Of a DNA stretch of 64,000 bases, positions 1 to 64,000 are shown piece after piece. The notes beneath the pieces are model-generated. The model worked only from the letters and a program-made list of their open reading frames with translations, was not told where the DNA came from and searched no databases. The DNA is taken from the NCBI RefSeq assembly GCF_001570765.1, contig NZ_BCSH01000044.1, positions 1 to 64,000 on the forward strand, in the 5' to 3' direction. How positions within the stretch are numbered: position 1 is the stretch's first letter; every line of letters starts with the position of its first letter. The position numbers were made by a program, and so were the translations under genes. The stretch is from Nocardiopsis listeri NBRC 13360 (lineage in GTDB: Bacteria > Actinomycetota > Actinomycetes > Streptosporangiales > Streptosporangiaceae).

Positions 1-727
1 AGGCGCCCCACCGTTGCCTTCCGACTCCGTCTGTCCGATGCAGGCCTGATCGCCCTTGCTCTCATCCAAGCCATGCTCAGCCACACCAACGGAACCCGAT
101 GGCTGCGCTCACACCCGTACCCGCGCTCACACCCGCACTCACCTGACCGCGCCCTCATCCGCTACCTGGCCACCGACATCAGCGCCTGGACCGACAACAT
201 CCGGGGCCTGCGTCTCCACCTGGTCCGCACCCCGAGCACTCTGCCGGTGGCCTCCGCCTCGATCGGCACCAAAGCCGACGAACGCACCATCCTGATCGGG
301 ATGTTCGAGAAGGATCCTGGTCTTCGTGCTCAGCGCCCAGGACAGGTACTGAGTGCGGAACTGAGCGCGGACAAGAACCACTATGGGCGGGTATTCGAGC
401 AGCCGCCGGCCCGGGCGGGGCCGTGCTTGCTCCGCTCCGGCCCGTGAGGGAGAGTCCTCACGGGCCGGAGCGGAGTTCTACCGACCGTGCGGCACGGTGA
501 TCGCGTTGATCAAGCAGATCTTCGTCAGACCTTCATCAGACCTTCAAGGGCCAACCGGGTCTGGAACGGCACGGGGGTCGCACTTCGGGCGGGGCGATCG
601 TCCGGGTGTTCCAGCGGGTCCTGGCGCCGATCGCGGCCATTTGGCACAGCGACCGCGCCGGCCGGCCGGCGCGGTCCTACGTTCCCTGACCGCCTACGAG
701 CACTGGCCCCTTGGAATTTTCCTCTAG
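1..727 (+). pseudogene. IS982-family transposase remnant, cut by the window edge
   Basis: Reading from base 1 gives RLSDAGLIALALIQAMLS, then GLRLHLVRTPSTLPVA and a DKNHYGRVFE stretch, the pattern of IS982-type DDE transposases. The segment that should carry the first catalytic Asp is missing (TDNIR runs straight into GLRLHLV near base 205). The frame breaks near base 430. It breaks again at 515-547, where three near-identical 11-bp units (consensus CAGACCTTCAT) stand in tandem and add 22 nt. The C-terminus resumes in a third frame (TFKGQPGLERHGGRTSGG, about 540-690) and shifts once more before LRSLTAYEH. At least three frameshifts plus a catalytic deletion make it certainly inactive. It runs tail to tail into the acyltransferase gene, whose stop overlaps its last bases. 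The terminal inverted repeats cannot be defined because the left end lies outside the window. Confidence 0.85.
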
Positions 728-1926
728 ACCGAGGCCTTGGTGGCCGGGTCCTTCCCCTCGGATCCGGGTCCCGATCCGGATTCTGGTCCGGGTTCCGGTG
801 CCGGGCCGGTGGCGTCGGCCTTCGCTCCGGCGAGCCCTTTGTCGTCCTGACGGAGCAGCCAGGTGAGTCGGGGCTCCACCGCCCACCCCAAGGCCTTGCG
901 TACCCAAGGGGTGCACAACAGCAGGGTGAGCCCGGCGCCGAGCGCGACGGTGGTGGCCAGCCCCACGGGCCCGGACATCACGTCGTGCCAGGGGGAGGCC
1001 TTGAGCACGAGCAGGATCACGGAGTGACCCAGGTACACGAACAGGGTGTAGGTGCCCAGCGACGTGAACCAGGTGCGCCGCTTGGGGGTGAGCGCGAGCA
1101 TCGCGAACGTCATGGCCAGTGCGATGGCCATGAAGAGCATCCGGATGAAGATACTCGGCATGAGGGGGTCGATGTCGCGGTCGGTGAGGCTGTCTCGCCA
1201 GAACAGCCAGTCCCTGCTGAAGCGGTCGGAGACCGGCGCGGCGAGGACGGCCGTCGCCAACATGACCACCACGGAGCAGATCCGCACCCAGAGCCGGTCC
1301 AGGTAGGCGAAGTGCTCACGGCGCAGGCTGAGCCCCAGCACGAAGAAGGGCAGCAGGCTGAGCACACGACCCACGGACAGGGTGGTGCCCAGGTCCGTCG
1401 TCGTGGCGAAGAGCGAGATGGTCAGGGAGATGGCCACGGGCCAACGCAAGCGCTGCCACACCGGAACGGTCAGCCGCCACACGAAGAGCGCCACCAGGAA
1501 CCAGAGGGTCCAGGTGGGCTTGAGGATCGACAGGGTGTCGGGAAGACCACCGCGCTCGATCGCGTAGAACGTCTGGTGCAGGGTCCAGAAGATGAGGTAG
1601 GGCACCGCCAACGACAGGAACAGCTTCTCCACTCGCTTCGACGACGCGTCGAAGGACCGCGAGAGGTAGCCGCTGATCATGATGAACGCGGGCATGTGGA
1701 AGAAGTAGATCCAGTAGTAGAGGGCACTGGAGGGCCCGTAGTCGGTGAGCGGTTCGATCGCGTGGCCGATGACGACCAGGGCGATCAGGATGAACTTGGC
1801 GTTGTCCAGACGGGCGTCACGACCGGGTGCGTTCTCCGGTGGGCGGGCGTTCGGTGAACCAGGGCTCACGCCGCGCCGGTCCCCTTTCGCTCGCGGGGTT
1901 GTCGGACTGGTCAAGGATGAGGCCAC
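724..1926 (-). CDS. acyltransferase 3 family integral membrane protein
   Basis: The 400-residue protein opens with a short hydrophilic, proline-rich stretch. RDARLDNAKFILIALVVIGH then begins the acyltransferase-3 fold, followed by YFFHMPAFIMISGYLSRSF; the His of the first helix and the HMP..ISG motif are hallmarks of the family. About ten hydrophobic segments follow, and a polar, glycine-rich tail closes the protein. Family members transfer acyl groups (acetyl, succinyl) to extracytoplasmic sugars or lipids at the membrane. No neighbour indicates the acceptor. The start is a GTG; a TTG about 12 nt inside is possible. It stands alone, divergent from the M20 gene and convergent with the IS982 remnant. 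Confidence 0.85.
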   Translation of the reverse strand: MASSLTSPTTPRAKGDRRGVSPGSPNARPPENAPGRDARLDNAKFILIALVVIGHAIEPLTDYGPSSALYYWIYFFHMPAFIMISGYLSRSFDASSKRVEKLFLSLAVPYLIFWTLHQTFYAIERGGLPDTLSILKPTWTLWFLVALFVWRLTVPVWQRLRWPVAISLTISLFATTTDLGTTLSVGRVLSLLPFFVLGLSLRREHFAYLDRLWVRICSVVVMLATAVLAAPVSDRFSRDWLFWRDSLTDRDIDPLMPSIFIRMLFMAIALAMTFAMLALTPKRRTWFTSLGTYTLFVYLGHSVILLVLKASPWHDVMSGPVGLATTVALGAGLTLLLCTPWVRKALGWAVEPRLTWLLRQDDKGLAGAKADATGPAPEPGPESGSGPGSEGKDPATKASV

Positions 1927-2394
1927 CAGGGACTCCGTCGTACGGGGATGTGGGGTTTGTTCTTCGCCGTCCTGGACTCGTCGGTCGGGGGGACGGCGCC
2001 GACCTGCCAGGTGTTGCGGGAGACCGGCCGGTCCGGTGCCGTGTGGCGCGCGTCGGGGGCGCCGAGGGAGTGTCGGCGAACATGATCCGTTACCTTACTG
2101 AGACATGAACGTGTCCGCCAGTGGTTTGCACGAATCCGGCAAAAGTTCACAGAATCGGTCGCATCCCCCGAAAACGGTGCGGAGCGGGCTCCGGCGGGCC
2201 CGCGCGGGAGATGGCTTACCGTGTGCAGACCCTAACCCATGGCACTTACCGGTGCGCCCGAGGTACCCATCATGGGACCTATGAACGGGACGCGCCGGTG
2301 TGAATCCGCGACCTTCCCAAAGATAAGGTGCAGGAAGGCGGCTGTTCCCCTTGCAGCCTCTGCCAGGACGAGAACGAAGAAGGCGGTGGAAACC
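1927..2394. other. divergent intergenic region, 468 bp, no supported gene
   Basis: Both flanking genes are transcribed away from this stretch. The short reading frames in it have no recognisable product. It should hold the promoter of the acyltransferase gene and that of the M20 gene; only the latter has a plausible -10 box (2324-2329). Confidence 0.6.
2305..2329 (+). promoter_or_regulatory. candidate promoter of the M20 amidohydrolase gene
   Basis: A TAAGGT -10 hexamer lies at 2324-2329, with a weak -35-like TGAA-containing stretch just upstream. Transcription would begin near 2336, about 60 nt before the chosen GTG. This argues against the upstream ATG at 2239 as the start. Confidence 0.35.
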
Positions 2395-4314
2395 GTGCCG
2401 CACGCGGTGGACCCCAACCGTGCCGCTCAGCACGGAAGCGTGGTCATGAGGCTCCTCGACGAGATCTTCCCGCTCGTGGAGGGGGTCTACGTCGATCTGC
2501 ACAAGAACCCGGAGCTCTCGCACTCCGAACAGCGCACCGCCAGTGTCGTCGCGGAATGGCTGTCCCGAACCGGCTACGAGGTCCACAAGGGCGTCGGCGG
2601 AACCGGTGTGGTCGGGATCCTGCGCAACGGCCCCGGGCCCACGGTGATGCTGCGGGCCGACATGGACGCGCTTCCCTTGGAGGAGAAGACCGGGCTGCCC
2701 TACGCCAGCACGGCCAAGGCGGTGGACGACGAGGGCACCGAGGTGCCCGTCATGCACGCCTGCGGCCACGACGCGCACACCGCCTGCCTGGTCGGTGTCG
2801 CGGACCTGCTGTCGGAGACCCGTCAGGAGTGGGCCGGCACCCTCATGATCGTGGCACAGCCGGGTGAGGAGACCCTCGACGGCGCACAGGGCATGATCGA
2901 CGACGGTCTGTACGACCGGTTCGGACGCCCCGACGTCATCCTCGGCCAACACCTCGGCCCACAGCCCGCCGGACTCATCTCCCACCGCGCCGGCATCATC
3001 CTCGGCGCCGCCAACGCCTACCGGGTGCGCGTTTTCGGCGAGGGAGGACACGCCTCCCAGCCGCACACCACCGTCGACCCGGTGCTCATCGCGGCCAACA
3101 TCGTCAGCCGCCTCCAAGGCGTGGTCTCCCGAGAGATCAGCCCCAGCGAGATGGCGGTTCTGACCGTCGGCAAGATCCAGGCCGGCACCAAGGCCAACAT
3201 CATTCCCGACGAGGCGTACCTGGAGATCAGCACCCGGGCGCTGAACGAGAACGTCACCGAGCAGTTGGAACGGGCGATCGAGCGGATCGTGCGCGCCGAG
3301 GCCGCGGCCTCCGGTGCCGGTCGCGAACCCCGGGTCGAGCGCTTCCAGGGCAGTGGGGTCACCCACAACGACCCGACGAGCACCTCCGACGTCGCCTCCG
3401 CGCACCTCGCCTACTTCGGTGAGGAGTACGTCATCCACCTGCCGGACCCCTCCCCCTCCACCGAGGACTTCTGCCGCTTCGGTCTGCCCGAGGACCCGCA
3501 GCCCATCCCGTACGTGTTCTGGTTCGTGGGAGCCACCCCGCACGACGTGTGGGAGGCGGCCCCCGGTGACACGCCCTACGAGAAGATGGGCAACGTCCCG
3601 AGCAACCACTCGCCGTTCTTCTCGCCGGCCCGCGAACCCACGCTGCGGGCCGGGCTCGCCGCGATGACGGTGGCCGCCCTGTCCTACCTGGGCAGTGACA
3701 ACCGGAACCCGTCGACGCCGAGTCTGCCGCCGACCGAGGTTCCGGCCGGACCGGCCTTCGCCGGGCCCGCCCCCACCGAGACCGCGGACCCGCGCGCCAC
3801 CACCGGCGGTGGCGAGAGCATGGCCTCCTCCGGGGGCTACGCAGCCCCGGACCCAGTGTCGGACGGGTACATGGGCGTGCCCTCGGGGCCGCAGGACGCC
3901 TACCCGGGCTTCCCTCCGCCCTCCGAGAGCGGGTCGAACCCGCTCGCCGGGCCGCCCCCCACGGGGTCGCCGTTCGGTGAGAGCAACGATGCCTACGACA
4001 GCGCGTTCCTCGCCTCGTCCTGGCCGGCTCCCGACGAGCCCGCCGTGGAGTCCACAGCCGACGCCGACATGGGCGCGGTCATGGGCGAACAGGATCGGGA
4101 GCTACACGACGAGTGGCGCGGTGGCAGGGGAGGGGAGTCGACCCTGTCCGCGGACATGGCCGCCCTCATGGACGAGGAGGGCGCGCCTCCGCCGCCCTCC
4201 GGTCCTCCGGCCGGTCCGGCCTACGGTGGCCCGCCGCCGGTGGGTGGAGCGCACGACGCGCCCCCGCCCCCCGGGGCCGACGACGACGGACCCGACTCCC
4301 AGTACCGGTACTGA
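2395..4314 (+). CDS. M20 family metallo-amidohydrolase with long proline-rich C-terminal tail
   Basis: Residues about 20-430 form an M20D-type amidohydrolase: MLRADMDALPLEE, MHACGHDAHTACLVG and QPGEE are the metal-ligand motifs, and NHSPFF holds the C-terminal metal-binding His. Such enzymes cleave N-acyl amino acids or similar amides in the cytoplasm; the substrate is not evident. From residue about 432 to the end (roughly 205 aa) the protein is low-complexity, rich in Pro, Gly, Ala and Asp. It contains two related short motifs (ADADMGAVMGE and LSADMAALMDE). Ordinary family members end near 400-430 aa, so the tail is unusual. The GTG at 2395 was chosen because a -10-like box lies between it and the upstream ATG at 2239; ATG 2446 is another option. 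The M48 protease gene follows after 6 nt, so the two are probably co-transcribed. Confidence 0.85.
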   Translation: MPHAVDPNRAAQHGSVVMRLLDEIFPLVEGVYVDLHKNPELSHSEQRTASVVAEWLSRTGYEVHKGVGGTGVVGILRNGPGPTVMLRADMDALPLEEKTGLPYASTAKAVDDEGTEVPVMHACGHDAHTACLVGVADLLSETRQEWAGTLMIVAQPGEETLDGAQGMIDDGLYDRFGRPDVILGQHLGPQPAGLISHRAGIILGAANAYRVRVFGEGGHASQPHTTVDPVLIAANIVSRLQGVVSREISPSEMAVLTVGKIQAGTKANIIPDEAYLEISTRALNENVTEQLERAIERIVRAEAAASGAGREPRVERFQGSGVTHNDPTSTSDVASAHLAYFGEEYVIHLPDPSPSTEDFCRFGLPEDPQPIPYVFWFVGATPHDVWEAAPGDTPYEKMGNVPSNHSPFFSPAREPTLRAGLAAMTVAALSYLGSDNRNPSTPSLPPTEVPAGPAFAGPAPTETADPRATTGGGESMASSGGYAAPDPVSDGYMGVPSGPQDAYPGFPPPSESGSNPLAGPPPTGSPFGESNDAYDSAFLASSWPAPDEPAVESTADADMGAVMGEQDRELHDEWRGGRGGESTLSADMAALMDEEGAPPPPSGPPAGPAYGGPPPVGGAHDAPPPPGADDDGPDSQYRY

Positions 4315-4320
4315 CCGCGC

Positions 4321-5118
4321 GTGGGGGCCATCCCGTGGCGATGGGGTGACCCCCGTGTGCGCCGGTCCCTGCGGCATCACCGGGAAACACCCATTCTGGT
4401 GGGGTGTGTCCTGGTCACGCTGTTCACCATCGCGGGCGCGGTCAGTCGTGCCCTGTCCGGTGACCCCAACGAGCCGTTGCTGCTGCTGAGCATCCCCGCA
4501 CTGGTGTACTTCGTGCGGGGCCAGCTCTACGCCCGCCAGCGGGTCAACGGGGTGCGCATCACCGAGGAACAGTTCCCCGAGGCGTACCGGATGGTGGTCG
4601 AGGCCGCCGAACGCTTCGGCATGCGCCAGGTGCCCGACGCCTACGTGGTGCTCGGCAACGGGGTCATCAACGCGTTCGCGTCCGGGCACGGGTTCCGCCG
4701 CTACGTCGCCGTCAACAGCGACCTGTTCGAGGTGGGAGCCCGTGACCCGGACGCGCTGCGCTTCGTGATCGGCCACGAGGTCGGCCACATCGCCGCCGGG
4801 CACACGTCGTTCTGGCGACAGTTCGGGGTGTCGGTCGCCAACGTCATCCCCGGGGTGGGCAGCACTCTGGGACGCGCGCAGGAGTACACCGCCGACAACC
4901 ACGCCTACGAGTACTGCCCCGAAGGGGTCCAGGGGATGCGGATCCTGGCCGCGGGCAAGTACCTGTATCGGGACGTGGACTTCGACGACATCGCCGCACG
5001 CGCGCACACCGACACCGGGTTCTTCGTCATGCTGGTCAACCTGCTCTCCAGCCACCCGGTCAACACGTTCCGCTTCGACGCCCTGGCGGACCGTGCCCGA
5101 CCCGGTCGCGTCCTTTGA
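4321..5118 (+). CDS. M48 family membrane metalloprotease
   Basis: The 265-residue protein has two N-terminal hydrophobic segments (about residues 27-60), then a peptidase domain with the zinc motif HEVGH near residue 156 and the downstream glutamate ligand in the AQEYTADNHAYEY segment. This architecture matches HtpX/Oma1-like M48 proteases that degrade membrane or misfolded envelope proteins. The region before HEVGH (GNGVINAFASGHGFRRYVAV) is the typical edge strand of the fold. The GTG start is 6 nt after the M20 gene and no good ribosome-binding site is visible, which suggests translational coupling. No client or partner can be named from context. Confidence 0.85.
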   Translation: MGAIPWRWGDPRVRRSLRHHRETPILVGCVLVTLFTIAGAVSRALSGDPNEPLLLLSIPALVYFVRGQLYARQRVNGVRITEEQFPEAYRMVVEAAERFGMRQVPDAYVVLGNGVINAFASGHGFRRYVAVNSDLFEVGARDPDALRFVIGHEVGHIAAGHTSFWRQFGVSVANVIPGVGSTLGRAQEYTADNHAYEYCPEGVQGMRILAAGKYLYRDVDFDDIAARAHTDTGFFVMLVNLLSSHPVNTFRFDALADRARPGRVL

Positions 5119-5201
5119 GGCCTTCTGGCGCGGGTGGTCACGGGTGAACTCGCCGGTCCCGGTCGGCGCCCGGTGTTGTTAAGGCTCGATCGACCGTCCC
5201 T

Positions 5202-5233
5202 GCCACCCGGCCCTTCGGGATCCGGGGGGTGGC
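5202..5233 (+). terminator. hairpin downstream of the M48 gene
   Basis: GCCACCCGG (5202-5210) pairs with CCGGGGGGTGGC (5222-5233) with two unpaired G; a nested CCC/GGG hairpin sits in the loop. There is no T-tract. It lies about 85 nt after the M48 stop and may end the M20-M48 transcript. Confidence 0.4.
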
Positions 5234-5366
5234 CTCCAGGGCCACCACCGAAAGTGTGACCCGTGTCATCCTCCGTGGGCGCGGTTCATCGGCCTGAGCA
5301 CAGGAGAAGGATCGGTGATCATCCACGGAAGGATGCTTCGAGGCGCTATGACCCGAGATGTTCTTC

Positions 5367-5382
5367 TAGGCTGTGCCTCGTG
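5367..5382 (+). promoter_or_regulatory. leaderless-type -10 box before the CPBP gene
   Basis: TAGGCT at 5367-5372 is followed by 7 nt and then the GTG at 5380, so transcription should begin at or next to the start codon. This supports that GTG over more upstream starts. No clear -35 is seen. Confidence 0.5.
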
Positions 5383-6732
5383 CCTTGGTCGGAGATTCTT
5401 CCCCAGTTCAGTCTCACCGGGACCTTGTTGACGGTCCTGCTCCTGTTCTTCGCGGCGGTCGGTGAGCCGCTCCTCGGGAGACGCGCGTTCTCGTGGCTGT
5501 CCCGACGCGAGGGCGACGGGCGTGCCCTGGAACTGCTGTACGCCGTCACGATGGGCGTCCACATCCTGTGGGGCGTGCTCGTGCTGGCGGTGGTACTCAC
5601 CTCGCCGGACCTGCACGCGGTGGACCTCGGTCTGCGCTTCCCCGACACGTGGGGACCGATCGTGGGTGGTGCCCTCGGCGGTCTGGTTGCGTTGGTCGTC
5701 TTCTGGTTGCTGGTCAACGGCATGCCCACCAAGGATCGTTACCCGGTCCTGGGAAAGCTGCCCGAGCTCGGCAAGGGGAAAGGGGAGAAGGGGAGCGACG
5801 GCGACGCGTCGGAGGAGTCGCGCGAGCGCAGGGGCCACCGTGGTCATCGCGGTCGCCGGGCGCCCGCCAAGCCCATGACGTTGCCCGATCCGGGCCGTCG
5901 CCAGTACCTGCTGCTGCCGCGCACCACCAAGGAACGCGTGCTGGCCGCGGGTATGGCGGTCACCGGCGGTGTGTTCGCCGAACTGCTCTACCGCGGACTG
6001 TTCATCGTCCTGGTGGCGACCATGGACGTGCCGCTGTGGATCGCCGCGGTCCTGTCGGTGGCGCTGTTCTCCCTGGCCCATCTCTACCAGGGCTGGTGGG
6101 GGCTGCTCAGCGCCGGTCTCTCCGGCACGCTCTTCACCATCCTGTACCTGGGCACGGGCAGCCTGGTCGTGCCCATCCTCGTGCACGTCGCCCTCAACCT
6201 GCGCTCGATCGTCTTCCCGCCGGCCTCGGAGTTGGCCAAGGCCGACGAGTACGTCGACTACGAGGACGACTACTACGACGACGAGTACGACGACGAGTAC
6301 GACGACGCGTACGAGGAGGGGTACACCGGCGAGTTCGATGCGGTCGAAGGCGCACCGGAACCCCGGGAGACCACCGGGGTGATGCCGGCGCAGGGCCCGC
6401 CTCCAGGTGCTCCAGGGAACCCCTATGGTGCTCCGTCCTATCAGGAGCCTCGGCCCCAGAGGCACGGGTCCACACAGCCGCCCCCGCCACCACAACAGCC
6501 ACAACCACCCCAACAGCCCTATCGGCAGGCTCCGCCCCCGAACACCCCCTACGGCGCCCCGCCGCCCCCGCCCGGGCACGCCCCCGGCGACTTCCTCTCC
6601 CACGACCCGAATCCCTATCCGGGGACCGGCCGTGACCAGGACGGGCGCCGACCCCACCCGGACGAGTGGATCGACCGACGCTACCGGCCCGGGAACGACA
6701 CACCGGGGTCGGAGCCGACCGGTCGGGGCTGA
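5380..6732 (+). CDS. CPBP family intramembrane metalloprotease with acidic and proline-rich tail
   Basis: The protein has about eight hydrophobic segments and the CPBP (Abi) signature in three parts: FAELLYRGLF near residue 200, SLAHLYQGWWG near 230, and HVALNLRS near 270. The first motif normally begins with two glutamates; here the first is Ala. The Glu, Arg and two His expected for metal binding are otherwise present. Family members act as prenyl-protein-type proteases or bacteriocin-immunity proteins in the membrane. A basic cytoplasmic loop (around residues 130-165) is inserted mid-protein. From residue about 287 the tail is first Asp/Tyr repeats (DDEYDDEYDD) and then a long Pro/Gln-rich stretch. 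The GTG at 5380 was chosen because a -10-like box ends 7 nt before it. Confidence 0.8.
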   Translation: MPWSEILPQFSLTGTLLTVLLLFFAAVGEPLLGRRAFSWLSRREGDGRALELLYAVTMGVHILWGVLVLAVVLTSPDLHAVDLGLRFPDTWGPIVGGALGGLVALVVFWLLVNGMPTKDRYPVLGKLPELGKGKGEKGSDGDASEESRERRGHRGHRGRRAPAKPMTLPDPGRRQYLLLPRTTKERVLAAGMAVTGGVFAELLYRGLFIVLVATMDVPLWIAAVLSVALFSLAHLYQGWWGLLSAGLSGTLFTILYLGTGSLVVPILVHVALNLRSIVFPPASELAKADEYVDYEDDYYDDEYDDEYDDAYEEGYTGEFDAVEGAPEPRETTGVMPAQGPPPGAPGNPYGAPSYQEPRPQRHGSTQPPPPPQQPQPPQQPYRQAPPPNTPYGAPPPPPGHAPGDFLSHDPNPYPGTGRDQDGRRPHPDEWIDRRYRPGNDTPGSEPTGRG

Positions 6733-6749
6733 TCGGGCACGATGGAACG

Positions 6750-7568
6750 GTGTCCGACACCACCGACCATCACACCGCGCGTTCGCGGGAGCACCGTTAC
6801 CGACTCACCACCTCCGACGGGGTGGGGATCGACGCCGTGCTGCTGCGCGGCATCGAACCCCGCACCACCGCCGTCGTCCTGGCCAACGGCTTCACCGGTA
6901 GCCATCAGAGCCCGCCCACCCGGGGTATCGCAGAGGGACTGATGTCCGTCGGCGACGTCATGACCTTCGACTTTCGAGGGCATCACGGCTCCGGTGGGCA
7001 CAGCACCGTCGGCAACGCCGAGATCCACGACCTGGAGGCCGTCGTGGGCCGACTACGAGAGCTCGGTTACCACCGGATCGCCACCGTCGGGTTCTCCATG
7101 GGTGCGGCCGTGGCCATTCGCCACGCCGCCATCTACGGCGGAAGCACCGCGGTGGTCTCGGTCAGCGGCCCCAGCCGTTGGTACTACCGGGGCACCCGGG
7201 CCATGCGCCTGCTGCACCTGGGCATCGAGAGGACGCTGGGCAGGGCCATCCTCCGACGCTTGCGCAAGGTCAGGGTGACCGACCGGCACTGGAACCCGGT
7301 CCCGGCCGAACCGCGAGAGATCGCCGGCCAGATCGCGCCCGCGCCCCTGCTGGTGGTGCACGGCGACTCCGACGCCTACTTCCCCGTCACCCACGCCACG
7401 GCCATCTATGACGCGGCGCGTCACCCCAAGGACCTGTGGATCATCCCCGGCATGGGGCACGCCGAACGAGCGTTCGACCCCGCCCTCGTGTCCCGTCTGC
7501 GCGAATGGCTCGACGAACGGCTCCACGAACGGAGCGCCGGAACGAACCGGGACGAAGAGGGTGTTTAG
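6750..7568 (+). CDS. alpha/beta hydrolase
   Basis: This 272-residue protein has the serine-hydrolase nucleophile elbow GFSMGA near residue 115, the acid in GDSDAYFPV and the catalytic His in GMGHAERAF near the C-terminus. LANGFTGSH near residue 45 forms the oxyanion region. No signal peptide is visible, so it is probably cytoplasmic. The family covers esterases, lipases and peptidases, and the substrate cannot be read from sequence. The GTG at 6750 lies 17 nt after the CPBP stop and gives a start matching the fold; an upstream ATG at 6666 would overlap the CPBP gene. Confidence 0.8.
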   Translation: MSDTTDHHTARSREHRYRLTTSDGVGIDAVLLRGIEPRTTAVVLANGFTGSHQSPPTRGIAEGLMSVGDVMTFDFRGHHGSGGHSTVGNAEIHDLEAVVGRLRELGYHRIATVGFSMGAAVAIRHAAIYGGSTAVVSVSGPSRWYYRGTRAMRLLHLGIERTLGRAILRRLRKVRVTDRHWNPVPAEPREIAGQIAPAPLLVVHGDSDAYFPVTHATAIYDAARHPKDLWIIPGMGHAERAFDPALVSRLREWLDERLHERSAGTNRDEEGV

Positions 7569-7600
7569 ACAGTGCGTGTCAACCCCGGTACAAAGGGGGG

Positions 7601-8848
7601 ATGATCCGATCAGGTTCTTCCTCTGGGAGCGGTACCTCCCCCGCTGACCTCCCTGGGCTGAGGGGACGCGGATTCACGCTCCTCATCCTGGCCACGGCGG
7701 TGGGCCTGTGCGGCTTCGCGGCGGTGCTGCCGCTGGTACCCCTGTGGGCCTCCCGCGGTGGTGCCGGCGAGTTCGGTGCCGGGGCCACCACGGCCGTGTT
7801 CATGCTCACCACGGTCCTGACCCAGTTGGGCATGCCCTGGCTGCTGGACCGGGCCGCCGGTTACCAGTGGGCGTTCCCGGTCGGCGCGCTCATCATGGGC
7901 CTGCCGACACCGTTGTTCGCCCTCACCACCGACCTCGGCCCGCTCATCGCCGTGTCGGCGGTGCGGGGTATCGGGTTCGGCATGGTGACCGTGGCCGGCA
8001 CCGCGTTGGCCGCCCGCCTGGTGCCCCCGGCCCAGGTCGGCAGGGCCACCGGCTACTACGGGCTGGCCGTGGGGCTGCCACAGGTCGTCATCCTGCCCGG
8101 CGGGGTGGCGCTCGCCCTGCAGTTCGGCTTCGACACCGCGTTCTGGCTCACCGGGATCTGTGGTGTGGTGGCCGCCGCGCTGTCCTCTGGGATCCTGTTC
8201 GCCGACGGTGGCCGCAACCGGGCCGTGCTCCGCTACGGGGGAGAGGCCTCCGAGGACGCGCGACCGGCACCTCGTGGCCTGCCCCTGTTCGCCGCCTTGG
8301 CCGCGCCGTTGGTCCTGATGCTGGTGCTGTCCTCGGCCGCCAGCGGGATCGTCACCTTCCTCGCCATCCCCTTGGAAGAGTCGGCCTGGCTGGTCAGCGC
8401 CCTGCTGGCCGGATACGCGCTGTTGTTGGTGACCGGGCGTTGGACCGCCGGGGTGCTGTTCGACCGGCACGGCCGTACGATCCTGCTGCTGCCCGGAGCG
8501 ATCGTCGCGGTGTCGGGCATGGGACTGCTCGCGACGGGCCTGTGGAGCAACGGCGACGCCGCCCCCGGCGCGACGACGGCCGCGCTGGTGCTCTCGGGCG
8601 CCGCCCTGTTCGGTCTGGGCTTCGGCGCGGTACAGAACGAGACCGTCACCGTGATGCTGGAGCGGGCCGGTCCGACCGGACACGGGCGGGCCAGCGCGGT
8701 GTGGAACATCGGCTACGACGCCGGCACCGGCGCGGGCTCCGTCGGATTGGGCCTGGTGATCCAGCTGCTCGGCTACGGGCCGGCGTTCGCGGTGGTCACC
8801 GTCGCCCTCGCCGCGGTCGTCCCCTTGGCCCTGCGCCGATCCCGCTGA
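7601..8848 (+). CDS. major facilitator superfamily transporter
   Basis: The 415-residue protein has about twelve hydrophobic segments and the MFS loop 8-9 motif (TAGVLFDRHGRTILLLPG), matching the consensus GxLaDrxGrr. The loop 2-3 copy is weaker (MPWLLDRAAGYQW). It is probably a drug- or metabolite-efflux carrier; the substrate is unknown. The ATG at 7601 directly follows an AAAGGGGGG ribosome-binding tract. Longer upstream starts would run back into the hydrolase gene. It converges on the secreted coiled-coil gene, with 27 nt between the stops. Confidence 0.85.
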   Translation: MIRSGSSSGSGTSPADLPGLRGRGFTLLILATAVGLCGFAAVLPLVPLWASRGGAGEFGAGATTAVFMLTTVLTQLGMPWLLDRAAGYQWAFPVGALIMGLPTPLFALTTDLGPLIAVSAVRGIGFGMVTVAGTALAARLVPPAQVGRATGYYGLAVGLPQVVILPGGVALALQFGFDTAFWLTGICGVVAAALSSGILFADGGRNRAVLRYGGEASEDARPAPRGLPLFAALAAPLVLMLVLSSAASGIVTFLAIPLEESAWLVSALLAGYALLLVTGRWTAGVLFDRHGRTILLLPGAIVAVSGMGLLATGLWSNGDAAPGATTAALVLSGAALFGLGFGAVQNETVTVMLERAGPTGHGRASAVWNIGYDAGTGAGSVGLGLVIQLLGYGPAFAVVTVALAAVVPLALRRSR

Positions 8849-8875
8849 CCGGTGTGGGGTGGGGGAACGCCCCGA

Positions 8876-9832
8876 TCAGTAGGAGCTGATGTGCACGTGG
8901 TCGTAGTGGTTCTGGGTCAGGTCGCCGCGGTCGTTCATGAACGTCCACTGGCGTGAGGTCGACTGCCAGATCTGCTGTTCCCAGATGATGTACTTGATGC
9001 CCATCCGGTCGGCGTTGGCGATGCCGTAGTCGGCGATCTGGGTGCCCAGCTGACGGTTGGCCTCGGTGGGGGAGGCACCGTTGGCGCTCATCATGAAGTC
9101 GCAGGCCCGGCCGTCACCGTGGTCGTCGGCGCTGGGCCGGTAGCAGCCCACGGGGAAGGGCGCGCCGAACTCCATGATGATCTCGTCGCGAATGGCCGCC
9201 ATCCGGGGCTGGGTCTGCTCCCAGCCACCGCCGCGGGCGCTGTCGGGGATGGAGCCGTCGCCGGGGGTCTCGGGGACCTGCTCGGCCTCGTACTCGGCGA
9301 TGCGCTCGGTGACCTCCTCGCGCTCCTCCTCGAGGGTGTCGATGAGGTCGGAGGCCTCCGACAGCTCGCCCTGGAGTTCCTCGGTGACCGTGGCCTGATC
9401 GTCGCGCAGGTCGATGAGGTCGGTGATCTCCTCGGCCTGGCTCTCGCCCAGGTAGTCGACGGTCGCGGCGTCGACGAACATCTCCTCCGGTTCACTGGAG
9501 AAAACGATCTGCAGGGTCGGGTCGAAGCCGTCGCTCTTGTATCGGGCGGCGGCGATGGCGGACACCCCGGTTCGCGAGCTCTCCAGGCGCTCCTCGAGTT
9601 CTTCGAGGGTCTCCTCGGCCTCGTCCACCCGCTCCTTGATCTCGGTGAACTGGAGCAGTTCGCCGTCGTAGGACTCCTCGAGCTCCTCGGCGCGCTCGGT
9701 CAGTTCGTCGATGTCCACGTCGTCCGGGTCGGCGTGGGCCACCCCGGACAGGCTCAGGAGGGTCGCGGCACCGACGGTGGCGGCGGCCAGTGACAGGACA
9801 CGTCGTGAGGCGGTGCGGGGAGTGGAAGTCAT
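8876..9832 (-). CDS. secreted coiled-coil protein with ARB_07466-like C-terminal domain
   Basis: A classical signal peptide (Arg-rich start, hydrophobic core, GVAHADP cleavage region near residue 33) leads into an acidic segment of about 150 residues predicted as coiled coil, rich in Glu, Leu and Asp. The last about 110 residues carry the actinobacterial C-terminal module seen in many secreted cell-wall proteins: YRPSADDHGDGRACDFMMS, then IKYIIWEQQIW and a closing HYDHVHISSY. The His/Asp spacing (DHGDGRACD..HYDHVHI) resembles the M15 peptidase metal site, so a peptidoglycan-active or metal-binding role is plausible but unproven. The layout resembles NlpC/P60-type secreted hydrolases with the catalytic domain exchanged. 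Start: the ATG that begins the signal peptide. Confidence 0.75.
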   Translation of the reverse strand: MTSTPRTASRRVLSLAAATVGAATLLSLSGVAHADPDDVDIDELTERAEELEESYDGELLQFTEIKERVDEAEETLEELEERLESSRTGVSAIAAARYKSDGFDPTLQIVFSSEPEEMFVDAATVDYLGESQAEEITDLIDLRDDQATVTEELQGELSEASDLIDTLEEEREEVTERIAEYEAEQVPETPGDGSIPDSARGGGWEQTQPRMAAIRDEIIMEFGAPFPVGCYRPSADDHGDGRACDFMMSANGASPTEANRQLGTQIADYGIANADRMGIKYIIWEQQIWQSTSRQWTFMNDRGDLTQNHYDHVHISSY

Positions 9833-10090
9833 GTGGGCTCCGGCGATGGTCTGAGTGTGTCGGCCATGCCCGGGGACGGTCCGTCTGCCGTCACGGGAGG
9901 GGCGGAGGTACCTCAGCCGACCATACGAGATCGTGGTGTTATGTGCACTGTGAGTTGACTCGTGATGATGAGGAGGAGAGAGCGGGGTCTGTCCGAAGAT
10001 ACCCGGAGAGTACGACCACAACGGCACGTACCGGCCGGTCGGGGAGGGGGCCTCGGGGCCGGAGTGGCCCAGAGGTGGGTCGAGCGAGGA

Positions 10091-10648
10091 TCAAGCGTTG
10101 CCGCCGAAGGCGCTGGGCAACCGCACCGTGGTGGTCGGCGCGGGCTTCTCCGCGGGCAGGAACCAATCCGAATGACGGATGTCGCGCAGCGCCCGCTTGC
10201 GGTCCTCGGGGGAGAGCCGGTCGATGTAGAGCATGCCGTCCAAGTGGTCGGTCTCGTGCTGTAGGCACTGCGCCATGAGCCCGGTGCCCTCCACGGTGAT
10301 CGGCTCGTTGCGCAGGTCGACGCCCTTGACCACGGCCCTCTGCGCGCGCTCGGTGTGGTACCAGAGGCGGGGGATGGACAGGCAGCCCTCGTCGCAGTCC
10401 TGGAGTTCCTCGGACAGCTCCACGATCTCGGGGTTGATCACGTACCCGATGCGATCCTCGACGGCGTAGCTGAACACCCGTGAGCCCACGCCGATCTGGG
10501 TGGCGGCCACGCCGGCCCGCCCGGGAGCGTCGACGGTGTCGAGCAGGTCCCGCACCAGCTTCTCCGTGCGCTGGTCGAACGTGGTGACGGGGGTGGTCTT
10601 GGTGACGAGGACTGGATCGCCGAATCGGACGATGGGGCGCATGGTCAT
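10091..10648 (-). CDS. def: peptide deformylase
   Basis: All three deformylase motifs are present: GVAATQIG (motif 1; GxGLAAxQ in most), EGCLSIP (motif 2, metal Cys) and QHETDHLDG (motif 3, HExxH with catalytic Glu). It removes the formyl group from the N-terminal Met of nascent proteins at the ribosome. The length of 185 aa is normal. Two ATGs, 6 nt apart (10648 and 10642), could serve as start. It stands alone here, not paired with fmt, and may be one of several copies, as is usual in actinomycetes. Confidence 0.93.
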   Translation of the reverse strand: MTMRPIVRFGDPVLVTKTTPVTTFDQRTEKLVRDLLDTVDAPGRAGVAATQIGVGSRVFSYAVEDRIGYVINPEIVELSEELQDCDEGCLSIPRLWYHTERAQRAVVKGVDLRNEPITVEGTGLMAQCLQHETDHLDGMLYIDRLSPEDRKRALRDIRHSDWFLPAEKPAPTTTVRLPSAFGGNA

Positions 10649-10733
10649 ACGACCCAGAATAGTCGTGGGGCATGACCGAGGGATACCGAGGGAGACGGCC
10701 GCGGCGTGGAAGGCGCCCAAAGGGGGCCCTGGC

Positions 10734-11600
10734 TCAGGTGGCCAGACCGGGGCGCAAGGACTCGTCCAGAACCATCTCGATGTAGTCCAGGGCGGCGCGA
10801 CGACGGGCCAGCGCGCTCTCGTACAGGGAGGGCGACCGGGCGCCGCGACGCACCCGCAGGCACTCGTTGACGATGCGCTGCCAGCGCTCGGGGAAGGCGT
10901 GCAGCGCGTAGGCGCCCGCGCCGGACTTGGAGGTGATCTCACCGGTCTTGAGGGTGAAGTGCAGGCGGCTCACGCTGAGCACGCTCCAGGAAGGGGCGAG
11001 GGAGCCGAGTACGGCAAGTCCGCGTGGTGTGACCAGGCGTCCGGCCTTCTCCCGCCAGCGACGCCACTGCTCGTCCAACGACCCCAGCGACCAGGTGCGC
11101 AGGCTCTCGGGTTCGTCCCAAACGTCCAGTTCGGCCGGGTGGGGGCCGCGGACGGTGACACCGAGTTCGGCCAGAACGTGCCAGGTCACCGGGTTGACGT
11201 CGGCGCTCGCGCGGGTGCGGAAACGACCGTTGATGACGGAGGGGACGGGGTCGCACGCGGAGGGATCGCGTCCCAGTTCGGCCCAGGTGACGTGGATTCC
11301 GTTGAACTGCGGAGCGGGCACCTGGTGTCTGGTCCGGTGGTGGATGCGGCGCAGGGCGTCGAGTTCCTCCTCCACCGGATGGCGCTCGGTGACGATGACG
11401 AAGTCGACGTCGCTGGTGTGCGGACGGAAATCGCCGAGAGCGACCGAGCCGGTCAGGTACAGGCCCTGGACCAGGCCGGGGGCCTCATGGTCGGCATTGG
11501 CGAGAAAGGCCTGGGTCAGCGTCTGCACCCGAGGGTGGACGGCCATGCTCACTCCAGTCTGGACGGCTCTCTGGACGGCTCTGAGGTCGCGAGTGCTCAC
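10734..11600 (-). CDS. AadA/ANT-like nucleotidyltransferase domain protein
   Basis: The nucleotidyltransferase signature GSVALGDFRPHTSDVDFVIV (about residues 51-70) carries the paired Asp residues that bind metal, as in ANT(3'')-type aminoglycoside adenylyltransferases. The C-terminal helical half (about residues 170-288) resembles the substrate domain of that group, including a late tract of Arg and Glu residues. Length is 288 aa against about 260 for AadA. Resistance is possible but cannot be claimed; many chromosomal relatives have unknown substrates. The start is GTG 11600; ATG 11546 (MAVHPRV) is an alternative. Confidence 0.7.
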   Translation of the reverse strand: MSTRDLRAVQRAVQTGVSMAVHPRVQTLTQAFLANADHEAPGLVQGLYLTGSVALGDFRPHTSDVDFVIVTERHPVEEELDALRRIHHRTRHQVPAPQFNGIHVTWAELGRDPSACDPVPSVINGRFRTRASADVNPVTWHVLAELGVTVRGPHPAELDVWDEPESLRTWSLGSLDEQWRRWREKAGRLVTPRGLAVLGSLAPSWSVLSVSRLHFTLKTGEITSKSGAGAYALHAFPERWQRIVNECLRVRRGARSPSLYESALARRRAALDYIEMVLDESLRPGLAT

Positions 11601-11969
11601 GGATGTGGGGGATGCGACGGTACACCTGTCGGCGGCGCCGGCTCGCAGTGACGGAGGTGGACCGGGCGATGGAGGCCCGACGGAGTCACCCCGTCGAGTT
11701 CAAGTGTGGTCGGCGTCGGGGCGGGTTGGCAAGTGATGACACCGGACTCGCACCCTGTCTCCCCACGTCAAGTGGTGTGCGGGTACGGGGGCATGGGGGA
11801 GTTCGCACCCTTGACGCGGAGCCTTGGCCCGTGGTAGCCGAAGTCGGCCTGCCTCGGGCGGGCGCGTAGCGGTTTTCCGGGGGTGCGCGAGGGGTGCCGG
11901 TGGCGCGCGCACCGAGCGTGACCGCAGGTCCCCGGGCCGATGGAAATGTCCTGAGCATTCCCTGGCACG

Positions 11970-12048
11970 TGCAAATGTCTCGTGCATTTGCATTCGCGCA
12001 GACATGGAGTGATTTCTCTGGAGAAGTCGCGCTGAAGTTGTGCGCGAC
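11970..12048 (+). repeat. cluster of inverted repeats with alternative pairings
   Basis: TGCAAATG (11970-11977) pairs with CATTTGCA (11985-11992). The overlapping ATGTCT (11975-11980) can instead pair with AGACAT (12000-12005). GATTTCTC/GAGAAGTC (12011-12018/12021-12028, one mismatch) and GTCGCG/CGCGAC (12026-12031/12043-12048) follow and also overlap each other. This suggests either operators or mutually exclusive RNA hairpins. Confidence 0.5.
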
Positions 12049-12142
12049 CTCGCCTCTGGGTGAGGGGAGTGTGGTGTTCGACAACTTTCGGCGATTGGAG
12101 GCCTGGCGGGTTTCTCCCAGAAAAAGGAGGTTGTCGCAGATC

Positions 12143-12160
12143 AACCCTGTTGTCAGGGTT
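12143..12160 (+). repeat. perfect 7-bp inverted repeat
   Basis: AACCCTG and CAGGGTT are separated by TTGT. It is part of the same palindrome-rich stretch and is not followed by a T-tract. Confidence 0.5.
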
Positions 12161-12208
12161 TCGGGTGGGTGCTTCGTGAGGCGCCCGAGCGGGAGAGGGC
12201 GACCGGCG

Positions 12209-12226
12209 CCACTTTCCCGAAAGTGG
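12209..12226 (+). promoter_or_regulatory. perfect 18-bp palindrome, operator-like
   Basis: CCACTTTC and GAAAGTGG flank a CC centre. The symmetry and size fit a dimeric repressor site about 180 bp upstream of the CbiX-like gene; the binding protein is unknown. Confidence 0.4.
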
Positions 12227-12252
12227 ACAGGGCGTCGGTTTTGGAGGATTGT

Positions 12253-12288
12253 TATGGTTCACCAATGAATCCCCTGGTGATAACCATA
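12253..12288 (+). promoter_or_regulatory. 12-bp stem inverted repeat upstream of the CbiX-like gene
   Basis: TATGGTT (12253-12259) and CACCA (12260-12264) pair with TGGTG (12275-12279) and AACCATA (12282-12288), leaving a 2-nt bulge and a 10-nt loop. It is A+T-rich for this genome and about 115 bp before the ATG. It could be an operator or an RNA hairpin. Confidence 0.45.
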
Positions 12289-12402
12289 GCAGCCATTGCT
12301 CACTGTTCTTCGTCACGTAACACCGGAGAACCTCCCCGAAACCGCACCTCATTACGTTCGGTGGGCAACGGCGGTTCATGAAGCGATTCCAAGGAGCCAT
12401 GG

Positions 12403-13080
12403 ATGGTCCCCACGATGGTCCTCGTAGCCGATGATTCGCGTGACGCGCAGCGCCGGGAGGCCCTGCGCGGGCTGGCCGAAGCGGTCGCCGAAAGAGGTGA
12501 GGTACCCGTCACGGCGGCCTTCGGAAGTCCCGCCGAGGTCGACAAGAGGATCCGCTCCGTGAGCGGGCCCAAGGTGGTGGTTCCCGCCTTCGTCGCAGGT
12601 GGGGACGTCGCCAGTTCCCACATGTTCTCCCGGCTCGACCTCACCCGGATGGAGGACTCCTGCCGGACCACGCCGCTCGGGGCGGTTCCTTCGATCGTCG
12701 CCGACCTGGCCGGCCGCCTCGCCGAGTCCGGGTGGCGCGACGAGGACGGTGTGCTCCTGGCCGCGGACGGCACCACCGGCACCGAGGAACGCCAGGTGGT
12801 CATGGACGTGGCCCGGATGCTGAGCCGGCGCCTCGATTCTCCGGTCCAGGTCGGCTATCTGCGCACCTGGGCGCCGTCGGTCCACGACGCCGTCGACCGG
12901 CTGCGTCGCGACGGGCGCGAGCGCGTCGCCGTCGCCGCCTGGCACCTGGTGGAGGGTCCGGACTTCGACCTGCTCCGCGAGCTCGACGTCACCGCCCTCA
13001 CCGCACCGCTGTGGCCGTCCGACCTGGTCGTGGACACCCTGCTCGCCCAGCATCGGGCCGCCAAGAGGCGTCTCACCTGA
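12403..13080 (+). CDS. CbiX/SirB-like protein lacking the usual active-site residues
   Basis: The 225-residue protein has the two-lobed chelatase layout of sirohydrochlorin chelatases: a first half with LVADDSRD and VVVPAFVAGGDVASS, and a second half with LLAADGTTG and VAAWHLVEGPDFD. Active CbiX/SirB enzymes carry AHGS and GYHV motifs, whose His residues place the metal in the tetrapyrrole. Here AHGS reads ADDS and the second His site reads GGDV, so neither catalytic His is seen at its place. The protein may bind a ligand rather than insert a metal. The ATG at 12403 has an AAGGAG site 6 nt upstream. No sulfite-reduction or corrin genes are adjacent. Confidence 0.65.
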   Translation: MVPTMVLVADDSRDAQRREALRGLAEAVAERGEVPVTAAFGSPAEVDKRIRSVSGPKVVVPAFVAGGDVASSHMFSRLDLTRMEDSCRTTPLGAVPSIVADLAGRLAESGWRDEDGVLLAADGTTGTEERQVVMDVARMLSRRLDSPVQVGYLRTWAPSVHDAVDRLRRDGRERVAVAAWHLVEGPDFDLLRELDVTALTAPLWPSDLVVDTLLAQHRAAKRRLT

Positions 13081-13320
13081 CGTGTACGAACGGACACCCT
13101 CGATGACGGAAAGAATACGAAGCGTCGAGGTTTCCGTTACCCGGACCGTCGAGATGGGTATATGCCTCAGGGGCGGGAACTTCCCGTATCCGCGGCATGC
13201 CCTTCGCCGCCGTGTCGACACCCACGCGGTGCGGCGACGGTCCGGGCGGCTCCCTTCCCGAAGCGGGGCGGACGCGACGGCTCGGCGCCCGGACCTCGAC
13301 GAGTTTCGAGGGGCCGAATC

Positions 13321-13335
13321 TAAGGTGGATCCATG
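13321..13335 (+). promoter_or_regulatory. leaderless-type -10 box before the APH gene
   Basis: TAAGGT (13321-13326) is followed by 6 nt and the ATG at 13333, the typical spacing of actinobacterial leaderless transcripts. No Shine-Dalgarno sequence is present, which fits. Confidence 0.55.
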
Positions 13336-14253
13336 AACGACGTCACAGCGCGGTTCGTCGACGAACGGCAACGCCGTCGGCTGGTGCGACGCTTCGGCGA
13401 CCACGTCGTCGACTGGTTGGCCGGGCTGCCCTCGGTCGTCGAGAAGCTGGCCGCGCAGTGGCGACTCACGGTGGAGGGCCCGGCCCCGCACGGCCGTACC
13501 TCCGTCGTCCTCTACGTTCGCCGCGCCGACGACACCGAAGGCGTCCTGAAGCTCTCCCCGGACGGTGGCCTGGCCGTGGCCGAGGCGGGTCTGCTGCGCA
13601 TGTGGGGTGGTTCCCGGAGGGTGCCCGACGTGTGGGCGCTCGACGCCGGTCATGGCGCCATCCTGATGGAACGCGTCGAGGGCGACACGGTCGCCGCCGG
13701 CGGCGTGGTCCCGCCCATGGAGACCATCGGCGGCCTCATCGCCCGGCTGCACGGAGTGGAGGTGAGCCCGGCCCAGCGCGCGGAGCTGCGACCGGTCACC
13801 GCGCGCGTGCAGTTCCTCTTCGACCGGTGGAGCCGAGAGCGTTCGGAGGGCCCGGCGGCCGAGATCGTCCCCGCCGCCCTGATGCACCGTGGCAGTGCCC
13901 GGGCCCGTGACCTGGCCAACGGGGAGGTCGACGTCGTCCCCCTCCACGGTGACCTGCACCCGGGCAACGTCATCGACGGCGGCCCACGGGGACTGGTGGT
14001 CCTGGACCCGCAGGCCTGCCTCGGTGACGGTGCCGTGGACGCGGTCGACTGGGTCCTGTGGAAGGCCACCGACCTCACCGAGGTGGAGCGTCGCGTGGGC
14101 GTGCTCTCCCAGGCCATGGCGGTGGACGGAGACCGGTTGCTGGAGTGGGCGCGCGCGTTCGCTCCGTGCATGGCGGTCGCCAGGGCCAACCGTGGCCAGG
14201 TCGGCTCCCCCGAGTTCGACCTGCTCCTGAACCTGTGCCGGGTGCCCGCCTGA
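13333..14253 (+). CDS. APH(6)-type aminoglycoside/hydroxyurea phosphotransferase
   Basis: The 306-residue protein matches the streptomycin 6-kinase group. It has an N-terminal lobe with a lysine in VLKLSPDG, the catalytic loop PLHGDLHPGNV near residue 200 and the metal-binding Asp in VVLDPQACLGD. VDAVDWVLWK follows, as in this family. These enzymes phosphorylate streptomycin, and some act on hydroxyurea. Homologues are common on actinomycete chromosomes and need not confer resistance in nature. The gene stands alone with what looks like its own leaderless promoter and converges on kdpE, leaving 42 nt between the stops. Confidence 0.85.
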   Translation: MNDVTARFVDERQRRRLVRRFGDHVVDWLAGLPSVVEKLAAQWRLTVEGPAPHGRTSVVLYVRRADDTEGVLKLSPDGGLAVAEAGLLRMWGGSRRVPDVWALDAGHGAILMERVEGDTVAAGGVVPPMETIGGLIARLHGVEVSPAQRAELRPVTARVQFLFDRWSRERSEGPAAEIVPAALMHRGSARARDLANGEVDVVPLHGDLHPGNVIDGGPRGLVVLDPQACLGDGAVDAVDWVLWKATDLTEVERRVGVLSQAMAVDGDRLLEWARAFAPCMAVARANRGQVGSPEFDLLLNLCRVPA

Positions 14254-14295
14254 CACACCCGCGACGCCGGAGTGAGGGATGCGTCCAGGGAACGG

Positions 14296-14973
14296 TCAGG
14301 TGTCGCGTTCGAAGCGGTAGCCGCGGCCGGCCTCGGTGATCAGGTGCCGGGGGCGGGAGGGGTCCGGTTCGAGCTTGCGCCGCAGCTGGGCCAGGTATAC
14401 CCGCAGGTAGTTGGTCTCGTTCTGGTAGGCGGGACCCCACACGTCGTGCAGCAGGCGGCGCTGGCTCACCAGACGACCGACGTTGCGGGCCAGGATCTCC
14501 AGGATGTGCCACTCCGTGGGGGTCAAGCGCACCTCCTCGCCGTCGCGCAGCACCCGCTTGGCGCCCAGGTCCACCTCGAAGGCCTCGGTCCGCACTACCG
14601 GGGCCTCCTCCACCTGGACCGCGCGACGTTCGGCGGCACGCATCCGGGCCAGCAGCTCGTCCATCCCGAACGGCTTGGTCACGTAGTCGTCCGCGCCCAG
14701 GTCCAGGCAGCGCACCTTCTCACCGGCCGAATGGCGGGCCGACAGCACGATGATCGGCACCTGTGTCCACCCGCGCAGCCGTTGGATGACCTCCACACCC
14801 TCCATGTCCGGTAGTCCCAGGTCCAGCAACACCAGCGTGGGCAGGTGCTCCTCCACCAGACGAAGCGCACTCGCCCCGTCTCCGGCGGTGTCCACGGCAT
14901 AACCCCGGGCTCGCAGATTGATCCGCATCGCGCGGATGATCTGCACGTCGTCGTCAACGACCAGGACCCGCAT
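14296..14973 (-). CDS. kdpE: KdpE response regulator (OmpR family)
   Basis: The receiver domain (residues 1-115) has the acidic pocket VVDDD, the phosphoacceptor in LLDLGLPD and the lysine in YVTKPF. A winged-helix DNA-binding domain follows (LTPTEWHILEILARN through RGYRFE). Sequence and order match KdpE, which activates the high-affinity potassium pump operon in response to KdpD. The ATG at 14973 has a GAGAGG site and lies inside the end of kdpD (20-nt overlap), so the pair is translationally coupled. No kdpFABC genes are present anywhere in the window, so its target is not visible. Confidence 0.85.
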   Translation of the reverse strand: MRVLVVDDDVQIIRAMRINLRARGYAVDTAGDGASALRLVEEHLPTLVLLDLGLPDMEGVEVIQRLRGWTQVPIIVLSARHSAGEKVRCLDLGADDYVTKPFGMDELLARMRAAERRAVQVEEAPVVRTEAFEVDLGAKRVLRDGEEVRLTPTEWHILEILARNVGRLVSQRRLLHDVWGPAYQNETNYLRVYLAQLRRKLEPDPSRPRHLITEAGRGYRFERDT

Positions 14974-17488
14974 CGGCCCGCCTCTCGTCTTCCTCGTCAA
15001 CCGGCGTCACCGCACACAATGTGATCACCATCGTCAAACCGCCGCCCGGCGTGTCCTCGGGGGCCAGGGTGCCGTGCATCGCCTCAACGAAACCACGGGC
15101 GACGGCCAACCCCAGCCCCACGCCTGTGCCCTGGGGTGCGTCGCCCAACCGCTGGAACGCCTCGAACATCCGCTGCTTGGCCTCGTCCGACACCCCCGGG
15201 CCCCGGTCCACCACCCGCAGCTGCACGTACCCCTCGTGCGCGCTGGCCGAGACCAGTACCGGTGAGCCGGGGACCGGGTTGTAGCGCACCGCGTTGGTCA
15301 CCACGTTGGCCATCGCACGCTCCAACAGTCCCGCGTCCACCCGCACCCGAGGCAGATCGTGCGGCACGTCGACCACCACCGAATCGCCCGGAATCCCCAG
15401 TAGGGTCGCCGACAACACGTCGTCCAGGTTCTCCGGCCGCAGGCGCGGAACCACACTCTCGGTCTGCACCCGGCTCATGTCCAGCAGGTTCCCGATGAGC
15501 CGGTTCAGCCGGTCCGCCGATTCCTCCACGGTTTCGAGCAGCTCGGCCCGATCCTCGGCGGACAACTCGATGTCGGTGGCGCGCAGGCTCGACACACTCG
15601 CCTTGATCGAGGTCAACGGGGTGCGCAGGTCGTGCGAGACCGCCGCGAGCAGTGCGGTGCGCATCCGGTTTCCGGCCGCCTGGGCACGGGCCTCCGCCGC
15701 GTCCCAGGCCAGACGCTGGTGTTCCAGGGCGATGCCCACGTGGGTGGCGAACGCGCCGAGCACCCCGCGGTCGGCGGCGGGCAGGACCCGGCCCCGCAAC
15801 GCCAGGACGATGCTGTCGGACACCGGCACCAGCGCGTCCGAGTCCTCCGGTGAGTCGCACGCCGGGGCGCCCACGCTGTGCACCGGATGCCAACGGTCGT
15901 CGTCCAACCGTTCCAGAAGGGTCGCCGAACGTTGTCCGAAGGTCTCCCGGATCCGCCGCAGCAGCGCCTGTAGGGGCTCGTTACCGGCCAGCACGCTCGC
16001 GGCCAGCACCGCGACGGCGTCGGCCTCGGCGCGGGCGCGCACCGCCTGGGCCGAGCGGCGGGCGGCCATCTCCACCATCACCGCCACCAGGGAGCCGACC
16101 AGGAGCAGCGCGGTCATCGCCAGGAAGTTGTCGACCGACACCGAGGGTCTGTCGTGCAACGGCGACAACAGCACGGTGAGCAGCACCGCGCTCCACAACG
16201 CGGAGGCGATCGCAGGACGCAGACCGCCCACCGCGGCGGTCACCATCGTGATGAGCAGCAGGAACAGCGGGTCGGAGGCCGGGCCGACCTCCGAGAAGAC
16301 CGGCAGCGCCAGGACGAGGGTGACCAGCGGCGGAGCCATCAACGAAAGCGTCCACCCCCACACGCGGCGGTGTTCGTTCAGCCCTCGTCCCGGGGCGGGC
16401 AGCAACCACCGTCCGCCGCCCACCTCCTCGTGTGTGACGATGTGCACGTCGATGTCGCCGGAGTCGCGGGCCACTATCGCGCCCACGCCCGGACCGAACA
16501 CGTACTGCCAGGCGCGCCTGCGCGAGGAGCCCAGGACGATCTGGGTGGCGTGCGCGCCCCGGGCGAACTCCAGCAGCGCCGACGGCACGTCCGTCCCCAC
16601 CACCTGGTGGTAGGTGCCGCCCAGTTCCGCGAGCAGCCGACGTTGGCGCAGGAGTTCTCCGGTGGGTCGTTCTCCCAGACCGCTGGGCGGGATCACGTGC
16701 ACCGCGATCAGGTCGCTGGGTTGCGGACGACCACCGCGGGAACGGTCGGCGACCCGTGCCGCCCGTCGGATCAGCGTCTCGCCCTCGGGTCCGCCGGTCA
16801 GCGCCACGACGACCCGTTCCCTGGCCTCCCAGGTGTCCCGGATCTCGTGCTCGCCCCGGTACCGGGAGAGTCCTTCCTCCACCCGGTCAGCGGTCCACAA
16901 CAGCGCCAGTTCCCGCAGCGCCGCCAGGTTGCCCTCGCGGTAGAAGTCGGCGAGGGCGGCGTCCACCCGTTCGGCGGGGTGCAGGTCGCCGCGGGCCATG
17001 CGTCGGCGCAGTTCCTGCGGGGTGACGTCGACCAGTTCGATCTCCTCCGCCGAACGCACCACCCGGTCGGGCACGGTGTGCTCGGGACGCACCCCGGTGA
17101 TCTGGTGGACGACGTCGTACAGCGACTCCAGGTGGTGGATGCCCACGGTGGAGAGAACGTCGATCCCGGCGGCGAGCAGCTCCTCCACGTCCTGCCAGCG
17201 GGTCGGGTTGGGCGCCCCCGGTGGGTTGGGCCTTGCCAGGTCGTCGACGACGACGAGTTCGGGGGAGCGGGTGATGACGGCGGCGGTGTCCATGGCCCCA
17301 GAGCTGTGCTCGGGAACGGTTTCGAGCCCACGCAGCAGGGCCGACGTGTGGACCCTGCGGTGGGTGTGCACCGCGCCGATCACGATGTCGGTGCCGTGTT
17401 CGGCCCGGCGACGGGCTTCGGTCAGGGCGTGGTGGGTGGTGCCCACCCCGGGTGCCGAACCCAGGTGGATGCGGAGTCGTCCTTTCAC
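14954..17488 (-). CDS. kdpD: KdpD-type sensor histidine kinase with altered Walker A motif
   Basis: Of 844 residues, 1-205 form the KdpD sensor ATPase domain, about 240-360 a universal-stress-type domain and about 381-480 four membrane segments. A GAF-like region, the H-box AVSHDLRTPLTS near 616 and a HATPase domain ending GVGLGLAVARGF follow. The N-terminal nucleotide loop reads GSAPGVGTT where KdpD normally has GAAPGVGKT, so the Walker lysine is Thr. Further on VDDLARP replaces VDELAHT. The kinase half looks intact. The GTG at 17488 matches the usual KdpD N-terminus and has a GACAAT box 6 nt upstream. It heads the kdpDE pair without pump genes. Confidence 0.87.
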   Translation of the reverse strand: MKGRLRIHLGSAPGVGTTHHALTEARRRAEHGTDIVIGAVHTHRRVHTSALLRGLETVPEHSSGAMDTAAVITRSPELVVVDDLARPNPPGAPNPTRWQDVEELLAAGIDVLSTVGIHHLESLYDVVHQITGVRPEHTVPDRVVRSAEEIELVDVTPQELRRRMARGDLHPAERVDAALADFYREGNLAALRELALLWTADRVEEGLSRYRGEHEIRDTWEARERVVVALTGGPEGETLIRRAARVADRSRGGRPQPSDLIAVHVIPPSGLGERPTGELLRQRRLLAELGGTYHQVVGTDVPSALLEFARGAHATQIVLGSSRRRAWQYVFGPGVGAIVARDSGDIDVHIVTHEEVGGGRWLLPAPGRGLNEHRRVWGWTLSLMAPPLVTLVLALPVFSEVGPASDPLFLLLITMVTAAVGGLRPAIASALWSAVLLTVLLSPLHDRPSVSVDNFLAMTALLLVGSLVAVMVEMAARRSAQAVRARAEADAVAVLAASVLAGNEPLQALLRRIRETFGQRSATLLERLDDDRWHPVHSVGAPACDSPEDSDALVPVSDSIVLALRGRVLPAADRGVLGAFATHVGIALEHQRLAWDAAEARAQAAGNRMRTALLAAVSHDLRTPLTSIKASVSSLRATDIELSAEDRAELLETVEESADRLNRLIGNLLDMSRVQTESVVPRLRPENLDDVLSATLLGIPGDSVVVDVPHDLPRVRVDAGLLERAMANVVTNAVRYNPVPGSPVLVSASAHEGYVQLRVVDRGPGVSDEAKQRMFEAFQRLGDAPQGTGVGLGLAVARGFVEAMHGTLAPEDTPGGGLTMVITLCAVTPVDEEDERRADAGPGR

Positions 17489-17500
17489 GCCCCCATTGTC
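17486..17500 (-). promoter_or_regulatory. leaderless-type -10 box before kdpD
   Basis: On the minus strand GACAAT (17500-17495) is followed by 6 nt and the GTG at 17488. The box is imperfect (G in place of the first T) but the spacing fits a leaderless transcript. Confidence 0.35.
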
Positions 17501-17737
17501 GACGGCTTCGGGGGCGCGGGGTGCGGGAACGGCCATGATCCGCGCGCGGGGAGCCCACGGCGGGCGGCTCGCCCTGGAGGGTGAACGCGCCTGCTCGGTC
17601 GGGACATCGGCCTGTTCCGGCCAATGACGGTGATGGCCGTGAGTGTGGGCCCGGGTGTCTCCCGTGTCGGATAAGACTGGAGTTCCCCGGAACATTCCGG
17701 ATCACAACAGCCGACACGAGGACGACGAGGTTCCCCC

Positions 17738-18631
17738 ATGGGTCAGCCCCCGCCCGGTCCGCAGGGACCATTCCCCGGACAGCCCGGACAGCCGCCGCAG
17801 GGTCCTCCGCCCGGGTACGGGCAGTATCCGCCGCAGGGACCGCCGTCCGGGTACGGGCCGCAGCCCCCACAAGGCCCGCCGCCCGGGTACGGGCAGTACC
17901 CGCCGCAGAGTCCGCCGCCCGGGTACGGGCCGCAGGGGCCCGGCGGCCCGGAGCGGCCCAAGAAGAAGACCGGTCTGATCGTCGGCGGTGCCATCGGCGC
18001 GGTCGTACTGATCGCGGCGATCGGCGGGATCGCGGCGTGGGCGGCCTCCGGCGGTGAGTACGTCTCCATGCCCGACGACTGCGCACTCGTGTTCGAGGGC
18101 AACTCGCTGGAGGGCTCCGACTTCGGTCCGATGCCCTCCTTCGATGGTGGCTTCGACCCGGACGGTGGCTCCTCCGACGGCTCCTACGGGGAGATGTCGT
18201 GTGAGGGCGACTCCGGCGACCTGATGGTCTCCTTCCACGTCGAGCTCTTCGACATGGAGCACCCCGACACCGAGGAACAGCTCCAGGAGATCCTGGAGGA
18301 GGAGTTCGACCCGGTGGAGGAGTTCGGGGCGGACGCCACCGAACCGGGTGTGGTCAGCGACCTCGACCTGGACTACGGCCCCCAGGGGCAGGTCCTGTGG
18401 GACGAGAGCAGCATCGGTGAACGCGGCACGACCATGGTCTCGACCATGGACAGCAGTGAGTTCGGCGATAGCGGCAGCTTCGGCGCGAGCGTGTTCCTGT
18501 CGGGCAACGCGGTCGGCGCGGTCATGATCGCCGAGAACGGTGGTGGCGTCGACATCGAGACCGTGTACGCCACGATCGAGAGCAGCGCATCCGACCTGCA
18601 AAGCCGTATTTCGAGGGTCGCCGAGAAGTGA
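17738..18631 (+). CDS. membrane-anchored protein with proline-rich N-terminal repeats
   Basis: Residues 1-70 are cytoplasmic repeats of the type PPPGYGQYPPQGP, repeated about four times with small changes. A KKK flank and a membrane helix follow (GLIVGGAIGAVVLIAAIGG, about 80-103). The remaining about 190 residues lie outside, are very acidic and contain two Cys (MPDDCALV, MSCEGD). The external domain is reminiscent of actinobacterial lipoprotein-like DUF3558 or sensor domains, but I do not recognise a specific family. It is followed after 91 nt by a smaller relative with the same plan (18723), suggesting tandem duplication. It is divergent from kdpD. No function can be assigned. Confidence 0.6.
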   Translation: MGQPPPGPQGPFPGQPGQPPQGPPPGYGQYPPQGPPSGYGPQPPQGPPPGYGQYPPQSPPPGYGPQGPGGPERPKKKTGLIVGGAIGAVVLIAAIGGIAAWAASGGEYVSMPDDCALVFEGNSLEGSDFGPMPSFDGGFDPDGGSSDGSYGEMSCEGDSGDLMVSFHVELFDMEHPDTEEQLQEILEEEFDPVEEFGADATEPGVVSDLDLDYGPQGQVLWDESSIGERGTTMVSTMDSSEFGDSGSFGASVFLSGNAVGAVMIAENGGGVDIETVYATIESSASDLQSRISRVAEK

Positions 18632-18722
18632 CCCCTTTCGTTCGGCGGGTCCGAGGGTCTTCGGGCTCCGGTCCCACCGAACGAGTATCCCGACCGACCA
18701 CCGAGACGGACGGAACCCACCC

Positions 18723-19400
18723 GTGAACACGCCCCTTCCGGAACCCGGCCGCTCACCCGAGCGGAGCCGCCGACGCCTTCCGTTCGCCCTGGCCGGCGTC
18801 GGCGCGGCGGCCGTGCTGGTCCTGGGCGGGCTCTACCTGTGGCCGGACGACACCCGGGACGAAGGCGTTTCCCTGCCTCGGGACTGCGCCGACCTGCTCC
18901 CGGTGGATCTGGCCGAACGTCTGCCCGGGGCCGAGGAGATCGAGTTGCGCGGCGAGATCCGGGACACGGTGGAGGAAGAGGACGTGCTCGAGGTCGCCCA
19001 TTGCGAGGCGGCCGAGGACGTCGACGGCGACACCGCCCACTTCAGCCTCCAGGTGGTGCTGTACGACCCCGCCGAGGAGGAGAGCGTGCGCCGTATGCGG
19101 GAGTCCGTCGCCCAAGGACGACTGGCCCGTGAGGACGACGACTTCGAGTCGGAGTACGGCGACCCGCCGATGCGCGCGGTGGAGTGGCGTCCGCTGTCGG
19201 TGGGCGACGGGGGATACGCCACGGCGTCCGGACCGGTGGACGAGGAAGGGAGCGACGAGCTGTGGTCCTCCCTGGAGTACTCGTTCGACAACGCGCGGGT
19301 GAGCCTTTTCCACCGTACGGATGGTCGGGTGGATCCCGTGGAGGACCTGGACGCCCTGGAGGACCTGGCCGTCGAGGTCACCGAACGGCTGGGCGGGTAG
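18723..19400 (+). CDS. small membrane-anchored acidic protein, paralogue-like partner of the preceding gene
   Basis: A short basic N-terminus and one membrane helix (LPFALAGVGAAAVLVLGGLY, about residues 20-40) precede an acidic extracytoplasmic domain of about 180 residues. It has a Cys in LPRDCADLLP and another in VAHCEAAED. Position and spacing of these Cys echo the upstream protein (DDCALV and MSCEGD), but the proline-rich repeats are missing. The GTG at 18723 was chosen because it gives a clean helix; longer starts would overlap the upstream gene. The product is unknown. A strong hairpin overlaps its stop. Confidence 0.55.
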   Translation: MNTPLPEPGRSPERSRRRLPFALAGVGAAAVLVLGGLYLWPDDTRDEGVSLPRDCADLLPVDLAERLPGAEEIELRGEIRDTVEEEDVLEVAHCEAAEDVDGDTAHFSLQVVLYDPAEEESVRRMRESVAQGRLAREDDDFESEYGDPPMRAVEWRPLSVGDGGYATASGPVDEEGSDELWSSLEYSFDNARVSLFHRTDGRVDPVEDLDALEDLAVEVTERLGG

Positions 19401-19424
19401 GGGCTCGCGGGTCCCTACCCGCCC
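19391..19424. terminator. perfect 12-bp hairpin between convergent genes
   Basis: GGGCGGGTAGGG (19391-19402) and CCCTACCCGCCC (19413-19424) enclose a 10-nt loop. It overlaps the stop of the upstream gene and could end transcription from both sides; there is no T-tract. Confidence 0.65.
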
Positions 19425-19452
19425 CGGGTTCACCGGTCCCGCGGGAGCGGGG

Positions 19453-21099
19453 TCAGACGTCGGGGATGAGCTTGCCGGGGTTGAGCACGCCCTCCGGGTC
19501 CAGCGCGGACTTCACCGCGCGGAGCACGTCGGCGCCGAGCGGGCCCAACTCGTCCGTCATCCAGGGCCGGTGGTCGGTGCCCACCGCGTGGTGGTGGGTG
19601 ATGGTGCCGCCGTTGGTGACGATCGCGTCCGAGGCCGCGCGCTTGGCCTGGGCCCAGCGCGCCGACGGGTCCTCGCCGGCGCCCGTGGCCACCGTGAAGT
19701 ACAGGGACGCCCCGGTCGGGTAGGTGTGCGAGACGTGGCACAGCACCACCACGCCGCTCACGTCGTCGTCCAGCGCGCCCGTCAGGGCGTCCAGCACGGC
19801 CCGGTAGAGCGTCTCCAGGTCGCTCCAGGTCGCCGCGGTCTCCAGGGTCTCGGCGAGGATGCCCGCGGACAGCAGGGAGTCGCGCAGGTACGGGGCGGTG
19901 AACCGGGTCTCGCGCCAGTGCGCCACCGGGTCCGACCCCAAGGGGGTGCCACCGGCCGCCACCATGACCTCGCGCACGGCGGCCGCGCGCGCCCTCACGT
20001 CGGAGTCGGTGCCCTCGAAGCCCAACACCGCCTGGCAGCCGGGCGTGGCCTCACGGCCGCCCAGGGCGGCGTTCACGAACGTCTCGGTCTCGTCGGACAG
20101 GCGCGCCATCGTGGGGCGCACGTCCGACTGGGCGAGCGTGCGCAGTGCCGCCACACCGGTCGTGTAATCGGGGAAGGACCAGGCCTCGTCCAAGACGCGC
20201 TCGGGTCGGGGCCGCACGCGCACGGCGACCTCCGTGATCACGCCCAGGGTGCCCTCCGAACCCACCATGAGCCGACGCAGGTCGGGGCCGGCGGCGGAGG
20301 CGGGCGGCCCGCCCAACTCCAGGGTGCCGCGCGGTGTGGCCACCCGCATGCCCACGACCATGTCCTCGAATCGGCCGTAACCGGAGGAGGCCTGGCCGCT
20401 GGAGCGGGTCGCGGCGTACCCGCCGATGGTGGCGTACTCGTAGCTCTGTGGCATGTGTCCCAGGGTCAGGCCGTGTTCGGCCAGCATCGCCTCGGCGTGC
20501 GGGGTGCGCACACCGGCACCCAGCACGGCGGTCAGGGAGGTGGTGTCCAGGGACACCAACCGGTCGAGCCGTCGCAGGTCCAGGGAGACGACCGTCCGGA
20601 AGTCACCGCGGATCGGGGTGAGGCCGCCGACCACGCTGGTGCCACCGCCGAAGGGGACCACCGCCACACGCTCGGCCGAGCACAGCGCCAGGAGTCGTTC
20701 CACCTGTTCGTGGTCGGCGGGCGACAGCACCGCGTCGGGCGCGAGGTCGGTCCGACCGGAACGGCGGGCGAGCAGGTCGGGCGTGCTCTTGCCGCCGCTG
20801 CGACGCAGTCGGGTGGGGCCGTCGGTCCGCACGTGTTCGGCACCGACGACCTCGGCGAACGCGTCACGGAGACGTTCGTCCAGGCGGGTCGGGGGCAGGA
20901 CGACGTCCGCCTCCGCGACCGGGGACATGTCCTCGGGGCGGGTGCGCAGGACCTGGGTGATGAGGTCGCGCGTTCCGGGGTCCAACCGGGTGGCCCGTTC
21001 GGGGTCGCCCCAGGCGAACCAGCTCATCTCAGGTGCGGTGTCTGTGCTCCCGGCGGCGTCGGTCGTTCCGGCGGGGGAGTCTTGCGCATCGTGGGTCAT
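19453..21099 (-). CDS. alkyldihydroxyacetonephosphate synthase-like FAD-linked oxidase
   Basis: The 548-residue protein has the VAO/PCMH-type FAD domain (VPFGGGTSVVGG near residue 180, GYGRFEDMVVGMRV, LMVGSEGTLGVIT) and a C-terminal half ending with the ADPS signature GTITHHHAVGTDHR near residue 500. In eukaryotes ADPS swaps the acyl group of acyl-DHAP for a fatty alcohol in ether-lipid synthesis. Bacterial relatives include glycolate- and lactate-type oxidases, so the reaction here is uncertain. It faces a TetR gene and glpD across 17 nt. The shared chemistry around DHAP/glycerol 3-phosphate suggests a common glycerolipid theme. Confidence 0.75.
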   Translation of the reverse strand: MTHDAQDSPAGTTDAAGSTDTAPEMSWFAWGDPERATRLDPGTRDLITQVLRTRPEDMSPVAEADVVLPPTRLDERLRDAFAEVVGAEHVRTDGPTRLRRSGGKSTPDLLARRSGRTDLAPDAVLSPADHEQVERLLALCSAERVAVVPFGGGTSVVGGLTPIRGDFRTVVSLDLRRLDRLVSLDTTSLTAVLGAGVRTPHAEAMLAEHGLTLGHMPQSYEYATIGGYAATRSSGQASSGYGRFEDMVVGMRVATPRGTLELGGPPASAAGPDLRRLMVGSEGTLGVITEVAVRVRPRPERVLDEAWSFPDYTTGVAALRTLAQSDVRPTMARLSDETETFVNAALGGREATPGCQAVLGFEGTDSDVRARAAAVREVMVAAGGTPLGSDPVAHWRETRFTAPYLRDSLLSAGILAETLETAATWSDLETLYRAVLDALTGALDDDVSGVVVLCHVSHTYPTGASLYFTVATGAGEDPSARWAQAKRAASDAIVTNGGTITHHHAVGTDHRPWMTDELGPLGADVLRAVKSALDPEGVLNPGKLIPDV

Positions 21100-21103
21100 G
21101 CTC

Positions 21104-21132
21104 TACAGTTTTACACATGGCGTCAAAACGTA
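21104..21132. promoter_or_regulatory. dyad over the divergent starts, candidate TetR operator with leaderless -10
   Basis: TACAGTTTTACAC (21104-21116) and GCGTCAAAACGTA (21120-21132) form an imperfect inverted repeat around the tetR start codon. TACAGT (21104-21109) is 7 nt before the ATG at 21117, the spacing of a leaderless promoter. A repressor bound here would block both directions. Confidence 0.5.
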
Positions 21133-21725
21133 ACGTAGAGGACGAGATCCTGGACGCGGCCCGCGCCTGCGTCGAGTCGTTCGGTGTACGACGCACCACC
21201 CTGACCGACGTGGCCCGCCGCGCCGGGGTCAGTCGACCCACCGTGTACCGTCGCTGGCCCGACGTCACCGCACTCGTCGCGGACCTGCTCACCCGCGAAC
21301 TCCGCCGCATCCTCATCGCAGAGGAGATGGCGGCCGGGAACGAGGACTCCGAGGAGAGCGTCCGCTCGGGCCTGGTGCGACACGCCACCGGCGTCGCCCG
21401 GGCGATGCTCGCCCACCCCCTCGTCGGTCGGATCATCGACACCGAACCCGAACTCCTGGCCACCTACACCTTCCACCGGCTCGGTAGTAGCCACAAAGCC
21501 GCCCTCGAACTGGTCGCACCCGCCATCGCGGACGGCCAGGACGATGGCTCCATCCGGGACGGCGACCCCGCGGTCCTGGCCCACCTGGTCATGGTGACCG
21601 TGCAGAACACCGTCACCTCCCATCGCCTGTTCGCCGAGGTCCTCGACATCGACGGGCTGGTCGCCGAACTGTCCGCCCTGTTGGACGGCTACCTGCGACC
21701 CCGAGAACGGAAGGAAGGCCCATGA
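21117..21725 (+). CDS. TetR/AcrR family transcriptional regulator
   Basis: The N-terminal helix-turn-helix (TLTDVARRAGVSRPTVYRRW, about residues 26-45) is typical of TetR proteins, followed by an all-helical ligand domain. Length is 202 aa. Only 17 nt separate its ATG from the start of the divergent ADPS-like gene, and its stop overlaps the glpD start (ATGA), so it is co-transcribed with glpD. Autoregulation and control of the flanking flavoprotein are likely by position. The ligand is unknown; a lipid or glycerol metabolite is a guess from context. Confidence 0.88.
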   Translation: MASKRNVEDEILDAARACVESFGVRRTTLTDVARRAGVSRPTVYRRWPDVTALVADLLTRELRRILIAEEMAAGNEDSEESVRSGLVRHATGVARAMLAHPLVGRIIDTEPELLATYTFHRLGSSHKAALELVAPAIADGQDDGSIRDGDPAVLAHLVMVTVQNTVTSHRLFAEVLDIDGLVAELSALLDGYLRPRERKEGP

Positions 21726-23245
21726 GCCGGTCCACATCCCTGAACGCGACCCGCCGCACCACCGACCTCGCCGACCTGGAGGCCCGTCCCGACGTGGACC
21801 TACTGGTGGTCGGCGGAGGCGTCACCGGAGCAGGAGTGGCCCTGGACGCCGCTTCCCGGGGACTGTCCACGGTCCTCGTCGAACGCGAGGACCTCGCATT
21901 CGGTACCAGCAGGTGGAGTTCCAAACTCGTCCACGGCGGTCTGCGCTACCTCGCCAAGGGGCAGGTCGGCATCGCCTACGAGAGCGCCCGCGAACGCGAC
22001 GTCCTCATGCGCGTCACCGCGCCCCACCTGGTCCGTTCCCTGCCGATGGTGATCCCGGTGCACCGGGACACAGGCCTGGCCCGGACCTTCGCCGTCCGCG
22101 CCGGAATGGGCGGCGGAGACCTGCTGCGCGTGCTCTCCGGCACTCCCTCCTCCGTCCTGCCCGGCCCCCGGGTGCTCAACGCCCGCCAGACCCGTCGCCT
22201 GCTCCCCGCGGTCGACCCCGACGGTCTGCTCGGCGGGATCGTCTCCTTCGACGGCCAGCTCGTCGACGACGCACGGTTGGTGATCGCGATCGCGCGCACC
22301 GCCGCGGGCGAGGGCGCCCGTGTCATCACTCGCTGCTCCGCCGAGAGCATCACCGCCGACGGCGTCGTCCTGCGCGACGAGACCGACGGGCGGCTCATCC
22401 CGGTGCGTCCGCGTGCGGTCGTCAACGCCACCGGCGTGCACGCCGACGACCTCGACCCGCGGATCCGACTGAGCCCCAGCCGCGGCACCCACCTGGTCCT
22501 GGACGGCGCGGTGATGGGCGGCCCCCGTGCCGCGTTGACCGTGCCGTTGCCCGGCAGCGTCAGCCGGTTCGTGTTCGCGCTGCCCCAACCCGACGGTCGG
22601 ATCTACGCCGGGCTCACAGACGAACCCCTCGAGGGCCCCGTCCCCCGGGTGCCAGAGGTGCCCGATTCGGACGTGGACTTCCTCCTCGACCAGTTCAACC
22701 GGGCCCTGTCCACCAAGCTGACGCGGGACGACGTCATCGGCTCGTTCGCCGGGCTGCGTCCGCTGCTGCACGGGGACGGCTCCAGCGCGGAACTGTCCCG
22801 TGAGCACCTGGTTTCGGTGGCGCCCAACGGTTCCGTCACCGTGGCCGGAGGTAAACTCACCACCTACCGGGCGATGGCGGAGGAGGCCGTGGACGCGGCC
22901 GTCGCCGAACACCGGATCCAGGCGGGCCCCTGCCGCACCCGGGAACTGCCGCTGGTGGGCGCGGCCTCCCACGAGGAGCTCGACGACCTCGACGCCCCGC
23001 GACACCTGGTCTCCCGGTACGGAACGGAGGCACCGGCCGTGGTGGCCGAGGCGAAGGGCGATCCCGGACTGCTGGTTCCGGTGGCCTGCGGGGTCACCCC
23101 GGCCGAACTGCGGTTCGGGGTGCGCCACGAGGGGGCCATGGACGAGGCCGACCTGTTGGAGCGGCGCACCCGTATCGCCCTGGTGGACGACGACCGTGCT
23201 CGTGCCGAGGCCGCGGCCAAGGAGGCCCTGCTTTCGGTGGGGTAG
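21722..23245 (+). CDS. glpD: aerobic glycerol-3-phosphate dehydrogenase
   Basis: The protein begins with the dinucleotide-binding motif VVGGGVTGAGVALDAASRG and the GlpD signatures SSKLVHGGLRYL and SFAGLRPLL. A C-terminal DAO_C-like domain covers about residues 390-507. It oxidises glycerol 3-phosphate to DHAP at the membrane and passes electrons to quinone via FAD. Length (507 aa) is within the family range. Translation is coupled to the tetR stop through ATGA. No glpF or glpK is adjacent, so glycerol uptake is not encoded here. Confidence 0.88.
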   Translation: MSRSTSLNATRRTTDLADLEARPDVDLLVVGGGVTGAGVALDAASRGLSTVLVEREDLAFGTSRWSSKLVHGGLRYLAKGQVGIAYESARERDVLMRVTAPHLVRSLPMVIPVHRDTGLARTFAVRAGMGGGDLLRVLSGTPSSVLPGPRVLNARQTRRLLPAVDPDGLLGGIVSFDGQLVDDARLVIAIARTAAGEGARVITRCSAESITADGVVLRDETDGRLIPVRPRAVVNATGVHADDLDPRIRLSPSRGTHLVLDGAVMGGPRAALTVPLPGSVSRFVFALPQPDGRIYAGLTDEPLEGPVPRVPEVPDSDVDFLLDQFNRALSTKLTRDDVIGSFAGLRPLLHGDGSSAELSREHLVSVAPNGSVTVAGGKLTTYRAMAEEAVDAAVAEHRIQAGPCRTRELPLVGAASHEELDDLDAPRHLVSRYGTEAPAVVAEAKGDPGLLVPVACGVTPAELRFGVRHEGAMDEADLLERRTRIALVDDDRARAEAAAKEALLSVG

Positions 23246-23454
23246 GGGAGCGAGGGACGAACCGGCCGAAGCCGTCGCGGTGGCCCGATGGGGCCGAGGA
23301 ATTCGGGGACTCACCACACCGGGGGCCTCTGGTCCGCGACGATGTGATCGCGTATGGTCATACCGGTTCGAGCCCCCTCCCCCCTCGAAGCCTCCGCGAC
23401 CACCCCCGCTATGGTGCGCACGCCCGTTGAGCCGTCCCGCCCTAGGAGTCATTC

Positions 23455-24006
23455 ATGCCCACGCTCGTCGCCGTGCCGACCCCCACCGACACCGAGGAAG
23501 ACGTCTTCGCGGGGGTCCCGGACGAGTACCGGCACTACTTCAACGGTCGGGTACCGGTACCGTTCACCAAACGCCACTGGGAGTTCGCCGGCGAGCCGGT
23601 GAGCGTGCCCCTGGTCAGGGCCTTCCTGGAGACCTGCGCCGCCGGCCGCGACTCCGACTACCGGTACGTGCTCACCCTGTTGGGCGCGGAGCTGGCCACC
23701 AACGCGATCCGGCACAGCCGGTCCGGTGAGCCGGACGAGACCTTCGTGATCCGAGTGGATCGGGGTCCGAACGGGATGACCGTGACCTGTCGCGACAACG
23801 GGATGCCCACCAGCGCGGTGGAGGGCCAGGGCGGGCTGCTGATCGCCGCCTCGCCGGAGGACCGGCTCACCGCGGAGGACGGTCGCGGGCTGGCCCTGAT
23901 CGACAGCTTCGCCACCACCTGGGGCGACAACGGCCACCCGAGCATTCGCAAGGTGTGGTTCCACCTGGCCTACGACCTCACGGGAAGTTCCTGGCCCGCG
24001 GCCTGA
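23455..24006 (+). CDS. RsbW/SpoIIAB-like ATP-binding protein (anti-sigma-type kinase)
   Basis: The 183-residue protein carries a GHKL ATPase of the HATPase_c_2 type: the N-box ELATNAIRHSRSG near residue 85, the G1 box CRDNGMPT and the G2 box DGRGLALIDSFATTWG. It lacks a dimerisation/His domain, as anti-sigma kinases do. Such proteins are numerous in Streptomyces-like actinomycetes and may bind sigma factors or phosphorylate anti-anti-sigma proteins. No sigma factor or STAS gene is next to it, so the partner is unknown. An unusually long N-terminal lead (about 40 aa) precedes the domain. Confidence 0.8.
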   Translation: MPTLVAVPTPTDTEEDVFAGVPDEYRHYFNGRVPVPFTKRHWEFAGEPVSVPLVRAFLETCAAGRDSDYRYVLTLLGAELATNAIRHSRSGEPDETFVIRVDRGPNGMTVTCRDNGMPTSAVEGQGGLLIAASPEDRLTAEDGRGLALIDSFATTWGDNGHPSIRKVWFHLAYDLTGSSWPAA

Positions 24007-24197
24007 ACCCGCGGAGGGGCCGTCCCCGAAGGCCTCGCCGCCGAGCTCGCACGACCCTTGCCAGGGCACGTGACCCATGCCACTACTCCTACCTGCGGTT
24101 GGTTTGTGGCGTGCGGCGCGTCCCGGTGCCCCCGCGCTCCGACGGCTCGGCCGCGTCGCCGTCCCATCCCCCAAGGGGTCCCTCATGGACTCGTCCC

Positions 24198-24842
24198 TCA
24201 CCTGTGTTCGAGGTAGGCCAGAACCGCGCGCACCCGCCGGTGGCCGCTGTCCGTCGGGGCCAACCCGAGCTTGGCGAAGATGTTGCCGATGTGCTTGTGC
24301 ACGGCGTTGGGGGTCACGAACAACAGCTCGGCGATCTCGCCGTTGCCGCGCCCCTCCGCCATCAGGGCCAGTACCTCCAGCTCCCGCGAGGTCAGCGACT
24401 CCAGGGTGTCCCCGGTGCGCCGGGTGAGCAGCTGGCGCACCACCTCCGGGTCCATCACGGTCCCGCCCTCGACCACCCGGTCCAGGGCCTCGACGAACTC
24501 GCTCACCCGCCCCACCCGGTCCTTGAGCAGGTAGCCCACCCCGCCGCGACCGTCGGAGAGCAGCTCACCGGCGTAGTCCTGTTCCACGTACTGCGACAGC
24601 ACCAGGACCGGCAGACCCGGGTATTCGGCTCGCGCGGCGATGGCGGCGTGGACGCCCTCGTCGCGAAAGCCCGGTGGAAGCCGCACGTCCACGATCGCGA
24701 GATCGGGAGAGTGCTCCCGCAGCGCGGCGGCGAAGCCCTCCGCGTCCTCGGCCACCGCCACCACCTCGTGGCCGCGTGTGCCCAGCAGCAGCTTCAGTCC
24801 TTCGGACAGCAGTACGTTGTCCTCGACGATCACGATCCGCAC
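24198..24842 (-). CDS. NarL/LuxR family response regulator
   Basis: The receiver domain has the acidic pair in VEDN, the phosphoacceptor in AIVDVRLPPG and the lysine in YLLKDRVG. A LuxR helix-turn-helix occupies the end (TSRELEVLALMAEGRGNGEI). Length is 214 aa. It overlaps the end of the histidine kinase gene by 13 nt, so the two form a coupled pair. It is convergent with the anti-sigma-type gene. The target genes are unknown. Confidence 0.88.
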   Translation of the reverse strand: MRIVIVEDNVLLSEGLKLLLGTRGHEVVAVAEDAEGFAAALREHSPDLAIVDVRLPPGFRDEGVHAAIAARAEYPGLPVLVLSQYVEQDYAGELLSDGRGGVGYLLKDRVGRVSEFVEALDRVVEGGTVMDPEVVRQLLTRRTGDTLESLTSRELEVLALMAEGRGNGEIAELLFVTPNAVHKHIGNIFAKLGLAPTDSGHRRVRAVLAYLEHR

Positions 24843-26047
24843 GGCAGCTCCGCCCCGATCACGGTGGGACCGCCCAGGGGGCCGTCCACGGTCACACGTC
24901 CGTCCAACGCGGCGACCCTGCGCCGCAGCCCGCTCACCCCGCTGCCGGCGGTCTCGTCGACCCCACCGCGGCCATCGTCGCGCACCTCCACCCGGAGCAG
25001 GCCGGACTCCCTGGCCAGCCGGATCGAGATCGACGTCGGTGCGCCGTGCCGCACCGCGTTGGCGACCGCTTCGGTGACCACGTAGTAGGCGGCGGTCTCC
25101 ACGGCCACCGGAAGCTCACCGGGGTCGGTCACGTCCAGGCGCACCGGAACGGAGGTGCGCGCCGCCAGGGCGGTCAACGCCCCCGGGAGTCCACGGTCGG
25201 CGAGGATCGGCGGATACACGTGCCGGATCACCTCCCGCAGCTCCGCCATCGCCTCCTCGGTGCCTTCGTGGGCCCGTTCCAGCAGGGTCGCGACGGCGGG
25301 ATCGGACACCGCCTCCCTGGCCACGCCCAACTGCATGGCGATGGCCACGAGCCGGGCCTGGGTGCCGTCGTGCAGGTCGCGTTCGATGCGGCGCAGTTCG
25401 GCCCCGTGGGTGTCCACCACGTCCGCGCGGGTGCGGTTCAGCCGGTCCACCCGCTCCGTCAGCACCTCGGTCTCGGAGGGAGCCAGCATCCGCAGGCACA
25501 GCCGGGCGTGCGCCCGGGCCAGTGGCGGGACCACCCACCGGGCGAGCACCACGAACAGGATCGTCTGCCCGACCACCGTGGCCGACGCGATCGCCCACCC
25601 GTCGACGCGGTACCAGTACATGGTCGATTCCACGCCGGCGGGAAAGGCCCACCACAGCAGGGCCTGGCACGTGTTGAGCACCAGACCGGGCAGGAGCAGA
25701 CCCACCAGCCCGCTCCCCAGACTCACCAGGGTGAACACGGGTACCCACACCAGGACGCGCCTGACGACGGGGTCGCGCAGTGTCACCCGCAACCCCCCGG
25801 AGGCGGGCGTCGACAGGACGGGGACCTCCTCGCCGAGCAGACGGGCGGCACGGTGGCGATGCAGGTCGGCCCACCTGACGAGGAAGCCCGCCCAAGGAGG
25901 GAGCAGCAACAACCCGAGCCCGGCCACGGCGATCAGCGTCACCACCACCAGGCTCAGCGGCATCAGGACCAGACCCGCCAGACCGGCCGCCCCGCTCAGT
26001 AACAGGTACCCGCACGCTCTGAGCGGCCCCCGCCACACGTCCCTCAT
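24830..26047 (-). CDS. NarL-type sensor histidine kinase with membrane sensor domain
   Basis: Residues 1-200 contain about four to five hydrophobic segments of the 'putative sensor' kind common in actinomycete kinases. The HisKA_3 box RRIERDLHDGTQARLVAIA holds the phosphorylated His. A short HATPase domain follows, with N-box TEAVANAVRHGAP and G-box VRDDGRGGVD. The ATG at 26047 is preceded by GAGGAG at good spacing; a GTG 36 nt upstream would also be in frame. It is the partner of the overlapping LuxR regulator. Confidence 0.88.
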   Translation of the reverse strand: MRDVWRGPLRACGYLLLSGAAGLAGLVLMPLSLVVVTLIAVAGLGLLLLPPWAGFLVRWADLHRHRAARLLGEEVPVLSTPASGGLRVTLRDPVVRRVLVWVPVFTLVSLGSGLVGLLLPGLVLNTCQALLWWAFPAGVESTMYWYRVDGWAIASATVVGQTILFVVLARWVVPPLARAHARLCLRMLAPSETEVLTERVDRLNRTRADVVDTHGAELRRIERDLHDGTQARLVAIAMQLGVAREAVSDPAVATLLERAHEGTEEAMAELREVIRHVYPPILADRGLPGALTALAARTSVPVRLDVTDPGELPVAVETAAYYVVTEAVANAVRHGAPTSISIRLARESGLLRVEVRDDGRGGVDETAGSGVSGLRRRVAALDGRVTVDGPLGGPTVIGAELPCGS

Positions 26048-26171
26048 CTTCGGCTCCTCGCCGCTCGACTCCGCCGTTGCCACCGACAGTCTGGCGGCAG
26101 ACCGAGTGGCCGGTCACTACAGCCCGCCACCCGATCCGGAGGGTGGTGGCGGCCACCGGGCCGGGGACCGG

Positions 26172-26675
26172 TCAGTCGTTGTCGTCGTCGGTGGTCAGGG
26201 AGTCCACGGCGACGGCGACGCTGATCACCAGTGCCGGGTCCCCCGCGACGTCACGGCGGTGGGTGTTGACGTCGATCGCGTAGGTGTCCCGAAGGCGGAA
26301 CCACTTGCGGGAGACCACGGCGACGGTGCCCTCCTTGTCGCTGATGGAGTACTCCTTGTCCAGGAAGCTCCCCACGACCTCCCAGTCCGGGGCACCCTCG
26401 ACCTCGACGTTGAGCTTGTCGCGGATGGGGTTGAACAGGCGCTTGCGGACGGTCGCCACGGTCTTGCCGTCGTGTTCGATCCGCATCTGGTCCCGAACCT
26501 TGAAGAGCTTCTTGCGGATCACCATGAGCTCGTTGCCCTGGGGGTCCTTGAGCTCGAAGGTGGTGCGGATCTTCAGGGCCTTGCCGTCGACCCAGAAAAC
26601 CTTGTTCCCCTCCTCGTCCGTCACCCAGAAATCATCACCGATGTCGAAAACGCGTTCACGTACCAGAAACTTCAT
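26172..26675 (-). CDS. LURP-one-related (Tubby C-like) family protein
   Basis: The 167-residue protein consists of repeated beta segments with the LOR pattern: FDIGDDFWVTDEEGNKVFWV, MVIRKKLFKVRDQ, ATVRKRLFNPIRD and AVVSRKWFRLRDTYAI. The family folds like the Tubby C-terminal domain and is thought to bind phospholipid, but no enzymatic role is established. It is smaller than plant members and cytoplasmic by sequence. Its ATG lies 6 nt from a TAACGT box, so it is probably leaderless. Confidence 0.85.
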   Translation of the reverse strand: MKFLVRERVFDIGDDFWVTDEEGNKVFWVDGKALKIRTTFELKDPQGNELMVIRKKLFKVRDQMRIEHDGKTVATVRKRLFNPIRDKLNVEVEGAPDWEVVGSFLDKEYSISDKEGTVAVVSRKWFRLRDTYAIDVNTHRRDVAGDPALVISVAVAVDSLTTDDDND

Positions 26676-26687
26676 GCGATGACGTTA
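26673..26687 (-). promoter_or_regulatory. leaderless-type -10 box before the LURP-one gene
   Basis: On the minus strand TAACGT (26687-26682) is followed by 6 nt and the ATG at 26675. Confidence 0.5.
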
Positions 26688-26829
26688 TTGCACCGTGCCC
26701 CCGCCGACCAGACGCGCAGGTCGATGGCCCGACGGGTGACCGAAGAGGGCCCATTGGCGGGGATCGGCGTCACTTGTCACCGGTGATCTGTAATGTCACT
26801 AGCGTGTTCGGAATCGGACGACCGGAACC

Positions 26830-27543
26830 GTGAGGAACCACGTGCACACCTCCTGGCATACCCAGCCCATGGCCGCCTTCGACATCGAGAGCACCGGCCT
26901 GGACGTCGAGAACGAGCGGATCGTCACCGCCGCCCTGTGGCGGATCGATCCCGCGCGCGGCACCAAGGAGGTCACCGCCTGGCTCGCCGACCCGGGGATC
27001 GAGATCCCAGCGGAGGCCGCCGAGATCCACGGCATCACCACCGAACGGGCTCGGGTCGAGGGCCGCCCGGCCGCGGAGGTGGTCACCGAGATCGCCGCCG
27101 CTATGGAGGCCGTCGTCGCCGAGGGCCTGCCCCTGGTGGTCTACAACGCCCCCTACGACCTCACCCTGCTCGACCGCGAGATCGCCCGCCACCGGCCACC
27201 CCTGGCCGCGCCGCCGCTGGTGGTGGACCCACTGGTGCTGGACAAACGGGTCGACACCTTCCGACGGGGTTCGCGCAAGCTCGTCGACGTGTGCGCCCAC
27301 TACCAGGTTCCCCTCGCCCAGGAGGAGGCCCATGGGGCCGCCGCCGACGCCTTGGCCGCGGCCCGTCTGGCCTGGCAGATCGCCGCCAGGTACCCGGAGA
27401 TCGCGGAGCTGTCCGTCGACGACCTGCACTCCTCCCAGATCAAATGGAAGGCCGAGCAGGCCGCGAGCTTCCAGGAGTACCTGCGTCGCCGCAACCCCGA
27501 CGCCGTCGTCGACGGCGCCTGGCCCCTCACCCCCGTTCCCTGA
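26830..27543 (+). CDS. DEDDh 3'-5' exonuclease (DnaQ-like)
   Basis: The exonuclease motifs are all visible: AFDIESTG (ExoI Asp and Glu, near residue 15), NAPYDLTLLDREI (ExoII) and HGAAADALAAARLAW (ExoIII with the His and Asp). It is a free-standing domain of 237 aa, as found in DNA repair or proofreading accessories, with a short C-terminal extension. The GTG at 26830 gives a 13-residue leader before the fold; ATG 26869 is a possible later start. It is convergent with the SnoaL-like gene, 15 nt apart. Confidence 0.87.
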   Translation: MRNHVHTSWHTQPMAAFDIESTGLDVENERIVTAALWRIDPARGTKEVTAWLADPGIEIPAEAAEIHGITTERARVEGRPAAEVVTEIAAAMEAVVAEGLPLVVYNAPYDLTLLDREIARHRPPLAAPPLVVDPLVLDKRVDTFRRGSRKLVDVCAHYQVPLAQEEAHGAAADALAAARLAWQIAARYPEIAELSVDDLHSSQIKWKAEQAASFQEYLRRRNPDAVVDGAWPLTPVP

Positions 27544-27558
27544 CCGAGCCCGGCCGAC

Positions 27559-28020
27559 CTAAGGCCGTTCGCGGTAGTCGGCCGGGGTCGGGCCCCTCTC
27601 ACCGGCGACGTGGGTCTCGGCGCCGGTGACCCGGTCGGTGTTGTGCGCCGCCACCGCCCGCCAGCCGTCGACCTCGCGCCGAACGACGAAGGTGAAGACC
27701 CCGGACCGGCGGCCCGCGACCTCGCCCTCCAGGTCCGTCTGACCGGTGATCGACCATCGACAGTGCACCACCGCGGCGTCCTCGCCCAGCTCGCGCACCC
27801 GTACGCCGGACACGCGCAGGGTCGAACCGGGGAAGATCACCCGCAGGCCGTAGTCGTGGGCGCGGTGGATGCTCTCGCGGTCGCGCCACCACAGACCGAC
27901 CACGTTGACGAAGTCCGCGTCCGGCACGAACAGGTCCGCGATGCCCTCCGCGTCCCCTCGGTTCCAGGCCCGGGCGAAACCCGCCGGAACGTCCTCGGGC
28001 CGCTCAAGACCGACCGCCAT
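27559..28020 (-). CDS. SnoaL/SgcJ-like small cone-fold protein (DUF4440 type)
   Basis: The 153-residue protein begins FARAWNRGDAEGIADLFVPD, the entry helix and first strand of the SnoaL/NTF2-like fold. A tryptophan-rich loop and the closing strand TFVVRREVDGWRAVAAHNTD follow. Relatives are annotated as SgcJ/EcaC oxidoreductase-like, but most lack a demonstrated activity. The ATG at 28020 has a GAAGGGA ribosome-binding site 8 nt upstream. It sits about 90 nt downstream of tRNA-Arg on the same strand. Confidence 0.75.
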   Translation of the reverse strand: MAVGLERPEDVPAGFARAWNRGDAEGIADLFVPDADFVNVVGLWWRDRESIHRAHDYGLRVIFPGSTLRVSGVRVRELGEDAAVVHCRWSITGQTDLEGEVAGRRSGVFTFVVRREVDGWRAVAAHNTDRVTGAETHVAGERGPTPADYRERP

Positions 28021-28108
28021 GTCATTCCCTTCGTGCTTTGGAACGGCGACGTCCCCGAAGCGCGAAAACGAAAAAGGGAACACCGTCGTGGTGTTCCCTC
28101 TCGAGTCG

Positions 28109-28180
28109 TGCCCCCTGCAGGATTCGAACCTGCGCAACCGGCTCCGGAGGCCGGTGCTCTATCCCCTGAGCTAAGGGGGC
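28109..28180 (-). tRNA. tRNA-Arg (anticodon CCG)
   Basis: The minus strand folds as a complete 72-nt cloverleaf: acceptor GCCCCCT/AGGGGGC with discriminator A, anticodon stem CCGGC/GCCGG with loop CTCCGGA, and T arm GCAGG-TTCGAAT-CCTGC. The CCG anticodon reads CGG, a frequent arginine codon in this genome. CCA is not encoded. Confidence 0.95.
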
Positions 28181-28286
28181 GCCGTTGCGAGGACAACTCT
28201 AGCAGGGGTTGAGGGAGGTTCGTCCATTCGTTTCGAGGCGTGGTCCGAATGCTCCGATCCGGTGGTGTGGCCGCGTTCGGCGGAGG

Positions 28287-28302
28287 TAGTGTCACGATCG
28301 TG
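28287..28302 (+). promoter_or_regulatory. leaderless-type -10 box before the response regulator gene
   Basis: TAGTGT (28287-28292) is followed by 7 nt and the GTG at 28300. Confidence 0.5.
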
Positions 28303-28698
28303 AACGCCCTTCCCGTACGGGTTCTCGTCGTCGAGGACGATGAAGTGATCCGTGAACTCATCCGCCTCAACCTCGAACTGGAGGGGTTCGAGGTGTTCAC
28401 CGCAATGGACGGACAGGACTGCCTGGACCAGGTCGGTCACGTCCGACCCGCCGTCATCACCATGGACGTGATGATGCCCCGTCTCGACGGCTGGAGCACC
28501 GTCGAACGCCTACGGGCCGACGGCTACGACCGACGCATCGTCATGGTGACCGCCCGCGCCCAGGCGGACGATCGCAGGCGGGGCGAGCGGATCGGCGTCG
28601 ACGACTACATCACCAAGCCCTTCGACCCCGACGAGCTCGTCGACCTCATCCGTGCCCTGCACGGGGACGGCGACGACGGCATGGGGGGAATCGCGTGA
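28300..28698 (+). CDS. single-domain (CheY-like) response regulator
   Basis: The whole 132-residue protein is a receiver domain: VVEDDEV, the phosphoacceptor Asp in ITMDVMMPRLDGW, Thr in MVTARAQ and Lys in YITKPFDPDEL. There is no output domain, only a short Gly/Asp tail. No kinase gene is adjacent. Its stop overlaps the start of the ArgS-like gene (GTGA at 28695-28698), so the two are translated together. A leaderless-type -10 box precedes it. It may act by protein contact, possibly on its coupled partner. Confidence 0.9.
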   Translation: MNALPVRVLVVEDDEVIRELIRLNLELEGFEVFTAMDGQDCLDQVGHVRPAVITMDVMMPRLDGWSTVERLRADGYDRRIVMVTARAQADDRRRGERIGVDDYITKPFDPDELVDLIRALHGDGDDGMGGIA

Positions 28699-29801
28699 CC
28701 CCACGCGCCCTGGAGGCCGTGGTGCGCCGTGCCGCGCTGCGCGCCTTCGACCTGGACGAAACCGACATCCCGTTCGTGTGGCCGCGCGCGGACCAGGCCG
28801 CGGGTTCGGCCGACGCCTCCGTGGCCCTGGCCCCGCGCCTGGCGAGTCGGGTGCGCGACCGGCTTTCCGAGGGCCGTGACGACACCTACCGCCTCACCGT
28901 TTGCGCTCGCATCGCCGAGCAGGTCGAATCCCTGTCCGACGACGAAGGTCCCGAGGCCGGATTCGTCGAGGTCCTGGGCGACGAACGCGGCTTCGTCAAC
29001 ATCACCTTCACCTGCCGCCAACGCCAGAGCCTGCTGCGGGCGGCGGCCGACGGCCCCCGCTTCCTCACCGGACGTTCCTGGACCGGGGTGGGGGAGTGGC
29101 CTCGCACCGAACTGCGCGAGGCCGGCCCCGTGGCGCAGGCGCGACGCTTCGCCCGTGCCGACGCCCGCTCCCGCATCGCCATGGCCGTGGGGGCGGAGGA
29201 CCCACCACCCGCACCGGTCGGCGAGGTGTCCTGGCGTGACCACTACCTGGACACCGACCGCACCGACCTGTACACACCCGCCGGCCGCACCCTGGGACGC
29301 ATCGGCGAGGACAGCGCCCGGGTGGCGTTCTGTCGCTCGATGCCCGACAGACCCAGGGAGAACGAGTCCACCGGCAAAGACCTGCCGGTGCTGCCCTCGG
29401 CCGAACACCCCGGGGCCTGGGCCCGCCTCACCGACGCCAACCCGGCCTTCCGACTGCGCTACGCCCACGCGCACGCTCTGACCAGCCTGAGGTGGGCTCG
29501 CGACACCGGGCTCGCGGCGGCCGAATGCCTGCATGACGCCAACGCCAAGGTGCGCGCGCTGCTCTTCGACGGCCCCGGTGTCCTGGACACCGCCGCGCGC
29601 CGAGAGGAACCCCATATCCTGGTCAGATACCTGGAAGCGTTGACCAGTGCCTACGATGAGTGGCGGACGGGTTCCACCGTCGGTGCCGGCGGGGACGAAC
29701 CCACGCGGGCCGCACTGGACCCGGCCCTGCCCGCGGCCGTCGCCGGTGTGCTCCACACCGGACTCTTCCTGCTCGGGGTGTCGGCGCCCACAAGGCTGTA
29801 G
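28695..29801 (+). CDS. nrtL: ArgS-related protein with DALR anticodon-binding domain, no catalytic core
   Basis: The first 110 residues resemble the N-terminal additional domain of arginyl-tRNA synthetase (GFVEVLGDERGFVNITFT). The last 120 resemble the DALR helical domain (NPAFRLRYAHAHALTSLRWA and EEPHILVRYLEALTSAYDEW). Between them the usual Rossmann fold with HIGH and KMSKS motifs is absent; the length is 368 aa against about 550-590 for ArgS. It cannot aminoacylate but may bind tRNA-Arg. The same type of gene upstream of lysA is known in other actinomycetes and has been named NrtL; I am fairly but not fully sure of the name. A tRNA-Arg gene lies 514 bp upstream on the other strand. Confidence 0.75.
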   Translation: MTPRALEAVVRRAALRAFDLDETDIPFVWPRADQAAGSADASVALAPRLASRVRDRLSEGRDDTYRLTVCARIAEQVESLSDDEGPEAGFVEVLGDERGFVNITFTCRQRQSLLRAAADGPRFLTGRSWTGVGEWPRTELREAGPVAQARRFARADARSRIAMAVGAEDPPPAPVGEVSWRDHYLDTDRTDLYTPAGRTLGRIGEDSARVAFCRSMPDRPRENESTGKDLPVLPSAEHPGAWARLTDANPAFRLRYAHAHALTSLRWARDTGLAAAECLHDANAKVRALLFDGPGVLDTAARREEPHILVRYLEALTSAYDEWRTGSTVGAGGDEPTRAALDPALPAAVAGVLHTGLFLLGVSAPTRL

Positions 29802-29921
29802 ACACTTCGTCCGCCGCGGGTCACGGGGGAGGTCCCAACCCCTGTGTTCCGATCTTCTTGATGGACAATGGGCAGGGTCCCCCCTGAACAGCAATACGAA
29901 GGTCCAGCCGAAAGACCCGCC

Positions 29922-31307
29922 ATGAGCCGCTATGCCCACCCCGCAGGATCCCGTCACGCGGAGATCCTGCCGGAGGACAACCCACCGCTGCCGCCCGAGG
30001 ACCTCAACTCCCTCGACGAACGCGTGTGGCCCGCCACCTCGCGCCGTCTGGACGGAGAACTGACCATCGGTGGCATCGGCGTGCGCGCCCTCGCCGCCGA
30101 GTACGGGACGCCGCTCTTCGTCATGGACGAGGAGGACTTCCGTTCCCGTGCCCGCGACTACTCCACCGCCTTCACCGACGCCGACGTGTACTACGCCGGC
30201 AAGGCCCTGTTGACCAAGGCCGTCGCCCGTTGGGTGATCGAGGAGGGGCTCAAGCTCGACGTGTGCTCCGGCGGTGAGCTGGCAGTGGCCCTGGCCGCCG
30301 GCGTCCCCACCGACCGCGTCGCCATGCACGGCAACAACAAGTCGGTGGCCGAGTTGCGTCGCGCCGTCGAGGTCGGCGTCGGCCGGGTCATCGTCGACTC
30401 CCTCGACGAGATCGATCGTTTGGCGGGCGTCGCCGCCGAGCTCGGCGCCCACCCCAAGGTCCTGATCCGCGTCACCACCGGCGTGGAGGCGCACACCCAC
30501 GAGTTCGTGGCCACCGCCCACGACGACCAGAAGTTCGGGTTCGCGCTCAGCACCGGCGCCGCCGCCGAGGCGGTCCGTCGGGTCCTGGCCGCCGACCACC
30601 TGGAACTGGTCGGGCTGCACTCGCACATCGGTTCGCAGATCTTCGACACCTCCGGGTTCGAGGTCGCGGCCCGACGCGTCACCCGGTTCCTCACCCGGAT
30701 CCACGAGGAACTCGACGTCACCCTCGCCGAACTCGACCTCGGTGGCGGACTGGGCATCGCCTACACCTCCGACGACGACCCCCTCGACCCCAAGACCATC
30801 GCCGAGAGCCTCACCGCGATCGTGCGCCGCGAGTGCGCCGAGGCGGACCTGCCCATGCCGCGTATCGCTGTCGAGCCCGGCCGTGCCATCGCGGGTCCCG
30901 CCGGCGTCACCCTCTACGAGGTCGGCACCATCAAGGACGTGGAGGGCATCCGTACCTACGTGAGCGTGGACGGTGGGATGAGTGACAACATCCGCACCGC
31001 CCTGTACGGGTCGGAGTACACCGGCCGGTTGGTCTCTCGCGAGAGCGACGCCGAGGCCATGCTCTCCCGTCTGGTCGGCAAGCACTGCGAGAGCGGTGAC
31101 ATCATCGTGCACGACCTGTACCTGCCGGCCGACCTGCGGCCGGGCGACCTGGTGGCGGTCGCCGCCACCGGCGCTTACTGCTACTCCATGGCGAGCAACT
31201 ACAACCACCTGCCCCGCCCCGCCATGGTGGCGGTGCGGGACGCGAACGCACGGGTCATCGTGCGAAGGGAGAGCGAGGAGGACCTCCTCCGCCTCGACGT
31301 AGGCTGA
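29922..31307 (+). CDS. lysA: diaminopimelate decarboxylase
   Basis: The enzyme converts meso-diaminopimelate to lysine, the last step of the pathway, using PLP. The PLP lysine lies in [12 protein letters not shown] near residue 95. [12 protein letters not shown] is the phosphate/PLP contact, [11 protein letters not shown] is conserved, and [16 protein letters not shown] near the C-terminus contributes to the second active site. Length (461 aa) is typical. The ATG at 29922 was chosen over a GTG 54 nt upstream since it fits family starts. It heads the lysA-hom-thrC-thrB series. Confidence 0.93.
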
Positions 31308-31378
31308 AACGTTCGTCACACGGGCGTCGACCGACGTCCGAAGGGGTCGGACACGAGAGAAGTGGGAGTCACGCCCAA

Positions 31379-32665
31379 ATGGCGATGAAGGTGGCGCTGC
31401 TCGGATGCGGCGTTGTGGGTTCGGAAGTCGTCCGCCTGATCAACGAACAGTCCGAGGAACTGGCCGCGCGGATCGGCACGCCGATCGAGATCGGCGGGAT
31501 CGCGGTACGCAGGCTCGACCGCGACCGCGGGGTCGATCCGGCGCTGCTGACCACCGACGCCACGGCGCTGGTCACCCGCCCGGACATCGACGTCGTGGTG
31601 GAGGTGATCGGCGGGATCGAGCCGGCCCGTTCACTGATCCTCTCGGCGATCAAGTCCGGCAAGTCCGTGGTGACCGCGAACAAGGCGCTGCTGGCCGAGG
31701 ACGGGCAGACCCTGCACGCCGCGGCCCGCGAGGCCGGGGTCGACCTGTACTACGAGGCGTCCGTGGCCGGTGCCATCCCGCTGCTGCGTCCGCTGCGCGA
31801 CTCCCTGGCCGGTGACAAGGTCGACCGGGTCCTGGGGATCGTCAACGGCACGACCAACTACGTGCTGGATCGCATGGACTCGGCCGGGTCGTCCTTCACC
31901 GAGGCCTTGGCGGAAGCACAGAGCCTGGGCTACGCCGAGGCCGACCCGACCGCCGACGTGGAGGGCTTCGACGCCGCCGCCAAGGCCGCCATCCTGGCCC
32001 GACTGGCCTTCCACACCCAGCGCGTCACCGCCGCCGACGTACACCGCGAGGGCATCACGGGGGTCTCCGCCGGCGACATCGCCAGTGCCCGGGACATGGG
32101 GTGCGTGGTCAAGCTCCTGGCGATCTGCCAGCGCTCCGAGGACGGCGAGTCCGTGGGCGTACGCGTCCACCCGGTCATGCTGCCGCTGGAGCACCCGCTG
32201 GCGAGCGTCAAGGAGGCCTACAACGCGGTGTTCGTGGAGGCCGAGTCGGCCGGTCGGCTGATGTTCTACGGCGCCGGGGCGGGAGGAACCCCCACCGCCG
32301 GCGCGGTCCTGGGCGACATCGTGGGCGTGACCCGCAACCGGATGGCCCGCACGTCCGTGGCCGAGGGCGGGCACGACACCGGCCTGCCGGTGCACGACAT
32401 GGGCCGCACCATCACCAGCTACCACGTGGCGCTGGACGTGGCCGACCGGCCGGGCGTGCTCTCCCAGGTCGCCGAGGTCTTCGCCGACCACGGTGTCTCC
32501 ATCCGGAACGTGCGACAGGAGGGCAGCGGGGACGACGCCCAGCTCGTGCTGGTCAGCCACCCCGCGCCCGACTCCGCGCTCAGCAACACGGTCGAACGGC
32601 TCAGCTCGCACCCGATGGTCCGTGAGGTGGCCAGCGTGATGCGCGTGGAGAACTTCCAGGACTGA
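31379..32665 (+). CDS. hom: homoserine dehydrogenase
   Basis: Residues 1-130 form the NAD(P) domain starting VALLGCGVVGSEVVRL. The catalytic core contains NGTTNYVLDRM and GYAEADPTADVEGFDAAAK, with the catalytic Lys/Asp area. An ACT domain covers about residues 345-428 (SYHVALDVADRPGVLSQV), expected to give feedback inhibition by threonine. It reduces aspartate semialdehyde to homoserine at the branch to threonine and methionine. No aspartokinase is fused. A strong hairpin follows the stop, so thrC may have its own promoter. Confidence 0.94.
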   Translation: MAMKVALLGCGVVGSEVVRLINEQSEELAARIGTPIEIGGIAVRRLDRDRGVDPALLTTDATALVTRPDIDVVVEVIGGIEPARSLILSAIKSGKSVVTANKALLAEDGQTLHAAAREAGVDLYYEASVAGAIPLLRPLRDSLAGDKVDRVLGIVNGTTNYVLDRMDSAGSSFTEALAEAQSLGYAEADPTADVEGFDAAAKAAILARLAFHTQRVTAADVHREGITGVSAGDIASARDMGCVVKLLAICQRSEDGESVGVRVHPVMLPLEHPLASVKEAYNAVFVEAESAGRLMFYGAGAGGTPTAGAVLGDIVGVTRNRMARTSVAEGGHDTGLPVHDMGRTITSYHVALDVADRPGVLSQVAEVFADHGVSIRNVRQEGSGDDAQLVLVSHPAPDSALSNTVERLSSHPMVREVASVMRVENFQD

Positions 32666-32672
32666 TCGAGGG

Positions 32673-32704
32673 CCGGGGGTCGCTCGGCGGAAAGCGACCC
32701 CCGG
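32673..32704 (+). terminator. 12-bp hairpin between hom and thrC
   Basis: CCGGGGGTCGCT (32673-32684) and AGCGACCCCCGG (32693-32704) pair perfectly around an 8-nt loop, starting 7 nt after the hom stop. There is no T-tract, so it may be a terminator or an attenuator. Confidence 0.65.
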
Positions 32705-32892
32705 TGTCCGGATACTGAGATCACAGTGCCGCGATGCAAGACCTCGCAGGCCGGGTCGTACACTCGTCACCAGGGGGGACGTTCCGCCGCGGCGACACCT
32801 CCGCCTCCGTCTTCTCTACGGAGACGACTTTCCCGCGCGTCCGCCGAGGACGCGCGTCAAGCGAACAGCAACCACCCGAAAGGGACACCGTC

Positions 32893-33957
32893 GTGAGCAT
32901 GGCACGGGCCTGGCGAGGCCTCGTCGAGGAATACCGCGACCGCCTCCCCGTCAACGAGAACACCCCGGTCGTCACCCTCCAGGAGGGCAACACTCCGCTG
33001 TTGCCCGCCACGCACGTGTCCGAGCTCACGGGCTGTGAGGTCTTCCTCAAGGTCGAGGGTCTCAACCCCACCGGCTCCTTCAAGGACCGTGGCATGACCA
33101 TGGCGATCTCCAAGGCGGCCGAGGACGGCGCCAAGGCCGTCATCTGTGCTTCCACCGGCAACACCAGCGCCAGCGCCGCCGCCTACGCCATCCGCGCCGG
33201 CATGGCCTGCGCCGTCCTGGTGCCCCAGGGCAAGATCGCCATGGGCAAGCTCGCTCAAGCCCTCGTACACGGTGCCCGTCTGCTCCAGGTCGACGGCAAC
33301 TTCGACGACTGCCTGGAACTCGCCCGCAAGCTCAGCGTCGACTACCCGGTCGCCCTGGTGAACTCGGTCAACCCCTACCGTCTCCAGGGGCAGAAGACCG
33401 CCGCCTTCGAGATCGTCGACGCCCTCGGTGATGCCCCCGACGTCCACTGCATCCCCGTCGGCAACGCCGGCAACATCACCGCCTACTGGATGGGCTACAC
33501 CGAGTACGCCAAGGACGGGGTGTCCACCAGGTCCCCCCGCATGCTCGGCTTCCAGGCCAGCGGCTCCGCACCCATCGTCGACGGTGCGCCCGTGACCAAC
33601 CCCAGCACCATCGCCACCGCCATCCGCATCGGCAACCCGGCCTCTTGGAAGCTCGCCGAACAGGCGCGCGACGAGTCCGGTGGCGCCATCGACAAGGTCA
33701 CCGACCGTCAGATCATGGCCGCCTACAAGCTCCTCGCATCCCAAGAGGGCGTCTTCGTCGAGCTCGCCTCGGCCGCGAGCGTCGCCGGTCTCATGCAGGC
33801 CGTCGAGGCCGGAGAGGTCCCCAAGGGCAGCCGCGTGGTGTGCACCGTCACCGGCAACGGCCTCAAGGACCCCGACTGGGCCCTGGCCGGAGCCTCCTCC
33901 GCCATCACCGTCCCCGTCGACGCCCAGGCCGCCGCCCAGGCCCTGGATCTTGTTTGA
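32893..33957 (+). CDS. thrC: threonine synthase
   Basis: This PLP enzyme turns O-phosphohomoserine into threonine. The PLP lysine is in [14 protein letters not shown] near residue 60; [15 protein letters not shown] binds the PLP ring and phosphate, and [12 protein letters not shown] binds the cofactor phosphate. Length (354 aa) is that of the short bacterial/actinobacterial form. The GTG at 32893 has an AAAGGGA site 7 nt upstream; ATG 32899 is also possible. It is followed by a 262-bp gap holding the 132-bp inverted-repeat element and then thrB. Confidence 0.94.
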
Positions 33958-34041
33958 TTCGTGCCTCCGCCAGAACTTCGGCCCACCCGTCGCCCGCCAC
34001 CACCCTCAACGGACGGCCTGACGGCCGACGGTCCTCCTTCT

Positions 34042-34173
34042 TTCGGGCGCCCACCAAGTCAGGAATGGGTTCAAGGAAACACAGCGGCACCTTCGGTGTG
34101 ATAGCGAAAAGCGTGCCATCGCACCTGCGGTGCCCCCCGGGTTTCCCGACAACAGGGCCTGACGGCGCCCGAA
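34042..34173 (+). repeat. 132-bp inverted-repeat element, copy A (MITE-like)
   Basis: It begins TTCGGGCGCC and ends GGCGCCCGAA, perfect 10-bp inverted ends. An inner GTCAGG/CCTGAC pair lies just inside. The reverse complement of copy B (42129-42260) matches it over its length at roughly three-quarters identity, with near-perfect blocks such as GTCAGGAATGGGTT and ACAGGGCCTGACGGCGCC. The two copies are exactly equal in length. There is no coding capacity and no obvious target duplication. It sits 46 nt before thrB. Confidence 0.8.
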
Positions 34174-34219
34174 CCACAACCCCCATGGCCAGGCCTCGGA
34201 GAACCCGCAGGGAGAATAA

Positions 34220-35182
34220 GTGACCTCACCACGTCCGCGCCGGGTGTCCGTGGACGCCCCGGCCACCAGCGCCAACCTCGGGCCCGGGTTCGACAGTCTC
34301 GGGTTGGCCGTCCGGTTGTACAACCGCTTCGACGTCTCCCTGCGGGAGGACGACGAGCTCCACGTCTTCGCCGCGGGGGAGGGCTGTCGAGAGGTGCCGC
34401 TCGACCGGCGTCACCTCGTCTTCAGGGCCATGGCCGAGGCCTTCGACCGGGTCGGGGAGAAACTCCCCGGTCTGGACCTTCGCTGCGAGAACGACATTCC
34501 GCACGCGCGCGGACTCGGTTCGTCCTCCTCGGCGATCGTCGGCGGGGTCGCGGCGGCGGCGGCGCTGCTCGGCCGGACCGGGCCCGACGGCGGCCCGGAC
34601 CGCGACTGGATCTACCAGATCGCCGCGGACATGGAGGGTCACCCCGACAACGTGGCCCCCTGCGTCTTCGGGGGCTACACGGTGGCCTATCGCGACGACG
34701 ACACCTGGGGCGTCGCCCGGCTCACCCCGGACGAACGGATCCTTCCGGTGCTGTGCGTGCCGGGATGGAAGCTGTCCACCGAACGCGCCCGCGGACTGTT
34801 GCCGGAGACGGTGCCCCACGCCGACGCCGCCTTCAACGCAGGACGCGCCGCGTTGATGACCGCGGCCGTATGTGGCCAACCGGAATCCTTGTTCTCGGCC
34901 ACCCGGGACCGGCTGCACGAGTCCTACCGCTCACCCGCCATGCCGCGCACCCTCTCCCTCATCGAAGACCTGCGAGAACACGAGAAACTCGCCGCGGTCG
35001 TCTCCGGTGCGGGCCCCACGGCTCTGGTGCTGTGCACGGCCGCCGAGGGGCGCGCCGAGGTGAATTCGCCGGAAATCGCCCGACAGATTGATTCGATCGC
35101 CCGGTGGGCGGGTAATGATTGGGACATACGCCCCCTGCACGTTGAGCCGGCGGGGGTGCGGACCCCATCTCCCCATCCGTAG
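34220..35182 (+). CDS. thrB: homoserine kinase
   Basis: A GHMP-family kinase with the N-terminal motif PATSANLGPGFDSLGLAV and the ATP loop PHARGLGSSSSAIVGGV near residue 95, plus the C-terminal glycine motif VVSGAGPTALVLC. It phosphorylates homoserine ahead of threonine synthase. Length (320 aa) is usual. The GTG at 34220 has an AGGGAG site upstream. The intergenic insertion before it separates it from thrC by 262 bp, much more than in a tight operon, so its expression may depend on read-through or on a promoter in or near the element. Confidence 0.93.
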   Translation: MTSPRPRRVSVDAPATSANLGPGFDSLGLAVRLYNRFDVSLREDDELHVFAAGEGCREVPLDRRHLVFRAMAEAFDRVGEKLPGLDLRCENDIPHARGLGSSSSAIVGGVAAAAALLGRTGPDGGPDRDWIYQIAADMEGHPDNVAPCVFGGYTVAYRDDDTWGVARLTPDERILPVLCVPGWKLSTERARGLLPETVPHADAAFNAGRAALMTAAVCGQPESLFSATRDRLHESYRSPAMPRTLSLIEDLREHEKLAAVVSGAGPTALVLCTAAEGRAEVNSPEIARQIDSIARWAGNDWDIRPLHVEPAGVRTPSPHP

Positions 35183-35620
35183 CATCTGTGTCGAGGAATA
35201 GCCGTGGCCTCAGGTGATGTTAGGCTTGGTGAAGCACCAGATGCCCCGTCACGGGGCGTGTGCTCATCCGCCACAGCGGCTTCCGCATCCCATACTCCGG
35301 CGGTCCGATCTCACGATCAGTCGGAAGCGGCGGCCAACGTGTCGAGTCAGCGGTCTCCCCGCGACTGTGCCCACGTCTTCGAAGTCCGCTCCTCCTCGGA
35401 TGAGCGTGCCACGACGGTTGACGGGCATCACCTCCGAGCCACCCGCCCTGACGTCTGGCTGTACCCAGAGCCCGCCGCGATCGGGTAGGGGACCGACAAC
35501 GCCGGTTTCCGACATCCACGTGGGGCACGCCCTACCCGGCCCCTGCCGGTTCGCACCATCGGGCCGGCCGATCAAGCACAACGCTGACGGCCGAAGCCCG
35601 CTCCTTGGGAAGGACCCTTA
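35183..35620 (+). other. long leader region of rho, 438 bp, no supported gene
   Basis: No protein-coding frame here is convincing. An extended -10 promoter (35218-35226) lies near its left end and would give an untranslated leader of about 390 nt. Several short G+C stems are possible, but no clear intrinsic terminator or known riboswitch pattern is seen. Confidence 0.55.
35218..35226 (+). promoter_or_regulatory. extended -10 promoter, probably for rho
   Basis: TGTTAGGCT contains the TG extension and a TAGGCT hexamer, as in many actinobacterial housekeeping promoters. No good -35 hexamer is seen at 17 bp. Confidence 0.4.
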
Positions 35621-37633
35621 GTGAGCGACACCACCGAACTCCGAACGGACGCGGCGGTCGACAGCAAGAACGGCGCCGACGCCTCCACGGAGGCCGGCGA
35701 AGCCGCGCCAACGGGCGCGTCGAGGTCGCGTGCGGCCTCGCGCGGCACCGGTCTCGCCGCCCAGAAGCTCCCCGAGCTCCAAAAGCTCGCGTCGAGCATG
35801 GGCATCACCGGTACGGGGCGCATGCGCAAAAGCGACGTGATCGCTGCGATCGAAGCCAAGCAGGGCGGCCCCGTGGCCCCGGTCAAAACGAAGTCGGTAA
35901 AGAAGTCCGACGCCGCCCCTGAGGCCGGTAAGGTCGAAGGGACCGACGACCGGACCGAACCCGCCTCGTCCACCTCGTCGGGTTCCGACGAGGTGGGGAA
36001 CAAGGGTTCGGGCGATCGGTCATCGGACCAGGCCGTGACCGAGTCCCAGGGTGGGAGGGGTGACAAGCCCTCCCGCAACCGCCGCTCGTCCCGCAAACGC
36101 GGTGACGAATCCGGTGACCAGCCCCGTTCGGTGGACGGCACCGACTCCTCAACCTCCGCGAGCAGCGTGACCAAGACATCCAGCACCCCCCAGAAGAACG
36201 GCCCCGACTCCGAGGACCGTGACACCAGGTCCGGGCAGGGTCGCGAACGCCAGCGCAACCGTCGCAACCGCAACCGTGGCGGTGACGACCAGAACACCAA
36301 CAACACCGACCGTCAGCAGGGCGGCGGCGACGGCCAGAACCAGGGTCGCAGTAGCAGCGGTAACAGCAACAGCAATAGCAACAGCGGCAACGACGACGAC
36401 TTCGGTGGCGGGCGCCGGCGCGGTCGGCGTCGGGACCGGCGGGATCGTCGGGGGCGCAGCAGCGGTCCGGAGACCGAACCGGTCATCGGTGAGGACGACG
36501 TCCTGCTGCCGGTCGCGGGCATCCTGGACATCCTGGACAACTACGCCTTCGTTCGTACCACCGGCTACCTGCCCGGTCAGAGCGACGTGTACGTGTCCCT
36601 GGCCCAGGTCCGCAAGTACGGCCTGCGCAAGGGCGACCACATCATCGGTGCGGTCCGTCAGCCCCGAGACGGTGAGCGACGCGAGAAGTTCAACGCCCTG
36701 GTGCGGCTGGACTCGGTCAACAACATGTCCTCGGACCAGGCCAAGGGGCGCCAGGAGTTCTCCAAGCTCGTCCCGCTCTACCCGCAGGAGCGTCTGCGGT
36801 TGGAGACCGAGCCGAACGTGCTGACCACGCGGATCATCGACCTGGTCGCCCCGATCGGCAAGGGTCAGCGCGGCCTGATCGTCTCTCCGCCCAAGGCCGG
36901 TAAGACGATGGTGATGCAGGCGATCGCCAACGCCATCACCGAGAACAACCCGGAGTGCTACCTGATGGTGATCCTCGTGGACGAACGTCCCGAGGAGGTC
37001 ACCGACATGCAGCGCACGGTCAAGGGCGAGGTCATCCACTCGACCTTCGACCGTCCGGCCGAGGATCACACGGTCGTCGCGGACCTGGCGATCGAGCGCG
37101 CCAAGCGCCTCGTGGAGATGGGCATGGACGTGGTCGTCCTGCTCGACTCCATCACCCGCCTGGGCCGCGCCTACAACCTGGCCGCTCCCGCCAGCGGACG
37201 CATCATGTCCGGTGGTGTGGACTCCACCGCCCTGTACCCGCCGAAGAGGTTCTTCGGTGCGGCCCGCAACATCGAGGGCGGCGGTTCGCTGACCATCCTG
37301 GCCACCGCGTTGGTCGAGACGGGTTCGCGCGCCGACGAGGTGATCTTCGAGGAGTTCAAGGGCACCGGCAACATGGAGCTCAAGCTCAACCGGTCCCTGG
37401 CGGACAAGCGGATCTTCCCGGCCGTGGACGTGGACGCCTCCAGCACCCGTAAGGAGGAGATCCTGATGTCGCCCGAGGAGCTGAACGTCGTGTGGAAGCT
37501 CCGCCGGGTGCTGCACGCCCTGGACACGCAACAGGCGATCGAGCTGCTCCTGGACAAGATGAAGGAGTCCAAGAGCAACGCCGAGTTCCTCATGCAGATC
37601 CAAAAGACCACGGTGGGGCCCGAGCGCTCGTAA
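35621..37633 (+). CDS. rho: transcription termination factor Rho with long disordered insert
   Basis: At 670 aa it far exceeds the about 420 aa of E. coli Rho. It has an N-terminal Rho_N/SAP helical motif ([17 protein letters not shown], about residues 45-85). A low-complexity stretch of Arg, Asn, Asp, Gly and Ser covers about 95-280. The cold-shock RNA-binding fold follows ([20 protein letters not shown]), then the RecA-type motor with P-loop [11 protein letters not shown], Walker [16 protein letters not shown] and Q/R-loop residues. It terminates transcription by translocating on RNA. The insert, with runs such as NSNSNSN, is an actinobacterial feature taken to an extreme. The GTG at 35621 has AAGGAC upstream. 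Confidence 0.95.
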
Positions 37634-37642
37634 CCGAACGGC

Positions 37643-37676
37643 AGGCCCCTTCCCCGGGTTCGGGGAGGGGGCCTTT
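37643..37676 (+). terminator. intrinsic terminator of rho
   Basis: AGGCCCCTTCCCC (37643-37655) pairs with GGGGAGGGGGCCT (37662-37674) with one mismatch, followed by TT and further pyrimidines. Confidence 0.8.
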
Positions 37677-37832
37677 CGTGTGTCCGGAGGCGGTCGATCG
37701 GGTTCTTTCGAAATCCGGAACCCGAATATCACTACTGTGTCTCAGATCATACAAGGGGGATGGTGGGAGCGCACCGGCGGATCTAGTGTCGCGCCAGCCG
37801 AGTGCACACCCCGTATCAGGGAGCCGTCTGGA

Positions 37833-39644
37833 ATGGACAACCTCGCCCTGCTCAGCCTCCTCGCGCTCACCCCGATCCTCGTGGTCGGCGTCCTGCTCGT
37901 CGGGTTCCGCCTCCCCGCCATGTACGCGATGCCCGCCGGGTACGTGGTCGTGGTCGGCATCGCGGTCCTGTTCTGGCGGACCGACTGGATGGCCGTCGCG
38001 GCCTCCACCATCCAAGGCCTGATCCTCGCCGCAGGCCTGCTCTACATCATCTTCGGCGCGCTTCTCCTGCTCTCCACTCTCACCAAGAGCGGCGCCGTGG
38101 CCACCATCCGGGCCACCTTCACCGACATCAGCCCCGACCGACGTATCCAAGCGGTGATCATCGGGTGGCTGTTCGGCAGCTTCATCGAGGGCGCCTCCGG
38201 GTTCGGCACCCCCGCCGCCGTGGTCGCGCCCCTCATGCTCGCCCTCGGCTTCCCCGCCATGGCCGCCGTCATGGTGGGGCTGGTGATCCAGAGCACGCCG
38301 GTCAGCTTCGGCGCGGTCGGCACCCCGATCCTCGTCGGGGTCGCCGGTGGCCTGGACGGCTCGGAGCAGGTGGCCGAACGCGCCTCCGTCCTCGGCCTCA
38401 CCCTGCCCGAGTTCGTCAGCGAGATCGGCCTTCAGACCGTGCTCCTGCACGCCGTGGCCGGAACCCTCGTCCCCCTCTTCATCTGTTGCATGCTCTGCGG
38501 CTTCTACGGGGAGAACCGGCGTTTCTCCGACGGCTTCGGCGTGTGGAGGTTCGCCCTGTTCAGCGCCTTCGCCATGACGATCCCGTCGATCCTGTACAAC
38601 TACTTCCTCGGGGTCGAGTTCACCAGTCTCCTGGGTGGCCTCACCGGTCTGGTCATCGTCGTCCTCACCGCCCGTAAGGGCTTCCTGATGCCGAAGAGGA
38701 TCTGGGACTTCCCACCGCGGCAGGACTGGCTCGCCCGCTGGACCGGCCGGATCGAGTCCGGCAGCGGGGACGAGGTCGTCGGTCGCCGCATGGGTCTGCT
38801 CCAGGCCTGGGCCCCCTACCTGATGGTCGCCGCCATCCTGGTGGGCAGCCGCACGATCGCTCCCGTCCAGGAATGGTTGTCCGGCGTCACCATCGGCTCC
38901 GACGACATCCTCGACACCTCCATCGCCCAGGCCGTCGAACCCCTCTACTCACCCGGGGCGACCTTCATCCTGGTCTGCCTCATCACCTACGGACTGCACC
39001 GCATGAAGGGCGCGGAGATCATCGCCTCCTGGAAGATGGCGGGTTCCCAGCTCGCGGGGGCGGCCGTCGCCCTGCTGTTCGCCGTGCCGCTGGTCCGGGT
39101 CTTCATCAACACCGGAGCGGACTTCGGGGGCACCACCCTGGAAAGCATGCCGTTGACCCTGGCGGCCGGCGCCGCGGAGCCAGGCGGCACCGCCTGGCCC
39201 CTCTACGCCCCGTGGATCGGCGCACTCGGCGCCTTCGTCGCCGGCTCCAACACCGTCTCCAACCTGATGTTCTCCCTCTTCCAGTTCTCCACCGCCGAAC
39301 AGATCGGGGTCCCGCCGGAGACCGTCGTGGCCACCCAGGCCGTCGGAGGCGCGGCCGGGAACATGATCACGGTGCACAACATCGTGGCCGCCTCCGCGGT
39401 GGTCGGCCTGGTCGGTCGTGAGGGAGACCTCATCCGCCAGACGATCATCCCGCTGACCTACTACGTGGTCCTGGCCGGATCGGTGAGCCATGTGTTCATC
39501 CACGGTCTCGGAGTGAACGCGGGCACGATCGTGCTGGCCCTGCTCCTGGCCGTCCTGGTCCTGCTACTGCGACGGGCCGACGCGAGCAAACCACCGTCCG
39601 GCACGATGCGCGACGCCGAGTCCTCGAAGGGGGACCGGGAATAG
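37833..39644 (+). CDS. lctP: L-lactate permease
   Basis: A protein of about 14 membrane segments, 603 aa, with the LctP signatures [29 protein letters not shown] and a late [13 protein letters not shown] segment. It imports L-lactate (and often glycolate or D-lactate) with protons. The ATG at 37833 begins [14 protein letters not shown], which matches family starts. It is monocistronic, flanked by the rho terminator and, overlapping its stop codon, a sigma-R-like promoter facing rpmE. No lactate dehydrogenase gene is adjacent. Confidence 0.93.
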
Positions 39645-39664
39645 GTACTGGTCCCGGCATGGTT
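39637..39664 (+). promoter_or_regulatory. sigma-R-like ECF promoter ahead of rpmE
   Basis: GGGAAT (39637-39642), 19 nt and GTT (39662-39664) match the oxidative-stress sigma-R consensus of actinomycetes (GGAAT-N18/19-GTT). The -35 overlaps the lctP stop. In Streptomyces coelicolor rpmE is reported as a sigma-R target. Confidence 0.5.
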
Positions 39665-39842
39665 GTCGATCTGGCAAACTGGTAGTGAGGGTAGGTTCGT
39701 CCTCCTGTCACCGGGAGAGCACGCCACCCGACCACCTGGATCGCCGCGGCACCGGTTCGCGCATGGTTTCGACACGGCCCCCACCTGTGAGGTGGGTGCC
39801 GTGGTCATGCGTCCGGCGGTCGCGCACTAGCAAGGAGAACAC

Positions 39843-40052
39843 ATGCAGGCCGACATCCACCCGGAGTACGTGGCCACCGAGGTGACCTGCACCTGCGGCG
39901 CCCACTTCGTCACCCGTAGCACCCTGCCCGAGGGCAAGCTGCGCGCCGACGTGTGCTCCGAGTGCCACCCCTTCTACACCGGCAAGCAGAAGATCCTGGA
40001 CACCGGTGGTCGGGTCGCCCGCTTCGAGAAGCGCTTCGGCAAGCGCAAGTAG
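39843..40052 (+). CDS. rpmE: 50S ribosomal protein L31, zinc-binding form
   Basis: A 69-residue L31 with Cys residues in TCTCGAHF and [14 protein letters not shown], the C+ (zinc-ribbon) type. The C-terminus is basic (FEKRFGKRK). The ATG has a AGGAG-like AAGGAG site 7 nt upstream. The 198-nt leader begins at a sigma-R-like promoter and contains a small perfect hairpin (CCCACC/GGTGGG, 39780-39796). It precedes prfA, an order conserved among actinobacteria. Zinc and redox stress commonly influence this form. Confidence 0.96.
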
Positions 40053-40166
40053 CGCTGCCCTTCGGCCCGGTGGCACCGCCCTGTTCGCGGGGCGCGCCAC
40101 CGGACCGGTCGCAGCCCCCTCATCCGGGGGAACAGCCAGGGCGGACGAGAAGACGGGAATGGGATA

Positions 40167-41237
40167 GTGAAGCTGGACGACCTACTCGGGGAGTACTACG
40201 AGCTGGAACAGCGGCTCGCCGACCCCGAGGTGCACGCGAACCCGGCCGAGGCGCGCAGGCTGGGCAAGCGCTACTCCCAGCTCACCCCGATCATCGAGGC
40301 CTACCGGCAGCTCAAGGCGGTCGAGAACGACATCGAGGCCGCCCGCGAGCTGGCCGCCGAGGACTCCTCCTTCGCCGAGGAGGCCGACCGGCTGACCGAG
40401 GAGGCCGAGCAGCTCACCGAGCGCCTGAGCTTCCTCCTCATCCCGCGTGACCCCGCCGACGACAAGAACCTCATCATGGAGGTCAAGGCCGGTGAGGGCG
40501 GCGACGAGTCCGCCCTGTTCGCCGGCGACCTGGTCCGTATGTACCTGCGCTACGCCGAACGGCAGGGATTCAAGACCGAGGTCATCGACGCCACCCACTC
40601 GGACCTGGGCGGTTACAAGGACATCACCATCGCCTTCAAGAACAAGGGCAACCCCGAGCCCGGCTCGGGCGTGTGGCCCATGCTCAAGTTCGAGGGCGGT
40701 GTCCACCGGGTGCAGCGCGTGCCCGTCACCGAGTCCCAGGGGCGTATCCACACCTCCGCCGCCGGTGTCCTGGTCGTGCCCGAGGCCGAGGAGATCGAGA
40801 TCGAGATCCACGAGAAGGATCTTCGCGTCGACGTCTACCGTTCCTCCGGCCCCGGCGGGCAGAGCGTCAACACCACCGACTCCGCGGTGCGCATCACCCA
40901 CCTGCCGACCGGCATCGTCGCCTCCTGCCAGAACGAGAAGAGCCAGCTCCAGAACAAGGAGCAGGCCCTGCGTATCCTGCGCGCCCGCATCTACGCCGAG
41001 GCCCAGGCCAGCGCGGACGCCGAGGCCAGCGCCGAACGCAAGAGCCAGGTCCGTACCGTCGACCGCTCCGAGCGCGTGCGCACCTACAATTTCCCGGAGA
41101 ACCGCATCTCCGACCACCGGGTCGGTTACAAGGCCTACAACCTCGACCAGGTCCTCGACGGGGAACTGGGCGGGGTCATCAAGGCCCTGGTGGACGCGGA
41201 CACCAAGGAGAGGCTCGAAGCCGCCCAATCATCATGA
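40167..41237 (+). CDS. prfA: peptide chain release factor 1
   Basis: RF1 of 356 aa. The GGQ motif lies in [13 protein letters not shown] near residue 232, and the codon-recognition tripeptide PVT lies in [12 protein letters not shown] near 187, reading UAA and UAG. The coiled-coil N-terminal domain is normal. The GTG start is preceded by GGGAATGGG. It overlaps prmC by the ATGA 41234-41237; PrmC methylates the GGQ glutamine of this protein, so the coupling is functional. Confidence 0.96.
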
Positions 41238-42097
41238 ACTTCCTACTCGATGAGGTCGCCCGCGCCACGCTCCGGCTGGCCGAGGCGGGCGTGGCCTCAC
41301 CCCGCACCGACGCCGAGGAACTCGCGGCGTTCGTGCATGGTGTCCGTCGAGGGGAACTGCACTCGGTCGCCGACGCCGACTTCGACGCCCGTTACTGGGA
41401 GTGCGTCTCCCGTAGAGAGGCCCGCGAACCCCTCCAGCACATCACCGGACGCGCCTACTTCCGCTACCTCGAACTCCAGGTCGGGCCCGGTGTCTTCGTG
41501 CCCCGCCCCGAGACCGAGATCATGGTGGACTGGGCGATCGAGACGCTGCGGTCCATGGACGTGGCCGACCCACTGGTCGTGGACCTGGGCTCCGGTTCCG
41601 GGGCCATCGCCATCTCCATCGCCCAGGAGGTACCGCGTTCACGGGTGCACACGGTCGAGATCGATCCCGAGGCGCTGCGCTGGACCCGCCGCAACGTGGA
41701 GTCCAGCGGGCACGCCGATCGGGTGAGAGCCCACGAGGGTGACATGCGTACCGCCCTGCCCGAGCTCGACGGCGGGGTGGACCTGCTCATCAGCAACCCG
41801 CCCTACGTCCCGACCCGGGAGGCGCACGTCATCCCGCCGGAGGTACGCGACTACGACCCGGCCCCGGCGTTGTGGTCGGGCGAGGACGGTCTGGACATGA
41901 TCCGCGACCTGGAGGCGGTCGGCCGTAGGCTGTTGCGTCCGGGCGGGGCCATGGCCATCGAACACCATGACGGTCAGGGCATCGACATTCCCCGGCTGTT
42001 CCCAGAGGACAAGGGCTGGCGTGACGTCCTCAACCATAAGGACATGGCAAGGCGCGACCGCTTCGTGGTCATGCGCCGAGCCGACGAGGACGATTAG
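41234..42097 (+). CDS. prmC: peptide chain release factor N5-glutamine methyltransferase
   Basis: An SAM-dependent methylase of 287 aa. Motif I is [16 protein letters not shown] near residue 116, the acidic site [10 protein letters not shown] follows, and the substrate motif SNPPYVP (NPPY) lies near 187. The N-terminal helical domain includes [20 protein letters not shown]. It modifies the GGQ glutamine of RF1 and RF2. The ATG lies in the prfA stop (ATGA). The gene ends 31 bp before inverted-repeat copy B. Confidence 0.95.
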
Positions 42098-42128
42098 GAT
42101 CTGTTCCGTGAACCACGGAGGGTTGCCG

Positions 42129-42260
42129 TTCGGGCGCCGTCAGGCCCTGTTCTTCGAAAACCCGGGGAGGTGCCGTAGGTGGGATTGCGAGGAACGAGCC
42201 ATCACACCGTAGGTACCGCTGTGTTTCCTTCAACCCATTCCTGACTCCCAGGCGCCCGAA
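42129..42260 (-). repeat. 132-bp inverted-repeat element, copy B (MITE-like)
   Basis: It has the same terminal sequence TTCGGGCGCC at the left and GGCGCCCGAA at the right as copy A (34042-34173). Read as the reverse complement it aligns with copy A end to end. It is exactly 132 bp, with the interior diverged in the middle 30-40 bp. It lies between prmC and tsaC. No reading frame or clear target-site duplication is seen. Confidence 0.8.
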
Positions 42261-42384
42261 CAAGCCAAAGCGAAGCGGAGGCGCAAAGGAGCGCAGCTTA
42301 GCCGCCCTTCGCCCTCACCCCCCAACCCCACCGTCGAACCGACATCTGTCCGGTCGACCCGTTCGAGATCGAGGTGAACCCAGG

Positions 42385-43218
42385 GTGAGCCGCATCTATG
42401 ACTGCGCGGACGAGACCGCCCGCAAGGACGGCATCGCCGACGCCGCGTCCGCGGTACGCCGAGGCGACCTGGTGGTACTGCCCACCGACACCGTGTACGG
42501 CATCGGTACCGACGCCTTCAGTCCGAAGGCGGTCGCGCGCCTGCTGGAGACCAAGGGGCGCGGCAGGGACATGCCGCCGCCCGTGCTGGTCGGTTCCATC
42601 CGGGCCGCCAGTGCCCTGATCGACGACCTGGGCAACCACGGCCGGGACCTCATGGAGGAGTTCTGGCCCGGTCCGCTCACCCTCGTGTGCACCGCCACCC
42701 CCAGCCTGTCCTGGGACCTGGGCGACACCAAGGGGACCGTGGCCGTGCGCATGCCGATGGACCCGGTGGCCCTGGAGCTGCTCAAGGAGACCGGCCCCAT
42801 GGCGGTCAGCAGCGCCAACAAGTCGGGGCAGCGGGCCGCCGCCAACGCCGGTGAGGCCATCGAGCAGCTCGGCGACGAGGACGTGGCCGTCTACCTGGAC
42901 GGTGGTGAGAGCGACAACCCGGTGGCCTCCACCATCGTCGACCTGACCTACGCGGTACCGCGTGTGCTGCGGTCGGGCGCCATCTCCATCGAGGAGCTGC
43001 GGGCCGTGTGCGGCACCGTCATCGGTGAGCTGCGCAAGGGTCGAGCCAAGCCCAAGAAGGACGACACCGCCGAGATCGACGCGGAGACCGCCGCCGCCGA
43101 GGCCCTCGACGACGCCGACAACGACGGCGGGACAGACGGTCCCGGCAAGACCGAGGACACCGCCGATTCGCCGTCCACCGGCTCCGAGTCCGACACGTCC
43201 GGTATCGACAAGAACTAG
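42385..43218 (+). CDS. tsaC: L-threonylcarbamoyladenylate synthase with acidic C-terminal extension
   Basis: A YrdC/Sua5 domain occupies residues 1-205: VLPTDTVYGIGTDAF near residue 35 and STIVDLTYAVPRVLRSGAIS near 180. It makes the threonylcarbamoyl-AMP used for the t6A modification of tRNA. A tail of about 70 residues is rich in Asp, Glu, Ala and Thr, longer than the usual 200-aa YrdC and different from the Sua5 C-terminal domain. The GTG at 42385 follows copy B by 124 nt. The WecA-like gene starts 11 nt after its stop, so they are co-transcribed. Confidence 0.93.
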   Translation: MSRIYDCADETARKDGIADAASAVRRGDLVVLPTDTVYGIGTDAFSPKAVARLLETKGRGRDMPPPVLVGSIRAASALIDDLGNHGRDLMEEFWPGPLTLVCTATPSLSWDLGDTKGTVAVRMPMDPVALELLKETGPMAVSSANKSGQRAAANAGEAIEQLGDEDVAVYLDGGESDNPVASTIVDLTYAVPRVLRSGAISIEELRAVCGTVIGELRKGRAKPKKDDTAEIDAETAAAEALDDADNDGGTDGPGKTEDTADSPSTGSESDTSGIDKN

Positions 43219-43229
43219 AGGGGCCGGCC

Positions 43230-44396
43230 GTGCGGGAGTACGCGCTCACCTTCGTCATCGCCGTCGCGGTGACCTACCTGCTCGTGCCGTTGGTACGTCG
43301 GTTGGCGATCGCCTTCGGCGCGGCACCCCCCGTGCGCGACCGTGACGTGCACACCGAACCCATTCCACGGCTGGGCGGACTCGCCATCTACGGCGGGTTC
43401 GCCGCGGCGCTGCTCATCTCGGCGCAGCTACCGCATCTGCAGAACGTCTTCGTGGCCAAGACCTGGATCGGCCTGCTGTTGGCCGGCGGGCTCATCACCG
43501 TCATCGGCGTCATCGACGACCGGTGGGGGATGGACGCGCTGAGCAAGCTGGCGGGCCAGACCGCCGCCGCGGGCATCTTGGTCTGGCAGGGCGTGCAGTT
43601 GCTGTGGCTGCCGCTACCCGGCACCCAGCTGTCCCTGGGCCCGTGGCTGGGGGCGATGGTCTCGATCCTGCTCATCGTGGCGACCATCAACGCGATCAAC
43701 TTCGCGGACGGACTGGACGGCCTGGCCGCCGGCATCGTCGCGATCTCCTCGCTGGCGTTCTTCGCCTACTACTACGTGGTCGCGGTGGACCAAGGGTTCG
43801 AGCGCCAGTCCTATCCGGCGATGATCGCGATCATCCTGGCGGGCACCTGCCTGGGATTCCTCTGCCACAACTTCCACCCGGCCAGGGTGTTCATGGGCGA
43901 CACCGGTTCGATGCTGTTGGGTCTGTTGCTCACCTCGATCACCATCACGGTGACGGGTCAGTTCGACGCCAACACCGCCAGGGAGGAGTTCAACTCCTCC
44001 GGTCTGGTCGTCTTCCTGCCCATCCTGCTGCCGTTGTTGGTGATCGCGCTGCCCCTCGCCGACATGGTGTTGGCTATCGTGCGGCGCACACTCGCGGGCA
44101 AGTCCCCCTTCGCCCCGGACAGGGGGCATCTGCACCACCGCCTGCTGGACATGGGGCACACCCATACCCGCGCGGTGCTGTTGATGTACCTGTGGGCGGG
44201 CATCGTCGCGTTCGCCGCGGTGTCGCTGTCGATCTTCGACTCCGCGGTCATCGTCCTGTCGGTCACCGTGCTGGTGGCCGCCTGTGCCGTCGGTCTCATC
44301 GCCCTTCCGCGTCTGCACCGTCGCGGGTTGTTGCCCGGGAGCCAAGGGAAGGCCTCCCGATCGCGAACAGATCACCATTCGTCAACCGATGGATAA
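43230..44396 (+). CDS. MraY/WecA family undecaprenyl-phosphate sugar-1-phosphate transferase
   Basis: A membrane protein of about eleven segments, 388 aa, with the family motifs RDVHTEPIPRLGGLAI, IGVIDDRWGMD, NFADGLDGLAAG and MGDTGSMLLG, and the late HLHHRLLDMGH histidines. WecA-type enzymes move GlcNAc-1-P (or a relative) to undecaprenyl phosphate at the start of wall-polymer synthesis. The actinobacterial homologue upstream of atp genes is usually annotated WecA/Rfe or TagO-like. MraY itself is elsewhere in such genomes, near mur genes. Confidence 0.88.
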   Translation: MREYALTFVIAVAVTYLLVPLVRRLAIAFGAAPPVRDRDVHTEPIPRLGGLAIYGGFAAALLISAQLPHLQNVFVAKTWIGLLLAGGLITVIGVIDDRWGMDALSKLAGQTAAAGILVWQGVQLLWLPLPGTQLSLGPWLGAMVSILLIVATINAINFADGLDGLAAGIVAISSLAFFAYYYVVAVDQGFERQSYPAMIAIILAGTCLGFLCHNFHPARVFMGDTGSMLLGLLLTSITITVTGQFDANTAREEFNSSGLVVFLPILLPLLVIALPLADMVLAIVRRTLAGKSPFAPDRGHLHHRLLDMGHTHTRAVLLMYLWAGIVAFAAVSLSIFDSAVIVLSVTVLVAACAVGLIALPRLHRRGLLPGSQGKASRSRTDHHSSTDG

Positions 44397-44569
44397 AAGG
44401 CCGATCACGTTCGGGACGGAGGTCCCCTCGGGTGGTCCGAATGTGCGTGCTCGTGAAGGTCGAGTCGAGTGTGTTCAAGGTGACACAAGGTCCGAAGACT
44501 CCCTAGAACGGGCCTTTCGTGGGGCGTTAAGGGTGCGTTAAGGCGCCCCTGGATTTCGTACCGAAAACC

Positions 44570-44598
44570 TTGTGATAGCTTTCACGAGCAGGTATCCA
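44570..44598 (+). promoter_or_regulatory. promoter of the ATP synthase operon
   Basis: TTGTGA (44570-44575), a 17-bp spacer and TATCCA (44593-44598) fit a sigma-70-type promoter 23 nt before atpI. Two direct GCGTTAAGG units lie a little upstream (about 44524-44542). Confidence 0.55.
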
Positions 44599-44620
44599 CT
44601 GAACCCCACGGAGCTTCGTC

Positions 44621-45043
44621 ATGCAGGGACACGACGCCCGGATCCTCCGCGGCGCCGCGCTTCCGAGCGCCGCGTGCGGAGCCCTGGCCATTGCGATCTC
44701 GGCCCTGCTCGCAGGCACCGCGGGAGCTCTCGGTTCGGCCCTGGCGGTGGTCATCGTCATCGCCTGTTTCGGGCTGGGGCAGTGGGCGGTCATCCTGGTC
44801 ACCCGGCGCAACAAGGACCTGTTCCTTGCCGCGAACCTCATCGGCTTCGTGGTCAAGATGGCGCTGCTGGGCATCCTGCTGGTGACCCTCGGAGGAAGCC
44901 CCCTCATCGCCGACCTCAGCACCAACGCCTTCGTCTACAGCGCGCTGGTCGTGGTGCTGGCATGGCTTGGCGGGCAGACCTGGGCCACCTCCCGGGCGAA
45001 GATCCTCCACGTGGACCCCAGTGAGAGTTCGGAGAGCTCGTGA
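44621..45043 (+). CDS. atpI: ATP synthase protein I
   Basis: A 140-residue protein with four hydrophobic segments and the C-terminus GGQTWATSRAKILHVDP, which matches the actinobacterial AtpI encoded just before atpB. AtpI is thought to help assemble the c-ring or import Mg, and is not part of the final enzyme. It heads the operon after a good promoter. A second small AtpI/AtpZ-like gene follows. Confidence 0.85.
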   Translation: MQGHDARILRGAALPSAACGALAIAISALLAGTAGALGSALAVVIVIACFGLGQWAVILVTRRNKDLFLAANLIGFVVKMALLGILLVTLGGSPLIADLSTNAFVYSALVVVLAWLGGQTWATSRAKILHVDPSESSESS

Positions 45044-45148
45044 TGGGGTGCCCCGCCGCGTTCCGTGGGAGCGGGCGTTATAACCTGTTCCACGGCAGGC
45101 GGAAGGCCACCTTCCAGCCGCGCCCCACATGCTATATTCCGGAGCGAG

Positions 45149-45379
45149 ATGAGCAGCGAGCCAGCCGAGAAGAAGGGTCCCGAAGCGCTACCCGCGCCAC
45201 GCGAGGCCGATGGTTGGGCGCTCTTCTCGACTCTGCTTTCGGGTGTTCTCATGTGGAGCGCGATCGGCTGGGGTGCGGACAGGCTCCTGGGTTTCCAGGC
45301 TCTCTTCCTGCCCATCGGGGCGGTTCTCGGTATGGCCGGTGCGATCTATCTGATCGTCGCCAAGACGCGTCACATCTGA
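45149..45379 (+). CDS. AtpZ/AtpI family small membrane protein
   Basis: A 76-residue protein with a polar N-terminus and two membrane helices (ALFSTLLSGVLMWSAIGWGAD and FLPIGAVLGMAGAIYLIVAK). The sequence GWGADRLLGF is typical of AtpZ. Members sit beside atpB and may act with AtpI. The ATG has a GGAG site (CCGGAGCGAG). It lies between atpI and atpB, 106 and 94 nt away. Confidence 0.85.
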   Translation: MSSEPAEKKGPEALPAPREADGWALFSTLLSGVLMWSAIGWGADRLLGFQALFLPIGAVLGMAGAIYLIVAKTRHI

Positions 45380-45472
45380 GCACCCCGCAGTCCCGCGTCG
45401 CCCGTTCCGCGACGACGCTAGCAGTAACAACCATCAACGAGGCTTTCTTGCGTCACGACGAAAGGATTCGCC

Positions 45473-46315
45473 GTGAGTGCTGACGTGCGCATTCTCGCGG
45501 CCGAACCGGGTTGCCACCTCTTCGGTGACAACGGGTGCGGGTTCGAGGCCCCCACCATCGGGATGTTCTTCCCCGAACCGTGGTTCGCCAATATCCCCGG
45601 CAGCACGGGCATCGACCTGTACCTGGTTCTGTTGCTCGTCGCGGTCGGTGCCGTCCTGCTTCTGTGGTCGTGGTTCAGCAAGAAGCTGAGCCTCGTCCCC
45701 GGCCGCAGGCAGAGCGTCGGGGAGATGCTGGTCCTGTTCATCAGGGACAACATCACCCGTCCCACCATGGGTGCCAAGGGCGACAACTTCATTCCGTTCA
45801 TGACGGGCATCTTCACCCTCATCCTGGCCATGAACTTCACCGGGTTGATCCCCGGCATGCTGCCGGTCAACAGCAACCTCGCCTTCACCGCGATGTTCGC
45901 TCTGGTCATCTACGTGATGACCATCGTGATCGGTATCAAACACCAGGGCGGCTGGGGTTACTTCCGTAACCAGATCTTCCCGCCCGGGATGCCGAAGTGG
46001 ATCTACGTCCTGGTCACCCCGATCGAGATCCTCTCGGTCTTCCTCATCCGCCCGGTCACGCACGCCCTGCGTCTGTTCGCGACCATGTTCGCGGGCAGTC
46101 TGCTGCTGGCCGTGTTCGCCTACGGCGGCTGGTACATGCTGAACCTTTCGGCCGAGCCGGTCCTCGCCGCGGTCTCCGTGGTCTACTCCGGCGCCGCGCT
46201 GCTCGGTTACATCGCCTTCTTCGTCTTCGAGATCGCGATCATGCTGATCCAGGCCTTCGTGTTCACTCTGCTCGCGAGCCTGTACCTCAACCAGTCGCTC
46301 GAAGCGGCTCACTAA
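45473..46315 (+). CDS. atpB: ATP synthase F0 subunit a
   Basis: A membrane protein of about six segments, 280 aa, with the essential arginine in HALRLFATMFAGSLLL near residue 205. It forms the proton half-channels against the c-ring. The GTG start follows GAAAGG. The N-terminal about 40 residues, rich in Gly and Cys (CHLFGDNGCGFE), are outside the membrane. Confidence 0.95.
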   Translation: MSADVRILAAEPGCHLFGDNGCGFEAPTIGMFFPEPWFANIPGSTGIDLYLVLLLVAVGAVLLLWSWFSKKLSLVPGRRQSVGEMLVLFIRDNITRPTMGAKGDNFIPFMTGIFTLILAMNFTGLIPGMLPVNSNLAFTAMFALVIYVMTIVIGIKHQGGWGYFRNQIFPPGMPKWIYVLVTPIEILSVFLIRPVTHALRLFATMFAGSLLLAVFAYGGWYMLNLSAEPVLAAVSVVYSGAALLGYIAFFVFEIAIMLIQAFVFTLLASLYLNQSLEAAH

Positions 46316-46382
46316 GACCCCCTCCTAGTTCCCCCGGTCCCCCGATCGGAACAGGGACGAGGAGTGCTTAAGACCCGTCCAA

Positions 46383-46417
46383 ACCGGCGAACTGACCTAT
46401 TGCGTACCGCAACGCCG
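46383..46417 (+). other. stem-loop in the atpE leader
   Basis: CCGGCG (46383-46388) pairs with CGCCGG (46412-46417), with an inner TTGCG/CGCAA stem (46399-46403/46407-46411) around a 3-nt loop. It lies 23 nt before the atpE start and may affect translation or processing, as subunit c is needed in excess. Confidence 0.45.
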
Positions 46418-46440
46418 GACGTCGAGTAAAGGGAAACACA

Positions 46441-46671
46441 ATGGACATCGCTGCGATCACCGGCAACATCAACACCATCGGTTACGGCATCAGCGTCATC
46501 GGCGCCGGTATCGGTGTCGGTATCGTGTTCGGTCTCGGCATGCAGGCCATCGCCCGCCAGCCCGAGGCCCGCGGCCCGCTGCAGACCAACATCTACCTCG
46601 GCTTCGCGCTGGTCGAGGCCCTCGCCATCCTGGGCTTCGTCCTCGCCTTCGCCGCCCCCACCGGCGCCTAG
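46441..46671 (+). CDS. atpE: ATP synthase F0 subunit c
   Basis: A hairpin of two helices, 76 aa, with the glycine-rich GAGIGVGIVFGLGMQAIARQ first helix and the proton-carrying Glu in ALVEALAILG near residue 60. Eight to fifteen copies form the rotor ring. An RBS (AAAGGGAA) is 6 nt upstream, and a structured leader precedes it. Confidence 0.96.
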   Translation: MDIAAITGNINTIGYGISVIGAGIGVGIVFGLGMQAIARQPEARGPLQTNIYLGFALVEALAILGFVLAFAAPTGA

Positions 46672-46723
46672 GGCGTTTTGCCAACCGTTTTCTGATGGCA
46701 ACTGACGCGAAGGAGGGCTGACC

Positions 46724-47272
46724 ATGTTGGTGGAGTTGGCAGCCGAGTACAACATTCTGCGGATCGACTGGGTGAAGTTCACCTTCGGTGCGATCGCGCT
46801 CGCCGTGGTCTACTTCTTTGTGGCCCGCAAGGCGGTCCCCAAGGTCATGAAGGTCCTCGACGAGCGTCACGACGCCATCGAGGGCGGCATCGAGCGGGCC
46901 AAGCGCGCCGAGGCCGAGGCCGAGGAGATCCGCCAGCAGTACCGCGAGAAGCTCGAAGAGTCGCACCGCGAGTACGCGCAGGAACTCGAGAAGGCCAAGG
47001 AACAGCGCACGGCGATCATCGCCGAGGCTCGCGAAGAGGCCCAGGTCGAGGCCCAGCGGATCATCGAGGCCGCCAAGGCCCAGATCGAGGCCGACCGGCA
47101 GCAGGCCATGGCCCAGCTCCGCGGCGAGATCGGCGCCCTGTCCACTGAGCTCGCCACCCGCATCGTCGGGGAGTCGCTCAGCGATGGCGCGGCGCAGACC
47201 CGCGTGGTGGACCGGTTCCTCGCGGACCTGGAGCAGCAGGACGAGAGCACGAAGCAAGCCGGGGTGCGCTGA
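46724..47272 (+). CDS. atpF: ATP synthase F0 subunit b
   Basis: An N-terminal membrane helix (FGAIALAVVYFFVARKAV) is followed by a long Glu/Ala/Arg-rich coiled coil (about residues 45-160) that forms the peripheral stalk. Length is 182 aa. The last base of its stop is the first base of the atpH start (both at 47272), so translation is coupled. Subunits b and delta remain separate, unlike the b-delta fusion of mycobacteria. Confidence 0.95.
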   Translation: MLVELAAEYNILRIDWVKFTFGAIALAVVYFFVARKAVPKVMKVLDERHDAIEGGIERAKRAEAEAEEIRQQYREKLEESHREYAQELEKAKEQRTAIIAEAREEAQVEAQRIIEAAKAQIEADRQQAMAQLRGEIGALSTELATRIVGESLSDGAAQTRVVDRFLADLEQQDESTKQAGVR

Positions 47273-48093
47273 TGCGTGGTATCAGCCGTAACTCCCTGGC
47301 TGAGGCGACCCGACGCCTGGACGAGAACGTCCTGGCGTCGGCGGACGCCGCCCAGCACGCGGTCTCCCTCGGTGGCGAGCTCTTCGAGGTCGTCGCCCTG
47401 CTCGGCAACGAGCACTCCCTACGCCGCTGGCTCGCGGACCAGGCCAACCCGGTGGAGAAGAAGACCGGCCTGATCGGTCAGATCCTCGAGGGCAAGGTGT
47501 CGCCGTCCACGGTCATCGTGGTCAACGACGTCGTGTCCCAGCCGTGGGCCGGCCCCCGCGACATGGTGGACGCTCTGGAGCGCCTGGCGGTCTACGCGAC
47601 CGTCGCCTCCGTGGAGGGCACCCGCCTGGACGAGCTCGAGGACGAGCTGTTCCGGTTCGAGCGGATCGTCGTCGCCGAGCCGGAGCTGCGTGCGGCCCTC
47701 ACCCGTGAGGGCGTGGACGTCTCGCACCTGCACACCCTGATCGAGAACCTGCTCTCGGGCAAGGTGAACTCCGCGACGCTGGCTCTGGTCGACGAAGCGG
47801 TCACCCGTCCTCGGGCACGTACCCTGGAACAGGCGCTCGACTACTTCGGGCAGCTGGTCGCCGAGCGCGCCCAGCGCTACATCGCGGTGGTGCGCAGCGC
47901 CGTTCCGCTGAGCGAGGCTCACCAGGACCGTCTCCGGACGCTTCTGCGGCGCAGGTACGGCCGTGAGATCCATCTGAACACCGAGGTCGCCCCCGAGATC
48001 GTGGGTGGGCTTTCCATCCAGGTCGGCGACGAGGTCATCGACGGCACCATCGCCGGGCGCATCGCTGAGGTTCAGCGCCGTCTGGCCGGCTGA
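47272..48093 (+). CDS. atpH: ATP synthase F1 subunit delta
   Basis: The 273 residues include the OSCP fold seen in [14 protein letters not shown] and the C-terminal segment [19 protein letters not shown]. It joins the b stalk to the top of the alpha3beta3 head. The length exceeds that of E. coli delta (177 aa) but is usual for actinobacteria. It starts in the last base of atpF. Confidence 0.94.
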
Positions 48094-48167
48094 CACACGC
48101 GAATAAACGCAAGGCAAGCACGCACGGCGCCGGCCCGGCGCCATTTGAGAGCAAGGACAACGTAGAG

Positions 48168-49808
48168 ATGGCGGAGCTGACGATCCGGCCGGATGAGATC
48201 CGGGACGCGCTACAGCGCTTCGTCCAGTCGTACGAGCCTGACACCACCCGCGCGGAAGAGGTCGGAACCGTCACCTACTCCGGTGACGGCATCGCCCGCG
48301 TCGGTGGCCTTCCCTCGGCGATGGCGAACGAGCTGCTGGAATTCGAGGACGGCACCCTGGGCATGGCCCAGAACCTCGAGATCGGTGAGATCGGTGTCGT
48401 CGTGCTGGGCGACTTCACCGGTATCGAAGAGGGGCAGAAGGTGCGTCGCACCGGCAAGCTCCTCTCGGTCCCGGTGGGCGACAACTTCCTCGGCCGCGTG
48501 GTGGACCCCCTGGGCGCCCCCATCGACGGCAAGGGCGAGATCGAGACGACCCAGACTCGCGAGCTCGAGCTTCAGGCCGCGACCGTGATGGAGCGCCAGC
48601 CGGTCGGCGAGCCGCTCCAGACCGGTATCAAGTCGATCGACACCATGACCCCGGTCGGCCGTGGCCAGCGCCAGCTGGTCATCGGTGACCGACAGACCGG
48701 TAAGACCGCGATCGGTATCGACGCGATCATCAACCAGAAGGCGAACTGGGAGACCGGCGACCCCTCCAAGCAGGTGCGCTGCATCTACGTCGCGGTCGGC
48801 CAGAAGGGCTCGACCATCGCCAGTGTGCGTGGCGCCCTCGAAGAGGCCGGCGCGATGGAGTACACCACCATCGTCGCCTCCCCGGCGTCCGACCCGGCCG
48901 GCTTCAAGTACCTCTCCCCGTACACCGGCTCGGCCCTGGGCCAGCACTGGATGTACGAGGGCAAGCACGTCCTCATCGTCTTCGACGACCTGACCAAGCA
49001 GGCCGAGGCCTACCGTGCGGTCTCCCTCCTGCTGCGCCGCCCGCCGGGCCGTGAGGCCTACCCGGGTGACGTCTTCTACCTCCACTCCCGGCTGCTGGAG
49101 CGCTGCGCGAAGCTCTCCGACGAGCTGGGCGCCGGTTCGATGACGGCCCTGCCGATCATCGAGACCAAGGCGGGCGACGTCTCGGCGTACATCCCCACCA
49201 ACGTCATCTCGATCACCGACGGTCAGGTCTTCCTGAACTCGGACCTGTTCAACCAGGGCCAGCGTCCGGCGATCGACGTCGGTGTCTCCGTCTCCCGTGT
49301 CGGTGGCGCCGCGCAGACCAAGGCGACCAAGAAGGTCTCCGGTACCCTGCGGCTGAGCCTGGCCCAGTACCGCGAGCTGGAGGCGTTCTCCGCCTTCGGT
49401 TCGGACCTGGACGCCGTCTCCAAGCAGCAGCTGGAGCGCGGTGCCCGAATGATGGAGCTCCTCAAGCAGGGTCAGTACTCGCCCTTCTCCATGGAGAAGA
49501 CGGTCGTCTCGATCTGGATGGGCAACACCGGCCTGATCGACGAGGTCCCGGTCGAGGACGTCCGCCGTTTCGAGGAGGACTTCCTGTCCTACCTGGACCG
49601 CGAGCACAAGGGCGTTCTCGACACCATCCGGGACACCGGCAAGTTCGAGGACGACAGCCAGAAGACCCTTCAGGCCGCCATCGAGAAGTTCAAGCAGGGC
49701 TTCCAGACCTCTGCGGGCAGCCTCCTGGGCACCGAGGCCGACGCCGAGGCGCTCTCCGAGGAGAAGGTCGGCCAGGAGACCATCAAGGTCGCCAAGGGCG
49801 GGAAGTAA
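48168..49808 (+). CDS. atpA: ATP synthase F1 subunit alpha
   Basis: A non-catalytic nucleotide-binding subunit of 546 aa: Walker [14 protein letters not shown] near residue 175, and [20 protein letters not shown] and [13 protein letters not shown] downstream. With beta it forms the hexameric head. A C-terminal extension of about 30 residues rich in Glu/Lys follows the usual end, as in other actinobacteria. The ATG has an AAGGAC site upstream. Confidence 0.96.
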
Positions 49809-49811
49809 CCC

Positions 49812-52183
<2,372 letters not shown>

Positions 52184-52197
52184 GACTGCGCGTCAGT

Positions 52198-52221
52198 GCC
52201 CCCGGTCGTGAGCCCGGGGGC
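52198..52221 (+). terminator. short hairpin between atpD and atpC
   Basis: GCCCCCGG (52198-52205) pairs with CCGGGGGC (52214-52221). There is no T-tract. It may partly reduce read-through or slow RNA decay. Confidence 0.4.
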
Positions 52222-52301
52222 GACGGGCGGGGCCAGCCAGGCGGGGTCGAGTATCGATTCGTACTCGGCCCCGCCGAACCCACCCGCTAGCCGAGGAGTT
52301 T

Positions 52302-52697
52302 GTGACAGTGTCGAAGAAGCTTTTCGTCGAGATCGTCTCTCCCGACCGTGAGGTTTGGGCAGGCGAGGGCGACATGGTCATCGCGAAGACCGTCGAGGGC
52401 GAGATCGGTGTCATGCCCGGCCACGTGCCGGTGCTGTCGCTGCTCGCCCATGACGCGGTCGTTCGCGTGCTGGGGGCCCGAGAGACCGGTGAGGTCAAGG
52501 CCGCCGCCCACGGCGGGTACGTCTCGGTGTCGGGTGAGGGTCGGGTTTCCATCCTCGCCGAGAGCGCCGAGCTCGCCGAGGACATCGATGTGGACCGTGC
52601 GCGTCAGGCTCTGACGAGCGCGACCGAGGAGGGCGACAGCGTCGCCGCCGGGCGTGCCCGCAGCCGTCTGCGCGCCGCCGGCGAGGAAGTCGCCTAG
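52302..52697 (+). CDS. atpC: ATP synthase F1 subunit epsilon
   Basis: A 131-residue subunit with the beta-sandwich domain (KKLFVEIVSPDREVWAGEG, EIGVMPGHVPVLSLL) and a short C-terminal helical hairpin. It regulates the rotor and binds gamma. The GTG at 52302 has GAGGAG upstream; a second in-frame GTG lies 6 nt later. Confidence 0.95.
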   Translation: MTVSKKLFVEIVSPDREVWAGEGDMVIAKTVEGEIGVMPGHVPVLSLLAHDAVVRVLGARETGEVKAAAHGGYVSVSGEGRVSILAESAELAEDIDVDRARQALTSATEEGDSVAAGRARSRLRAAGEEVA

Positions 52698-52719
52698 CGA
52701 AGCGAAAGAGGCGTGACGA

Positions 52720-53232
52720 GTGGTGGAGCAGCTGCCGGGAACACCGTGGTCGGAGTCCCTGTGGTGGGTGCTCCTCGTCCTCGTCGCCCTCATCGTGGTG
52801 GTGTTCCTCGCCGGTGCGCTGAGACGTTTCGTCCTGGTTCGTAGTGGGGGCGCCATCGAGTGTTATCTGCGCGTGTGCGGGGGCAAGGGGCGCCGGGGCA
52901 CCTGGCGTGTCGGTTTCGGCCGGTACGGCACGGGTGGCTTCGGCTGGTACCCCGTCCTCTCGCTCCGACCGCGGCCGACAGTTCGACTGTCGCGCCGCGG
53001 TCTCGTCGTTGTAGGGCGTCGTCCCCGCATGGCGGGGGGCGAGGTCGCCGGCGCGGAGCGGGTGGACGCGTCGTTGCCGGCCGACGTGACGGTCCTGGAG
53101 ATCGGCTGGATCGCCGAGGACGGCGCCGACCCGGAGAAGGCGGTCTACGAGGTGGCCATGGGGGAGCGTCAGCTCACCGGTTTCCTGTCGTGGACCGAGT
53201 CGATGCCCCCGGGCACCCACTGGGAGGCCTGA
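52720..53232 (+). CDS. DUF2550 family membrane protein
   Basis: A 170-residue protein with one membrane helix near the N-terminus ([20 protein letters not shown]) and a cytoplasmic domain rich in Arg, Gly and Trp ([21 protein letters not shown]). DUF2550 proteins follow atpC in most actinomycetes; no function is established. The GTG at 52720 follows atpC by 22 nt, so it belongs to the atp operon. Confidence 0.85.
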
Positions 53233-53249
53233 GCCCTCCCGCCACGCGC

Positions 53250-53284
53250 GGCCCCGCATGGTTCACACCGGCGGGGCCTCTGTG
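53250..53284 (+). terminator. probable terminator of the atp operon
   Basis: GGCCCCGC (53250-53257) pairs with GCGGGGCC (53271-53278), followed by TCTGTGTTT. The position right after DUF2550 fits the end of the operon. Confidence 0.65.
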
Positions 53285-53297
53285 TTTCCATGGCCGC

Positions 53298-53603
53298 ATG
53301 AGTACCATCGTTGCTTTTTCGGTTTCCCCGCTCGGTACCGGTGAGTCCGTCGCGCCCGCGGTGGCGCGCGCGGTCAGGGTCGTACGCGAGAGTGGGCTGC
53401 CCAACGAGACCTCCGCTATGTTCACCACCGTCGAGGGTGAGTGGGACGAAGTCATGGACGTGGTCAAACGCGCGGTGGCGGCCGCCGGTGAGGGTTCGTC
53501 CCGGGTGAGCGCGACGCTCAAGGTCGACGTCCGGGAAGGTGTCACCGACGGCCTGCGCAGTAAGGTCGACGCCGTCGAGCGCGAGTTGGACGCTTCCTCC
53601 TAG
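53298..53603 (+). CDS. MTH1187-family thiamine-binding-like protein
   Basis: A 101-residue protein of the MTH1187/YkoF fold: [21 protein letters not shown] at the start, [21 protein letters not shown] in the middle and a basic-acidic tail. Some members bind thiamine or its pyrimidine part, others have unknown ligands. It is convergent with the cobalamin adenosyltransferase gene, and the two stop codons overlap by 4 nt. Confidence 0.8.
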
Positions 53604-54196
53604 CGCTCTCCGCCGGGCTTCCAGAGGACCTCGTCGCCCTCCTCGGCCACGTACCGGCCGAGGATGAACAGCAGGTCCGAGAGCCGGTTGAGGTACTGGG
53701 CGGTGAGCGGGTTGACGCTGTCGCCGTGTTCCTCGATCGCGGCCCACACCGAACGTTCCGCCCGTCGCACCACGATGCGCGCGGTGTGCACCAACGCCAC
53801 CGTGGGGGAGCCGCCGGGCAGGATGAAGCTGCGCAGCGTGGGCAGGTCCGCGTTGTAGGTGTCGCAGGCCTCCTCCAGACGCTCCACGTACTCGGGAAGG
53901 ACGCGCAGGGGCGGGTACTCGGGGTCGTCGACGATGGGTGTGGACAGGTCCGCGCCCAGGTCGAAGAGCTCGTTCTGCACCCGTACCAGCAGCGTCCGTA
54001 CGTCTTCGGGCAGCTCGCCCATGGCCAGCGCGACCCCGATGGCGGCGTTGGCCTCCTCGGCGTCGGCGTACCCGACGAGTCGGGTGTCGTTCTTGGAGGT
54101 CCTGCTCATGTCGCCGAGCGCCGTGCTTCCGGCGTCTCCGGTCCGGGTGTAGATCTTCGACAGTACGACCGGCTTGTCCGTGTCCCGTTTGGTCAT
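53600..54196 (-). CDS. PduO-type cob(I)alamin adenosyltransferase
   Basis: A 198-residue enzyme beginning [17 protein letters not shown], the ATP loop of PduO-type ATRs, and ending with [19 protein letters not shown], the conserved helix that contacts cobalamin. It attaches adenosine to reduced cobalamin to form coenzyme B12. No B12-dependent enzyme is adjacent. A TAGGCT box lies 7 nt before its ATG, so it is probably leaderless. Confidence 0.92.
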
Positions 54197-54209
54197 GGGT
54201 CTCAGCCTA
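54194..54209 (-). promoter_or_regulatory. leaderless-type -10 box before the adenosyltransferase gene
   Basis: On the minus strand TAGGCT (54209-54204) is followed by 7 nt and the ATG at 54196. Confidence 0.55.
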
Positions 54210-54515
54210 GGGGAGCGCCCGTCACTGAATCTTCGGCGGCCTCGTGAGCACGGGACGTCACGGAGGATAACTGTTCGATATCGGAGGGTGATGGTGGCGC
54301 GTTTCGCTGATACCTTGTGGAATCAGGGAGCTACGGAAAGTAGTTTCCGGTGGTGTTCGCGCATGATGCCCCCGGATGGGCCAGAGGGGGACCGTCCGGG
54401 CGGATGGCGCGGGGGGAGACACCGCTGAGGGCGGGTGGCGTGGAACCGGGGGGTTCACGCCACCCGCCCTTTCACCTGTCAGAGCCGGCCGGTGGAGCCG
54501 AACGAAAGAACACTG
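54210..54515. other. intergenic region, about 306 bp, no supported gene
   Basis: The stretch holds the terminator hairpin at 54428-54470 and, near 54315-54345, a chance sigma-R-like GGAAT-N19-GTT on the plus strand with no plus-strand gene behind it. Nothing else is seen. Confidence 0.55.
54428..54470 (-). terminator. strong hairpin at the 3' end of the M28 peptidase gene
   Basis: AGGGCGGGTGGCGTG (54428-54442) pairs perfectly with CACGCCACCCGCCCT (54456-54470), and inner AACC/GGTT adds four pairs. It lies 46 nt after the M28 stop. The T-rich side is on the plus strand, so it may work in both directions. Confidence 0.7.
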
Positions 54516-56030
54516 CTAGCGCACCCAGGCGTCGCCCAGACGCGGCAGGTCCACCGGGGTCGGGGCGTTGAAGGGCACCACACCGTTCACCGGCAGGGTG
54601 GTCTCGGCGAGGAACTCCACGCCGTGCGCGCCCGCGGCCGACAGTTCGGCCACCGAGTCCCAGTTGACGTGCTCCATCGTGTCGTCCGGCGTGTGGTAGT
54701 AGGGGTCGAACATCGCGCCCTCTTCACCGCCGTACCACTCGGCCTGCTCCTCGGTCTTGACGCCGTCGGCACCGGAGAACAGGCCACCGGACGGGATCCC
54801 CGCCTGCATGAAGGCCGAGTAGTCGCTGCGCCCGCTCAGCACGCCGGGCTCACTGACCTGGCCCTGACCTTCGAAGTAGTCCTCGAAGACCTTGGCGATC
54901 GCGCCGGAGCCGGCGGGGGCGCCACCGGACTCGGGCAGGTCCATGCGGCCGTCCAGGACGAACCGGCCGTAGTTGTGCGATCCGATCATGTCGAAGTTCA
55001 GGTAGAGGGCGATGTCGTCGACCTCCTGCTCGGACAGGTCCGCCACGTACTCGTTGGAGCCGACCAGGCCGGACTCCTCGGTGCCCCAGAAGGCGAAACG
55101 GACCTTGTTGTTCGGGTCCTCCTTCTCGGCCATGCGCAGGGCGGTCTCCAGGACGAAGGCGGCGCCGCTGCCGTTGTCGTTGATGCCGGGGCCCTCTTCG
55201 ACGCTGTCCAGGTGGCCGCCGACGACCACCACGTTGTCGTCCTTGCCGCCGGGGGTCTGGGCCAGGATGCTGTAGGAGCTCTCCTGGGCGACCTCCGAGT
55301 CCACGGTGACCTGGAGTTCCAGGCCCGAGGTGTCGAGCAGGTCCGCGCCGGCCAGGCCGGAGACACCGATGGCCGGGATGCCGGAGGTCGTGCCGACGGT
55401 GCCGAGGAAGACCTCGTCCTCGTTGTTGACGACCACGGCGGCCGAGGCACCGGCGTCGGCGGAGTTCTGCACCTTGTCACCGAACGGGCAGGTGCCACGG
55501 AGGGTGATGGCGATCGCGCCCTCGGGGAAGTCGGCGAAGTCGTCGGGGGAGCAACCGCTCTCCTCGCTTTCGGCGTTGACCGCGACGGCGGGGGCGGTCA
55601 CGTCACCGGCGCTGGAGTAGCTCATGGTGACGTAGTCCTCGTCGAGCTCGTAGGCGCGCTCGTCCGGGGCGGTCCGGGCGAGCACCGCGGGGGTGTTCTC
55701 CCGCCAGGACTCGTAGTCGTACTCGTGACGGTAGGGCTCGTACCCGGCGCGTTCGAGTTGATCCTCGATGTACAGGGCCGCGACGTCGTAGCCGGGGGTG
55801 CCGCTGGCCCGGTTGCCGCCGTTGTACTCGGCGATGGTGTCGAGGTTGGTCAGGTGGGCCTGGATCGCCTCGGCGGTCACGGCCTCCGACAACGGCAGCT
55901 CGTCGGCGTGGGCCGGGCCGCTCGCCAGGGTGCCCGCGGTGAGGCACAGGGCGGCCAGACCCGTGGTGATGGCTCTGCGCCGTCGGGATGAGGGGGCCGC
56001 GGGCGGCTGCCCGGGATGGTTCGGACGCAC
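54516..56030 (-). CDS. secreted M28 zinc aminopeptidase with PA domain
   Basis: The 504 residues begin with a long signal peptide (RRRRAITTGLAALCLTAGTL, then HADELP). A PA (protease-associated) domain covers about 130-240, with two Cys that could form a disulfide (ESGCSPDD, GTCPFGDK). The M28 catalytic part has GGHLDSVEEGPGINDNGSGA (zinc His and Asp), WGTEESGLVGS (catalytic Glu and Glu ligand), DMIGSHN (Asp ligand) and a late YYHTPDDT His. It resembles Streptomyces griseus aminopeptidase and probably removes N-terminal residues outside the cell. The GTG at 56030 has a GGGAGGAAG site; longer starts run into upstream sequence with no homology. Confidence 0.9.
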   Translation of the reverse strand: MRPNHPGQPPAAPSSRRRRAITTGLAALCLTAGTLASGPAHADELPLSEAVTAEAIQAHLTNLDTIAEYNGGNRASGTPGYDVAALYIEDQLERAGYEPYRHEYDYESWRENTPAVLARTAPDERAYELDEDYVTMSYSSAGDVTAPAVAVNAESEESGCSPDDFADFPEGAIAITLRGTCPFGDKVQNSADAGASAAVVVNNEDEVFLGTVGTTSGIPAIGVSGLAGADLLDTSGLELQVTVDSEVAQESSYSILAQTPGGKDDNVVVVGGHLDSVEEGPGINDNGSGAAFVLETALRMAEKEDPNNKVRFAFWGTEESGLVGSNEYVADLSEQEVDDIALYLNFDMIGSHNYGRFVLDGRMDLPESGGAPAGSGAIAKVFEDYFEGQGQVSEPGVLSGRSDYSAFMQAGIPSGGLFSGADGVKTEEQAEWYGGEEGAMFDPYYHTPDDTMEHVNWDSVAELSAAGAHGVEFLAETTLPVNGVVPFNAPTPVDLPRLGDAWVR

Positions 56031-56262
56031 GATGCTTCCTCCCGTATGCGGGGGTCCATCGAACCGTGGAATGGGGGATGGACTCGTGGGGTGGGCGAGG
56101 TACCGCTGAAGCCTCGCACCGCTCGGTGGCGGCGGCAAGGGTGGGCGCACCACATTGCCACAATCAGCCACAGACCTTACACACGGGTGGGCACTGTGGT
56201 TGGATGGACGGCCGAAATCGACCGGAACGTCTCGACCACGGGGATGGAGCAGGGGCGTGCGG

Positions 56263-56931
56263 CTACCTCTCGTTCTCGTTCTGGTGCTTGCGCGCCCGGT
56301 ACTCGACGCCCACACCGCCCATCACCGCGATCCCGCGGATGTGCACGATCGGGGCGCCCGGGTCCACCACGCTGGGGGTGTTCCCCTCGATCCCGAAGCC
56401 GCCCATGATCGGCAGGCCGTGCACGCGCACCTGGACGTCGTCGGGGACGATGATCCCGATACCGCCCATCGCCGTGCCGATCCAGATGGTCGTCTCGCGC
56501 TGGGTGAACCTGGCCTCGCGCAGGTCGAGTTCGATACCGCCCATCACCGCCACCGCGGTGAACGTGCCCGGGAGGACCCAGTTCCCGGAACGGTCGGCGC
56601 CGCCCATGAGTACCAGGGAGGTCCGGCTGCTGGGCGGCATGTCCACGATCCGGCCCGCACCGTAGACGGGACGGGGTGAACGGAAGTCGGTGGGGGCCGG
56701 CATGGGAGCGGCTCCGGTGTCCGGCAGGTCTCGGGTCAGGGGGACGAGCTCGCCGAGGGTCTTGGCGCGATAGACCGCGTCCAGACGCTCCCCGTGCTCG
56801 TCGGGGTCCAGGCGGCCCTCGGCCAGGGCGTCCCGGAGACGGTGTGCGACGGCGTCACGGTCGGCGTCCGACGCCCGCATCCGTGCGTTGTGGTCCTCGT
56901 GGGGGGTGAGTTCGCTCATCGTGTCCACCAT
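56263..56931 (-). CDS. DUF1707/LiaF-like envelope-stress protein
   Basis: Residues 17-70 form the DUF1707 (SHOCT-like) helical region (MRASDADRDAVAHRLRDALA). The C-terminal half has the repeating VMGG pattern of LiaF-type beta domains (TAVAVMGGIELDLREARF, AMGGIGIIVPDDVQVRV, PIMGGFGIEG, AVMGGVGVEY). Membrane segments are lacking, unlike full LiaF. Next to a NarL-type regulator and kinase it resembles a LiaFSR set that senses cell-envelope damage. The chosen ATG gives MVDTMSEL; the second Met is 12 nt inside. Confidence 0.75.
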   Translation of the reverse strand: MVDTMSELTPHEDHNARMRASDADRDAVAHRLRDALAEGRLDPDEHGERLDAVYRAKTLGELVPLTRDLPDTGAAPMPAPTDFRSPRPVYGAGRIVDMPPSSRTSLVLMGGADRSGNWVLPGTFTAVAVMGGIELDLREARFTQRETTIWIGTAMGGIGIIVPDDVQVRVHGLPIMGGFGIEGNTPSVVDPGAPIVHIRGIAVMGGVGVEYRARKHQNENER

Positions 56932-56997
56932 AGTTCTATTGTTCCGAGGGTCCGCGGATCCGGCCTCCGGGAAAGCCCCTGAGAAGGCCCTGAGATC

Positions 56998-57636
56998 TCA
57001 CGTGTCGGGGAGCAACCCGCGACGCAACGCCTGGGAGACCGCCGCGGTCCGGTCGCCCACCCCCAGTTTCTCGTACGCGCGCATCAAGTGGGTCTTGACG
57101 GTGGTGGTGCTGATCCGCAAGGCCCGACCGATCGCCGCGTTGGTGTGTCCTTCCGCCGCCAGACGGAGCACCTCCACCTCGCGTGGCGACAGCGCCGCCG
57201 GTTTCTCCGGTTCGGGATCGCGTCGCACGCGGGAGAGCAACTTCCCGGCCAGACGCCCACTGAGCACCGTCTCGCCCCGGGCCGCCGAACGAATCGAGTC
57301 GGCCAGTTCCGCGCGCGGGGTGTCCTTGAGCAGGTAGCCGGTCGCCCCGGCCTCGACCGCGCGCAGGATGTCGGTGTCGGTGTCATAGGTGGTGAGCACC
57401 AGCACGTGGACGTCGGGGTGGTCGGCGCGGATCCGTTCGGTGGCCTCCGCCCCGTCACCGCCGGGCATGCGCAGGTCCATCAGGACCACGTCGGGTTCCA
57501 AGGCGGCGACCCGGACCACCGCCTCGGGGCCCGAACCGGCCTCGCCCACGATCTCCAGGTCGGGTTCGGTGCTGAGCATGCCGCGAATGCCCTCGCGGAC
57601 CACGGGATGGTCGTCCACCAGCAGGACACGGATCAT
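56998..57636 (-). CDS. NarL/LuxR family response regulator
   Basis: A 212-residue regulator with receiver motifs VDDHPVV, VVLMDLRMPGGDG (phosphoacceptor) and YLLKDTPR (Lys), and a LuxR helix-turn-helix (SPREVEVLRLAAEGHTNAAI). The ATG has a GAAGG site. It is 27 nt from the kinase gene and follows it in the same direction. Confidence 0.9.
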   Translation of the reverse strand: MIRVLLVDDHPVVREGIRGMLSTEPDLEIVGEAGSGPEAVVRVAALEPDVVLMDLRMPGGDGAEATERIRADHPDVHVLVLTTYDTDTDILRAVEAGATGYLLKDTPRAELADSIRSAARGETVLSGRLAGKLLSRVRRDPEPEKPAALSPREVEVLRLAAEGHTNAAIGRALRISTTTVKTHLMRAYEKLGVGDRTAAVSQALRRGLLPDT

Positions 57637-57663
57637 GGTGCGGCCTTCTCTTTGCAACGCGGG

Positions 57664-58923
57664 TCACTCCTCCGCTTCGTCACGGGGGATGGTGAGACGG
57701 ATGGTGGTACCCCGACCGGGCGCGCTGTCCAGGTCCAGGGTCCCACCGACCTCCTCGGCCCGGTGGCGCATGTTCGCCAGGCCGTTGCCGTCGGAGGGGC
57801 GGGAGACGTCGAAGCCGGCGCCGTCGTCGGCCACGGTCAGCAGGACGCCGACGTCGGTGTAGGCGAGGGTGACCCGGGCACTGGCGGCCCCGGCGTGCTT
57901 GCGGACGTTGGCCAGCGCCTCCTGGGCGGTGCGCAGCAGACACACCCGCAGGTCGTTGGAGAGTTCCTCGGGGGAACCCGTGACCGTCGCGATCACCTCG
58001 ATGCCCAGTTCGCGGCCGAGGCGTTCCCCGATCCGGGAGATCGCCCCGTCCAGGTCGTCGCCCTCCACCGTTACCGCTCGTCGGGCGGCGACCATCGCGC
58101 GTGCCTCGGCCAGGTTCTCGGCGGCGGTCTCGCGCGTCAACGCCAGGTGGCGGCGTGCGGTCGCGGGGTCGGTGTCCAGCTCCGACTCCACCGCCTGGGT
58201 GAGGGTGATGATGCTGGTGAACCCTTGGGCAAGGGTGTCGTGCAGCTCACGGGCCAACCGTTCGCGCTCGGCCATCGCCCCCGCCTGCTCGGACAGGCGG
58301 GCGGCCTCCCGGCGGCTGCTGCTCAGCTGTTCGATGAGGATGAAACGCTCGGCGCTCTGGTAGATGATCCGTTCGATCCAACCGCTGAACCACAGGGCGT
58401 ATCCCAGGATCGCCCCGTTGGCCAGCAGGGTGATACCGACCGACCCCCAGTCCCTGTGCCCCGACAGGCCTCCCAACAGGGCAGGGAACAGCAACAACAC
58501 GGCCAGGGCGGGCACCGCGTACGTGCTGCCCACGGTCATGAAGAACACCGGGGCGATCACCACCAGTGAGACCATCAGGGTCGGGTTGAGGACGATCGCG
58601 GGCAGGGTCGGAAGCAGGAACAGCAGCATCAGCCCCAGTGCCTGTCGGTGACCGGGCAGGTCGTTGCCGGTGCTGAAGGTGGGGCGGGCGAACACGAAGT
58701 AGACCAGGAGGACCGCGGCCATCAGGGTGGCCGTCACCCACCTCCACCGCTCGGGCCCGCTGATCAGCGCGAGCATGATCATGGCGAGTATCGCGACGGT
58801 GAAGGTGGGATGCCACCAGCGACCCAGGTCCCACGCGTGCCACTCCGCCGAGGGACGGATCTTGCGGCGGCGGGACCCGGGCCAGGGGGCGGCGGTGTCC
58901 TCCTCCGGAGCCGGATCCGTCAT
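57664..58923 (-). CDS. NarL-type sensor histidine kinase
   Basis: About six hydrophobic segments in residues 30-190 are followed by the HisKA_3 box ERERLARELHDTLAQGFTSI and a HATPase domain (RTAQEALANVRKHAGAA, VADDGAGFDV, GLANMRHRAEEVGG). Starts at TTG 58932, GTG 58926 and ATG 58923 are all in frame. An AAGGACGG site suits the latter two, and the ATG is listed. The gene overlaps or abuts the permease stop, so it is coupled to the ABC exporter. Confidence 0.9.
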   Translation of the reverse strand: MTDPAPEEDTAAPWPGSRRRKIRPSAEWHAWDLGRWWHPTFTVAILAMIMLALISGPERWRWVTATLMAAVLLVYFVFARPTFSTGNDLPGHRQALGLMLLFLLPTLPAIVLNPTLMVSLVVIAPVFFMTVGSTYAVPALAVLLLFPALLGGLSGHRDWGSVGITLLANGAILGYALWFSGWIERIIYQSAERFILIEQLSSSRREAARLSEQAGAMAERERLARELHDTLAQGFTSIITLTQAVESELDTDPATARRHLALTRETAAENLAEARAMVAARRAVTVEGDDLDGAISRIGERLGRELGIEVIATVTGSPEELSNDLRVCLLRTAQEALANVRKHAGAASARVTLAYTDVGVLLTVADDGAGFDVSRPSDGNGLANMRHRAEEVGGTLDLDSAPGRGTTIRLTIPRDEAEE

Positions 58924-58928
58924 CACGG

Positions 58929-59759
58929 TCAACCGTCCTTACGGTTCTTCCAACGGAACGTCGTCAGTGTCACGGCCAAGCCCACCACACACCAGATCCC
59001 CAGCGCCAGCGCGACCGTGGGCAGCTCCCACGACCCCGATGGTTCGAGTCCGGCCATGGCATCGGGGAAGAACCCGGCGCGCATGCCCTGGGCCATCCAC
59101 AGCAACGGGAAGAGGGATGCCAGGTTCAGCAACCATTCCGGCAGGGCCGACACCGGCACGAAGATGCCCGAGACGAACTGCAGGATGAGGAAGGGGAAGG
59201 TGACCACGGCGGAAGCCGCCTGCGGGGTACGGGCCAGTGAACTCACGGCGATACCCAGCAGCGAACAGGCGACGGTGCCCAGGAGGAACACCCACGCGAT
59301 GGTGGCCCAGGCCGCCACGGTGGTGGGCAGGGCGGCGTCGAAGAACAGGCGGGCCACCCCCAGGAGCAGGACCACCTGTCCCAGGGCCAGGAACAGCACC
59401 AGGATGGTCTTGCCGACGAAGTAGGCGCTGGGCGGCATCGGGGTGCCGCGCAGCCGCCGCAGCATTCCGTACTCGCGTTCGGTGGCGATCGAGACGCCCA
59501 GGGTCTGGAAGCTGACCGACATCAGGCCCATGGCGATGAGGCCGGGCAGGAAGTAGTCGACGGCCGACACACCCATGTCGAAGAACCCGCCCATGACGGT
59601 CGCGAACAGGGCGAGGATGACCGTGGGCAGGAGGAAGGTGAACAGGACCCCCTCCCATTCGCGGGAGAACGTGCGGATCTCCACCCATCCCCGGGACAGG
59701 CCCAGACGCAACGCGCCGGGTGGGCGCGGGGTGCGCGGGGCGATGGGCCGGGTGCTCAT
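58929..59759 (-). CDS. ABC-2 type exporter permease
   Basis: A 276-residue membrane protein with about six segments of the ABC-2 (DrrB-like) kind. FLLPTVILALFATVMGGFF comes early, YGMLRRLRGTPMP is the conserved coupling-helix region, and the FVSGIFVPVSALPEWL motif near residue 205 is typical of the family. It works with the ATPase encoded just upstream (4-nt overlap). The substrate is unknown; by context an envelope-active compound is possible. Confidence 0.9.
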   Translation of the reverse strand: MSTRPIAPRTPRPPGALRLGLSRGWVEIRTFSREWEGVLFTFLLPTVILALFATVMGGFFDMGVSAVDYFLPGLIAMGLMSVSFQTLGVSIATEREYGMLRRLRGTPMPPSAYFVGKTILVLFLALGQVVLLLGVARLFFDAALPTTVAAWATIAWVFLLGTVACSLLGIAVSSLARTPQAASAVVTFPFLILQFVSGIFVPVSALPEWLLNLASLFPLLWMAQGMRAGFFPDAMAGLEPSGSWELPTVALALGIWCVVGLAVTLTTFRWKNRKDG

Positions 59760-60622
59760 ATCGAGGTCTCCTCGATCGCGTGGTCGTCCTTGATCATGCC
59801 GAGGTAGACCTCCTCCAGGGTGGGGCGGTGCACGCTCAGTTCCGGGATCTCGTCGACGAAGCGGCCGGCCAGTTCCGCGACCACCCGGGTGGGTTCGTCG
59901 GTGCGGACCTCCCGTCGTTGGCCCCCCTCGCGCCAGGACACGGTGGCCCGCGCGTGGGCGCGCCCGTCGAGTGCGGCGGGGGCGTCGATCGCCCGGACAC
60001 GACCGCGCGCCAGCACGCACACCCGGTCGGCCAGCGCCTCGGCCTCCTCCAGGTAGTGGGTGGTGAGCACGATGGTGGTGCCGCCGTCGGCCAGGGCCCG
60101 GATCAGCCCCCAGAACTCCCGCCGCGCCCGGGGATCGAAGCCGGTGGTGGGCTCGTCCAGGAAGAGGAGTTCGGGGCGGCCGATGATGCCCAGGGCCACG
60201 TCCAGTCGGCGCAGTTGCCCGCCGGACAGGGACTCGGCGAGTTCGCGGGACTTGTGCGCCAACCCGACCCGTTCGATCACCTCGTCGGGGTCGTCGGCCA
60301 GCGGATAGTAGCCGGCGAAGTGCCGTACGAGGTCGCGCACCGGCAGCTTCGGGACGAGGGTCTCCTTCTGCCGGACGACACCGACCCGGGAACGCCAAGC
60401 GGGCCCCGCCCGACCGGGATCCACGCCCAAGACCCGCACATTGCCGCCGTCGCGTCCACGGAACCCCTCCAGGATCTCGACTGTGGTGGACTTGCCGGCG
60501 CCGTTGGGGCCCAGCAGCGCGAAGATCTCACCGAGCTCGATGCCCAGGTCGATGCCGGCGACGGCTTCGGTGTCGCCGTACCGCTTACGGAGGTCGTCGA
60601 CCTCGATGACCGTTTCGTTCAT
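59756..60622 (-). CDS. ABC exporter ATP-binding protein
   Basis: A DrrA-like ATPase of 288 aa: Walker A LLGPNGAGKSTTVEIL, signature SLSGGQLRRLDVAL, Walker B LLFLDEPTTGFDP and the switch His in VLTTHYLEEAE. A C-terminal about 65-residue domain follows. The ATG has GGGAGG upstream. It heads a five-gene set: ATPase, permease, kinase, regulator and LiaF-like protein. The gene arrangement resembles envelope-stress or antibiotic-sensing modules. Confidence 0.92.
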   Translation of the reverse strand: MNETVIEVDDLRKRYGDTEAVAGIDLGIELGEIFALLGPNGAGKSTTVEILEGFRGRDGGNVRVLGVDPGRAGPAWRSRVGVVRQKETLVPKLPVRDLVRHFAGYYPLADDPDEVIERVGLAHKSRELAESLSGGQLRRLDVALGIIGRPELLFLDEPTTGFDPRARREFWGLIRALADGGTTIVLTTHYLEEAEALADRVCVLARGRVRAIDAPAALDGRAHARATVSWREGGQRREVRTDEPTRVVAELAGRFVDEIPELSVHRPTLEEVYLGMIKDDHAIEETSI

Positions 60623-60672
60623 GTCCCGAGCCTCCCGTGGGAGGGGGGCACGGGGGTATCCACCACGAAGAC

Positions 60673-60706
60673 GAGCCCGTGTCCTCCGGTGGGAGGACAC
60701 GGGCTC
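60673..60706 (-). terminator. perfect 15-bp hairpin between nucS and the ABC module
   Basis: GAGCCCGTGTCCTCC (60673-60687) and GGAGGACACGGGCTC (60692-60706) enclose a 4-nt loop. It lies 38 nt after the nucS stop on the minus strand; there is no T-tract. Confidence 0.7.
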
Positions 60707-60743
60707 AGGGTCCCAAGGCCGCCCCCTCAGGGGACGGAAGGGT

Positions 60744-61421
60744 TCAGAACAGGCGGAGGGTGTCGGGTTCGATGCCGCGGAGCTCGTCGTAGTCCAGGAC
60801 CACGCACGAGATGCCGCGGTCCTCGGCCAGGACCTTGGCCTGGGGCTTGATCTCCTGGGCGGCGAACACACCGGTGACCGGGGCCAGGGACGGGTCGCGG
60901 TTGAGCAGCTCCAGGTAGCGGGTGAGCTGTTCGACGCCGTCGATGTCGCCGCGTCGTTTCAGTTCCACCGCGACGGTCTTGTTCTCCCCGTCACGGCACA
61001 GGATGTCCACCGGACCGATCGCGGTGGGGTACTCGCGGCGGACGAGCGTGTAACCCTCGCCGAGCGTGGTGATGTGCTCGGCCAGCAGTTCCTGCAGGTG
61101 CGCCTCGACCCCGTCCTTCTGCAGCCCGGGATCCTTGCCGAGTTCGTGCGAGGAGTCGTGCATGATCTCCTCCATCGTCAGCACGAGCTTCTCCCCGGAC
61201 TTTTCGTGCGTGACCGTCCACACGTCCGGGCCGTCCTCGACGGTCTCCTCCCGCAGTTTGCACGGAGGGTTCATCCAGTTCAGCGGCTTGAACGCCCGAT
61301 CGTCGGCGTGGATGGACACGCTCCCGTCCGCCTTGATGAGGATCAGGCGGGGAGCCATGGGCAGGTGGGCGGTGAGCCGGCCGGCATAGTCGACGCTGCA
61401 CCGCGCGATGACGAGACGCAC
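60744..61421 (-). CDS. nucS: NucS/EndoMS mismatch-specific endonuclease
   Basis: A 225-residue protein. The N-terminal domain has [20 protein letters not shown] and [20 protein letters not shown]. The C-terminal RecB-like nuclease has GPVDILCRD and VAVELKRRG, the catalytic Asp and Glu-x-Lys. In actinobacteria that lack MutS/MutL, NucS carries out mismatch repair. The GTG start has a TAACGT box 8 nt upstream, again suggesting a leaderless message. Confidence 0.95.
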
Positions 61422-61435
61422 GGGACGTCACGTTA
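61419..61435 (-). promoter_or_regulatory. leaderless-type -10 box before nucS
   Basis: On the minus strand TAACGT (61435-61430) is followed by 8 nt and the GTG at 61421. Confidence 0.4.
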
Positions 61436-61481
61436 CCGCTTCCGGCGCCCCCTCGGAGCCGCTTCGCCCCTGACCGGAACC

Positions 61482-61496
61482 TAGGCTGTCCGGATG
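61482..61496 (+). promoter_or_regulatory. leaderless-type -10 box before the MFS gene
   Basis: TAGGCT (61482-61487) is followed by 6 nt and the ATG at 61494. Confidence 0.5.
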
Positions 61497-62705
61497 CTCG
61501 TGCGTAATCGTTGGGTCGTCCTGTCCATCAGCATGGTCGCGCAGGTGGCGAGCGTCTCGGCCATCTTCGGGATTCCGGTGGTGCTGCCGCGGCTGCGCGA
61601 GGACTTCGGGGTGAACACCGCCCAGGCCGGTGTCCTGGCCGGACTGCCCTCCTTCGGGCTGCTGCTCACCCTGTTGATCTGGGGCGTGGTCATCGACCGG
61701 GTGGGGGAGCGCGGCACCATGGCGCTCAGCCTGACCCTGACCACGGGCGCCCTCGGACTGTTGTGGATCACGCCCGGTCTGTGGTCGGTGGCGGCGGTGT
61801 TCCTGCTCCTCGGCGCGGTAGGTGGTCCCGTCAACGCCGCCAGCGGCCGTTTGGTCCTCACCTGGTTCACCGCCGGGGAACGCGGACTGGCGATGGGCAT
61901 CCGACAGTCGGGGTTGCCCGTGGGGGTCGGGATATCCGCGCTGGTGCTGCCCGGCGCCGCCGAGGCCTGGGGGTTCGTGGGGGCCATGACCCTGCCGGCG
62001 TTGCTCGCCCTAGCGGCGGTCCCCCTGGTCCTGGCGATGCCCACGGAACCGCCCCGGACCGAACGAGCGCGAAGCGCCCCGGAACGTGAGCGGGAGGTCA
62101 CAGACGTCCCGCCTCGTTCGCCCTACCGGGAGTGGACGATCTGGCGCGTGCACGGAGTGAGCATGCTCCTGGGCGTTCCCCAGGTCACGTTGATGACCTA
62201 CGCCGTCCTCTACCTCGTACAGGAACAGGGATGGGGTGCGCCGGCCGCCGGGGTGGTGGTCGCCGCCGCTCAGGTTCCGGGTGCGATCGGTCGTCTGGTC
62301 CTGGGCGCGGTCTCCGATCGCACCGGTGAACGCATGCGACCCGTCCGCACCCTCGCCGCGTCCGGCGCGCTGGTCCTGCTCCTGCTCACGTTCCTGCCAC
62401 AGGCCTGGTCGTGGAGCGCGGTGCCCCTGGTGCTCGTCTGCCTGATCCTGACCATGTGGCACAACGGGTTGACCTTCACCTCCGTGGCGGAGATAGCCGG
62501 GACCGCGTGGGCCGGTCGGGCGCTCGCCGTGCAGAACTGGTTGCAGGCGATCAGTACCACGCTCACCCCATTGCTCATGGCCGTGGTCATCACGGTGGCC
62601 GGACTGCCGTGGGTCTTCGCGGTGGGTGCGGTGTTCGCCGCGGCGGCGATCGCGGTCGTTCCGGCCGGTCGCCGGTCGATCCCCGGCCCGACTACCAACG
62701 AGTAG
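61494..62705 (+). CDS. major facilitator superfamily transporter
   Basis: A 403-residue protein with twelve hydrophobic segments in two halves, a loop 2-3 motif (LIWGVVIDRVGERGTMAL) and its counterpart in the second half (VLGAVSDRTGERMRPVRT). The first helix has SISMVAQVASVSAIFGIP. It belongs to the nitrate/cyanate-type or general MFS group; the substrate cannot be deduced. The -10-like box 6 nt before the ATG suggests its own leaderless promoter. It is divergent from nucS. Confidence 0.88.
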   Translation: MLVRNRWVVLSISMVAQVASVSAIFGIPVVLPRLREDFGVNTAQAGVLAGLPSFGLLLTLLIWGVVIDRVGERGTMALSLTLTTGALGLLWITPGLWSVAAVFLLLGAVGGPVNAASGRLVLTWFTAGERGLAMGIRQSGLPVGVGISALVLPGAAEAWGFVGAMTLPALLALAAVPLVLAMPTEPPRTERARSAPEREREVTDVPPRSPYREWTIWRVHGVSMLLGVPQVTLMTYAVLYLVQEQGWGAPAAGVVVAAAQVPGAIGRLVLGAVSDRTGERMRPVRTLAASGALVLLLLTFLPQAWSWSAVPLVLVCLILTMWHNGLTFTSVAEIAGTAWAGRALAVQNWLQAISTTLTPLLMAVVITVAGLPWVFAVGAVFAAAAIAVVPAGRRSIPGPTTNE

Positions 62706-62748
62706 GACGGAACGGGTACCGGTGCGCGGTCTCGTGGTTCGAGGCGTC

Positions 62749-62764
62749 TAAAGTGGGGCTCATG
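62749..62764 (+). promoter_or_regulatory. leaderless-type -10 box before the acyl-CoA dehydrogenase gene
   Basis: TAAAGT (62749-62754) is followed by 7 nt and the ATG at 62762. Confidence 0.5.
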
Positions 62765-63979
62765 GTGCAGGAATTCAAGAAGGTCGGCGTCGTTGGACTG
62801 GGCACGATGGGTGCGGGCATCGCTGAGGTGTTCGCCCGTGCGGGCTTCGATATCGTCGGGGTCGAGATCGACCAGGCCGCCCTCGACCGCGGGCGAGGTC
62901 ACGTGGACAAGTCCCTCTCTCGTGCGGTCGAAAAGGGCAAACTCACCGAGGAGGAACGCTCCGAGATCGACGCGCGCTTCACGTTCAGCGCGTCCCGCGA
63001 GGACCTGGCCGACGTGGACTTCGTCGTCGAGGCCGTCCCCGAGCGCATGGACATCAAGCGTGACGTGTTCGGCGACCTCGACCGGATCTGCGCTCCCGGC
63101 ACGATCCTGGCGACCAACACGTCCTCGTTGTCCGTCACCGAGATCGCCGCGCTGACCGACCGCCCCGAGAAGGTCGTCGGTCTCCACTTCTTCAACCCGG
63201 CCCCGGTCATGAAGCTGGCCGAGGTCATCACGACCGTCTCCACCACCGATGAGACCGTCGACGTCGTCACCGAGGTCGCCAAGCGCATCGGCAAGACCCC
63301 GATCACGGTCGGCGACCGCGGCGGTTTCGTGGCCAACGCCCTGCTGGTGCCCTACATCAACGACGGCATCCGCCTCTACGAGCGGCAGATCGCCACCCGT
63401 GAGGAGATCGACGAGTCCGTCAAGAAGGCCGCCGGCCTGCCGATGGGCCCGCTCACCCTCGCCGACCTGGTCGGCCTGGACGTGTGCCTGGCCGTCATGG
63501 ACGTGCTGTGGGAGGAGTTCCACGACCCGCGCTACTCCGCCTCTCCGCTACTGCGCCGCATGGTCGCCGCCGGCCGCCTCGGCCGCAAGACCGGACAGGG
63601 CTTCTACAAGGGCAAGGACGACGCCCCCGAGTCGCGGCGCACCGGTCGTCTCGCCCAGATGGTCCGCGAGGAGGAGACACTCGACATCGGCGAGATGCTC
63701 ATCGCGGCGCAGATCGACGACGCCATGCGCATGATCGGCGACGGTTACGCCTCCGCCAAGGACGTCGACACGGCCCTGCGGTTCGGCTGTGGTTACCCGA
63801 AGGGTCCGACCGAACTCCTGGAGGACCGCGGCGCCGAGTCCGTCATCACCACCCTGGTGTCGATGGGCGAGTACAGCCTCACCACCATCGCGGTGCCGGC
63901 ACCGCTGCTCATGGACCGCCTGCCCGACGTGGAGGACTCCGAAGGCCACGGCGGCTGTGCCTGCCACGGGGGTGCCTAG
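62762..63979 (+). CDS. 3-hydroxyacyl-CoA (3-hydroxybutyryl-CoA) dehydrogenase with extra C-terminal domain
   Basis: The NAD domain starts VGVVGLGTMGAGIAEVFARA; ATNTSSLSVTEIA and GLHFFNPAPVMKLAEVI hold the catalytic Ser/His, with Glu and Asn nearby. The C-terminal 3HCDH domain (GGFVANALLVPYINDGIRLY to TGQGFYKG) ends near residue 285. About 120 residues more carry a second 3HCDH-like unit (FGCGYPKGPTELLEDRG) and end in a Cys/His/Gly tail (HGGCACHGG). Ordinary single-domain enzymes are about 285 aa. It oxidises 3-hydroxyacyl-CoA in fatty acid or butyrate metabolism. The last 21 bases of the window follow its stop. Confidence 0.9.
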   Translation: MVQEFKKVGVVGLGTMGAGIAEVFARAGFDIVGVEIDQAALDRGRGHVDKSLSRAVEKGKLTEEERSEIDARFTFSASREDLADVDFVVEAVPERMDIKRDVFGDLDRICAPGTILATNTSSLSVTEIAALTDRPEKVVGLHFFNPAPVMKLAEVITTVSTTDETVDVVTEVAKRIGKTPITVGDRGGFVANALLVPYINDGIRLYERQIATREEIDESVKKAAGLPMGPLTLADLVGLDVCLAVMDVLWEEFHDPRYSASPLLRRMVAAGRLGRKTGQGFYKGKDDAPESRRTGRLAQMVREEETLDIGEMLIAAQIDDAMRMIGDGYASAKDVDTALRFGCGYPKGPTELLEDRGAESVITTLVSMGEYSLTTIAVPAPLLMDRLPDVEDSEGHGGCACHGGA

Positions 63980-64000
63980 CGTCGCCGCTTCACCTTGGCC

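Follow-up and report, generated by a model that had tools for sequence, protein, structure and literature searches.

Two 132-bp blocks of Nocardiopsis listeri very likely belong to a non-autonomous IS5-type MITE family whose core pairing is kept across the genus

Two related blocks, copies A and B, in a stretch of 64,000 nucleotides from Nocardiopsis listeri NBRC 13360 (contig NZ_BCSH01000044.1, positions 1 to 64,000; hereafter the window) are very likely copies of a non-autonomous IS5-type MITE family of Nocardiopsis. Support for this reading comes from copies that are dispersed, from orthologous sites that are empty and from a duplicated TTAG at copy B; for the two blocks, the original prediction had put forward a MITE or else a structured RNA. 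The analysis defines a mobile family of Nocardiopsis, with a likely transposase partner and a target rule, and we found no report of this MITE family among open-licence papers.

Both 132-bp blocks, with the sequence TTCGGGCGCC...GGCGCCCGAA, were recovered at 34042-34173 (copy A) and 42129-42260 (copy B). Their opposite orientation was confirmed in a search of the window, in which copy A aligned over its full length to the reverse complement of copy B (133 columns, 79.7% identity, 2 gap positions, E = 2.3e-27), and the second-best match to copy A had an E-value of 0.076. The family model R1 likewise detected copies A and B in the window with E-values of 1e-26 and 2e-24. It also matched both weakly on the other strands, being self-palindromic, and the only two remaining matches had E-values of 0.056 and 0.24. 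However, 132 bp had been wrongly taken as the limits of the element. Each block forms only the core of a longer element, the flanks of which are common to other copies, and the perfect 10-bp inverted repeats form the base of an internal hairpin, with the ends of copy B lying 31 and 37 bp further out. These repeats were rejected as transposon ends, since the conservation continues through both flanks.

In the alignment of copies, the full element ends as CTAG-GCAGTGTTTTTT...AAAACAGAAC-CTAG. It is apparently non-coding and multi-copy with a length of about 190-250 bp, its terminal inverted repeats are imperfect (CTAGGCAGTGTTTT vs. CTAGGTTCTGTTTT), and no transposase was seen in its interior when the alignments were inspected. 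The genomic copies share the left flank CTAGGCAGTGTTTTTTAGAGCCTCCGCTTCGCTTCGGC, which is joined to the core directly or via a longer arm, and the right flank CGGGTAACCCCCCGTGGTTCACAAAACAGAACCTAG; the core occurs in 132-bp and 118-bp versions with several central stems. Copy B is a complete element of 200 bp on the minus strand (42098-42297), the limits of which follow from its comparison with other aligned copies and from the TTAG repeats on either side. It consists of the left arm with hairpin 1 and the left terminal sequence (42261-42297), the core with hairpin 2 (42129-42260), and the right arm with the right terminal sequence (42098-42128), both arms being placed by the alignment of copies. 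Copy A lies on the plus strand and is recognisable from 33963 to 34193, with approximate outer limits; both tips are lost and no duplication is readable. Its left arm is of the long version (33963-34041), and the core with hairpin 2 (34042-34173) is followed by a degenerate right arm (34174-34193).

The genome that contains the window (G000, 5.69 Mb in 154 contigs) was searched with copy A by BLAST; with 40 of 53 candidates scored, this located at least 48 places at E ≤ 10. At E ≤ 0.001, R1 matched at least 25 of the 40 genomes of the genus, own genome included, with at least 49 matches in G004, at least 41 in G034, at least 36 in G000 and at least 35 in G002; among the candidates scored, no match was found in the other 15. 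A BLAST search of 60 genomes gave matches in the own genome and in at least 6 of 36 congeners, and in none of 23 genomes of other genera among the candidates scored. Moreover, 67 stretches titled Nocardiopsis or Glycomyces fuscus TRM 49117 were returned from a collection of 84,980 species by an exact pattern, which stood for one core version, so that other versions may occur elsewhere. These searches of the own and related genomes revealed many dispersed copies beyond A and B. We also observed another type of element (L234, G000:C56:28699-28944; also L057, L060, and L061), which shares the left arm and its end but differs in the core; it gave at least 39 match rows in G000, many of which were only shared arms. 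In addition, there were short derivatives that have the left and right arm and no core (L233, G000:C18; L235, G000:C52).

The insertion of copy B hit the stop codon of prmC, a TAG that still reads TAG. It is flanked by TTAG on both sides, at 42094-42097, which includes the prmC stop (42095-42097), and at 42298-42301; at this place, TTAG occurs only once in congeners, among them L079 and L080. The prmC-tsaC gap measured 290 bp in the window compared to 25-96 bp in 20 of 22 congeners, and neither model (R1 or R2) found an element in these 20 gaps at E ≤ 0.1. The gaps of G004 (220 bp) and G011 (315 bp) contained diverged relatives. Around copy A, the thrC-thrB gap was without an element in 17 of 22 congeners (R2, E ≤ 0.1), and R1 matched none of the congener gaps, only the copy of the window itself. 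The gaps of G013, G019, G018, G009, and G004 contained diverged or remnant relatives, all in the opposite orientation to copy A. In total, 7 of the 44 congener gaps (5 thrC-thrB and 2 prmC-tsaC) held such relatives, which counts against the MITE reading and indicates that the gaps were repeatedly struck or are of older history. For copy A, the comparison of these gaps would fit either repeated strikes on the thrC-thrB gap or an older history. A different element with the inverted ends GATGATCTTGCTACCAGAGGCG...CGCCTCTGGTAGCAAGATCATC was seen in the thrC-thrB gap of G003, G015, and G007 (L052, L053, and L055).

Eight further copies were each located directly behind an in-frame TAG, in one case that of a gene which is presumably rplA. 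Their orthologous regions, defined as the best DNA match of 121 bases, were searched with one joined query, and at least 32 were found in four congeners, 30 of which are given as loci. The element was absent from 29 of these 30 readable sites, and the single exception was L307 in G019, with a remnant at the same stop. The orthologous intergenic regions thus provided empty sites for copy B and for the eight others. Together with the clean duplication at copy B, many copies and empty sites were found, rather than two copies only and no empty sites. According to heuristic gene calls, 36 of 39 copies face the 3′ end of a gene and none lies between divergent genes, and those with both sides clear and in tandem comprise 16 sense and 6 antisense copies. 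Such a context is consistent with insertion into YTAR at stop codons, where copies would be tolerated. The opposite orientation of A and B had been taken to favour mobility; the mobile reading is upheld by the other evidence, while orientation by itself is weak evidence.

The folding of the two copies gave unequal results. The core of copy A folds at −63.9 kcal/mol, well below its shuffles (z −3.84), whereas copy B barely beats its own (z −1.43). For 28 cores of G000, in an alignment that left out 2 of the 30 near-full cores (L027 and L036), RNAalifold gave only a weak consensus of −15.2 kcal/mol with a covariation term of 0.09. An alignment of mixed long and short forms (A3) had misaligned right halves and was not used. 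In 15 short-form elements from 14 genomes, a set that we selected and from which long-form and odd loci were left out, 20 of 41 pairs were changed on both sides compared to a shuffled mean of 11.4. The covariation score of this set was 0.268, compared to 0.120 when shuffled and at most 0.068 with slid partners. The score of 91 model-aligned matches was 0.308, compared to 0.123 when shuffled and at most 0.077 when slid, a count that leans towards the structure because all matches were aligned to it. This covariation showed that the core pairing is kept across species of the genus. The two-hairpin module occurs in tandem in G004, G034, and G019.

The covariation, taken by itself, may instead stem from template-switch repair between the arms of an imperfect palindrome, and the arms would then match without function or selection. 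We consider this account possible, though tentative. It predicts equal numbers of G-U and A-C, which is roughly as observed, with 53 G-U and 86 A-C cells in the well-paired columns (at cut-offs of our choice and without a positive control) and 86 to 157 over all pairs. One copy in G004 with a perfect long stem also fits it. However, the long stem keeps a T.C mismatch in 79 of 91 copies and a C.T mismatch in 78 of 91, and repair would remove them. A rather doubtful interpretation is that the core is a selected DNA hairpin with a fixed mismatched internal loop and a likewise fixed apical loop, which would be read on either strand by a transposition or host protein. Throughout Nocardiopsis, this hairpin would have travelled between IS5-type ends, where it was exchanged and multiplied in tandem. 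If true, such a core would be an interior structural requirement for IS5-type MITEs, and we know of no requirement of this kind. With the genus-wide covariation of the core, a general question becomes testable, namely for what reason certain bacterial MITEs retain an elaborate fold in their interior.

IS5 is described as duplicating PyTAPu, most often CTAG, followed by CTAA and TTAG (PMC5493358). Both ends were placed by fuzzy match in 13 copies, and 4 of them (L028, L020, L034, and copy B) had by eye identical YTAR bases on both sides, either CTAG or TTAG. The other 9 deviated from this rule by eye, which counts against the IS5-type reading; the flanks were TTAG/CTAG in L024 and L027, and CTAG/CTGG in L026 and L030. 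Some copies lie behind TGA stops and have no TA there, which also counts against the YTAR rule. Because of the TA in the flanks, we at first favoured an IS630/Tc1-mariner-type MITE that duplicates TA within CTAG. Correia and RUP elements are of this type and duplicate TA. L024 and L027 indeed fit TA and not a 4-bp duplication, but in copy B and L034 the full TTAG is duplicated. Furthermore, the own genome gave no match to DDE_3 (PF13358), compared to matches in 3 of 14 genomes in the control, and the MITE ends agree with those of an IS5-family element found in the genus. The absence of DDE_3 from the own genome and the end match set the IS630 reading back, and we now consider it highly improbable.

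PF13340 matches were present in 37 of 40 genomes of the genus. Among 30 loci fetched, L166, L169, L171, and L172 have GCACTGTTTT as a terminus that follows CTAG on one or both sides, with a spacing of about 0.93 kb. The two reading frames of L172 gave matches to the NCBIfam IS5 model (NF033580) as well as to DUF4096 and DDE_Tnp_1. This element may belong to the IS427 group. As judged from the aligned termini, the MITE resembles both ends of the IS5-family element, with 13 of 18 positions shared between the left ends and 13-14 of 18 between the right ends. The shuffle frequency of such a match was at most 0.00035 (per comparison, uncorrected), and the ends of other IS5 groups shared 6-11 of 18 positions with those of the MITE. 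The unseen transposase of the original prediction is most likely one of the IS5 family (DUF4096), with ends that are similar rather than identical. The matching IS is near-complete in at least six congeners (G060, G028, G002, G018, G036, and G004), but its sole reported match in G000 was 77 bp of the right end (88%), and a complete one was not found there (12 of 117 candidates scored). Since only this remnant was found, the family is probably no longer mobile in its own genome. G000 also carries two PF13340 genes of other groups, and one of these may have been the mover of the MITE, although their ends fit worse. The MITE interior is not IS sequence, which counts against a derivation from IS5. 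In L172 (1929-2360), the stop codon of the second frame of the IS5-family element is the TAG of the CTAG flank and is thus supplied by the target. In G034, about 96 bp of the IS right end stand at the termini of several contigs (L228, L229, and L230), and a repeated IS may have interrupted the assembly there.

For the non-autonomous IS5-type MITE that we prefer, we infer that the DDE transposase of the IS5-family element acted in trans on the MITE ends, and that copies would have entered YTAR sites, for the most part CTAG, and duplicated these 4 bp. In this GC-rich genome, many of the YTAR sites within coding sequences are TAG stop codons. The first base of the element is G, so that an insertion at TA would restore TAG and leave the protein unchanged, and copies could thus survive behind genes. 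This would represent a nearly neutral insertion route, in which the TAG stop codon is given back. The interior is a two-hairpin module, the pairing of which has been kept across species.

It is very unlikely that the copies represent a structured RNA of 3′ untranslated regions which is inherited vertically and only seems dispersed, for although the strong covariation and the position of the copies at gene 3′ ends would suit it, the empty orthologous sites and the target duplication, the occurrence of both orientations, the excess of A-C over G-U, where a sense-strand RNA should favour G-U, and the lack of any Rfam match in the elements speak against it. No element scored above the gathering threshold of an Rfam family; the search gave one tRNA only in the window, and in six loci two weak hits at E ≤ 1, both outside the elements. 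Mobile element and structured RNA had been posed as alternatives; mobility and a conserved structure both hold here, and a sense RNA is disfavoured.

Among known systems, Correia elements are also short, dispersed and non-autonomous, but they are of the TA-duplication type, unlike the YTAR type here, and are set apart by description and not by sequence. The terminal sequences and the YTAR target are like those of the IS5 family (NF033580; DUF4096 and DDE_Tnp_1), whereas the present element has no transposase gene and an unrelated interior. ATR of Neisseria, which is described as tied to an IS5-type parent (PMC4596501), is similar as a short dispersed non-autonomous element, a likeness of description and not of sequence. 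BrickBuilt of Porphyromonas gingivalis, as described in the same paper, is a MITE with IS5-type ends, no transposase remnant, predicted long stem-loops, and repeated internal units. Its end sequences differ from those found here, and its stems come from a minisatellite (PMC4596501), whereas the two-hairpin module of the Nocardiopsis element covaries across species and is in tandem only in some copies.
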